DNA of 37,034 nt from a virus. Shown in pieces: positions 1 to 37,034 of this stretch. Where the stretch lies: IMG/VR virus record IMGVR_UViG_3300025013_000111, positions 1-37,034 of that record; one strand, written 5' to 3'. Position 1 is the stretch's first letter, and the number at the start of each line of letters is the position of its first letter. The notes under the pieces were generated by a model that saw nothing but the letters and a program-made list of their open reading frames with translations, had not been told where the DNA came from and made no database searches. Both the position numbers and the translations under genes were made by a program.

Positions 1-354
1 TTACCTATTCAAAGTATCTCTATCTGGCGCTGCATCAACAAAAACCGGCATTGCATCGGTGGTGACAGCTTTCTTCTTTAACAAGCCAGCCTTGGCATGG
101 CTCCTAAAGTATAAGTACCAAGGGAAAACAGCAATCCATAACAACAGACACGCTATAAAGATAGTGGCTGGAGAAGCCCCTGACTGGTAGTTTTTAGCAC
201 CGATCTTACCCGCATCGAACGAGGCCCAAAGAGAAGATATCAAAACTGTAGCCCATACTATCTGGGGTGGAACAAAGAAAATAGCAATTAGAAAAAGTAT
301 CGCCAAAACAAACGCCTGCCACTTCTCCATAGCCCACTCGGCTCCGCTAGCCAT
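1..354 (-). CDS. small polytopic membrane protein behind the repressor
   Basis: This is a 117-residue protein with about three hydrophobic segments (roughly residues 13-28, 31-46 and 63-82) and a basic C-terminal tail, so it probably sits in the inner membrane. A strong GGAGG lies 7-8 bases before the ATG at 354. The gene starts 30 bp after the repressor stop codon on the same strand, so both are probably expressed together in the lysogen. I do not recognise a family. Membrane proteins co-expressed with a phage repressor are often superinfection-exclusion or immunity factors; that is inference from position. It could also be a host gene next to the prophage, since the left prophage end is not visible. 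Confidence 0.7.
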   Translation of the reverse strand: MASGAEWAMEKWQAFVLAILFLIAIFFVPPQIVWATVLISSLWASFDAGKIGAKNYQSGASPATIFIACLLLWIAVFPWYLYFRSHAKAGLLKKKAVTTDAMPVFVDAAPDRDTLNR

Positions 355-384
355 TTGTACCTCCTCTTAATGCCTGATGTATTT

Positions 385-1095
385 TTACATCCTCCTGCCA
401 CACCATACGACCCTTCCTACCACGTTTAACGCTTCTACCATGTCCTTACTGATCGTCTCCGGCGCGTAGATCGTGTTGTCGCTGATCACAACTACGCTGC
501 CATCGAACTTCCTCTGCAGGCGCTTCACAAGTAAAACTCCATTGAACTGTAATACATAGACGGAGTTGTCTTCTACCCCTCGGGTGCGCAGGTCGACCAG
601 GATCAGGTCTTCGTTGCTGAGAGTGGGCTCCATGCTGTCGCCCTTGACGTTGATCAGCGCGAGCTGCTTCTCCGAAAGGCCTAGGCCGTTGCGTATCCAG
701 TCGGTCTTGAAGCTCAGGTAGTCCACGATCTGCTCGCTGTGGATCACAGCGCCACCGCCTGCAGAGGCCGCCACTTCATAACGTGGGATCAGTACGAAGT
801 CTTCCTCTCCGTCCTGGAAATGGCGATCCTGGACGAACGAGGGAGCAGCTGGTTCGCTCTCCGCCCCCCGTCTCATCGGGCCTTCGCCCGCTGCGAGCCA
901 GGCCGTGCTTACATCACCGGCTTTAGCTAGCGCAACCAGGCGCTCCCGTGAAGGATCTGAATCACCTGCCAGATACTTGCTGATTACCCTGGACGACATG
1001 TTAGCCAGCTTGGCCAGTTTCTCCACGCCTCCAACCTGATCTACCAGCACTTTCATTCTGACCTGGAACGTTTGTTCAGGTAAATCTTCGGCCAT
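385..1095 (-). CDS. phage repressor, HTH plus S24 (LexA/CI-like) peptidase domain
   Basis: The protein has 236 residues. An N-terminal helix-turn-helix spans about residues 23-44, and the C-terminal S24 peptidase fold runs from about residue 100. The catalytic dyad is visible: Ser154 in GDSMEPT and Lys191 in LLVKRL, 37 apart as is usual in this family. It should hold the lysogenic state by binding the operators just upstream of its start, and could be inactivated by RecA-assisted self-cleavage after DNA damage. I prefer the ATG at 1095, which follows GGGAGAGG; a TTG one codon earlier (1098) is possible. A repressor half-site (1097-1107) overlaps the start and ribosome-binding region, which suggests autoregulation. 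In Mu itself the repressor c lacks an S24 domain, so control here is lambda-like. Confidence 0.93.
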   Translation of the reverse strand: MAEDLPEQTFQVRMKVLVDQVGGVEKLAKLANMSSRVISKYLAGDSDPSRERLVALAKAGDVSTAWLAAGEGPMRRGAESEPAAPSFVQDRHFQDGEEDFVLIPRYEVAASAGGGAVIHSEQIVDYLSFKTDWIRNGLGLSEKQLALINVKGDSMEPTLSNEDLILVDLRTRGVEDNSVYVLQFNGVLLVKRLQRKFDGSVVVISDNTIYAPETISKDMVEALNVVGRVVWCGRRM

Positions 1096-1096
1096 C

Positions 1097-1143
1097 AAAC
1101 TTTTACCTCTCCCTCTTGAAAACTTTTACCAGGTAAAAGTTTT
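1097..1143. promoter_or_regulatory. repressor operator: palindrome plus upstream half-site
   Basis: A perfect dyad with 12-nt arms (AAAACTTTTACC and its complement) around one central base lies at 1119-1143. A further half-site, AAACTTTTACC, is at 1097-1107, 22 bp away (about two helical turns), and it overlaps the repressor start. The sites sit directly upstream of the S24 repressor gene, so they are most likely its binding sites. A third half-site is listed separately. Confidence 0.7.
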
Positions 1144-1158
1144 GTAAACTATTGAAAT

Positions 1159-1187
1159 AGTATAGAAAGACAGTGCTGAAGCATGAA
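1159..1187 (-). promoter_or_regulatory. candidate repressor promoter
   Basis: On the minus strand a -10 box TATACT (1159-1164) is preceded, 17 bases upstream, by a weak -35 box TTCATG (1182-1187). Transcription would start near the operator palindrome at 1119-1143 and run into the repressor gene. The -35 is poor, so this is tentative. Confidence 0.4.
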
Positions 1188-1201
1188 TAGTCAGATGCCG
1201 C

Positions 1202-1212
1202 AACTTTTACCT
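1202..1212. promoter_or_regulatory. third repressor half-site, upstream of the early promoter
   Basis: AACTTTTACCT repeats the operator half-site and ends 12 bp before the -35 box of the rightward promoter, a good position for repression or for cooperative binding with the main palindrome. Confidence 0.5.
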
Positions 1213-1224
1213 GCACGAATGTGC

Positions 1225-1253
1225 TTGACACCTGAACAAACGTTCTGTATTTT
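1225..1253 (+). promoter_or_regulatory. early rightward promoter (Pe-like)
   Basis: A perfect -35 TTGACA (1225-1230) and a -10 TATTTT (1248-1253) are separated by the ideal 17 bp. The promoter points to the early genes and lies beside the repressor half-sites. Its spacer is made up of one arm of the 16-bp inverted repeat. It should drive the transposition operon when repression is lifted. Transcripts would first run antisense through the KTSC gene at 1306-1518. Confidence 0.7.
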
Positions 1254-1305
1254 CGGTCTCAGATGCAAAACATCTTAAGCCGTAAAAACAAAAAAAAGAG
1301 GGTGA

Positions 1306-1518
1306 TCAGCCCACCTTGCGGGTGGGGTACCGGTCCTTGATGAAGCTGGCGAAGTAGCCCCCTTTGGAACCGGCACCCATCAGCCCCAGATAACGGTCTT
1401 GCGGGACACCTGAGTAGCGATAAACACCGCCGCTGTGAAACCTGATTTCCATGGCCATGGTCATTGAGTCGTACCCTACTGAATGGAGATTTGAAGATGT
1501 CACACGTTGCAGTTCCAT
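1306..1518 (-). CDS. KTSC-domain small protein
   Basis: The protein has 70 residues, nearly all of it a KTSC domain: VGYD near residue 14, an amphipathic I-x-F-x-x-G-G-V-Y-x-Y strand, VP..RY..L, then G.YF..FIKDRYP. KTSC domains are small folds found alone or fused to nucleic-acid-related proteins, and their role is unclear. The ATG at 1518 follows GGAGGT with good spacing. It lies on the opposite strand to the early operon, and its first 22 bases overlap the start of the plus-strand gene at 1497, so the two start regions face each other. It could belong to the lysogenic transcript running towards the repressor. Confidence 0.75.
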   Translation of the reverse strand: MELQRVTSSNLHSVGYDSMTMAMEIRFHSGGVYRYSGVPQDRYLGLMGAGSKGGYFASFIKDRYPTRKVG

Positions 1519-1685
1519 TGGTTACCTCCGAGCAAAAGCAGATCAAGGACATGAGCGAATCGGAGCTGATTGCTCTGTTCGAGTGGTACGAGTTCCGCGA
1601 TCCTATCGGCCACAAGCTGACCATGTGCGAGGACTTCCGCGATCTAGTCAAGGCGGCTTCAAGCAATCATGGAGGCCCGGTATGA
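1497..1685 (+). CDS. small early protein, unknown function
   Basis: This 62-residue protein begins MSHVAVPLVTSEQ; its middle is acidic and helical with several aromatic residues. The ATG at 1497 follows GGAGAT. It is the first rightward gene after the early promoter, and its stop overlaps the next start (ATGA), so the two are translationally coupled. Its start overlaps that of the divergent KTSC gene by 22 bp. I recognise no family. Confidence 0.6.
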   Translation: MSHVAVPLVTSEQKQIKDMSESELIALFEWYEFRDPIGHKLTMCEDFRDLVKAASSNHGGPV

Positions 1686-1891
1686 ATCCAGTGGATGAGT
1701 TTTTTCATAAGGTTCTGGAAGAAGTCAAAACCGGCTCTTCACAGATATCCACTGACCTCAATTTCGAAACCTTATTCCAAAGGTTTGTATCCGAACATCC
1801 CCTTGAGGACTGGGAGTGGTTTGGCTTGCTTCAGTACGCAGGTGAATTTGTCATGAAGCGCGAGAGGCAAGGAGCTGCTCCAAAACCTTGA
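1682..1891 (+). CDS. small early protein, unknown function
   Basis: This is a 69-residue acidic protein (MNPVDEFFHKVLEEV...). Its ATG overlaps the upstream stop as ATGA and is preceded by GGAGG. Its last 41 bp overlap the 3' end of the minus-strand gene at 1851-2138. Tryptophan- and glutamate-rich helices (EDWEWF) are visible but no known motif is. Confidence 0.6.
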   Translation: MNPVDEFFHKVLEEVKTGSSQISTDLNFETLFQRFVSEHPLEDWEWFGLLQYAGEFVMKRERQGAAPKP

Positions 1892-2138
1892 GCGCGGCCT
1901 CAGCATTGAGACGCTGCTGATCTAGTTCTGGATCAGCTTTGCCGCAGGCTGAATCTGATTTCTCAATGGAGCAGAGTAACGCCTGGCGTAGACCAGCCAT
2001 TGAGATGTCGCCATCTGCGCGTAGAAGTTCCATGACGTGTTCCCCAAGGGTACGGTCGGCAATTTGGTCAGCCATCCGTTTATAGCTGGCTCCCATGGAC
2101 TTAGACAGTTCTTTAAACCGTTCTTCAACCGTTTCCAT
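1851..2138 (-). CDS. small helical protein on the opposite strand, unknown
   Basis: This 95-residue protein begins METVEERFKELSK and is predicted to be almost wholly helical and charged. GGAGG lies 5 bases before the ATG at 2138; a GTG at 2144 would overlap that Shine-Dalgarno, so I reject it. It is divergent from the HTH gene at 2160 with only 21 bp between starts, and it overlaps the preceding plus-strand gene tail to tail by 41 bp. It interrupts an otherwise rightward early operon. A regulator or antisense-controlled lysogenic gene is possible, but nothing in the sequence proves a function. Confidence 0.55.
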   Translation of the reverse strand: METVEERFKELSKSMGASYKRMADQIADRTLGEHVMELLRADGDISMAGLRQALLCSIEKSDSACGKADPELDQQRLNAEAALKVLEQLLASRAS

Positions 2139-2159
2139 AAACACCTCCAGAGGTCAAAT

Positions 2160-2351
2160 ATGAACCGCAAAGTTAAGGCCCTCCTGATTGAGAAGGGCAT
2201 CAAACAGAAGGACATAGCGGAGTCCCTGGGCGTATCTCCGGGGTGCGTGTCCGGCACGATCGGCGGCTTGTTCCAATCTCGCAGGGTCAGGGAAGCCGTG
2301 GCCAAAGAGCTAAAGATGCCCTACGAGAAGGTTTGGGGCAAAACCGTCTAG
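2160..2351 (+). CDS. Cro/Ner-like small HTH DNA-binding protein
   Basis: The protein has 63 residues with a helix-turn-helix over about residues 10-35 (KGIKQKDIAESLGVSPGCVSG) and a basic C-terminus. Size and place, early and just before the transposase genes, match the Mu Ner or lambda Cro role of turning down early or repressor transcription. It starts at ATG 2160 after AGAGGT. The 18-bp inverted repeat at its stop codon could be one of its targets. The family call rests on the HTH pattern and position only. Confidence 0.75.
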   Translation: MNRKVKALLIEKGIKQKDIAESLGVSPGCVSGTIGGLFQSRRVREAVAKELKMPYEKVWGKTV

Positions 2352-2367
2352 CGATACTTTTATCGCT
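2350..2367. promoter_or_regulatory. 18-bp inverted repeat, hairpin or operator
   Basis: AGCGATA-CTTT-TATCGCT is a perfect 7-bp inverted repeat overlapping the stop of the small HTH gene, upstream of the gene at 2410. As RNA it forms a small hairpin without a U tract; as DNA it could be a binding site for a dimeric regulator. Confidence 0.4.
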
Positions 2368-2409
2368 GAACGATGTCCGGGAATATAGACCAAAATTAAC
2401 GGCCATTCA

Positions 2410-2883
2410 ATGACAAAGAACAAAAAAAGTTTAGTCACAGATCCCGACCAATTGAGCCTCCTGGACCTGCTGCGTCAGGAACAGGAGGAGCGTCAGCTCA
2501 ACCGTGCCGGCCGCCTGAATATGGTCGCTCAGATCAGTTCAGCGATTAAGGGCGGCATTCGCAAAGCACCCAAGTCCCGGGAGACCATCGCGGACGAGAT
2601 GGCCGAGCTGACCGGCGAGCGCATCACCGTCGCCATGATCAACAACTGGACCTCCGACAGCCACCCCCACGACATGCCAGGCCGTTTCTATTCCGCCTTC
2701 TGCCGAGCGACAGGAGACATCGAGCTGATACGGCTGCTAGCCGAGGGGGCCGGGGTATTTACCCTGCCGGGGCCGGATGCGTTGAGAGCCGAAATCCAGA
2801 AGCTGGACGAACAGACGAAGGGACTGCAGGCAGAGAAGAAAAAGCGGCTGATGTTCCTGCAGGAGCTGGAAGGCAAGAAGTAG
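2410..2883 (+). CDS. early protein before the transposase, probable DNA-binding regulator
   Basis: The protein has 157 residues. A Leu/Gln-rich N-terminus precedes a helical middle (about residues 55-110) containing ETIADEMAELTGERITVAMINNW, which looks like a helix-turn-helix of the kind seen in phage CII-like regulators. The last 40 residues are a charged coiled coil (LDEQTKGLQAEKKKR). It precedes the transposase gene by 40 bp and is likely co-transcribed with it. The Shine-Dalgarno before the ATG is weak. A role in regulating transposition is inference from position. Confidence 0.65.
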   Translation: MTKNKKSLVTDPDQLSLLDLLRQEQEERQLNRAGRLNMVAQISSAIKGGIRKAPKSRETIADEMAELTGERITVAMINNWTSDSHPHDMPGRFYSAFCRATGDIELIRLLAEGAGVFTLPGPDALRAEIQKLDEQTKGLQAEKKKRLMFLQELEGKK

Positions 2884-2923
2884 GATTAGCTGCAGTTGTA
2901 ATGAGATCAACGAGGGGCACCTG

Positions 2924-5200
2924 ATGACACCTAAAACCCACTGCACCGCGAAAGAACTGGCCGGACTACCGGGTATGCCAAAGTCAATCAAAGGTGTGAT
3001 TGATCAAGGCGAGCGCGGAGAAATCGAGTCTCGCCCAACCAAAAAAAAGGACGGCAGCGACAGCAAGTTCCTTGAGTACTCCATCGCCTCCCTCCCGGCC
3101 GAGACACGCAAGGCCCTAGCCACCCAGAACACCAAGGTCGGCTATGATCCGGCCCCGGCTGTCGCGGCCGCCGCCGCCGCACGCGGCGCCAAGATTCGGC
3201 TCACCGCCGACAAGGCCGAGCGCAACCGCCTCGAGGCCCGCGCCGAATCCCTTGCCAGATTCAACCGCCTCCCGGCGTGGCAGCAAAAAGCGGCTAAAGC
3301 CAAGCTCGCGGTAATCAAATCCTGCAACCACTACATAACCACCCACCAACTGGCTAAAACAGCAGGCCAGAATACCTTCTGCCACGAATACGACCTGAAC
3401 CAAATCGACGTCGCCCCCTGGGTGCGCGCCGCGATCCCCAGCGTCCACCCCGCCACCCTGCGCAGTTGGATCAAGGACGAGCACGACCTCGGCATGATGG
3501 GCCTGGTCGACTGCTACGGCAACCGTAAGGACCAGAGCAAGATTGAAACCTGGAACCGCACCATCCTCCCGGGAGGCGAGGTTAGAGCTCCCCTGGCCGA
3601 TGCCATCGTCTCCCTGATCCTCAAGTATCCGCACATCAAGGAGAAGGCGTGCAACGAGTCGCTCCGCGCCATCCTCCCCGATGCGATAGATGTCAGCGAC
3701 AAGTCGGTGAAGCGCTACATGGACAAATGGAAGGCGCAAAACAAGCAGGAGTATGCCCTCGCAATCAACCCAGACGATTACAAGAATCGCTTCCAGCCTG
3801 CCTTCGGATCTCGCTCTGAGGGTATCGACGGTCCGAACCAGAAGTGGGAAATCGACGCCACCCCTGCCGACCTGCTGCTGACAGATGGTAGGCACAAAAT
3901 CATCGGCCTCGCCGACGTGGGGCCCCGCCGCCTGAAGTTCTACGTCAACAAGACCGAGCGCGCACGGGACAACGCCTTCGCGGTTCGCCGGGCGATCCTG
4001 GACTGGGGCGTACCCGCCGCCGGCGGCACTATCGTCACTGACCAGGGCGCTCCTTACCTGACCGAGCACTTCGAGCGGATCCTCTCCGACCTGGAGATCA
4101 ACCAGCACATCTGCAACCCCTACAGCGGCGACGAAAAACCCCATATCGAGCGCGGCTTCCAAACCCTGAGTCACGACCTGATAGAGCTCCTGCCCGGCTA
4201 TTGCGGCCACAGCGTCTCGGAGCGCCAGGCTATCGAGGCCCGCAAGAGCTTCGCCAAGCGCCTTAAGAACAAGGATGAGGTCATAGAGATCGCGATGACC
4301 TCAGAGGAGCTGCAGGCCTTTTGCGATCGCTGGTGCGAGAGCTACCACAACACGGTCCACTCCAGCCTCGGCAAGACCCCCAACCAGGTCATGGAGCAGT
4401 GGCCGCATCCTATCCGCCGTATCTCCGACGAGCGCGCCCTGGACATGCTGTTGTGCGAGGCGGTGCGCCCCGGCGGTCGGCTGCCGATCATCGGCAAGAA
4501 AGGGATCCGCGTCAACGGCGGCTTCTACATCCACCCGGCCCTGGGACGGCACGTCGGGGAGTACTGCCGGGCCTTCGCCGAGCCGGTCAGCCTGGGCCGC
4601 ATCATCGTCCACGTCAAGAACGAATTCGATGCCTGGGAGTTCCTCTGCATCGCCGAGGATCCCGACCGCGTTGACATAAGCCGCGCAGAGGTGGCGGTCG
4701 CGACCCGGGAGCTGCACAACGAGCACAAGAAGGAGATGGCGCGGCACGCCCGGGAAGCGAAGAAGGCTATCAAGGGGGTCGACATCGTTTCCGCAGTCCT
4801 GGCCCACCGTGAGAAGAAGGCGGCGATCGCCAAGGGGAACGTCACCCACCTGCCCCAACGGAGCGTGGAACACATCACCCCCGGCCTTTCTGCAGCCATG
4901 GAAGCGGCGGCCGCCCTGGAAAGGAGGTTGACCATCAAGCCGGAGCCGGCACCGGACGTGACCGCAGCCAAGGAACGGCTGAAGGCTGACATGGAGCGGT
5001 CCCAGGCGAGCAACGTGGCCAGCATCCAGGTCGAGTCGGTGCGGTCCCAGTACAGGCGGTGGAAGCGGTTGAAGACGGCCCTGTCCGAGGGCCAGATCAT
5101 CGACGAAACGGAGTACCAGTTTTACAGGAATTTCGGGCAGAGCGCCGAGTGCAGGGCCTACGCGGGTATGGAGGAAGAGTTGGGCGCCATCGCCAAATAG
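2924..5200 (+). CDS. MuA-like DDE transposase (transposase A)
   Basis: This 758-residue protein catalyses strand transfer for integration and replicative transposition of the phage genome. Residues 1 to about 60 resemble the Mu-type DNA-binding domain. The integrase core (about 300-440) shows the metal ligands Asp311 (WEIDATPAD), Asp373 (VTDQGAPY) and Glu409 (KPHIERGF), a DD(35)E spacing. A Mu transposase C-terminal beta-barrel follows (about 505-585), then a charged helical tail of the kind that contacts the B ATPase. It is longer than MuA (663 residues), and the D-to-E spacing is shorter than MuA's (about 55), closer to Tn552- or TnsB-type enzymes. The ATG follows GAGGGG. An A8 run lies at codons 40-42. 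The B ATPase gene is immediately downstream. Confidence 0.96.
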   Translation: MTPKTHCTAKELAGLPGMPKSIKGVIDQGERGEIESRPTKKKDGSDSKFLEYSIASLPAETRKALATQNTKVGYDPAPAVAAAAAARGAKIRLTADKAERNRLEARAESLARFNRLPAWQQKAAKAKLAVIKSCNHYITTHQLAKTAGQNTFCHEYDLNQIDVAPWVRAAIPSVHPATLRSWIKDEHDLGMMGLVDCYGNRKDQSKIETWNRTILPGGEVRAPLADAIVSLILKYPHIKEKACNESLRAILPDAIDVSDKSVKRYMDKWKAQNKQEYALAINPDDYKNRFQPAFGSRSEGIDGPNQKWEIDATPADLLLTDGRHKIIGLADVGPRRLKFYVNKTERARDNAFAVRRAILDWGVPAAGGTIVTDQGAPYLTEHFERILSDLEINQHICNPYSGDEKPHIERGFQTLSHDLIELLPGYCGHSVSERQAIEARKSFAKRLKNKDEVIEIAMTSEELQAFCDRWCESYHNTVHSSLGKTPNQVMEQWPHPIRRISDERALDMLLCEAVRPGGRLPIIGKKGIRVNGGFYIHPALGRHVGEYCRAFAEPVSLGRIIVHVKNEFDAWEFLCIAEDPDRVDISRAEVAVATRELHNEHKKEMARHAREAKKAIKGVDIVSAVLAHREKKAAIAKGNVTHLPQRSVEHITPGLSAAMEAAAALERRLTIKPEPAPDVTAAKERLKADMERSQASNVASIQVESVRSQYRRWKRLKTALSEGQIIDETEYQFYRNFGQSAECRAYAGMEEELGAIAK

Positions 5201-5202
5201 AC

Positions 5203-5229
5203 AAGGCCGGCGTTCGCGGCGCCGGCCTT
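5203..5229 (+). promoter_or_regulatory. strong hairpin between transposase A and B genes
   Basis: AAGGCCGGCG and its exact complement form a 10-bp GC-rich stem with a 7-nt loop right after the transposase stop codon. No U tract follows, so it is unlikely to be a simple intrinsic terminator. It may stabilise the upstream message or set the A:B protein ratio. Confidence 0.55.
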
Positions 5230-5262
5230 GAGTTGAAGCACTACTAAACAGGCGGAGAAATC

Positions 5263-6009
5263 ATGTCACAGAACGTACCAGCAGTCAAGGGGGCGGTAGC
5301 AGCCCTCGGCAACGTCGGCCTCGCGGCCACCAGCATGGAGCGGCTGATCAACGCCCCTTCCCACCTCCCACGCATCGGCGTCTTCTACGGCCGGGCCGGC
5401 CTGGGCAAAACCTCGGCCGCCTGTTTCCTGATGAACCGCTACAACGCCTACCGCATCGAGTGCAAGTCGGTCTGGACCAGGAAGACGGTCTTCGTCGAAA
5501 TCCTCAAGCTCATGGGCATACCGCCGGCAGCCACCATGCCGGAGATGCTGGACCAGGTCTGTGCCCAGCTGCAGCTCTCCCGCCGCCCGCTGATCATCGA
5601 CGAGATGGACCATGTGGTGGCAAAGAAGTCCGTCGAAGTCATCCGCGACATCTATGACGGATCCCAGTGCGCCCTGATGCTGATCGGCGAGGAGAACCTG
5701 CCGACCGCGCTCGAAAAATGGGAGCGCGTGCACAGCCGGGTGCTCGACTGGACCCCCGCCCAAGCCCTGGACCTCTACGATGCCGAGACACTGGCCGACT
5801 TCTACTGCCAGCGCGTCACCGTAGAGCATGACCTCCTGACCCACATTCACGGACAGTCCGGCGGCAGCGCCCGGCGCATCTGTACCAACTTGGAGCTGGT
5901 CCAGGAAGAAGCCTTGAAGCTCGGGCTCTCCAGCATCGATCTCACCACCTGGGGCAACCGCCCCCTTTACACCGGCGCCGCGCCGGTGCGGGATCGGAGG
6001 AGTAAATGA
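5263..6009 (+). CDS. MuB-like AAA+ transposition ATPase (transposase B)
   Basis: The protein has 248 residues. Walker A is GRAGLGKT (43-50) and Walker B is LIIDE (110-114), in an AAA+ fold. MuB-type ATPases coat target DNA in an ATP-dependent way, deliver it to the transposase and give target immunity. The protein is shorter than MuB (312) and lacks an obvious N-terminal HTH appendage, resembling minimal TnsC/IstB-like helpers. The ATG follows GGCGGAG. The last four bases overlap the next start (ATGA), so the downstream winged-helix gene is coupled. Confidence 0.93.
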   Translation: MSQNVPAVKGAVAALGNVGLAATSMERLINAPSHLPRIGVFYGRAGLGKTSAACFLMNRYNAYRIECKSVWTRKTVFVEILKLMGIPPAATMPEMLDQVCAQLQLSRRPLIIDEMDHVVAKKSVEVIRDIYDGSQCALMLIGEENLPTALEKWERVHSRVLDWTPAQALDLYDAETLADFYCQRVTVEHDLLTHIHGQSGGSARRICTNLELVQEEALKLGLSSIDLTTWGNRPLYTGAAPVRDRRSK

Positions 6010-6608
6010 GCCGCAAACCGGTAAACAAGCTGCGCACCGACGAGAGCCGCGACGCGATCTGGGCGCTTATCAGAGAGGTCAAAGGTGAGTTAACGCTCCG
6101 CTCCATCCAGCAGGAGACCCATCTGGGACGTGACACCGTCAATACCTATCTGACCGGTCTGGTAAATGCCGGGTACCTGAAGGTCACGCACGCAAACGGG
6201 GGATTCACTCCGACACTTTATCTCCTGGTCCGGGATATCGGCGTCGACGCCCCCAGGGTGCGCAAGGACGGCACCGAAGTGACCCAGGGCCAGGGGCGGT
6301 TGCAGATGTGGAACACCATCCGGGTACTGCGCGACTTCTCCTCCCGGGATCTGGCGTTCAACGCCTCCACCGACCTCTGCAAGGTCACCGAAAGCGACGC
6401 AAAGCACTACGTCTACTACCTGCATGCCGCCGGGTACCTGGTGCGGACCCGTATCAGTTCCCCCACGGCCCAGGCGAGATACAGGCTGGTGGGCCTCAAA
6501 TGGACCGGCCCAAAGCCTCCGCAGATCCAGCGCGTACGGCAGGTCTACGACCCGAATACCAAGCAGGTGGCCTGGACCGAGGGGGTCGACGCTGGGGGTG
6601 ACGAGTGA
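6006..6608 (+). CDS. double winged-helix protein, early regulator
   Basis: The protein has 200 residues with two apparent winged-helix modules. The first is at about 15-75 (LTLRSIQQETHLGRDTVNTYL, then a beta wing). The second is at about 95-160 (FSSRDLAFNASTD...DAKHYVYYLHAAGYL). Such proteins follow the B gene in several Mu-like phages, but no function is established that I know of. It is coupled to both neighbours by 4-bp overlaps, so it is made from the transposition operon. DNA binding is inferred from the fold. Confidence 0.75.
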   Translation: MSRKPVNKLRTDESRDAIWALIREVKGELTLRSIQQETHLGRDTVNTYLTGLVNAGYLKVTHANGGFTPTLYLLVRDIGVDAPRVRKDGTEVTQGQGRLQMWNTIRVLRDFSSRDLAFNASTDLCKVTESDAKHYVYYLHAAGYLVRTRISSPTAQARYRLVGLKWTGPKPPQIQRVRQVYDPNTKQVAWTEGVDAGGDE

Positions 6609-6931
6609 CGGCAGTCGATTTGCTGGCGCTCCTGGAACAGGCCATCGCCGAGCGCAACGACAAGCGGGGCAAGGGCGGAGCCGCCCAAGTGGCGCGCATG
6701 CTGGAGGTCTCCGACAGCGCCGTATCCCAATTTCGCAAAGGAACCTACCCGTCCCCCGAAACCATACAGACCCGCATCCGCCTGGTTCTGGGCGGCGAGA
6801 CGGTACCCTGCCCGGAACTGGGGGAGATCACCCTGGCCGAGTGTTCCGGACACAAGAAGCGTGGTCCCACCACCGACTCATTCTACGCCCGGATGTTCCG
6901 CGCCTGTCATGCCTGCAGGAGGAAACCATGA
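6605..6931 (+). CDS. HTH protein with C-terminal cysteine cluster
   Basis: The protein has 108 residues and a GTG start overlapping the upstream stop. Residues about 20-50 form a Cro/XRE-like HTH (AAQVARMLEVSDSAVSQFRKG). The C-terminal third contains Cys residues (CPELGEITLAEC and CHAC) that could bind a metal. It is likely a DNA-binding early regulator. The stop overlaps the start of the 34-residue ORF that follows. Confidence 0.75.
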   Translation: MTAVDLLALLEQAIAERNDKRGKGGAAQVARMLEVSDSAVSQFRKGTYPSPETIQTRIRLVLGGETVPCPELGEITLAECSGHKKRGPTTDSFYARMFRACHACRRKP

Positions 6932-7032
6932 TCCGAGCCTTGCAATCGAGCCGGGCAGTTTTCACCAATCTCATCAGTGGCATCTGCACCGCCACTTTCT
7001 GCCGGCTCTTCAAAACGGGCGGGCACTTTTAA
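6928..7032 (+). CDS. 34-residue small protein
   Basis: The short ORF begins MIRALQSSRAVF, has a strong AGGAGG, and its start overlaps the upstream stop (ATGA), so translation is likely. The peptide has a moderately hydrophobic middle with two cysteines and a basic end. No family is recognised. Confidence 0.45.
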   Translation: MIRALQSSRAVFTNLISGICTATFCRLFKTGGHF

Positions 7033-7046
7033 GGGGGGTAAAAGCG

Positions 7047-7337
7047 ATGATTAAACGGTTTTTGAAGCGGTTTAAAAGAGGAGTGCCGGCCGCGCCGGAT
7101 CGCGTAGTCACGGCAGCATTGAGGGCCGTCAGAGAGCGGGCTAAAGCAGACACCAGCTTTATCGCCCCGCCGCTGCCAAAGCCGAACACGGCCGCGTCGG
7201 CGGCGACAGACCCGGGCGACATCCATGCAGAGAACAATGCGGAGATCGACAGGGTCATGGAGCAAAAGCGAGGCGAGCTGATGGTGATGACCAGAAACCG
7301 CAAAGTGGTCAACTTCAGGGTGTGGGGCAACTGCTAG
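7047..7337 (+). CDS. small basic early protein, unknown
   Basis: The protein has 96 residues, with a strongly basic N-terminus (MIKRFLKRFKRG), a low-complexity Ala/Pro middle and a C-terminal stretch VMTRNRKVVNFRVWG. The start at 7047 follows GGGGGG and AAAAG. An in-frame GTG lies upstream, but the ribosome site favours 7047. No known domain is seen. Confidence 0.6.
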   Translation: MIKRFLKRFKRGVPAAPDRVVTAALRAVRERAKADTSFIAPPLPKPNTAASAATDPGDIHAENNAEIDRVMEQKRGELMVMTRNRKVVNFRVWGNC

Positions 7338-7348
7338 GGGGCTTCGGG

Positions 7349-7450
7349 ATGAGCATGAGATTTGTTTTTGCAGTGCTGGTCATGGCCACGGTGATGGGCG
7401 CGCTGTGTGGCTACAGCGTCGCCATCATTTTAATCAAGGTAGTCAACTAG
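7349..7450 (+). CDS. 33-residue single-span membrane peptide
   Basis: The ORF starts at ATG 7349 after AGGGGG and encodes MSMRFVFAVLVMATVMG followed by a second hydrophobic stretch ending IILIKVVN. It reads as one or two short membrane spans. It fills the gap between two early genes with no spare space. Function is unknown. Confidence 0.45.
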   Translation: MSMRFVFAVLVMATVMGALCGYSVAIILIKVVN

Positions 7451-7461
7451 AGGAGAGAGAC

Positions 7462-8079
7462 ATGCAACAAGCAGCAGCAATACCGGAAGGGTTTCGCCAG
7501 AACGGCAAGGGGCACCTGGTGCCCGAGCACTTGATCTCGGACCTGGACAAGCTGATGGACGACCAGGTCAACGAGATCGCAGCCAAGTGGAAGGCTCTCA
7601 GCGAAGCCATCGCAGACTTCAAGGTCAGCACCTTCGGCGACGTACACGCCCTGCTCGGCACCATCAACGAGCAGTACAAGGTGAAGCGGGGGGGCGAGAA
7701 GGGGAACGTGCAGCTGCTCGACTTCAGCGGCAGGTTCAAGCTCCTCATCGCGGTCAACGAGATCATCGGCGTCGGTCCCGAGTTCCAGTCCTGCCTGGAG
7801 AAGCTGCAGGAGTGCGCGGAGATCTGGAAAGACGGCGCCAGACCCGAGCTGAAGATCCTGGTCGACGAACTCCTTGCGACCAACGGCAAAGGGAGCATCA
7901 GCATCGGGAAGCTTCTGCAGATCAGGCGCTACAAGTTCCCCAACGAAGACTGGCAGCTGGCCATGAAGGCCTTGGACGATGCCCTCCGTGTCACCGGCAG
8001 CAAGCAGTACCTGCGGCTCTACGAGCGCGCCGAGAGCGGCTCCTACGTCGCCATCCCGCTCGACATAGCGGCGCTGTAG
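7462..8079 (+). CDS. DUF3164 family protein
   Basis: The protein has 205 residues and matches the DUF3164 family found in Mu-like phages: a helical N-terminal half, the GG.KGNV.L..F.GR.K pattern near residues 75-95, the ISIGKLLQIRRY motif, and a C-terminus GSKQYLRLYERA...IPLDIAAL. The family is conserved in the early region but has no firm function. I chose the ATG at 7462 because AGGAGAGAG precedes it; the same frame is open further upstream. Confidence 0.88.
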   Translation: MQQAAAIPEGFRQNGKGHLVPEHLISDLDKLMDDQVNEIAAKWKALSEAIADFKVSTFGDVHALLGTINEQYKVKRGGEKGNVQLLDFSGRFKLLIAVNEIIGVGPEFQSCLEKLQECAEIWKDGARPELKILVDELLATNGKGSISIGKLLQIRRYKFPNEDWQLAMKALDDALRVTGSKQYLRLYERAESGSYVAIPLDIAAL

Positions 8080-8088
8080 GAGGGGCAT

Positions 8089-8214
8089 ATGAAATGCCCG
8101 AAATGCGGATCGACTGACATCAAAACAGACCGGGGCATCCCCGGTCTGGAATTCACCGTCTGCTCCAGCTGCAAAGCCATACTGGAGCAAAAACCACGGA
8201 GGTCCTTTCAATGA
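8089..8214 (+). CDS. 41-residue zinc-ribbon microprotein
   Basis: The protein begins MKCPKCGS and has a second Cys pair CSSC near residue 27, giving a C-x2-C ... C-x2-C zinc ribbon. GGAGGGG precedes the ATG. The stop overlaps the start of the next, similar microprotein. A nucleic-acid or protein adaptor role is inferred from the fold only. Confidence 0.65.
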   Translation: MKCPKCGSTDIKTDRGIPGLEFTVCSSCKAILEQKPRRSFQ

Positions 8215-8336
8215 AATGCCCCGCATGCAAGACGAAGATGGACCAGGAGGGATTGAGGTGGGAATGCCCCGGCTGCGGCAAAAAAAAGGGGGAGCCCCGC
8301 AAGAAGCGGCGCATTAAGAAGCGGGTTCGGAAGTAA
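8211..8336 (+). CDS. second 41-residue zinc-ribbon microprotein with basic tail
   Basis: The protein begins MKCPAC and has a second pair CPGC, followed by a highly basic tail (KKKGEPRKKRRIKKRVRK) suited to nucleic-acid binding. Its start overlaps the upstream stop, and GGAGG lies upstream. It appears paralogous to its neighbour. A run of eight A residues (8280-8287) followed by five G lies in the gene and could slip. Confidence 0.65.
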   Translation: MKCPACKTKMDQEGLRWECPGCGKKKGEPRKKRRIKKRVRK

Positions 8337-8342
8337 CTGCGA

Positions 8343-8376
8343 ACCGCGGAGTACATAAAATTGTGTACTCCGCGGT
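8343..8376 (+). promoter_or_regulatory. 13-bp perfect hairpin before the third zinc-ribbon gene
   Basis: ACCGCGGAGTACA and its exact complement are separated by an 8-nt AT-rich loop. No T run follows. It may be an attenuator, an RNA-processing signal or a DNA operator. Confidence 0.5.
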
Positions 8377-8426
8377 CATTCCGGCGTGGCGGCCGGAGTC
8401 TGATGATGCAGCCAGAGAGGGTCAAC

Positions 8427-8948
8427 ATGAAGTGTCCAAAGTGCGGCGGCAGAACCATAACCGAAGACGTCCACACCTACCTGGGGCAGCAGCTCGAGCG
8501 CAAATGCATAGCCTGCGGCAAGCGCTTCGTCGATCCCATAGCCAGCGTAGCTGAGGAAGCAGCAAAACCTATGCCCCGGTCCAAATCCATAGGGACCTGC
8601 ACAGTTTGCAACCGCCCCGACATGTACCTGATTCGCGGTATGTGCGGCAAGGACTATCAAGCATGGCGCAAAGCCAATGCAGGGAAAGCCGCCGAGGCAC
8701 CAGTCACAGAAAGCCCCTGGAGAAGCCAGCTGTACAACCGCTCCGAACTTGCCAAGCACGAGGCGAAGCAGGCGGCGGGGATCCCCTTCGCATTCGAGAG
8801 CGAGGAACCCATGCCGTCCGCTCCGTCCACCGAGCCCATCCTAGATCCAGCCGAGTCCGTTGAGTCAGGTCAGGTCAGGTCAGGTCAGGTCAGGTCAGGT
8901 CAGGTCAGGTCAGGTCAGGTCAGGTCAGGTCAGGGGGCCGGTACTTGA
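8427..8948 (+). CDS. zinc-ribbon protein with a pentanucleotide-encoded SGQVR repeat tail
   Basis: The protein has 173 residues. The N-terminus MKCPKCGG...CIACGKRF is a zinc ribbon like the two genes before it. A second Cys cluster follows (CTVCNRP...GMCGKDY). The C-terminal part ends in SGQVR repeats encoded by 14 copies of GTCAG, then GAGT and stop. Because the unit is five bases, gain or loss of copies changes the frame; one alternative frame would continue through to 9042. The start at 8427 follows GAGAGGG; an upstream ATG at 8406 in the same frame is possible. Confidence 0.7.
   Translation: MKCPKCGGRTITEDVHTYLGQQLERKCIACGKRFVDPIASVAEEAAKPMPRSKSIGTCTVCNRPDMYLIRGMCGKDYQAWRKANAGKAAEAPVTESPWRSQLYNRSELAKHEAKQAAGIPFAFESEEPMPSAPSTEPILDPAESVESGQVRSGQVRSGQVRSGQVRSGQGAGT
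8864..8933 (+). repeat. GTCAG pentanucleotide array, 14 perfect copies
   Basis: Seventy bases consist of 14 uninterrupted GTCAG units inside the 3' end of the zinc-ribbon gene. All three frames through the array lack stops. Perfect units suggest recent slippage. One frame gives a short end, and another gives a longer tail to 9042. Confidence 0.95.
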
Positions 8949-9031
8949 TCCAATCACAATCGAAATTCTCCAGATAATGGCCGCAAGGCATAAAAATGAG
9001 CAGGCACATTTGATTTTAAAGGGGGGCACGG

Positions 9032-9211
9032 ATGTTTTCTAAAGGAAGGGAAAATGAGGCGGCTAGCGCAGGCACTCTCATGAAACAGATCGAGCAGCTG
9101 CTGGCCGAGAACCATGACCTGAAAATCAAGCACTACGAGCTCATCCTCGAGATACGCAGAATCAGAGATAGCCGCCCGGCTGAAGCTCTTCCCTTGCTAC
9201 AGGTCGCCTGA
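9032..9211 (+). CDS. 59-residue helical protein, unknown
   Basis: The ORF starts at ATG 9032 after GGGGGG and encodes a charged, helical peptide (MKQIEQLLAENHDLKIKHYELILEI in part, a likely coiled coil). An internal ATG at 9080 is an alternative start. The stop overlaps the next start (TGATG), indicating coupling. Some families of this type assist DNA or RNA processes, but I recognise none here. Confidence 0.55.
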   Translation: MFSKGRENEAASAGTLMKQIEQLLAENHDLKIKHYELILEIRRIRDSRPAEALPLLQVA

Positions 9212-9507
9212 TGTACTGCTACACACCCGACCTGTGCAAGTACCACGGATGGTTCGGCCCTAAGCAGTGGTGTCGGCATCCGGACCACCTGGAGCCGATC
9301 GAGCCCAGCCGCCGCTATGCCATAGAGGCGAACGGCGGAAAGTGCGCAAACCATGTGGACTGGGAGGCCAGGACCATGCCGGGACTAGAGCCGCCCTGGC
9401 CGATGCCGGTCGACCTCCGGGAGCTCTTCCCGAGAGAAGAACCAAAACCCGGTTTTTGTACGCATGGCGTACAGAATCGACAGAATGAGAGCGAAAATGA
9501 CCGCTAA
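9211..9507 (+). CDS. Cys/His/Pro-rich small protein, unknown
   Basis: The protein has 98 residues. The N-terminal third contains several Cys and His residues (CYTPDLCKYHGW, WCRHPDH, KCANHVDW) that could bind zinc; the rest is proline-rich. It is coupled to the gene before it. No family is recognised. Confidence 0.6.
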   Translation: MYCYTPDLCKYHGWFGPKQWCRHPDHLEPIEPSRRYAIEANGGKCANHVDWEARTMPGLEPPWPMPVDLRELFPREEPKPGFCTHGVQNRQNESENDR

Positions 9508-9712
9508 CAAATTGGCAGCTGCCAGGAGGAAACTTGGCATGAACCGAGCGGAGATGGCGAAAAGGCTCTGCACCCCCTACCGCACCTATGTCGACTGGGA
9601 GCGTGGAGAGCGCCGGGTACCGGGAGTCTGCAAAGTCGCAGTCGATTTGTTGCTGGAGAAGGACCGCCTGTTCATGGCCTCGATCGGCAAGCGGCTTCCT
9701 GGAGGAGAATGA
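9497..9712 (+). CDS. XRE-type HTH protein
   Basis: The protein has 71 residues from ATG 9497. An HTH of XRE type covers about residues 3-40 (LAAARRKLGMNRAEMAKRL, then YRTYVDWERGERRVP). A longer form from ATG 9464 is possible but would add an unusual N-terminus with no clear ribosome site. The start lies inside the end of the upstream gene, and the stop overlaps the next start. It is likely a small early regulator. Confidence 0.7.
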   Translation: MTANKLAAARRKLGMNRAEMAKRLCTPYRTYVDWERGERRVPGVCKVAVDLLLEKDRLFMASIGKRLPGGE

Positions 9713-9939
9713 TGGTGCGGCGTGTGTGCCCCTGCGGGAGCCGGTTGGTTCAGAAGCCATACGAGAGCGCGGCCCAGTTCGAGAAACGGAAGTACTGCGA
9801 CTCCAGATGCAAAGGCAAGTACCACCGCGACCCACCCCGGGAGAACAACTTCGGCTTGGCAGTCCCCAAGGTAAAGAAGCAGCTACGAGTCGGCAAAGGC
9901 ATGATGCCTTTCCTTACGAGGTCTAGCAGGCCGGAATGA
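9709..9939 (+). CDS. small Cys-rich basic protein
   Basis: The protein has 76 residues. CPCGS near the N-terminus and YCDSRCKGKYH further on form a CxC...CxxxC pattern, like MYM- or DUF2256-type treble-clef zinc proteins. The C-terminal half is basic. The start has GGAGGA and overlaps the preceding stop. Zinc binding is inferred. Confidence 0.6.
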   Translation: MMVRRVCPCGSRLVQKPYESAAQFEKRKYCDSRCKGKYHRDPPRENNFGLAVPKVKKQLRVGKGMMPFLTRSSRPE

Positions 9940-10067
9940 AAGTTGAGCAGCATAACACAATCGAACTGTGCGCGGAGCACATCAGGGAGGGGGTTAATGG
10001 CATTGAGACCATCTTGGGAGGTCTACCACAGACTTGGAGAAGAGATGTCTCGGCACCTAAAACCTAA
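9936..10067 (+). CDS. possible 43-residue protein overlapping the next gene
   Basis: The ATG overlaps the upstream stop (ATGA), but the ribosome site is weak. It begins MKVEQHNTIELCAEH. Its last 71 bp overlap the better-supported ORF at 9997 in another frame, so one of the two may be spurious. Confidence 0.3.
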   Translation: MKVEQHNTIELCAEHIREGVNGIETILGGLPQTWRRDVSAPKT

Positions 10068-10194
10068 CTACACGTATGAGGAGATAGGCGCCTGTCTTGG
10101 CGTGTCCAAGCAGAAGGCATATCACGAGGCTATGGTCGCTCTCGGAAAGCTCGCGTATCAACTTAAAAAGATTTTCAAGCAGGAGGTCGCGTGA
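9997..10194 (+). CDS. small HTH protein (sigma region 4-like)
   Basis: The protein has 65 residues. The motif NYTYEEIGACLGVSKQKAY has the look of a sigma-factor region 4 or RinA-like helix-turn-helix, followed by a helical tail. The ATG at 9997 follows GGGAGGGGG. Its GTG-starting neighbour overlaps the stop. A regulatory role in early or middle expression is inferred. Confidence 0.6.
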   Translation: MALRPSWEVYHRLGEEMSRHLKPNYTYEEIGACLGVSKQKAYHEAMVALGKLAYQLKKIFKQEVA

Positions 10195-10376
10195 AAAAAC
10201 CCTATTTCGTGATGGTCTACACGGCATCCAAGGAGAGCGCTTGGCCGCTTGAGGACAAATGGACAGATGTTGCCTTTTTTGAAACCGAACAGCAAGCCCG
10301 CGACTTTGCGGATAAAGACGAAACAGCGCGGCGGTGGGGCTTCGAGGTCTGCAAGATCGGGCTGATCGCAGCATAA
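10191..10376 (+). CDS. 61-residue early protein, unknown
   Basis: The GTG start has a strong AGGAGG and overlaps the preceding stop. The sequence has a beta-alpha pattern (YFVMVYTASKES, then FFETEQQARDFADKDE). No family is recognised. Confidence 0.6.
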   Translation: MKKPYFVMVYTASKESAWPLEDKWTDVAFFETEQQARDFADKDETARRWGFEVCKIGLIAA

Positions 10377-10388
10377 CAGGAGATCAAA

Positions 10389-10739
10389 ATGAAGACACTC
10401 AGGATCACTTTTGAAATGGAGATCGACGTTCAGTTTGAGGACCCCGAAGCGGCGAAGGCTTACTTCGTGGATGGCGACTGGAAGAAAGACTTTTACGAGC
10501 TGAACGACCTGGAGGCGCTGGCCGTCGCGGTGGCGAGCGGGTTTCATCACGAGACTGATCGCTGGGATACTGACCTTAAATGCTGGTGCAGGTTCGTCGA
10601 AGGGTTCGGTAAGTTCGTGATGATAAAAGATACTCCGTGCGCCTTCAGGCTTACCGATGGCTACGCCAAAGAGGGCGGCGGTCACATTCTGGTCAGGTAC
10701 GAGTCTGAACTCGACGACGCCGGGACTTATGAGGTTTAA
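10389..10739 (+). CDS. 116-residue early protein, unknown
   Basis: It starts at ATG 10389 after AGGAG. The protein is acidic, begins with an amphipathic strand (MKTLRITFEMEIDVQF), and contains a central Trp/Cys motif (CWCRFVEGFGKFV). Neither conserved motifs nor membrane segments are visible. It sits in the operon just before gemA. Confidence 0.65.
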   Translation: MKTLRITFEMEIDVQFEDPEAAKAYFVDGDWKKDFYELNDLEALAVAVASGFHHETDRWDTDLKCWCRFVEGFGKFVMIKDTPCAFRLTDGYAKEGGGHILVRYESELDDAGTYEV

Positions 10740-10741
10740 CC

Positions 10742-11251
10742 ATGCCTTTAAAGACCTTTAAAAACCAGACCCCAGCCGAGCAGTGGAACCGCGATCGCAT
10801 CCGGATCCACACTCTCAAGACCAAAGTCGAAAAGACTGTGCCCGGCTACAGCGACGACAACTATCGCGATCTGATCAGCGACGTCAGCAAAAGCCGCTGC
10901 GACTCCTCCAAGGAGCTCACCCCCGCCGAGCGCTACGCCCTGATCCAGCGCCTGCAGGAGCTGGCCGGCGAGGAAGTGAGCAAGCCGAAACAGACTTGGA
11001 CCAAGAAGAGCTACCCGCACCGACCCAAGAACATGGACAAACCGGGGCAGTCCAGGAGCGACCAGCTCGGCAAGATAGAGGCGCTCCTCACCATCGGCAA
11101 CCTCAGCTGGAAGTACGCCGACGCGATCGCCAAACAGATGCGCCTCGCCGACAAGGTGCAGTGGGTAAAAACCGAGGACCTCTACCGGATCATCACGGCC
11201 CTCACAAAGAAGGCCCAGAAAGAAGGCTGGGACCTAAGCGGAGCAAAGTGA
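10742..11251 (+). CDS. gemA: GemA (Mu gp16-like, DUF1018)
   Basis: The protein has 169 residues. It shows the DUF1018 pattern: IRIHTLKTK near residue 21, YRDLISDV, the S-SKELTPAERYALIQRL helix, and a C-terminal half ending DLYRIITALTK. In Mu, GemA modulates expression of host genes and DNA supercoiling and is encoded just before mor. The same order occurs here, with the activator gene starting 1 bp downstream of its stop. Confidence 0.9.
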   Translation: MPLKTFKNQTPAEQWNRDRIRIHTLKTKVEKTVPGYSDDNYRDLISDVSKSRCDSSKELTPAERYALIQRLQELAGEEVSKPKQTWTKKSYPHRPKNMDKPGQSRSDQLGKIEALLTIGNLSWKYADAIAKQMRLADKVQWVKTEDLYRIITALTKKAQKEGWDLSGAK

Positions 11252-11252
11252 C

Positions 11253-11828
11253 ATGAGACTGGCCGAGCATTACCCGGAGACGCTCCGGGACATCTACAGC
11301 AAGATCGAGGAGGTGATCATCAAGTCCGACGCCAACCCGGCCGCCATGGACATCGCCCTCCACGTTACCGAGTGGATCCGCAAGAACTGGAGCGGCCGCA
11401 CCCTGATCCCCAGGTGGTGGGGTCCGGCAGAAACCAGCCTGCCCGAAGCAGATGGCGAAACCCTCCCGGGAGTCGTGGCCCAGGTCGACCCGCTGCGCAC
11501 CCTGCGCGGCCGCGAGTTGCGCGACGTCACCCTGGGGATCCTCCTCACCGATCCCAACGCCCGCGTCGCCCACCCCTGCCATCTCGCCACCGCCATCGCC
11601 GTTCGAGTTGAAGAGGAATGGTCCAGGACCCAGCTCTACATTCCGAAAGGCTCCGCCGTCGACCGCGTCATCCGCGACTCCCAGATCTGGACCGACTTCC
11701 GCGGCTTCGGCAATATCGGCGAAGTGGTCACCAACCACAAGGTCTCCCAGTCCGTCATCTACGACATTTTCCGCCGGATACAGAAAGAAAAGAAAGCCCG
11801 CGAAGAGCCCCTTCTGCCAGGCTTCTGA
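11253..11828 (+). CDS. mor: Mor/C-type transcription activator of phage genes
   Basis: The protein has 191 residues. The C-terminal region (about 125-180) matches Mu Mor: YIPKGSAVDRVIRDSQIWTDF, then a helix-turn-helix with VSQSVIYDIFRRIQ. Mor is a dimeric activator that binds a dyad just upstream of RNA polymerase at promoters lacking a good -35. It is longer than Mor (129). There is no separate C gene in the window, so this protein may activate the late promoters directly. Two matching dyads lie at 11921 and 19967. A terminator follows the gene. Confidence 0.92.
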   Translation: MRLAEHYPETLRDIYSKIEEVIIKSDANPAAMDIALHVTEWIRKNWSGRTLIPRWWGPAETSLPEADGETLPGVVAQVDPLRTLRGRELRDVTLGILLTDPNARVAHPCHLATAIAVRVEEEWSRTQLYIPKGSAVDRVIRDSQIWTDFRGFGNIGEVVTNHKVSQSVIYDIFRRIQKEKKAREEPLLPGF

Positions 11829-11890
11829 CATCTCCCATTGACGTAATGCCCGTAATGAGCTATTAAAGGAAAATTCCCTTATCATTCAAG

Positions 11891-11919
11891 CCCCTCCGAC
11901 CCCTCCGGAGGGGTTTTTT
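11891..11919 (+). terminator. intrinsic terminator ending the early/middle operon
   Basis: CCCCTCCG pairs with CGGAGGGG across a 7-nt loop and is followed by six T. It sits between the activator gene and the first late-promoter dyad, separating early from late transcription. Confidence 0.88.
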
Positions 11920-11920
11920 A

Positions 11921-11964
11921 TTTACGGCCCCGTAAAAGACACCCCCCGCACATTCCTGTAGAGT
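11921..11964 (+). promoter_or_regulatory. putative late promoter for the lysis operon, activator dyad plus -10
   Basis: The dyad TTTACGG-CC-CCGTAAA (11921-11936) is followed after exactly 22 bp by CTG TAGAGT, a -10-like hexamer at 11959-11964. No -35 box is present, as expected for an activator-dependent promoter. The same dyad and spacing occur upstream of the protease/capsid genes. The position equals that of Mu's Plys. Confidence 0.7.
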
Positions 11965-11994
11965 CCCCCCTGTCATTTGTTGTCTCCTTTGCCC

Positions 11995-12032
11995 GGCCGC
12001 CCCGAGGTTCCTGCCATTTCCTCGGGGCGGCC
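11995..12032 (+). promoter_or_regulatory. very stable hairpin in the 5' leader of the lysis operon
   Basis: GGCCGCCCCGAGG and its exact complement form a 13-bp GC-rich stem with a 12-nt loop, about 30 bases before the start codon of the lysis gene. No U tract follows. It is expected near the 5' end of the late transcript and may delay or protect lysis expression. Confidence 0.6.
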
Positions 12033-12063
12033 ACCCTTAGTTTCCCAAACACATGAGGTTCCC

Positions 12064-12621
12064 GTGAGTCTGCTCGAAACCCTGCGCAAAGCCATCTTTG
12101 CCAACGAACTCTCCAGCAACGCCAACGCCATCTACCGCTTCAGCAACGCCAGCGAAGCCAGCGGCCTTTCCTTCGGCATCAGCCAGCTTGACGTGGGCCA
12201 CAACTCCGCTGCCGTCAAGTGCCTCCAGGAGTGCGGGTTCACCGAAGCCGAGATAGCAGATGTTAAGGCAAAGCGCGGCGGCGGGCTCTCCGCCAAGCTC
12301 AAAGCCAACATGGCCATCGTCGACAAGTACGACGACGCCCAGATCTCCTACTGTCTGGACCACGTACTGACCGTTGCCAAGTCCCGGCGCATCACCTTTG
12401 CCAACGACGAAGCCATCGTCCACGCCGCCGACTACCACAATCAGTTCTACATGTCCACCAACGGCAAGATGGCCAACGCCCTGGCCGCGCTCGGCCGTCC
12501 CGTCACCGCCCAGGACATCCTGAAGATCAAGCTAAGTACCGCCTGGGGGCAGAAAGAGCCCGGCGACGTGAACCGCCGGTACAACAACATCGTCCGCATC
12601 ATGGCCACGCACAGCGCATGA
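12064..12621 (+). CDS. putative endolysin
   Basis: The protein has 185 residues from a GTG at 12064 (GAGG upstream; the frame is open further back). It opens with ETLRKAIFANELSSNAN, and a motif SEASGLSFGISQLD near residues 35-50 recalls the Glu-plus-GISQ region of lysozyme-like muramidases. No signal peptide is seen, so it would depend on a holin. It is the first gene after the late promoter and is followed by a two-span membrane protein, as expected for a lysis cassette. The exact enzyme class is not settled by what I can see. Confidence 0.65.
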   Translation: MSLLETLRKAIFANELSSNANAIYRFSNASEASGLSFGISQLDVGHNSAAVKCLQECGFTEAEIADVKAKRGGGLSAKLKANMAIVDKYDDAQISYCLDHVLTVAKSRRITFANDEAIVHAADYHNQFYMSTNGKMANALAALGRPVTAQDILKIKLSTAWGQKEPGDVNRRYNNIVRIMATHSA

Positions 12622-12664
12622 CAACCAGCCCCCAGGTGATGGGGCCCACACTCCGGAGGAAGCA

Positions 12665-12913
12665 ATGAAAAGAAAATTTGACCTCAAACCTCTCCTGGCC
12701 ATCGCCGCGATCATCGGCTTTTTTGCCGCCATCATCGTCCTGATCAGCGCCCCCGATATCCCCGTCTCCGTCAAGGACATCCTGCTGATCCTAATCGGAG
12801 CCCTTGTCGCGATCGTGAAAGACGTCTTCGGCTACTACTTCGGATCTTCCGAGGGGAGCGCCCGCAAAACCGAGCTGCTCACCCCCGCCCCTGCCCCGCC
12901 CGAGGTGCCGTAA
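12665..12913 (+). CDS. putative holin (two membrane spans)
   Basis: The protein has 82 residues with two hydrophobic spans (about 9-28 and 38-57) and a charged, Pro-rich tail. GGAGG precedes the ATG. Size, topology and place right after the putative endolysin fit a class II holin that forms holes in the inner membrane. The next gene starts on the following base. Confidence 0.68.
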   Translation: MKRKFDLKPLLAIAAIIGFFAAIIVLISAPDIPVSVKDILLILIGALVAIVKDVFGYYFGSSEGSARKTELLTPAPAPPEVP

Positions 12914-13585
12914 ATGAACTGGGGCGACTACTTCACCACCGACTGGCGGCAGACCGATCTGCGCCGCACCGTCCTCCTGGTGCTACTGATCCTGGCTGTC
13001 TTTGCCGCCCTGTGGCAGTACCTCATGCCGGAGATCCGCACCATCAACACCACCACCTTTAAACGTGTCCCGGAGCTCCGGACCGTGAAGGATGTGCAGC
13101 GGGTCCTGGTCCCGTGTCCCGAGCGCGGCATCGTAGTCCTGGACAAGGCGAAGTTGGCCGAAACGATGGATCTCCCCTGGCTCCAGGGGGGGAATCTGGA
13201 AGGAGCAGAGGCCGAGGACGGCCCGGCATCTGCGGGGGAGGTGATCCCCCCCGAATTAGGGGGCACCATACAGCACGACCTTGAGGTAAGCGGCACAGCC
13301 GACATCCCCGAATCCCGCAACGGCGTCGAGGCCCTGAGTGTCATCGACATGGAAACCGGCGTCACCACCATCACTGTCCGGGAGAAGCCCGCCCCCTGGT
13401 TCCAGTTCCGCAACGATGGCGCGGTCGGCATCCGGTACGGCCTGGATCAGCGCCTGCAGTACATCGGCAACGTCTACGGCAAGTGGGATTTTCTCAGGGT
13501 GAAGAACGTCTATTTCAGCGCCGTCGCCAATCTGGAAACCGGGGGAGACGCCCGGCTCCAGCTCGGCACAGAATACCGTTGGTGA
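12914..13585 (+). CDS. membrane-anchored protein of the lysis cassette, unknown
   Basis: The protein has 223 residues. One N-terminal membrane span (about 19-40) is followed by a periplasm-sized domain. Its C-terminal third is rich in alternating aromatic/hydrophobic beta strands and ends in TEYRW, an aromatic end like that of outer-membrane beta proteins. It directly abuts the holin-like gene. By position it could fill the spanin role of bridging inner and outer membrane, but the coiled coil of typical i-spanins is not evident. Confidence 0.6.
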   Translation: MNWGDYFTTDWRQTDLRRTVLLVLLILAVFAALWQYLMPEIRTINTTTFKRVPELRTVKDVQRVLVPCPERGIVVLDKAKLAETMDLPWLQGGNLEGAEAEDGPASAGEVIPPELGGTIQHDLEVSGTADIPESRNGVEALSVIDMETGVTTITVREKPAPWFQFRNDGAVGIRYGLDQRLQYIGNVYGKWDFLRVKNVYFSAVANLETGGDARLQLGTEYRW

Positions 13586-13589
13586 TGAA

Positions 13590-13808
13590 ATGGACGACAT
13601 CGATCGGGCGCAACAGTTCGACCAGGTGTTTCTTGCCGACGCACTAGCCGCCCATTACCGCAACCGGATCAACGGCCACTCCGCAACCCGCTGTGAGGAT
13701 TGCTACCAGCCCATACCCGAACAACGTCGTATGGCTGCACCCGGATGCACCAGGTGCGTCGGATGCCAGACCGACTTTGAAAACTACCGCCCCCGGAGGA
13801 GCACTTGA
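13590..13808 (+). CDS. TraR/DksA-type C4 zinc-finger protein
   Basis: The protein has 72 residues with CEDCYQPIPEQRR...CTRCVGCQ, the C4 zinc finger of the TraR/DksA family. Many Mu- and P2-like phages carry such a gene in the late region. TraR-type proteins bind the RNA polymerase secondary channel. Whether this one does is inferred from the finger and size. The stop overlaps the TTG start of the next gene. Confidence 0.85.
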   Translation: MDDIDRAQQFDQVFLADALAAHYRNRINGHSATRCEDCYQPIPEQRRMAAPGCTRCVGCQTDFENYRPRRST

Positions 13809-14227
13809 GTTCCCAATTACCGTACTGGATGTCATACCTGCCGCTCGCCAACTTCATCCTTACCTGGGGCATCGCCGGCTACGTCTATTGGGACCGTCGC
13901 CGTAGCGATGCCAAGAAGCGCATCATCGCGATAGAAGAGCGGCTGAAGACCAGCGAAGACAGCATTAAGAGCATCGCCGCCAGCATCAAGACCCCGCCCG
14001 CCGACCCCCGGTGGGACGGTGTGGAGAAGCGGCTCTTAGCCATAGAAGCCGCCGTCAAAAACCCCGGAGTTTGCTCCAACCATGGCCGGATGGAAGACAA
14101 CGACAAGCACATCAACGCACGTCTGGACGGCATCAAGGCAGGCGTCGACAAGATTGACGGTCGCCTCGAAGGGATCAACCGCATGGTCGACCTCTTGACC
14201 CAAAACGAACTGAACGGAGGGAAGTGA
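13805..14227 (+). CDS. DUF2730-like membrane-anchored coiled-coil protein
   Basis: The protein has 140 residues and starts at TTG 13805, which follows GGAGGA and overlaps the preceding stop; no better start is available. One N-terminal span (about 10-28) is followed by a long heptad-type coiled coil (IAIEERLKTSEDSIK ... GIKAGVDKIDGRLEGINR). The pattern and position, before the gp26/gp27-like genes, match DUF2730 proteins of Mu-like phages. Function is unknown. Confidence 0.75.
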   Translation: MSSQLPYWMSYLPLANFILTWGIAGYVYWDRRRSDAKKRIIAIEERLKTSEDSIKSIAASIKTPPADPRWDGVEKRLLAIEAAVKNPGVCSNHGRMEDNDKHINARLDGIKAGVDKIDGRLEGINRMVDLLTQNELNGGK

Positions 14228-14523
14228 TGAGTCTGGAAACTCTCATCAGTAGCAATATACGCCTCATCCTGCTGCGCGCCATGGAAGAGGCTCCGGGATA
14301 CTCGCTTAACGAGTCCATCCTGCACACCGTGGTGAACAAGTTCGGGCACAACGTAAACCGCGACCGGATCAAAACTGAGCTCTCCTGGTTGCGCGAGCAG
14401 GGGCTGATCAGCACCGAAGAGGTCGTCGGCTACTACATAGCCACGCTTACCACCCGCGGCGCCGACATTGCCACCGGCCGCTCCACGATCCCGGGCGTCG
14501 AGCGCCCGAGTCCCCGGAGCTGA
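14227..14523 (+). CDS. winged-helix protein of the Mu gp26-like family
   Basis: The protein has 98 residues from ATG 14227 (an overlapping GTG at 14224 is an alternative; GGAGGG is close to both). The sequence has ILLRAMEEAPGYSLNESIL, then FGHNVNRDRIKTELSWLREQGLI, an ArsR-like winged helix. Such a gene is conserved between DUF2730 and DUF3486 genes in Mu-like phages. A DNA-binding role in packaging or regulation is inferred. Confidence 0.82.
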   Translation: MSLETLISSNIRLILLRAMEEAPGYSLNESILHTVVNKFGHNVNRDRIKTELSWLREQGLISTEEVVGYYIATLTTRGADIATGRSTIPGVERPSPRS

Positions 14524-14525
14524 CC

Positions 14526-15104
14526 ATGCCCCCCAAGTCCACCATCGACACCCTCCCGGCCGACATCAAGGCGACGTTGCAGCAGCTGCTCCAGGATCCC
14601 CGGATGACCCAGCTGGACGTGACAGCGCAGATCAACGCCCTCCTCGAGGCCGAAGGTCATGACGATCGCGTCACGAAGAGCAGCGTGAACCGGTACGCCG
14701 TGAAGATGGCCGACGTGGGTGAGAAGCTGCGCCAGAGCCGCGACGTCGCCGACATGTTCATCAGCAAAGTCGGCGCAGCGCCCCAGGGGCAGATGGGCCT
14801 GTTGATCAACGAGATCCTGCGGACCCTGGCGTTTGACCTCACCCTTAAGATCCAGGACGCCGACCTGAGCGAGCCCGAGACCCTGGCCAGCACCATCGAC
14901 CAGGTCAAGGCCTTGGCCCTCGCCACCCAGCGCCTGGAGCAGAGCGCCACCATCAACGTGAAGCGGGAGCGCGAAATCCGAAATGAAGCGCTTTCCAAAG
15001 CCGCCACCGCCGTCGAGAAGACGCTGAAGACCATCAAGGGCGCCACCGACGCCCAGATCGAGCAGATCCGGGCCGACATCCTGGGCGTGGAGCTCTCCAA
15101 GTGA
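14526..15104 (+). CDS. DUF3486 protein, Mu gp27-like small terminase candidate
   Basis: The protein has 192 residues. It has a DUF3486 pattern: STIDTLPADIKATLQQLL at the start, an HTH-like middle (VTKSSVNRYAVKM), and a helical C-terminal half. It lies directly before the large terminase gene with a 4-bp overlap (GTGA). In Mu-like phages this family is regarded as the small terminase subunit that recognises phage DNA for packaging. Confidence 0.88.
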   Translation: MPPKSTIDTLPADIKATLQQLLQDPRMTQLDVTAQINALLEAEGHDDRVTKSSVNRYAVKMADVGEKLRQSRDVADMFISKVGAAPQGQMGLLINEILRTLAFDLTLKIQDADLSEPETLASTIDQVKALALATQRLEQSATINVKREREIRNEALSKAATAVEKTLKTIKGATDAQIEQIRADILGVELSK

Positions 15105-16705
15105 CACCGGCAACGCTCCAAGCCACCAGCGAAGCGCAGCAGGCGCGCAACATCCCGTCCTGGGCGATCCCGACCCGGCGCGACCTGCGGGTACCGCCGG
15201 TGCTGCTTCCGTACCAGCAGAGGTGGATCGCCGATCAGAGCGCGGTGAAGATCATGGAGAAGAGCCGCCGTGTCGGCATCTCCTGGGCCGAGGCCGCCGA
15301 CGCCGTTCTTTATGCCGCGGCCGCCAGCGGCGACGACGTCTGGTACATCGGTTACAACCGCGAGATGGCCCTGGAGTTCATCCTGGATGCCGGCATGTGG
15401 GCGCGCAAGTTCAACGATTTCATCGCCACCATCGAGATGACCGAGGAGGTGTTCACCGAGTCGAAGGTGGTCGACGGCAGCACCATCGTCGAAGAGCAAA
15501 AGATACTGGCGTTCCGGATCACCTTCGAATCCGGCAATAGGATCACGGCTCTCTCCTCCCGGCCTAACAACCTGCGTGGTAAGCAGGGCCGGGTCATCAT
15601 CGACGAGGCCGCGTTCCATGACAACCTCGCCGGACTCATCAAGGCCGCGATCGCGCTCCTCATGTGGGGCGGTCAGGTCCGGATCATCTCCACCCATTTC
15701 GGCGACTCCAATGAGTTTAACGAGATCATCCAGGAGATCCGCGCCGGGCGCCTCGAGTACTCCCTGCACCGGGTCACACTGGACGACGCACTCGAGGAGG
15801 GGCTTCATAAGCGCATCTGCCTGGTGCGGGGCAAGGAATGGACGCAGGAGGACCAGGACGACTGGCGCCAGAAGCTCATCAACTTCTATCGCGGCAACGC
15901 CGACGAGGAGCTCTTCTGTATCCCCAGCCAGGGGACCGGGGTCTACCTCACCCGGGTTCTGATCGAGCGGGCTATGAGGGAGGATCTGCCCGTTATCAAG
16001 TGGGCCTGCAGCAACGAGTTTGCCACCCTGCCGGACCAGGACCGCTCCAAGGCCGCCCTCGACTTCTGCCACGAGCACCTGCGGCCGCTGTTGGACTCGC
16101 TCCCTAAAGATCGCAAGCACTGCTTTGGCGAGGACTTTGCCAGAAGTGCCAACCTGACCGTGCTCTACCCGGGCACCATCCAGGAAAACCTTCGCCTCCG
16201 CGTTCCCTTCGTGGTTGAGCTTTTTAACGTACCTTTCCGGGAACAGGAGCTCATCTGTTTCTACATCCTGGACCGGCTGCCGAAATTTGTACATGGCGCC
16301 TTTGATGGCCGCGGCAACGGACAGTACCTGTCCGAGCGGGCCATGCAACGATATGGCACCATGCGCATCACCCAGGTCATGCTATCCGAGACCTGGTACC
16401 GGGAGGAGATGCCCAAGTGGAAGGCGCATTTCGAGGACGGCACCATCGAGGTACCCAAACAGGACGAGCACATGGACGATTACCGCTCCGTCAAGATGGT
16501 GCGTGGCGTTCCCAAGATCCCGGAAAAACAGACCCTCACCGGCAGCGGTGAGCGTGCCGCGGGCATCGTTCGCCACGGCGACGCGGCGATCGCGAGCTGC
16601 ATGATGGTATTCGCCAGCCGGCAAGACGCCGGTCCGGTCCGTGTCAAATCCCGCGGCACGCGTCGCGCCAAGAAACTTTTAAAGGGGTATTTCAATGCAG
16701 CGTAA
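15101..16705 (+). CDS. large terminase subunit (Mu gp28-like)
   Basis: The protein has 534 residues, the DNA-packaging motor and nuclease. A deviant Walker A SRRVGIS lies at residues 55-61, the Walker B VIIDEA has Asp168-Glu169, and an RNase H-like nuclease motif CFGEDFARS has Asp345. The GTG start overlaps the small subunit's stop. In Mu-like phages this enzyme packages headfuls beginning in host DNA beside the phage end. The length is usual for the family. Confidence 0.95.
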   Translation: MTPATLQATSEAQQARNIPSWAIPTRRDLRVPPVLLPYQQRWIADQSAVKIMEKSRRVGISWAEAADAVLYAAAASGDDVWYIGYNREMALEFILDAGMWARKFNDFIATIEMTEEVFTESKVVDGSTIVEEQKILAFRITFESGNRITALSSRPNNLRGKQGRVIIDEAAFHDNLAGLIKAAIALLMWGGQVRIISTHFGDSNEFNEIIQEIRAGRLEYSLHRVTLDDALEEGLHKRICLVRGKEWTQEDQDDWRQKLINFYRGNADEELFCIPSQGTGVYLTRVLIERAMREDLPVIKWACSNEFATLPDQDRSKAALDFCHEHLRPLLDSLPKDRKHCFGEDFARSANLTVLYPGTIQENLRLRVPFVVELFNVPFREQELICFYILDRLPKFVHGAFDGRGNGQYLSERAMQRYGTMRITQVMLSETWYREEMPKWKAHFEDGTIEVPKQDEHMDDYRSVKMVRGVPKIPEKQTLTGSGERAAGIVRHGDAAIASCMMVFASRQDAGPVRVKSRGTRRAKKLLKGYFNAA

Positions 16706-18230
16706 AAACGGGCTCTACCTGTCGGACGGCTCATTCATGCGCTTTCAGGATAAGTCGGTCTCAAAGGAGCTTGCCGTTCGCTCCAGGTCGCTTGATTACG
16801 TGCTCCTGGGCAACCTCTACCTCCCCAACCCCGACCCCGTCCTGAAGAGCCAGGGCCGGGACATCCGGGTCTACGAGGACCTCATCACCGACGACCGAGT
16901 CGGCGGCTCCATAGTCAACCGCGTCAACGCCACCCTTGCCCTCGACTGGGAGATCGACAAGGGCAAGAGCGCCAAGTCTCGGCAGGCCAAGGCCGTGAAG
17001 GAGATCTTCACCGCCCTTCCGCTCAACACCATCATCGAGCGCATCATCCGCAACGCCCGCGGCTTCGGCTACAGCCCCATCGAGACGGTCTGGGAGAAAC
17101 TGGCCAGCGGACTGAACGCGCCCGTCGCCATGCACGTCAAGCCCCAGCACTGGTTTGGCTTCAACAGCGACAACGAGCTTCGCTTTCTCTCCCGGGAGAA
17201 CCCCCTGGCCGGAGAGGAGCTTCCCGCGCGGCGCTTCCTTTGCCCCACCAACGAGGCGAGCTACGCCAATCCCTACGGCCTGGGACTCAACTCCCGTTGC
17301 TTCTGGCCCGTCATCTTCAAGCGGGGCGGCTGGCGTTTTTGGATCCAGTTCTCCGAAAAATTCGGCCAGGTCTGGCCCATCGGCAAGCTCCCCAGAACCG
17401 CGGACCAGGGCGACGTCGACGAGCTGCTCGACGTCCTGGAACAGATGGTCCAGGATGGCCTCGCCGTGATCCCCGACGACGGCAGCGTCGAGCTGAAGGA
17501 AAGCGGCAGCAAGGGCGCCACCGCGGACCTGTACCGCGGCATCATCGCTGAAGCCAACAGCGCCATCTCCACCGTCTGGCTCGGCCACGCCGGCGCCGGC
17601 CAGTCGGTGAGCGGCGAGCTGGGCGGCAAGGAACTCACCATCGAGATCCGCAAGGATCTGCGCGACGCCGACAAGACGCTGGTCGAAGAGACCATGAACC
17701 AGCTCATCGACTACATCTGCATCGAGAACTGGGGATCCGCAGTCAACGCTCCCCGCTTCAGCCTCTGGGAAGAAGAGGACGTCGACCTGAAGCCCGCCGA
17801 GCGCGACGACAAGCTCTCCGGAGCGCTGGCCAAAAGCGGACTGAAATTTAGCCAGGGCTACTTCGAGCGCACCTACAACCTTGAGGCCGGCGACATCGAG
17901 GCGGCAACCGAGAGTCCGGTACCTGCACAGAAGCCCCAAGAGAGCTTCTCCAGTTGCCCGCATTGCAGCACGTTTTCCACCGCCCAGATCGCGCAGCTCC
18001 CGGAGACCAGGCTTGCCGAGCGCCTGGCGACGTCGGCCGACCCGACCCTCACCGACTGGCTCGGCAAGATCCGGAGACTTATGGACGATGGCAGCTCCTT
18101 GGAGGAGATGCGCGACACCATCGCCAACGCCTACCCCGGCATGGCCACCGAGACACTTGCCGGCATCATGGCCGAAGAGATGGTTCGCGCCATGATGGCC
18201 GGACGCATCGACGCAAAGAACGGTGATTGA
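16695..18230 (+). CDS. portal protein (Mu gp29-like, DUF935)
   Basis: The protein has 511 residues. It shows the DUF935 portal signature: an early RDIRVYEDLITDDRVGG segment, the ARGFGYSPIETVWE region near residue 120, a KFGQVWPIGKL-type segment, and an acidic C-terminus. It forms the dodecameric gate at the head-tail vertex. It starts 11 bp before the terminase stop, with AAAGGGG upstream. The stop overlaps the next start (TGATG). Confidence 0.95.
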   Translation: MQRKNGLYLSDGSFMRFQDKSVSKELAVRSRSLDYVLLGNLYLPNPDPVLKSQGRDIRVYEDLITDDRVGGSIVNRVNATLALDWEIDKGKSAKSRQAKAVKEIFTALPLNTIIERIIRNARGFGYSPIETVWEKLASGLNAPVAMHVKPQHWFGFNSDNELRFLSRENPLAGEELPARRFLCPTNEASYANPYGLGLNSRCFWPVIFKRGGWRFWIQFSEKFGQVWPIGKLPRTADQGDVDELLDVLEQMVQDGLAVIPDDGSVELKESGSKGATADLYRGIIAEANSAISTVWLGHAGAGQSVSGELGGKELTIEIRKDLRDADKTLVEETMNQLIDYICIENWGSAVNAPRFSLWEEEDVDLKPAERDDKLSGALAKSGLKFSQGYFERTYNLEAGDIEAATESPVPAQKPQESFSSCPHCSTFSTAQIAQLPETRLAERLATSADPTLTDWLGKIRRLMDDGSSLEEMRDTIANAYPGMATETLAGIMAEEMVRAMMAGRIDAKNGD

Positions 18231-19294
18231 TGGACCAGGACGAGTTTAACGCCACCTTCAAACTGCCTTTCAAGGAAGCCAGCGAGTTCTTCAAAGGCAA
18301 GCTGTCCATAGCGGCTGCGACCTACGACGACATCTGGAAGGATCAGCACGCCCGCGCCTTCATGTCCGCCGGCGCAACAAAGGCGGAACTGGTTGCCGAC
18401 CTGCGCGGCGCCGTCCAGAAATCAATCGACGGCGGCATGAACCTCAAGGAGTTCCGAGGTCAGTTCGATGACATCGTGAAGCGTCACGGCTGGAGCTACA
18501 ACGGCGGCCGCAACTGGAGAAGCGAACTTATCTGGGACACCAACATCACCACCGCCTACCAGGCCGGGCGCTGGAACCAGTTCGAGACTTCGGGGACCGA
18601 GTATCTCAGATACCTCCACGCCGACGGCGTGCAGAACCCGCGACCCCTTCATGTCTCCTGGGACGGCATCACCCTCCCTATCGACGATCCCTGGATTCAG
18701 ACCCACTTCCCGCCCAACGGCTGGAAGTGCCACTGCCGCATGTGCAGGGCCGAGCGCGCCGAGCATGCAAGAGCCAAAGCGTCCGGCAGGGGGGATGCGC
18801 CGAAAGACGGGAGTTACCAGTGGGTGAACAAGCGGACCGGTGAGGTGCACCAGGTCCCCAACGGCATCGACCCAGGTTGGGACTACAACGTCGGGCAGGC
18901 ATCCGGGAGAAGCTACCGGGTGCTGGCGGACAAGTTCGAGACGCTTCCCCGGGACATCAGCCGCTCCTGGATGAAAGAGCACGTCGCCGGCCCTGCCTTC
19001 AGTCGCTTCTTTGAAGGAAAGATCGTGGGGCAGTTCCCCGTCGCCGTCCTCGAGGAGCAGAGGCAAGCCACCCTGCAGCTGGAAGGACAGACCGTCTGGA
19101 TGGACCAGGAAGTCCTTTCCGCGCAGGCAAAGCTGCAGTTGGCGGACTACCAGATGATCCCGACCATCCTGGACGCCGGCAAGCCAGTAGGGAGAAAAGG
19201 GCGCGTCTTCCAGTATGAGGAGGGCGGCGCCGTCTACCAGGCCACCCTGGACGGCAACAAGATCACCAGGCTGGTCCGGAAGGGCAAGGCATGA
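18230..19294 (+). CDS. head morphogenesis protein (Mu gpF-like, minor head protein)
   Basis: The protein has 354 residues from ATG 18230; a TTG one codon earlier is also possible. It belongs to the Mu F/SPP1 gp7 group: FNATFKLPFKEASEFF early, ELIWDTNITTAYQAGRWNQ and the conserved W-x-CHC motif (GWKCHCRM). It is a minor head protein that works with the portal in early capsid assembly. It lies between the portal and gpG-like genes as in Mu. Confidence 0.93.
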   Translation: MDQDEFNATFKLPFKEASEFFKGKLSIAAATYDDIWKDQHARAFMSAGATKAELVADLRGAVQKSIDGGMNLKEFRGQFDDIVKRHGWSYNGGRNWRSELIWDTNITTAYQAGRWNQFETSGTEYLRYLHADGVQNPRPLHVSWDGITLPIDDPWIQTHFPPNGWKCHCRMCRAERAEHARAKASGRGDAPKDGSYQWVNKRTGEVHQVPNGIDPGWDYNVGQASGRSYRVLADKFETLPRDISRSWMKEHVAGPAFSRFFEGKIVGQFPVAVLEEQRQATLQLEGQTVWMDQEVLSAQAKLQLADYQMIPTILDAGKPVGRKGRVFQYEEGGAVYQATLDGNKITRLVRKGKA

Positions 19295-19842
19295 GCAACT
19301 TGATCTCCAGTGTCATCGACGATCGCGCCGTTGTCCAAGCCTTCCGTGCGCTGGAGCGGTTCAGCGACAACCCGCAACACCTCCTGGAGGAGATCGGCCA
19401 GAGCTACGAGCGCCGCGTCCTGGAGAACTTCTCCCGGGAGAGCGACCCCGAAGGAAACCCTTGGGAAAAGCTTTCCAGCACCACACTGATGCTGAAGCTG
19501 GCCAGGGGCAAGCGGCTCAAGAAAAAAGGAACGCTGTCCAAAAAAGGGCGGGAGTACCTGCAGGGGAAGCGGCTCCTGGTGGAGTCGGGTGCGCTGCGGC
19601 GGAACGTCCATTACCAGGCCGACAGGAACTCCGTCAGGATCGGCGTCGGGGGCTCGGTTCCCTACGGCGCCATCCATCAGCGTGGCGGCATGGCCGGCCG
19701 TGGCAAGAAGGTCAAGATCCCCGCCCGCGCCTACCTCGCCATGAACGATGGCGCCGGGATGCGCCTTGCCGAGCGCGACCGCAGCATGGTGCTGCAGCTC
19801 ACCTATCGTCACCTCGACAACGTGGTCGGAGGAAAGCGGTGA
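19291..19842 (+). CDS. virion morphogenesis protein (Mu gpG-like)
   Basis: The protein has 183 residues. It belongs to the phage virion morphogenesis (tail completion) group: a conserved N-terminal helix, FSRESDPEGNPWEKL, the basic KRLKKKGTLSKKGR region, LVESGALRRNVHYQ, and VPYGAIHQRGG...IPARAYL. It is thought to act in tail completion or head-tail joining. The start overlaps the gpF stop. After it, the operon pauses at the second late promoter. Confidence 0.92.
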   Translation: MSNLISSVIDDRAVVQAFRALERFSDNPQHLLEEIGQSYERRVLENFSRESDPEGNPWEKLSSTTLMLKLARGKRLKKKGTLSKKGREYLQGKRLLVESGALRRNVHYQADRNSVRIGVGGSVPYGAIHQRGGMAGRGKKVKIPARAYLAMNDGAGMRLAERDRSMVLQLTYRHLDNVVGGKR

Positions 19843-19966
19843 TGCGAGCCCCAAATTCAGCCTGTAGCCGATTAGGGGCGGCAGAGGGTCGAACTGGACG
19901 GTGCAAAGGCCCTACAGGGAATTTTAAAGGCGGTTTAAAGACTATCCGGAAACCCGGCACCGACAA

Positions 19967-20010
19967 TTTACGGCGCCGTAAATGATCCTGCGCGGAACAT
20001 GCTGTACGGT
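19967..20010 (+). promoter_or_regulatory. putative late promoter for protease/capsid genes, activator dyad plus -10
   Basis: TTTACGGCGCCGTAAA (19967-19982) is a perfect 16-bp palindrome. It has the same arms as the site at 11921, and after exactly 22 bp comes CTG TACGGT (20005-20010), a -10-like hexamer. No -35 box is present. It lies directly before the protease gene, where Mu has PI. Transcription would start near 20017. Confidence 0.72.
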
Positions 20011-20041
20011 GCAGCTGCACCGCTTGAAAGAGGAGCGTGAC

Positions 20042-20068
20042 ATGGACGGAATAAGGAGGCCCTGCTAG
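20042..20068 (+). CDS. possible 8-residue leader peptide MDGIRRPC
   Basis: AGGAG (20031-20035) precedes an ATG at 20042 that opens an 8-codon frame ending TAG at 20066-20068. The last stop base is the first base of the protease gene's GTG. The frame includes AGG-AGG, which also forms that gene's Shine-Dalgarno, and ends in a Cys codon. Ribosomes could couple the leader to the protease gene. It is short, so this is tentative. Confidence 0.35.
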   Translation: MDGIRRPC

Positions 20069-21366
20069 TGGCGACACTCAGCTCAAACGAAAGCATGGAA
20101 GGCGCCTGGATCGAGGCTTTCAAATGCGGCCGCTGGACCGACAGCGCCGGCAACACCGACAACTGGACTCCGGAGAAAATCGACGCCCTTCTCGCGAAGT
20201 ACAACCCGACCTTTCACATGGCTCCGCTGCGGGTCGATCACGTCGAGCCGTTGCACCGCAAGGGGCGCGGCCCAGCTTTCGGCTGGATCAGCGCCGCCAG
20301 GCGCGAGGGCGACAAGGTGATGGTCAAGCTCTCCCAGGTGCAGCCGCAGTTCGAACAGTGGGTAAGGAGCGGCCTGGTCAAGTTCCGCTCCATCGCCTGG
20401 GATCCGGCCCGTGGTATCCACCACCTTGCGTTTCTCGGCTACAACTGCCCGGCGGTACCCGGGATGGAAAATGTCTACGACGACGGCGACGGCCTCGTCA
20501 CCATTCAGTTCGAGGAGGACTACCGTATGACAAAGCCCGGGGACAAAACCGGCAAAAGCCTGTTTCAGAAATTTATGGAGTTCATGAGCGGATCGAAAGA
20601 ACGCTCGAAATTCTGTGCCGATTGCACCGACCACGTCTGCATGTCCTGCTGCCCGACCGGCGCCATCAGCATGGTCCAGGACAAGGGCGCCGTCATCGAC
20701 CCCGCGAAGTGCACCATCTGTTACGCCTGCAGCCGGGCCTGCGCCATGATGCGTTCGCCCGTCGAGGGGATGGAAGTAGCCGACTACAACCAAAAGGAGA
20801 AGAACGAGATGAAAATCGAGGAAGTCGAAGCTATCGTCACCAAGGCAGTGACGACGGCAACCAAGTCTTTCAGCGATCAGCTGAAACAGTTTGAGGAGAG
20901 CAACAAAACTCTCGGCTCGGAAGTCACCAGTCTGCGCGAGCAGCTGGGCAAATCCGAGGAAGCCACCGACCGCAGGCAGTTCGAGGATTTCTGCAAGACC
21001 CTGCCCACCCGGGTAGCTCCCGCCACCATCCCCGCGATCGTCGATCACATGATGACCCTGAGAAAAGCGGCGGCGGTGCAGTTCGACGACGGCAAAGGGG
21101 GCAAGACCGAGAAGAGCCAGCTGGAGATGTATCAGGAGAGCCTCAAGGCCCTCCCGGAGACCATCCAACTGGGCGAGTTCGCGACCGGTGACCGTGCCGG
21201 CGTCCGTCACCAGGTCAACACGGCGGGTTCCGGGGAATTCTCCGGCCCGGTCGACCAGGAGCGCCTGGAGCTCCACAACGAGGTGCTTGCCTACCAGGAA
21301 TCCCATGCCGGCACCAGCTACGAAACGGCGCTCGGCATCGTCATGAACAACAAGGGGGGGAAATAG
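20068..21366 (+). CDS. capsid protease/scaffold (Mu gpI-like) with inserted ferredoxin-like domain
   Basis: The protein has 432 residues from a GTG start after AAGGAGG. Residues 1 to about 150 form the Mu-I-type assembly protease: LRVDHVEP (His58), FGWISAA, and FRSIAWDP (Ser108). Residues about 180-232 hold nine Cys with ferredoxin spacing: C183-x2-C186-x4-C191-x2-CC-P-TGAI, then C215-x2-C218-x2-C221-x3-C225. From about 248 a coiled-coil scaffold region follows. The Fe-S-like part is not expected in this family and lies in the linker between the two parts. The protein should cleave scaffold during head maturation. Two 4Fe-4S clusters are inferred; zinc binding is a possible alternative. Confidence 0.9.
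   Translation: MATLSSNESMEGAWIEAFKCGRWTDSAGNTDNWTPEKIDALLAKYNPTFHMAPLRVDHVEPLHRKGRGPAFGWISAARREGDKVMVKLSQVQPQFEQWVRSGLVKFRSIAWDPARGIHHLAFLGYNCPAVPGMENVYDDGDGLVTIQFEEDYRMTKPGDKTGKSLFQKFMEFMSGSKERSKFCADCTDHVCMSCCPTGAISMVQDKGAVIDPAKCTICYACSRACAMMRSPVEGMEVADYNQKEKNEMKIEEVEAIVTKAVTTATKSFSDQLKQFEESNKTLGSEVTSLREQLGKSEEATDRRQFEDFCKTLPTRVAPATIPAIVDHMMTLRKAAAVQFDDGKGGKTEKSQLEMYQESLKALPETIQLGEFATGDRAGVRHQVNTAGSGEFSGPVDQERLELHNEVLAYQESHAGTSYETALGIVMNNKGGK
20809..21366 (+). CDS. internally initiated scaffold protein (Mu gpZ-like)
   Basis: AAGGAG (20794-20799) lies 9 bases before an in-frame ATG at codon 248 of the protease gene. This would make a separate 185-residue scaffold, starting MKIEEVEAIVTKAV, of coiled-coil character. 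In Mu the scaffold Z is produced in this way from within gene I. The start lies just after the ferredoxin-like domain, so the scaffold form lacks it. Confidence 0.65.
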   Translation: MKIEEVEAIVTKAVTTATKSFSDQLKQFEESNKTLGSEVTSLREQLGKSEEATDRRQFEDFCKTLPTRVAPATIPAIVDHMMTLRKAAAVQFDDGKGGKTEKSQLEMYQESLKALPETIQLGEFATGDRAGVRHQVNTAGSGEFSGPVDQERLELHNEVLAYQESHAGTSYETALGIVMNNKGGK

Positions 21367-21369
21367 CCC

Positions 21370-22311
21370 ATGGGAAAAAACCAGTTTGCAGATCAGCTTT
21401 CCGGGCTCAGGGTCGTCGACCCGGTCCTTACCCAGCTCGCCCGCGGCTACACCAACGCCGAGTCCATTGCCGACCGCATCTTTCCCATAGTCGGCAACCT
21501 GACTCTAGAAAGCTCGGTGTACATGACTTTCGGCAAAGAGGCCTTCCGCCTCTACGCCACCGAGCGCGCCATTCGCGGCGCCTCCAACCGCATGACCCCG
21601 GGGAAGCCCTCCTCGGACAAATACGTCATGACCGAGCACGACTTGGAGTACCCGATCGACTACCGCGAGGAAGAGGAAGCCAACTTCCCCCTGCAGCAGT
21701 ACGCCACCAACCTCGTCGTCGCCGGCATCATGCTGCGCCGCGAGAAGATCGTGGCCGACCTTACCTGCAATCCTGACAACTACGGCGCCGGCAACAAGCT
21801 CGCCCTGGCCGGCGACGACTGCTTCTCCGAACCCGGCTCCGACCCGGTCGGCGTGGTTCAGGATGGCGACGAGTCGTTGCGCAGCCAGATCGCCAAGCGC
21901 GCCAACCTCATCGTCATCGGCGCCTCGACCCTGAAGTCCTGGAAGAAGCACCCGATGTTCCTGGACCGCATCAAGTTGACCGAGAACAAGGTCGTCACCC
22001 TGGAGATCATCAAGGAAGTCCTGGAGAAGGAGATCGTGGTCGGCGAGATGATCTACACCGACGACGACGGCACCCCGCATGACATCTGGGGCGACATGAT
22101 GTGGATGGGGTACCAGCCGGCGGCCACGGGCAAAGAGCGCACCATGTACGAGCCCAGCTTCGGATACACCTTCCGCAAGAAGAGCAAGCCCGTGGTCGAC
22201 ACCTACGTCACCAACGGCGGCAAGATCCAGCTGATCCGGAACACCGACTTGTTCGACGTCAAGATCGTCGGCGCCGATGCCGGGTACCTGGTCACCAACA
22301 CCAACAAGTAG
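21370..22311 (+). CDS. major capsid protein
   Basis: The protein has 313 residues. It is placed directly after the protease/scaffold gene and shows features of Mu-like major capsid proteins: ADRIFPIVGNLTLESSVYM, a mid-region with LVIG/LKSWKKHPMFLDR, and a C-terminal TYVTNGGKIQLIRNTDLF. It forms the icosahedral shell (HK97 fold is the family's known fold). It starts 3 bp after the preceding stop. Confidence 0.9.
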   Translation: MGKNQFADQLSGLRVVDPVLTQLARGYTNAESIADRIFPIVGNLTLESSVYMTFGKEAFRLYATERAIRGASNRMTPGKPSSDKYVMTEHDLEYPIDYREEEEANFPLQQYATNLVVAGIMLRREKIVADLTCNPDNYGAGNKLALAGDDCFSEPGSDPVGVVQDGDESLRSQIAKRANLIVIGASTLKSWKKHPMFLDRIKLTENKVVTLEIIKEVLEKEIVVGEMIYTDDDGTPHDIWGDMMWMGYQPAATGKERTMYEPSFGYTFRKKSKPVVDTYVTNGGKIQLIRNTDLFDVKIVGADAGYLVTNTNK

Positions 22312-22320
22312 GGAGGCCCC

Positions 22321-22779
22321 GTGAGTAACAAGGAACTGGCCACCTACGTGGTCAAGAAGTCCGCCATCCGGAAGGATGGCAAGATTCACCGCATCGGCAG
22401 GAAGATCGATCTCGATGCCGAGGAGGCAGCCAGGCTCGAGGAATTCCTTGACCCGCTGGATGCCGGGGACGAGGCAGAGGCAGGTGATGAGCTCAAAACG
22501 GTGATCACCGGGTTGGAGTCGAAGATCGAGGCTGCTTACGCCGAGATTGGGGAGCGCGCCGCCACCATCATCAGCCTCCAGTTCCAGCTGGGAGAGCGCG
22601 ACAGCACCATCACCAGCCTCAACTCTCAGCTGGCAAATCGTGAGAGCGATCTTGAGGAGCTGACCTCCGAGCTGAAAACGCTGCGGGAGACGGTTGCCAG
22701 CCTGGAACTGCAACTGGCCGAGGCGCCAAAAGAAAAGACCGAGTCGAAAGGCAAGGCAGAAAAAGGAGGTAAGAAGTGA
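22321..22779 (+). CDS. head-region coiled-coil protein (Mu gp35-like position)
   Basis: The protein has 152 residues with a GTG start after GGAGG. The N-terminal about 50 residues are a small beta-rich domain (YVVKKSAIRKDGKIHRIG); the rest is a long coiled coil (LESKIEAAYAEIGERAATI...) with a Lys-rich tail. It occupies the place of Mu gp35 between capsid and decoration genes. Function unknown. The stop overlaps the next GTG. Confidence 0.78.
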   Translation: MSNKELATYVVKKSAIRKDGKIHRIGRKIDLDAEEAARLEEFLDPLDAGDEAEAGDELKTVITGLESKIEAAYAEIGERAATIISLQFQLGERDSTITSLNSQLANRESDLEELTSELKTLRETVASLELQLAEAPKEKTESKGKAEKGGKK

Positions 22780-23108
22780 AAACCCAGATCGTAACCGGAA
22801 CCGGTTCCATCACCGCCAAAACCGCCGACCTGGTCGTGCACCGTTTCGTCGGCTTTGACGGCGCCAAGTGCGCCGCCGGCGCCAAGGCCCTGGGCGTGGT
22901 GGAAGCCGACACCGCCGTCGACCGCCAGGCCCCTTACAACTTCAGCGGCATCCTCCTCGTCGAGGCCGCCGCCGCGATCGCCGCCGACACCGATGTTGAT
23001 TCCGACGCCGACGGCAAGGCCGTCACCCACGTCGCCGGCGTCGTCAACGGCCATACCCTGGACGCGGCAGCCGCGGCCGGGGACATCATCCGCATCCTGC
23101 GGGTGTAA
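22776..23108 (+). CDS. DUF2190-like capsid decoration candidate
   Basis: The protein has 110 residues, Ala/Val/Gly-rich, all beta, with DFs such as VVHRFVGFDGAKCAAGAKALGVVEAD and GDIIRILRV at the end. This is the look of DUF2190/decoration proteins that stabilise the capsid surface. Next to the capsid gene, the GTG start is coupled to the preceding stop. Confidence 0.72.
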   Translation: MKTQIVTGTGSITAKTADLVVHRFVGFDGAKCAAGAKALGVVEADTAVDRQAPYNFSGILLVEAAAAIAADTDVDSDADGKAVTHVAGVVNGHTLDAAAAAGDIIRILRV

Positions 23109-23132
23109 CCGAACCTGCATAGGAGAATGCGT

Positions 23133-23549
23133 ATGCTAAAAAATCGTTTCACCATATTAATCATGCTGGCCGCCCTCGCGATCCTGATCTGCTTCGGCTC
23201 CATCGTTTTCGCCTCCGGGAAGATCCCCTATGACCGCTCCCGGAACCCGATGCCCAACCTGAAGAGCATCGCACCCGAAGTGGCCAAGAGCCGCTGCGAC
23301 TCCGTCACCGTCACCAAGGGGACCTTTAAGAGCTACACCACCGCCGGGTACGTCGGCATCGCCGTGGACGCCGCCGACTCCACCGGAGCACCGGTCAAGG
23401 GGAAATGGTTCCTGGACGGCCGACAGGTCGGAGTAGGGGCCGGTCCCTTCGAAGTCACCAACGCCAGCGGCAGCGCCTTTTCCACGTTCCGGTTTGACGG
23501 TTATTCAGCCGCCTCCAGGGCCGTCGATTTCTGCATCAGGCGCCAGTAG
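23133..23549 (+). CDS. signal-peptide-bearing protein in the head region, unknown
   Basis: The protein has 138 residues from ATG 23133 (AGGAG 7 bases upstream; an ATG at 23127 is too close to it). Residues 1 to about 27 read as a signal peptide: a basic start, a hydrophobic core LIMLAALAILICFGSIVF, then ASGK. The remainder is beta-rich with two Cys. It lies between decoration and gp36 genes, where no exported protein is expected. It might be a periplasmic or surface factor acting on the lysogen or at lysis. The terminator at 23572 follows. Confidence 0.65.
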   Translation: MLKNRFTILIMLAALAILICFGSIVFASGKIPYDRSRNPMPNLKSIAPEVAKSRCDSVTVTKGTFKSYTTAGYVGIAVDAADSTGAPVKGKWFLDGRQVGVGAGPFEVTNASGSAFSTFRFDGYSAASRAVDFCIRRQ

Positions 23550-23571
23550 CGCAAGTCTAAATAGTGAAAGC

Positions 23572-23600
23572 AAGGGGGGCGGTCCGCCGCCCTCCTTTTT
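23572..23600 (+). terminator. intrinsic terminator between head and tail genes
   Basis: GGGGGGCGG pairs with CCGCCCTCC (one G-U) around TCCG and is followed by five T, directly before the AGGAG of the next gene. It would partly or fully separate head from tail transcription. Confidence 0.75.
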
Positions 23601-23610
23601 AGGAGACACC

Positions 23611-24048
23611 ATGGCCTACACCGATTACGAGAAACTCAAGGTGGCAATTCCGGAGCAAACCCTCATCGAGCTTACCGACGACTCCGAATTGGGCGTGGTG
23701 GACATGGACAAGATCGACGGCTGCATCGAGGCCGCCGACAGCGAGATAGACGGCTACATCCCCGACCGGTACGAGCTCCCCCTCGCGCCGGTCCCGCGAG
23801 TCGTCACACGGCTTTCCACCGTGATGACGATTTACTACGTCTACAGCCGGTACGCCGAAACCATTCCGGAGACCCGGCAGAGCCAGTACGACAACGCAGT
23901 GAAGATGCTGAGAGAGCTGATACTCACCGGCAAGATCAGCCTGAGAAACGAGGACCCCGCAGCCTCCACGGCCCCCCCGTCAGGCAACCGTTTTCGGGTC
24001 TCCTCAAGGCAGCAGATCTTCACCGACGACAAACTGAAGGGCTTTTAA
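23611..24048 (+). CDS. Mu gp36-like protein (DUF1320)
   Basis: The protein has 145 residues. It shows the DUF1320 pattern: an N-terminal MAYTDYEKLKVAIPE..LIEL, the IEAADSEIDGYI segment, and a C-terminal RQQIFTDD. It probably takes part in head-tail joining. The ATG at 23611 follows AGGAG; the open frame further upstream lacks support. It directly abuts the gp37-like gene. Confidence 0.9.
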   Translation: MAYTDYEKLKVAIPEQTLIELTDDSELGVVDMDKIDGCIEAADSEIDGYIPDRYELPLAPVPRVVTRLSTVMTIYYVYSRYAETIPETRQSQYDNAVKMLRELILTGKISLRNEDPAASTAPPSGNRFRVSSRQQIFTDDKLKGF

Positions 24049-24576
24049 ATGATCACCGCAATAGAAGAGGCAGCAGTTGAGAGGATTGTCGACAGGTTGG
24101 CCGGCATCCGGAAAACAGGAGGCAAGAAGGCCGGCGAGGGCATCGGCCCGTCCCCGTCCGTAGACGCAGGCTGCCTGGAGGCAGGCTTCAGGCGGGTCAG
24201 TAAACGCTGCTGGAGCCAAGAGGTGACCCTTTCCCTATTGGTCACCCTGGCAAACCCCAAGAGCGAGGAAGCCCGCAGGAAAGGCATCAACCCGCTGATC
24301 CAGGCCATAGTCCAGTTGCTGCTCGATCAAAAGCTTGATCTCGAGATCTCCGCCCTTCAGCCCGTCAACTGGCGCGAGGTCACCAACGAAGACGACCATG
24401 CCGAGGGGAAGATCAGATACCTGATCAAGATGTCCACCTCGTTCGAAATAGAAAAACAGGACGACGAAGTAGTCACCGACCTGCTAACCGTCGGCCTCTC
24501 CTATCTGCTCAAACCAGGCGATGCCGTAGCCGACGCCACCGACATCATAGACCTGCCGGATCTGCCAAAGGGGTGA
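24049..24576 (+). CDS. Mu gp37-like protein
   Basis: The protein has 175 residues with the helical MITAIEEAAVERI start, LVTLANPKSEEARRKGI, and VNWREVTNEDD...IKYLIKMST segments of the Gp37 family found in Mu-like phages. A role in head-tail connection or tail formation is inferred from position before gp38 and the sheath gene. Confidence 0.85.
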   Translation: MITAIEEAAVERIVDRLAGIRKTGGKKAGEGIGPSPSVDAGCLEAGFRRVSKRCWSQEVTLSLLVTLANPKSEEARRKGINPLIQAIVQLLLDQKLDLEISALQPVNWREVTNEDDHAEGKIRYLIKMSTSFEIEKQDDEVVTDLLTVGLSYLLKPGDAVADATDIIDLPDLPKG

Positions 24577-24611
24577 AACGGCAAGATGACCAATTTCAAC
24601 AGGAGGATCAC

Positions 24612-24788
24612 ATGCTAGTCCAATCAGCCCCCGGCACCCGCACCCCGATGGAGACCAACCCTCGGGCCTACATCACCGATACCGAGCCGATCGACGTCCC
24701 GGACACTACCTATTACCGCCGCCTGCTGGACGACGGCTCTCTGGTCGAAGCTCGACTCGGCAAAAAGAAAACCGGAGGTGACCAGTAA
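24612..24788 (+). CDS. DUF2635 protein (Mu gp38-like)
   Basis: The protein has 58 residues from ATG 24612, which follows CAGGAGGA; a GTG at 24573 in the same frame is less likely. TTYYRRLLDDGSLVEA matches DUF2635. Such small proteins lie directly before the sheath gene. The function is unknown. The last base overlaps the sheath start (TAATG). Confidence 0.85.
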   Translation: MLVQSAPGTRTPMETNPRAYITDTEPIDVPDTTYYRRLLDDGSLVEARLGKKKTGGDQ

Positions 24789-26209
24789 TGCCATCGAAAA
24801 ACATCAGCTTTGACGCGATCCCCAGCAGCATCCGGAAGCCCGGCAAGTACTTCGAGTTCAACACGAAACTCGCCGTCCGGACGCTCCCGGCCAACCTGCA
24901 GAAGATGCTCATCATCGCGCAGCGCCTGGTCGCCGGCACCGTCGCCGCCCTGGTCCCGACCAACGTCTTCAGCGACGCCGAGGCCGCCACCTACTTCGGC
25001 AACGGCTCCAACGCGCACCTCATGTGCCGTGCCGCCATCAAGGCCAACCCGTACCTGCAGCTGACCGTCTGTGCCCTGGACGACAACGGCGCCGGCGCAG
25101 CCGCCACCGGCACCATCACCATCACCGGCCCGTCCACCGGCCCCGGCGTGATCCGCCTTTTCGTCGGCAACCGCCGCATCGAGCTTGCCATTGCCACCGG
25201 AACCGCAGCCACCGCCATCGCCGCCGCTTTGAAGGTCGAGCTCGACAAATACGCCGACCTTCCCGTCACCGCCGCCGTGGCCGAGGCCGTCATCACCCTG
25301 ACCGCCAAGCACAAGGGGACCATCGGCAACCTGGTCGACTTGGTCACCGAAGTCACCGCCGCCGGCGTCGCCTCCGCAGTCGTCGCCATGGCCACCGGCG
25401 CCACCGACCCGGACACGGCCACCGCCTACGCCAAAGTCTTCGCCGAGAAGTACGACATCATCGCCATCCCCTACGTCGACGCCACCGCGATCGGCGCGCT
25501 GAAGACCCACCTGGACAGCGTATCCGGTCCCATGGAGCAGCGCCCCGGCATCGGCATCTACGCACTCGACTCGGCGCTCGCCACCGCGACCACGCTCTCC
25601 GCATCTATCAACAGCGGGCGCATCGCCGGCGCGTTCCTGCGGGGGACCAAAAGCCCCAGCTACGAAGTCGCTGCAGCCCTGGCAGCAATCATCGCCTTTG
25701 AGGAAGATCCGGCCCGGCCGCTCAACACCCTGGCCCTGACCGGCATCGCCGCCCCCGACGTCACGCAGCGCCTCAGCCGCACCGAGCAGGAGAACTGTCT
25801 GAACAACGGCACCCTGCCGCTTGAAGTCGGCCCCGGGGAGGTGGTGCAGATCGTGCGCGCCGTCACCACCTACCTGAAGGACGCCAACAACATCGACGAT
25901 ATCAGCCTCCTGGACCTCACCACTATCCGCACCCTGGACTACGTGAGAAAGGCCTGTCGCGAGCGCATCGCCTTGCGCTTCCCCCGCGAGAAGCTCTCCA
26001 GTAGAACCCCTAAGAAGGTTCGCAGCGAACTGCTCGATGTGCTGATGAAGCTTGAAGGCCTGGAGATTATCGAGGAAGTTGCCGCCAACCTTTCCGGCCT
26101 CATCGTCGAGCGTGACGAGCAGGACCCGAACCGCCTCGACGCCAAGATCCCGGCCGACGTCGTCAACGGTCTGCACGTCTTCGCCGGGCGCATCGATCTG
26201 CTGCTTTAA
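24788..26209 (+). CDS. tail sheath protein (Mu gpL-like)
   Basis: The protein has 473 residues. It has the conserved N-terminal region (ISFDAIPSSIRKPGKYFEF) and C-terminal ETLRTLDYVRK..RERIALRFPREKL segment of phage contractile sheaths. The Ala/Thr-rich middle is a surface domain. It contracts to drive the tube through the host envelope. The placement after gp38 and before the tube gene is as in Mu. Confidence 0.95.
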   Translation: MPSKNISFDAIPSSIRKPGKYFEFNTKLAVRTLPANLQKMLIIAQRLVAGTVAALVPTNVFSDAEAATYFGNGSNAHLMCRAAIKANPYLQLTVCALDDNGAGAAATGTITITGPSTGPGVIRLFVGNRRIELAIATGTAATAIAAALKVELDKYADLPVTAAVAEAVITLTAKHKGTIGNLVDLVTEVTAAGVASAVVAMATGATDPDTATAYAKVFAEKYDIIAIPYVDATAIGALKTHLDSVSGPMEQRPGIGIYALDSALATATTLSASINSGRIAGAFLRGTKSPSYEVAAALAAIIAFEEDPARPLNTLALTGIAAPDVTQRLSRTEQENCLNNGTLPLEVGPGEVVQIVRAVTTYLKDANNIDDISLLDLTTIRTLDYVRKACRERIALRFPREKLSSRTPKKVRSELLDVLMKLEGLEIIEEVAANLSGLIVERDEQDPNRLDAKIPADVVNGLHVFAGRIDLLL

Positions 26210-26215
26210 TAACCA

Positions 26216-26231
26216 TTAAACGGAGGTTTAA
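26216..26231 (+). promoter_or_regulatory. palindrome placing the tube gene's Shine-Dalgarno in a hairpin
   Basis: TTAAAC-GGAG-GTTTAA is a perfect 6-bp inverted repeat whose loop is the GGAG of the tube gene. It may modulate ribosome access. The stem is short and AT-rich, so the effect is uncertain. Confidence 0.35.
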
Positions 26232-26234
26232 CCG

Positions 26235-26594
26235 ATGGAAGAATACATCGCCGAAATCAGCCTGGAGATTAACGGTCAGAAGATCACCGACTTCTCCGGC
26301 ATTGAAGAGAAAGAGATTGCCCTGCGCAAGCCGGTCAACCTGATGGGCGGTACCGGTGTGGTCAAAACCAAGGCTCGCTATGGCGTGGCCGTTGACTACG
26401 TCGTACCGAAGAACAAACCGGAGTTCGACTTTGCCAATGTCGAAGACGGCACCCTCGTCATCGACAAGGAAAACGGCAGGCGGACCACCTACACAGGCGT
26501 AAGTACCGCGACCATTGGCAGCACGAAATACGACGGTGAGAAGGAAGCGACGCGCACTATCGACTTCATCTGCGCCGACAGGGTGGAGGAGTAA
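26235..26594 (+). CDS. tail tube protein (Mu gpM-like)
   Basis: The protein has 119 residues, mostly beta with the pattern FSGIEEKEIALRKPVNLMGGTG typical of phage tube proteins after the sheath gene. It stacks into the inner tube around the tape measure. The spacing after the sheath gene is 25 bp with a good GGAGG. Confidence 0.9.
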   Translation: MEEYIAEISLEINGQKITDFSGIEEKEIALRKPVNLMGGTGVVKTKARYGVAVDYVVPKNKPEFDFANVEDGTLVIDKENGRRTTYTGVSTATIGSTKYDGEKEATRTIDFICADRVEE

Positions 26595-26597
26595 GCC

Positions 26598-26942
26598 ATG
26601 GTTCAAACCGGTACTTTTGCATACGGAATTATCGACGCAGAAGGTAGATGCGGCAGGGACTTCACCCTGCACGAGCGCACCTTCCGCCATGCGCTGGAGT
26701 TGGCGAACGATTCAAGCATCGACAAGGACCTGTTTGCCGACCCGGCTTACTACGACGCAGCCGTCATCTCCAAAAGGCTCAAGGTGGAGGGGATTGACAG
26801 GTTGACCCCCGAGATGGTGCTCGATCTGGAGGGGGAGGACTCAGACCTGCTGGCCAATGCCATCGTAACCCTTGATCAGCGGAGGACCGAGTTTCGAAAA
26901 GAGCAACAAGCCGCACAGAAAGCAGCTGCTGGCCCTGCTTAA
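26598..26942 (+). CDS. tail assembly chaperone (Mu gp41-like)
   Basis: The protein has 114 residues, with the N-terminal GIIDAEGRCGRDFTLHERTFR look and a helical acidic C-terminus. These chaperones bind the tape measure during tail assembly. A second open frame begins near its end and overlaps the tape measure gene, so a frameshifted longer form is likely, as in Mu and many tailed phages. Confidence 0.85.
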   Translation: MVQTGTFAYGIIDAEGRCGRDFTLHERTFRHALELANDSSIDKDLFADPAYYDAAVISKRLKVEGIDRLTPEMVLDLEGEDSDLLANAIVTLDQRRTEFRKEQQAAQKAAAGPA

Positions 26943-27072
26943 GTTGGGCGTCCCGTGGGTGGAAGCTCTCGATATGCCCCTGAGCGAGGGAGATAGCCTG
27001 CTCCTGAACTATCAGGAGATCATCGAACCGAAACCCAGGAAACAGATGGTAAGGAAAAAGAGCAATGGCTGA
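26869..27072 (+). CDS. frameshift extension of the tail chaperone
   Basis: A frame with no independent good start is open from 26869 (stop at 26866-26868) to 27072. It contains LKLGVPWVEALDMPLSEGDSL, like the C-terminal part of gp41-42-type chaperone fusions. The shift from the preceding frame is +1 (equivalent to -2). A candidate site is TTT-CGA at 26892-26897, where slipping from TTT to TTC keeps tRNA pairing. Mu is known to use a -2 shift here. Confidence 0.6.
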   Translation, partial: PLISGGPSFEKSNKPHRKQLLALLKLGVPWVEALDMPLSEGDSLLLNYQEIIEPKPRKQMVRKKSNG

Positions 27073-28822
27073 CATGAAGCTGTTCCTGCAAATACTGGCC
27101 AATGCCAGTGGCCTGAAGCGCGAGATGGGCGAGTCGAAGAACGCCGTCTCCCGTTTCACCCAGGGAGCCAAGCGCGAGCTTGACTCCCTGAAGGGCGCTC
27201 TTGGCAGTGTCGGCGGGAAGCTCGCAGGACTGGGGCTTTCCGTCGGCGCATTGCAGCAGATGCGCATGTCAGCCCAACTCGACAAGGACCTGACCCAGAT
27301 CGGCCAGACTGCCGGCGAAGGCGCTGGCAAGGTGGCTCTTCTCAGGTCCGATCTTTTCCGCATGGGCAAGGACAGCGGCCAGGATATCGAAAGTTTGAAG
27401 AACGGCTTTAACGCCCTGGTGCAGTCCGGTCTGAACATGGGCGAAGCAAAGAACACCCTGGACGGCGTCAATATCGCCATGGCAGTTACCGGTGCAAAGG
27501 CTGAAACCCTTTCCGCCGGCCTCACGGTGGCGGCTGAGGCCTTTCAGTTCGACCTGGCCAAACCGGGGCAGGCCCTGGAACTCCTGGACAAGATGACCGT
27601 GGCCGGCCGACTCGGCAATGCCGAGCTTGAGAACCTATCGCAGATCTTTGCCCGGGTTGGAGTAAACGCCCAGTCGGCCGGCATGAGCTTCGACAAGACC
27701 CTCGGCTTCATCGAGGCACTCTCGAAGGTCGAGCGCGCTCCGGAGCGGCTAGCGACTCTGGCCGACAGCACCTTGCGTGTCTTCACCAACATGAACTACA
27801 TGGCCTCTGCGCAGAAGGGGACCGGCATCAAGTTCTATTCGGGCGCAGGCAAGCGCCGCGATCCGCTCGAAGTCCTCAAGGACATCAAGAAGAAGTACGA
27901 CACGCTGAAGACCGACTTTCAGCGTGACAGCTTTGTTCAGGCGGCTTTTGGTAAAGCTGACCTCGACACCATCAAAGGCATCAAGACCCTGCTGCAGTCC
28001 AACAACCTGCCCGAGGTCGGCAGGATGGCCGGGTTGATTGAAGGTGCGGGAGGCTCTCTGAAGCGCGACTTCAGCGAGGCGACCCGAAATCTGATCGACG
28101 CAAGTGGCCGTCTGAAGAACGCCATGCGCGAGGCTGCAGACGACTTTATCAAGCCCATGAATGAGACGCTGTCAACGTGGATCTCCTTCATGCTGGATAA
28201 GAAAGAGAAAGGCGGCTTGGAATTGTCCGGTGGGGAGATAGCGGGAGGTACCGCGGCGATCCTAGGCACTGCCTATTTAGCCGCTCGGGGCAGCAATAAA
28301 TTACTCGGCGATTGGGCGAAGAAGAAACTCGGAAGCATGAGTGGCTCTACGGCTATCGGGGTAGCGGAAGGCAAGGCTTTGCAGATCGCCGCCGGCATCA
28401 CGCCCGTGTTTGTGACCAACTGGCCGGGAACTTCCGCTCCTGGTTTGCCTGCTCCCCTGCAGGAAACTGCCAGCAAAACCCGTAAGGAAGTCGCGGCTAG
28501 TTTGGCAGCTCAAGCCACAGCCGCAGGATATGCGGCTGGTGGGGCGGCGGTAGCAGGCATTTTTATCTCTAAGTGGATTTCCGAGTCCTCGCAGGAAAAC
28601 TGGGCTAGCCAGACCTTCAGCCGGGGCAGCAAGGAATACGAGGTGATGGGAATCGGCGGCCGTCGCGCCTCGGCCGGCCCTAAAAACGAGATCAAGATCG
28701 ACGTCCACTTCGACGAGCTGGGCCGCGCCTTCACCAAGGTCAACAGCATGGACACCACCGTCAAGACCGGTGGCAACCGGGGCAACTTCTTCGACGCCCT
28801 GACCAGCACCAGGGGGATGTAA
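27065..28822 (+). CDS. tail tape measure protein
   Basis: The protein has 585 residues. The N-terminal half is helical with the tape-measure look (KRELDSLKGALGSVGGKLAGLG...) and the phage TMP core (GQTAGEGAGKVALLRSDLFRMGKDSG...). Two hydrophobic segments (about 395-415 and 500-520) follow. It sets tail length, about 85-90 nm if the usual 0.15 nm per residue holds. It overlaps the chaperone extension by 8 bp. Modest length means a short tail. Confidence 0.92.
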   Translation: MADMKLFLQILANASGLKREMGESKNAVSRFTQGAKRELDSLKGALGSVGGKLAGLGLSVGALQQMRMSAQLDKDLTQIGQTAGEGAGKVALLRSDLFRMGKDSGQDIESLKNGFNALVQSGLNMGEAKNTLDGVNIAMAVTGAKAETLSAGLTVAAEAFQFDLAKPGQALELLDKMTVAGRLGNAELENLSQIFARVGVNAQSAGMSFDKTLGFIEALSKVERAPERLATLADSTLRVFTNMNYMASAQKGTGIKFYSGAGKRRDPLEVLKDIKKKYDTLKTDFQRDSFVQAAFGKADLDTIKGIKTLLQSNNLPEVGRMAGLIEGAGGSLKRDFSEATRNLIDASGRLKNAMREAADDFIKPMNETLSTWISFMLDKKEKGGLELSGGEIAGGTAAILGTAYLAARGSNKLLGDWAKKKLGSMSGSTAIGVAEGKALQIAAGITPVFVTNWPGTSAPGLPAPLQETASKTRKEVAASLAAQATAAGYAAGGAAVAGIFISKWISESSQENWASQTFSRGSKEYEVMGIGGRRASAGPKNEIKIDVHFDELGRAFTKVNSMDTTVKTGGNRGNFFDALTSTRGM

Positions 28823-30102
28823 TGGCCGAAGACATCTACCCCGCACAACTTGACGGCTACGACCTGGAGATCGAGACCCTAGACGATCGCTTCGAGAACG
28901 CCATCGTGCGGCACGAGTTCCCCAAGACGGCCGGGGCCTTGCTGGAAAACATGGGGCAGAAAGCGCGGAGCGTAAGCATCCGTTGCTATTTCTGGGACCA
29001 TGGCGACCACATGACCTACGCCGACCATGTGGACTTCATCAACCACCTGAAGAGCACCGAGCTCTCCGAGCTGGTCCACCCCCAGTACGGCTCCATCAAG
29101 GGGATGATCGAGACCTTCAGCGTCCGCCACGACGACCGCGACATGACGGCCGAGGTCGACATCACCTTCGTCGAGGACCTGCGCGGCACAACAGCCGACA
29201 TCGAGTATGAGGATGTGGAAGCGGCCGTCGAAGAGGCCGTCGTAGCAAGCCAGGAAGAACAGATGGACGCCTTTGCGGCAGAGGTCCGGGCCGAGCTGGG
29301 CGCCGAGTCGGTCGGCATCCTGGAACAGGTCGTAGACCCGGCCCAGGGGATCTACACCCAGTTCCAGGGCTACAGCCAGCGCGCCAAGAACTACCTGAAG
29401 AAGGTCGACACCTTCGTGGCCACCGTCGAGGGGACCCTCCTCGATGTCGCCAACCCGGCCAACGGCATCATCTCCACCATCAACTACGGCACCAACCTGC
29501 CCGGCCGCGTCATCGGTTCCCTCGCCCGCTGCATCGAGCGCTACGTGGTCATGAACGACTCCATCAAGGGAGCTCCCAGCCGCTTCCTGGGCAACCTGGA
29601 ACAGGCCATGCTCGACCTGGAGTCAAAGGCCGGCTTCGGCAAGCATCTCCACGCCGGGTTTTCCATCCAGGCCGCCCAGACCATAGCCGGCGTCTACAAG
29701 GCCGACGAATCGGCCCGGCAGCAGGTCCGCAAGAGCGAGACCACCACCAGCTTTGACACCCAAGGTAATTACCGCACCACAGCAGCCACCGATGCGATCC
29801 TCACCATCAACGAACTGGAGACATCCCTCGCCAAGCTGCGCACCATGCTGCAGACAGCCATCGACCAGAACCGCTCCATGGAGAGCCTGAAGACCATGGC
29901 CGGAAGCCTCTTGAGCCATATCAACACCATCAAGCTGGAGCGCGATCGCATCATCACCGTCGTCCTGGACAACCCCATGCCGCTGCACCTGGTCTGCCAC
30001 CGCTACGGCCTCAACTACAACTACGCCGAGCGGATCGCCAGCATCAACCGCATCAAGGCCCCCAACTTCACCAGCGGCGAGGTGCAGATCTATGGAAGAT
30101 AA
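28822..30102 (+). CDS. DNA circularisation / tail protein (Mu gpN-like)
   Basis: The protein has 426 residues. The N-terminal 120 residues match the DNA_circ_N group (LDGYDLEIETLDDRFENAIVRHEFP...). The rest is helical. In Mu-like phages it is a tail hub component; the name comes from the DNA circularisation role once proposed. The start overlaps the tape measure stop (TAATG). Its last 11 bp overlap the gpP-like gene. Confidence 0.92.
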   Translation: MAEDIYPAQLDGYDLEIETLDDRFENAIVRHEFPKTAGALLENMGQKARSVSIRCYFWDHGDHMTYADHVDFINHLKSTELSELVHPQYGSIKGMIETFSVRHDDRDMTAEVDITFVEDLRGTTADIEYEDVEAAVEEAVVASQEEQMDAFAAEVRAELGAESVGILEQVVDPAQGIYTQFQGYSQRAKNYLKKVDTFVATVEGTLLDVANPANGIISTINYGTNLPGRVIGSLARCIERYVVMNDSIKGAPSRFLGNLEQAMLDLESKAGFGKHLHAGFSIQAAQTIAGVYKADESARQQVRKSETTTSFDTQGNYRTTAATDAILTINELETSLAKLRTMLQTAIDQNRSMESLKTMAGSLLSHINTIKLERDRIITVVLDNPMPLHLVCHRYGLNYNYAERIASINRIKAPNFTSGEVQIYGR

Positions 30103-31162
30103 GGTCACCCTGCAGATAGCCGGCAGGCGCATCGAGAACTTCCTCTCCTACGAGGTGGAAGCCGACCTTTACCAGGCCGCCGACAAGTTCACCCTGGAAC
30201 TGGCCAACCCCGGCACGGCGATCAGCGCCGGCATGCGCTGCGAGCTCTACGTGAACGACCAGCTGGAGCTGACCGGCATCATCGATTCAGTGCGTAAGGG
30301 GTGGAGCAAACAGGGGCGCACCATCGTGGTGGAAGGGCGGGATCTCCTCGGCACCGTCGTCGACAGCTACGTCGAGAAGTTCATCACGGTCCAGGGGAAG
30401 ACCGTCAAGCAGCTCGCCGAGCTGTTGCTGGCCACCGTCCCCTTCATCAATCGCAAGCAGATCATCTATCAGGAGAACGTGGTCGGCAAGCTGAAGGGGA
30501 AAAAGAAGACCGTCGACAACCCCCTGACCGGCTTCCAGGACACGCCGCAGAAGCTCTCCCAGACCGAGCCCGGCATGACCGTGTTCGAGGTCCTCTCCAT
30601 TTACGCCGCCAGCCGCGGATTAATGTTCTTCGGCCTCCCGGATGGCACCCTCGTCTTCGGCAGGCCCAAGGCCAAGGGGAAACCGCTCTACACCATCATC
30701 AACCGACTGGACGGCGCTGGCAACAACGTCGAGAGCGGCGACCAGGTCGACGACATCTCCCGGCGCTACTCCAAGATCACCGTGATCAGCCAGGTGCAGG
30801 GCCACGACGAAGACGGCATGGACACCAGCAAAACCGACGTGCGCGCCAGTGTCACCGACGACAGCTTTCCTTTCTACAAGCCCTTTGTCACCAGGCTGAA
30901 CAACGACAGCCAGAGCCCGAAGCTGCACGCCCGCATGCTCCTGGAGAAACAGCACCATGACGGCCTCCAACTCACCTACACCGCGCCCGGCCACAGCCAG
31001 GACGGCGTCAATTGGAAGATCAACGAACTGGCCCAGGTGAAAGACGAAATGCTCGAGCGCGAGGGCATCTACCTCGTCTACAACCGCAAGTTCAAGCGGA
31101 GCAAACAGGCAGGCACTACCACCGAGCTGCGGCTCGGCCCGCCGGGGCTGGTGGTGGCATGA
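30092..31162 (+). CDS. baseplate hub protein (Mu gpP-like)
   Basis: The protein has 356 residues. It matches the late control D/gpP family: VTLQIAGRRIENFLSYEVEADLYQAADKFTLEL at the start, GIIDSVRKGWSKQG, and a mid-region FFGLPDGTLVFGRPK. It forms the hub on which the spike (gp45) sits. The gp45-like gene overlaps its stop. Confidence 0.93.
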   Translation: MEDKVTLQIAGRRIENFLSYEVEADLYQAADKFTLELANPGTAISAGMRCELYVNDQLELTGIIDSVRKGWSKQGRTIVVEGRDLLGTVVDSYVEKFITVQGKTVKQLAELLLATVPFINRKQIIYQENVVGKLKGKKKTVDNPLTGFQDTPQKLSQTEPGMTVFEVLSIYAASRGLMFFGLPDGTLVFGRPKAKGKPLYTIINRLDGAGNNVESGDQVDDISRRYSKITVISQVQGHDEDGMDTSKTDVRASVTDDSFPFYKPFVTRLNNDSQSPKLHARMLLEKQHHDGLQLTYTAPGHSQDGVNWKINELAQVKDEMLEREGIYLVYNRKFKRSKQAGTTTELRLGPPGLVVA

Positions 31163-31713
31163 TCCGGGGCAAGGTGACCAGCGTCCTGCAGGGGCTGATT
31201 CAGCGCGTCAACGCATCCGTGTGGGGCGACGGCACCATCGACAACCGCGAGTTCTTCCAGCACTACGGCTACACTAGCCGCCCAAAGGCAGGCGCCGAGG
31301 TGATCTTCATCCGGCAGGGCAACAGCATCATCGCCATAGCCAGCGACGACCGCCGCTACCGCATCAGCCTGGAGAACGGGGAGGTCGCCCTCTACACCGA
31401 CGAGGGGGACAAGATCCACCTGAAGCGCGGCCGCATCATCGAGATCATCGGCGGGGAACAGGTCACGGTCAGCACTAAGGTTGCGGAGGTGCGAGCTACC
31501 ACATCCGCAACCGTCACCTCGCCCACCGTCACCGTCATTGCGCCGACTTCGGTCACCTTGGACACTCCGCAGGTAACCTGCACCGGTGACTTGCAGGTTC
31601 TCGGGAGTGCATTGGTTACCACAATTGTTTCTGAGGGAGCCCTGGCTATCCAGGCGGCTGGAGCCGTGACTATAGCTGGTGCCACAGTCGGCGTCACTGA
31701 AACCGGAGCATAG
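31159..31713 (+). CDS. baseplate spike protein (Mu gp45-like, gpV)
   Basis: The protein has 184 residues. An N-terminal OB-like part (GKVTSVLQGLIQRVNASVWGDGTID...FFQHYGYTSRPKAGAE) is followed by repeating Val/Thr strands (VTSPTVTVIAPTSVTLDTPQVTC), a beta-helical needle. It is the membrane-piercing tip. The start lies within the previous stop. Confidence 0.92.
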   Translation: MIRGKVTSVLQGLIQRVNASVWGDGTIDNREFFQHYGYTSRPKAGAEVIFIRQGNSIIAIASDDRRYRISLENGEVALYTDEGDKIHLKRGRIIEIIGGEQVTVSTKVAEVRATTSATVTSPTVTVIAPTSVTLDTPQVTCTGDLQVLGSALVTTIVSEGALAIQAAGAVTIAGATVGVTETGA

Positions 31714-31714
31714 G

Positions 31715-32965
31715 ATGATTCGTTATTTTTTTTGGGCCGTGCTGACAGTTGCTGTCGTATTTTTTGTTTCCCAGACAATAGCTTTGGCATTCACAGCCAA
31801 TGGCAAAAAGGTGGTTGCTGAAGGCGACCCAATCACTCTTTTTAAAACATTCACCGGCGCCCGGACCGTCACGGAAACGGAAAAAGCTAGGTGGACGTTC
31901 GGTAACCGCTCCACTCTTTTACAGGTCGGTGAAGCGGGGGGGATGCCGCTTTGGGCCGGAGCCCCATGGCCTGTGACCGGGAACGCATTGACGGCCACTA
32001 GACTGCAGACGGCGAGAACAATCAACGGGGTGAGCTTCGACGGGAGCGCCAACATTACGGTCGCCGATGCCACTAAGGAACCGATCATCGCCGCCGGGAC
32101 GACGGCGCAATACAGGAGGGGGGACAAGACTTGGCAGGCGTTGAACCCTCCGGCGGTCGGCCTCGGCAACGTGACCAACGACCAACAGGTGAAGCTGTCA
32201 CAACTGACGGGACTTACCACCGGCATATTGAAAAATACTGCCGGTGTCCTAAGCACGGCAGGTTCTGCCGACTTCCCGACCTTGAACCAGAGCACAACCG
32301 GAAACGCGGCCACTGCGACAAAGCTGCAGACGGCGAGAACAATCAACGGGGTGAGCTTCGACGGGAGCGCCAACATTACGGTCGCCGATGCCACTAAGGA
32401 ACCGATCATCGCCGCCGGGACGACGGCGCAATACAGGAGGGGAGACAAAACTTGGCAGACGTTGAATTCAGCTGCTGTCGGCCTCGGCAACGTGACCAAT
32501 GACCAGCAGGTGAAGCTGTCGCAACTGACGGGGCTCACCACGGGCATATTGAAAAATACCGCCGGTGCCCTGAGTACCGCAGGGGCCGTCGACTTCCCGA
32601 CCTTGAACCAGAGCACAACCGGAAACGCGGCCACCGCGACAAAACTGCAGACGGCGAGAACGATCAACGGGGTGAGCTTCGACGGTAGCGCCAACATTAC
32701 CGTGGCTGATCCAACTAAGATCCCATTGAGTGACGAAAATGTGATTTTCCTAAACCCTAGTGAAGGGGGGACCGTAATTTATTCACTCCCAACCTATGCA
32801 GGCGTGTCACCAACGGTTCGCTACAACATAAAAAATATCGGACAAGGGGGAGCAATAGTTAACACGGTGGACGGGAAAACTATCGACGGCCTTTCAACGA
32901 TGGAATTATTGCCCGGTGACCGCTGCAAATTAGCTAAAGACGGCACGAACTGGCAAAGCATATGA
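31715..32965 (+). CDS. tail-fibre-like repeat protein with a signal-peptide-like N-terminus
   Basis: The protein has 416 residues from ATG 31715. Its first about 26 residues (MIRYFFWAVLTVAVVFFVSQ, then ALAF) read as a signal or anchor sequence, encoded partly by a T8 run. It then has two full copies of a 107-residue repeat and part of a third, with the fibre motif TARTINGVSFDGSANITV. Its C-terminal about 75 residues (KNIGQGGAIV...LLPGDRC...DGTNWQSI) are shared with the gene at 34654. It sits between spike and gp46 genes, where Mu has no fibre. Whether it is part of the virion or exported is open. Confidence 0.8.
   Translation: MIRYFFWAVLTVAVVFFVSQTIALAFTANGKKVVAEGDPITLFKTFTGARTVTETEKARWTFGNRSTLLQVGEAGGMPLWAGAPWPVTGNALTATRLQTARTINGVSFDGSANITVADATKEPIIAAGTTAQYRRGDKTWQALNPPAVGLGNVTNDQQVKLSQLTGLTTGILKNTAGVLSTAGSADFPTLNQSTTGNAATATKLQTARTINGVSFDGSANITVADATKEPIIAAGTTAQYRRGDKTWQTLNSAAVGLGNVTNDQQVKLSQLTGLTTGILKNTAGALSTAGAVDFPTLNQSTTGNAATATKLQTARTINGVSFDGSANITVADPTKIPLSDENVIFLNPSEGGTVIYSLPTYAGVSPTVRYNIKNIGQGGAIVNTVDGKTIDGLSTMELLPGDRCKLAKDGTNWQSI
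31976..32710 (+). repeat. 321-bp tandem repeats in the fibre-like gene
   Basis: Copies begin at 31976 and 32297 with a partial copy from 32618; the period is 321 bp (107 codons). Long stretches are identical at DNA level, so the array is recent or homogenised by recombination. Such repeats can expand or contract in frame and vary fibre length. Confidence 0.9.
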
Positions 32966-32972
32966 GGGATAA

Positions 32973-33332
32973 ATGGACTTCGCTATTGCTATCAATAATA
33001 ACCAAGCCGAGCAGACCTTTGACAAGGCCATCGGCATCTTCAACAACATCTACCTGAGCCTTGCCATTAAAAAAGAGCACTGGTGGTTTGACCCGAACTT
33101 CGGCCTGCGTAATCGCGGCCGCATGAAGAACACCGAGAGCACCGCCCGCCTTATCCGCGAGGACTGCAAAGAGGCGCTGCAGTGGATCATCGACAGCGGC
33201 CGCGCTACATCGATAGAGGTCACCACCGAGAGGGACCGCAGACAGGACCTGAACCGATTGAAGATAGTGGTGGAGGCCACCCAAGCCGACGGCACGCGGG
33301 TGACCTTTGAGACATTTAAAGAGGTGGTTTAA
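32973..33332 (+). CDS. baseplate protein (Mu gp46-like)
   Basis: The protein has 119 residues in the gp46/gp25-like group, with WWFDPNFGLRNRGRMKNTESTARLIREDC and a C-terminal beta segment. It forms part of the baseplate wedge. The position, before the J-like gene with a TAATG overlap, is as in Mu. Confidence 0.92.
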   Translation: MDFAIAINNNQAEQTFDKAIGIFNNIYLSLAIKKEHWWFDPNFGLRNRGRMKNTESTARLIREDCKEALQWIIDSGRATSIEVTTERDRRQDLNRLKIVVEATQADGTRVTFETFKEVV

Positions 33333-34105
33333 TGCGCTTTCAAAAAACCTTTGACGAACTGTTAAACGCGATTCTGGCTGACTATCGGAACCAGTTCCCC
33401 GAGGCCGACACCTCCAAGGGGTCTCTGATCTTTATCAGGGCGGCCGCTCAGGCTTCAGCCATCTGGGGCCTGCACGAGCACCTGCAGTGGATTGCCGATC
33501 AAGCCTTCCCGGACACCGGCGACATTGAGGCCCTTGAGCATCATGCTTGGCTGCGCGGCGTCACCCGCAAGGCCGGGGAAACCCCTGCAGCACTACTCTC
33601 TCGGCTGCTCGACTATCTGCGCCGTCCGCCTGCAGGCGGCAACAAATACGACTACGTGAAGTGGGCGCTGGAAGTTACCAACGTGACGGCCGCCTACTGC
33701 ATCCCCCTGGGGCAAGGGGTAGGGAGTGTCGACGTGGTGATCGTCGCCGACAAAACAACCACAGGCTCGGACATTCCGGACCAAGATCTGCTCGATGAAG
33801 TGAAGAGCTACATCGAGGATCGCCGCCCGATAACCGCCAAATACACCAGAGTGCTGCCACCGACCATACTTACCCAGGATGTCACGATTAACACCATCGG
33901 GCCGAACGCCAACAAGCCGCAGATCATCGCAGATGCCGCCGCCTACCTGGAGGGGTTCATCCCAGGGCAAACCCTGTACCGGAGCCAGTTGGTGAACATC
34001 GCTCTGATCAACGGAGCCGACGATGCGACAGTCCTCCTGCCGGCCACCAACGTGGTGCCGACCACAACCCAGATGATTCGACCGGGAGAAATCAGTGCTC
34101 CATAG
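33332..34105 (+). CDS. baseplate J-like protein (Mu gp47-like)
   Basis: The protein has 257 residues. It shows the baseplate J pattern: FDELLNAILADYRNQFPEADTSKGS at the start, EALEHHAWLRGVTRKAG, and a C-terminal QTLYRSQLVNIALINGA. It joins the wedges of the baseplate. It is rather short for the family (Mu gp47 is about 360). Confidence 0.92.
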   Translation: MRFQKTFDELLNAILADYRNQFPEADTSKGSLIFIRAAAQASAIWGLHEHLQWIADQAFPDTGDIEALEHHAWLRGVTRKAGETPAALLSRLLDYLRRPPAGGNKYDYVKWALEVTNVTAAYCIPLGQGVGSVDVVIVADKTTTGSDIPDQDLLDEVKSYIEDRRPITAKYTRVLPPTILTQDVTINTIGPNANKPQIIADAAAYLEGFIPGQTLYRSQLVNIALINGADDATVLLPATNVVPTTTQMIRPGEISAP

Positions 34106-34643
34106 CGAAGCCCTGAAATTGCTGATCCCGTTGCGGCTTGACGGCCACTTCGACGCCGACCTTGCAGTCGAGGGCCTTGCCCTCGATCTGGTCGCGACAA
34201 ACTCCGAGCAGCTGCTGTCCGAGCTGTTCCCAAGCGGTGCCTATGAAACCCTCGCCGACTGGGAGCGCATCTACGGCTTGGCACCGGGACAGGATGATCC
34301 CCTGCAGCTGCGCCGGAACCGTATCATCCAGAAGATGCGGGAGCAGGGCCGACTTGACCCCGCCTACTTTGTCGGTCTGGCCGCAGCACTTGGCTACGAC
34401 ATCGTTATCGAAGAGCTGCACTCGATTATGGCCGGCTGGGGCTATGCCGGAGACGAACTGGGAGACGACGACTCCGACTGGTGCTGGCGCGTCTGGTACA
34501 GCGAGGCAGACAACGGCTACTACTTTCGCGCCGGCGAGTCCGAGACGGGCGAGTGCTTGAGTTACAGCTATTTTACAGTCTTGCAGAACCTATTCAACGA
34601 CCTGAAGCCAGCCGACACTTTTGTTGAATTTTTAGAAGTATAG
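34095..34643 (+). CDS. gp48-like tail protein (DUF2313/YmfQ)
   Basis: The protein has 182 residues with a GTG start at 34095 overlapping the preceding gene. It shows the DUF2313 pattern: LLSELFPSGAYETLADWERIYGL, LRRNRIIQKMREQGRLDPAYF, then WRVWYSEADNGYYFRAGES. In Mu-like phages this protein links baseplate and fibres. Confidence 0.9.
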   Translation: MLHSEALKLLIPLRLDGHFDADLAVEGLALDLVATNSEQLLSELFPSGAYETLADWERIYGLAPGQDDPLQLRRNRIIQKMREQGRLDPAYFVGLAAALGYDIVIEELHSIMAGWGYAGDELGDDDSDWCWRVWYSEADNGYYFRAGESETGECLSYSYFTVLQNLFNDLKPADTFVEFLEV

Positions 34644-34653
34644 AGGAGGGAAT

Positions 34654-35052
34654 ATGGAGCTCATAGCTAGCATTGACGGGCTTTTTCACGAAGGCAATCC
34701 TTCAGCGGGGCAGAAGGGAACAAAGGTTACGGCCGCTTGGCTCAATGCCATCCAGGAGATCGCAATAGGTTTGGGGGGAGACATATTAACTTCAGACGTG
34801 GAAATCACCTTGAGCAATGCGCACGGGGTGCTCTTTGTCAATCCAGCAGAAGGCACCTCAGTGACGTATCACCTGCCGGTCTACGGTTCTGTCGTGGATC
34901 TGAAGCGCTACAAAATCAAGAACATCGGGCAAGGCGGGGCATTGATCGATGCGGCCGACGGCAAGACCATTGATGGCGACTCCGTACTTCAACTTCTGCC
35001 CGGTGATCGCTGCGATTTAGCAAAAGACGGCACCAACTGGCAGACAATTTAA
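34654..35052 (+). CDS. fibre protein with shared C-terminal module
   Basis: The protein has 132 residues, with the tail-fibre motif KVTAAWLNAIQEIAIGLGG at 25-45. The C-terminal about 75 residues (IKNIGQGGALIDAADGKTIDG...LLPGDRCDLAKDGTNWQTI) closely match the end of the gene at 31715. It probably acts as a fibre or fibre adaptor. AGGAGGG precedes the ATG. Confidence 0.82.
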   Translation: MELIASIDGLFHEGNPSAGQKGTKVTAAWLNAIQEIAIGLGGDILTSDVEITLSNAHGVLFVNPAEGTSVTYHLPVYGSVVDLKRYKIKNIGQGGALIDAADGKTIDGDSVLQLLPGDRCDLAKDGTNWQTI

Positions 35053-35072
35053 TACATTCATAGGGGATAGTG

Positions 35073-37034
35073 ATGAAAAAAAAATTATTTGTACTGTTGC
35101 TACTGATGATGAGCGCGCTGCCGGCGCTTGCAGCCCCCACCAACACCAGTGGCCCCTGGGGGATTGATGCGAGTGGATTTAAAAACCTGTCCACTGCACT
35201 AGCGTCGCCTCTTACTGCCGGGCGCCCTGTCATAGTTTCCAAGCCTATGACCATAAATACCAAGACCACTGACAGATTTTTAAAGGTGACCAGGGACGGT
35301 TTGATAACCGTTGCCACAGGTAAGACACTGAAACTGTATGGGTCGTTCGAAGCGGGGAATTATCGTGCATTCTCATCCTCCAGCATAGTGAAGTTTGGCC
35401 CAGGGTCGCCGCCGATCAACCCCTACTGGTGGGGGATGGTTGCCGATAATTTAGAAGCTAGCGCCACGGCGAACACCGTGGCAATGAACAGGGCGGTGCA
35501 GTCAAACGTCGACCCGGTCAACCACGACATCAAAGTTATCGTGCCTCCGGGTACTTACTACATTGCTGCGCAGGGGACAGTCCCGTACAACGACGGCGTT
35601 TGGGATGATTCAACGTCGGCCCAACCCGAGCCCGTAGGCGTGGCAATCCCCCAAAACGTTACCCTCGAAGGCTACGGCGCAGTTCTCAGAGCAAAGGCTA
35701 CCGATTTTCCAAATTACGCCATACTTGCTTCCTTCAAGTCAAAAAACGTCCATATCAAGGGCTTCCGGTTAATTGGTGATCGTGCCGGCCATATCGGGAC
35801 AACCGGCGAATGGGGCCACGGTGTGTTCTTCCGTGATGTCTTGAAGTGCAGCCTCGAAGATGTCTCCTCGGTAGACATGTGGGGCGACGGCTTTGTGATT
35901 GGGGCGATGGCTGGCGGCTCCGGTTCTCAGGATGTAACTGCTACCAACTGTTTCGCCGACAACAACCGTAGGCAGGGGATGAGTATCACCGGGGGCAAAA
36001 AGATCAGCGTCATTGGAGGACGGTATTCCAATGCCAACGGGACTACGCCCAAAGCCGGGATTGACATTGAAACCAACCTGGCAGCATTCTCCGAGGACAT
36101 CCGTATTGTTGGAGTGCACTTTGAAGGCAACCAGTACACCGTACAGGCGTACAAAACTGACGGTTTGGTGATTGCCGGTTGCACAGCACGTAACAACGTA
36201 TTCAATTTCCCTGATTTTCGGGATCGGGTCTACAATGCCACAATCTCAAATTACACCAGCGTGGCGGGGGCAAGCACTACTCACGGAGTAGCCTGGGAAG
36301 GGGCGCTTGACCTGCGAAACGTTACCGTATCAGATAGCGTTATTGACGGCGGATCAACTGCAGCGGTGCTGTTCATCCTCTCTGAAGGTGCAACTCCTTG
36401 GCGTAATGTCCTCTGGAAAAGCAACAAACTTATCTTTTCTTCCGGCGCGCTCTCGAATCTGACGCGCTCTCCCTCCCCCAACACCACCTGGCGCTTCAAT
36501 GAGTTTATACTGCCGCCTGATCTCGCGGCGGCCGACTTGTCCGCGCTAGGACTGATCGGGGGCAAGGCTGTTGTGGCAAATATAGCCTCCCCAAGCTACG
36601 GCAATCTCTTCCGCAACAACTCGTCAACGCTCACAGTGGCGGATGTAATGGTCCAGTTTGGTTTGGGGTCTTATGCCAACCGCGGAAATCTCTCAACCGG
36701 TATATATATTAACTACGAAACGCCCTCTCTACTCAACGGGTGGGCCAGCGTGGCGGGGCGTCAGCCTTTCACCTTCTATCGTACAGATGATGGTAGGGTG
36801 CACCTCGCTGGGGTTATCGGTGGCGGGGCAACGGCATTTGACTCGCTGATAAGCAGCGTGCCGCCCGAATATGCGCCGAGCTCCACAGTCACGGTGGGTC
36901 TGATAGGGCTCAATGGGACCGCAGCCACACCTATGACCCTACAGATCAAGCCAGATACTGGTATCTACACTGGCCGGAACGCAGTGAATACCGAAGTCCC
37001 GTTAGACGGGATCAGCTGGATTCCAGCTTACTAG
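35073..37034 (+). CDS. tailspike with parallel beta-helix and signal-peptide-like N-terminus
   Basis: The protein has 653 residues from ATG 35073 (AGGGG 6 bases upstream; a GTG at 35070 is an alternative). The start MKKKLFVLLLLMMSALPALA is a classic Sec signal peptide with an AxA cleavage site, encoded through an A9 run. Residues about 115-430 read as pectate-lyase-like beta-helix rungs (NPYWWGMVADN..., IPQNVTLEGYGA...). The C-terminus ends in a beta-sandwich-like part (TFYRTDDGRVHLAGVIGGG). A host-polysaccharide binding or cutting role fits. A signal peptide on a spike is unusual. Confidence 0.82.
   Translation: MKKKLFVLLLLMMSALPALAAPTNTSGPWGIDASGFKNLSTALASPLTAGRPVIVSKPMTINTKTTDRFLKVTRDGLITVATGKTLKLYGSFEAGNYRAFSSSSIVKFGPGSPPINPYWWGMVADNLEASATANTVAMNRAVQSNVDPVNHDIKVIVPPGTYYIAAQGTVPYNDGVWDDSTSAQPEPVGVAIPQNVTLEGYGAVLRAKATDFPNYAILASFKSKNVHIKGFRLIGDRAGHIGTTGEWGHGVFFRDVLKCSLEDVSSVDMWGDGFVIGAMAGGSGSQDVTATNCFADNNRRQGMSITGGKKISVIGGRYSNANGTTPKAGIDIETNLAAFSEDIRIVGVHFEGNQYTVQAYKTDGLVIAGCTARNNVFNFPDFRDRVYNATISNYTSVAGASTTHGVAWEGALDLRNVTVSDSVIDGGSTAAVLFILSEGATPWRNVLWKSNKLIFSSGALSNLTRSPSPNTTWRFNEFILPPDLAAADLSALGLIGGKAVVANIASPSYGNLFRNNSSTLTVADVMVQFGLGSYANRGNLSTGIYINYETPSLLNGWASVAGRQPFTFYRTDDGRVHLAGVIGGGATAFDSLISSVPPEYAPSSTVTVGLIGLNGTAATPMTLQIKPDTGIYTGRNAVNTEVPLDGISWIPAY

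Follow-up and report, generated by a model that had tools for sequence, protein, structure and literature searches.

The window, as the whole stretch of viral DNA analysed here is called (37,034 nucleotides, IMG/VR record IMGVR_UViG_3300025013_000111), carries a head gene flanked by those of a virion morphogenesis protein (19291-19842) and the major head protein. Neighbouring genes encode a Mu portal, Gp27 and a Mu F-like protein, and a Mu-type transposase is encoded at 2924-5200. In a PHROGs profile search the whole 432-residue product matches phrog_976 (head maturation protease) over residues 8-429 with E 1.2e-46; this match, together with the Mu-type gene neighbours, identifies the open reading frame as the protease/scaffold gene of a Mu-like phage. 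Its parts, and the gene that follows it, are listed in Table 1.

Table 1. Features of the protease-scaffold gene and the adjoining major head protein gene in the window
Feature	Position	Strand	Details and basis
Head maturation protease/ferredoxin/scaffold gene	20068..21366	+	432 aa; GTG start; SD TAAGGAGG
Protease domain, residues 1-150	20068..20517	+	Alignment of 36 relatives; AlphaFold2 model
Second internal start, M154 (predicted)	20513..20529	+	SD AGGAGG 20513-20518, ATG 20527-20529; SD context in the three ferredoxin-bearing phages
2[4Fe-4S] ferredoxin-type domain, residues 181-230 (predicted)	20608..20757	+	Profile matches; ligand Cys; dN/dS
Scaffold start, M248 (predicted)	20794..20811	+	SD AAGGAG 20794-20799, ATG 20809-20811; start and SD in most relatives
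Scaffold domain, residues 248-432, with long helix 250-310	20809..21363	+	Domain layout; AlphaFold2 model
Major head protein (phrog_1005)	21370..22311	+	Profile match, E 8e-94

Several other features were noted around the gene. An inverted repeat, TGTACGGTGCAGCTGCACCG, lies at 20003-20022, 45-65 bases upstream of the protease start. It is found at the same place in the related loci L001, L131, L119, L122 and L125, being lengthened into a long stem in two of them (L131 and L125), and other hairpins occur near this place in L003, L137 and L092; the repeat possibly controls the head genes, as an operator or as an RNA element. A perfect 18-bp palindrome, ATTTACGGCGCCGTAAAT, also found in L001, occupies 19966-19983, approximately 85 bases upstream of the protease gene. 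Downstream, right after the cement protein gene, a small open reading frame (23127-23549), kept in L003 (L003:7729-8157), encodes a protein with a pair of Cys residues and, at its N-terminus, a membrane or signal segment; such a putatively exported product is unusual within a head operon.

The two outer parts of the protein are those of a conventional head protease with a nested scaffold. Residues H58, S108 and H119 are invariant in 36 aligned relatives and are candidate catalytic residues. In the AlphaFold2 model built with these relatives the protease domain is confidently predicted and the scaffold forms a long helix. When the model was submitted to Foldseek, KSHV protease chains were the top matches (probability 0.75-0.97, E 0.006-0.05) and T4 gp21 was a weaker one (probability 0.25); the modest E-values are explained by the use of the entire chain as the query. 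According to the model, the protease part has an assemblin-like fold, as in herpesvirus assemblins. A scaffold start of the M248 type (ATG or GTG with an SD sequence) is present at the equivalent place in most relatives, and in-frame nested scaffolds are known from Mu-type phages, e.g., KS10 (PMC2628397). The window protein thus shares with the Mu-type proteins of phrog_976 (Mu I/Z, KS10 gp28/gp29) its position before the major head protein gene, the order of protease and scaffold in a single frame, the internal scaffold start with an SD sequence, the three conserved residues and the predicted fold. In this comparison it alone has a ferredoxin linker domain and an extra internal start upstream, whereas it lacks the linker segment common to its relatives (EKFG..AD..).

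The linker domain had been proposed in an earlier note, made from the sequence alone, as a ferredoxin insertion with nine cysteine ligands between protease and scaffold. All nine cysteines (C183, C186, C191, C194, C195, C215, C218, C221 and C225; codons 20614-20742) are present in the translation, and the domain itself was borne out by profiles and relatives, but the number of ligands has to be reduced to eight: C194 is ruled out as the ninth since it is replaced by Ser in L001. The ferredoxin signature that the note recognised also stands, in the corrected form CxxCx4CxxxCP of the DMSO-reductase-type Fe-S subunits followed by CxxCxxCxxxC, so that the complete pattern reads CxxCx4CxxxCPTGA...CxxCxxCxxxC.

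The profile search against ferredoxin families that the note had suggested gave matches of the Cys segment in PHROGs (phrog_16249 'ferredoxin', E 3.8e-6) and NCBIfam (PRK09898 ferredoxin-like, 1.4e-7; FeFe hydrogenase B1, 1.9e-7; DmsB, 2.3e-6). Solved structures of Fe-S subunits were matched as well (E 1.6e-6, or 1.7e-6 with a profile of three sequences), with the cysteines of the domain aligned to their ligands. No Pfam Fer4 model reached its gathering cut-off, the best being Fer4_6 with 22.5 bits versus 25, and in L001 the Fer4 score was 20.3 bits versus 21.1; the ferredoxin assignment therefore rests on many concordant partial matches and on the ligand pattern. At E 0.05 nothing was matched by the reversed segment or by any of seven shuffled versions of the same composition, and these controls, together with the relatives that keep the ligands, rule out a chance cluster of cysteines. 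In the AlphaFold2 model the region has a pLDDT of approximately 40, as expected from just three sequences; at this low confidence, residues 200-210 (hairpin) and 218-228 (helix) are modelled in a way that fits a ferredoxin. Taken on its sequence, the segment of residues 181-230 is very probably a real ferredoxin-type domain, and it is likely to bind Fe-S clusters in vivo. The presence and conservation of all eight ligands point to two [4Fe-4S] clusters. Cross-ligation of the two clusters is usual in dicluster ferredoxins; by this analogy, the ligands of one cluster would be C183, C186, C191 and C225, and those of the second C195, C215, C218 and C221. With the CxxCx4CxxxCP subunits (DmsB, NrfC, NarH beta, HydN and HycB) the domain shares the ligand spacing of one dicluster unit, the CPTGA box and a significant match over 45-50 residues. 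It differs from these subunits in being a single dicluster unit inside a capsid assembly protein, in the absence of Pro after the last Cys and in having no catalytic partner.

The same domain is present in two further viral contigs, L001 (IMG/VR 3300025013_000085) and L003 (IMG/VR 3300018059_000020), whose proteins are 78% and 71% identical to that of the window; their major head proteins are 91% and 83% identical to its own. The eight ligand cysteines are invariant in all three. An assembly artefact or a chimeric contig, against which the earlier note had cautioned, is accordingly left with a vanishingly small probability, since the three contigs come from two metagenomes or more, with an identity of 71-78% across the whole gene. 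The known carriers are these three, all metagenomic and uncultured, and further scans of the viral collection yielded no fourth member. Among 25 matching records of a phage collection only two matched over most of the query, with 23-24% identity, and the ferredoxin segment alone found only weak matches there, to unannotated contigs (best E 0.004). The dN/dS of the domain, 0.16-0.19, is like that of the protease and below that of the scaffold (0.21-0.29), at a synonymous divergence of 0.6-0.8 among the ferredoxin phages; judged by these ratios, the domain is kept by selection. The head module is mosaic in places: the terminase, protease and major head protein of L003 are 70-84% identical to their counterparts, and its Mu F-like minor head protein (L003:2989-3801) is divergent, differing from those of the window and L001 (approximately 22% identity).

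All three ferredoxin phages have a start codon at M154 with an SD sequence just ahead of the domain (AGGAGG, AGGAG and AAGGAGG). The start is kept by different codons and the preceding residues vary (EEDYR, EQENS and KEGGS); among background ATGs, 4% of those in frame and 6% of those out of frame have such an SD sequence. L137, a relative without the domain, has no start at the M154 position, and the short linker-less relatives L005, L095, L099 and L125 have their scaffold start near it, so M154 may have descended from an old scaffold start. Three products are predicted, i.e., protease-ferredoxin-scaffold, ferredoxin-scaffold from M154 and scaffold from M248; given the second start before the domain, which the earlier note had missed, some scaffold chains would bear the ferredoxin but no protease.

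The Cys motif occurs in only 3 of approximately 100 related protease genes, most of which were retrieved via the major head protein. Two relatives without the domain are informative. L137 has a protease 68% identical to that of the window, a scaffold only 30% identical and a short plain linker; in L131 the protease is 31% identical, the scaffold 52% and the major head protein 78%. In the protease tree the three ferredoxin phages are monophyletic (support 0.94) with L137 as their sister (support 1.0). These patterns and the tree argue for one acquisition where two independently recombining modules meet, and the domain was, most simply, gained once, as a lineage-specific feature of a three-member clade. 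The joint has also been occupied otherwise: in the G264 prophages L142 and L155 it holds DUF6582 (E 8.5e-18), an additional folded domain at the identical place, unrelated to the ferredoxin and without a Cys cluster, which indicates that folded modules can be accommodated there.

No host is given in the virus record of the window, and its closest chromosomal relatives belong to the same order as a MAG titled Desulfuromonadales; this fits an anaerobic host and is not proof of one. The iron-metabolising host envisaged in the earlier note is a conjecture. That note had recommended looking for the same insertion in Mu-like prophages of Geobacter and relatives. The search made here covered the order and the phylum of that MAG and had a divided outcome: related proteases were recovered (in 10 of 141 genomes of the order and in 14 of 395 of the phylum), and the domain was absent from the related proteases examined. 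A search of the order for a donor of the ferredoxin gave no clear candidate, the best matches having 42-48% identity (E ~1e-6). In G074 a protease fragment with 73% identity (L132:11028-11690) runs into foreign sequence; this decayed Mu-like prophage (L117/L132) lies beside a run of N and was dismissed as evidence on the domain. L140, retrieved by a DNA-pattern search, proved to be an antisense chance match.

As the best explanation, with about an even chance of being right, we propose a single gain of the ferredoxin together with the extra start, the domain serving as a structural module folded around its clusters. A Mu-like lineage would have acquired a complete ferredoxin domain once, at the joint of the head protease and the nested scaffold, and with it the additional internal ribosome-binding site ahead of the domain. 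Ferredoxin would then be made in two of the three products, the full-length protein and the M154 protein, the M248 product being plain scaffold. In the procapsid core it would replace the linker, on some of the scaffold chains, as a module folded by its clusters; there it could act as a spacer between protease and scaffold helix or link scaffold chains, and so help to set the geometry of the core and the timing of cleavage. To such a structural role in the procapsid core we assign slightly less than an even chance. Against the proposal as a whole stand the approximately 100 relatives that build heads without the domain, which is thus not needed by the family, the missed Fer4 cut-offs and low pLDDT, and the small number of instances, three, all from metagenomes. 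Those same relatives, and a joint that recombines and takes other insertions, would suit a functionless domain caught there by illegitimate recombination; this is very improbable, however, because purifying selection and the co-acquired start count against a passenger, all ligands being kept at the synonymous divergence given above and the M154 start being preserved via different codons.

If the clusters do more than hold a fold, they might act, as the earlier note envisaged, as a redox or oxygen switch governing either the protease or access to the cleavage sites; maturation would then proceed only in a reducing, iron-replete cytoplasm, or upon loss or oxidation of the clusters. The location of the domain directly between the protease and its scaffold substrate, the full 2[4Fe-4S] ligand set, the likely anaerobic hosts and the precedent of an oxygen-sensitive [4Fe-4S] cluster in a phage structural protein, the lambda tail-tip protein gpL (PMC10721106), all agree with a switch, which we nevertheless consider unlikely; against it stands the plain M248 scaffold, which would lack the domain. 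It is rather unlikely, too, that the domain acts as a sensor of redox state, oxygen or cluster supply and thereby times scaffold cleavage, with the ferredoxin-tagged scaffold from the extra start setting the dose. The domain could instead be cargo, i.e., a folded ferredoxin too bulky for the capsomer pores that stays in the head once the scaffold has been digested and is delivered to the next host, or injected into it, as iron or an electron carrier. A folded domain of approximately 6 kDa would be about 24 Å across by our estimate, the procapsid pores of the Mu-like phage JBD30 are 13-15 Å (PMC11445458), and a separate ferredoxin-scaffold start would increase the copy number. The major head protein of JBD30, however, has no sequence relation to that of the window detectable by search, so its pore size may not apply and its procapsid was dropped as a structural model; moreover, the protein may unfold or be cleaved within the ferredoxin, and iron is of doubtful benefit to an iron-rich host. 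Cargo is therefore improbable. The sub-threshold Pfam scores, the missing Pro that usually follows the last Cys of the second motif (C225) and the failure of AlphaFold2 to give a confident ferredoxin fold would also be compatible with binding of zinc or another metal, or with a disulfide-rich fold, in a ferredoxin-like sequence that no longer holds Fe-S clusters. This is quite improbable, since all three phages retain, amid variation elsewhere in the sequence, the CPTGA box and the eight ligands with the spacing of Fe-S proteins, the class to which the matched families belong.

The earlier note knew of no Mu-type protease with such a domain, and the database records and literature searched contain no precedent, the papers describing no capsid protease or scaffold with an iron-sulfur domain; as far as the literature was searched, a ferredoxin domain in a phage head protease-scaffold is new. 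A parallel is lambda gpL with its relatives, which likewise have an Fe-S cluster in a phage structural protein, here predicted from sequence. The gpL cluster differs in belonging to the tail, in being single, held by widely spaced cysteines and not ferredoxin-like, and in being present in the mature virion, and its role is still unclear (PMC10721106). The protease-scaffold joint appears as a slot accepting different folded domains, ferredoxin and DUF6582 among them, a property that lends itself to studies of the control of core spacing and cleavage. If the clusters are bound, phages of this lineage would depend on the Fe-S supply of the host to assemble their heads, and the domain would give direct access to the coupling between maturation and cell state in phages of anaerobes.
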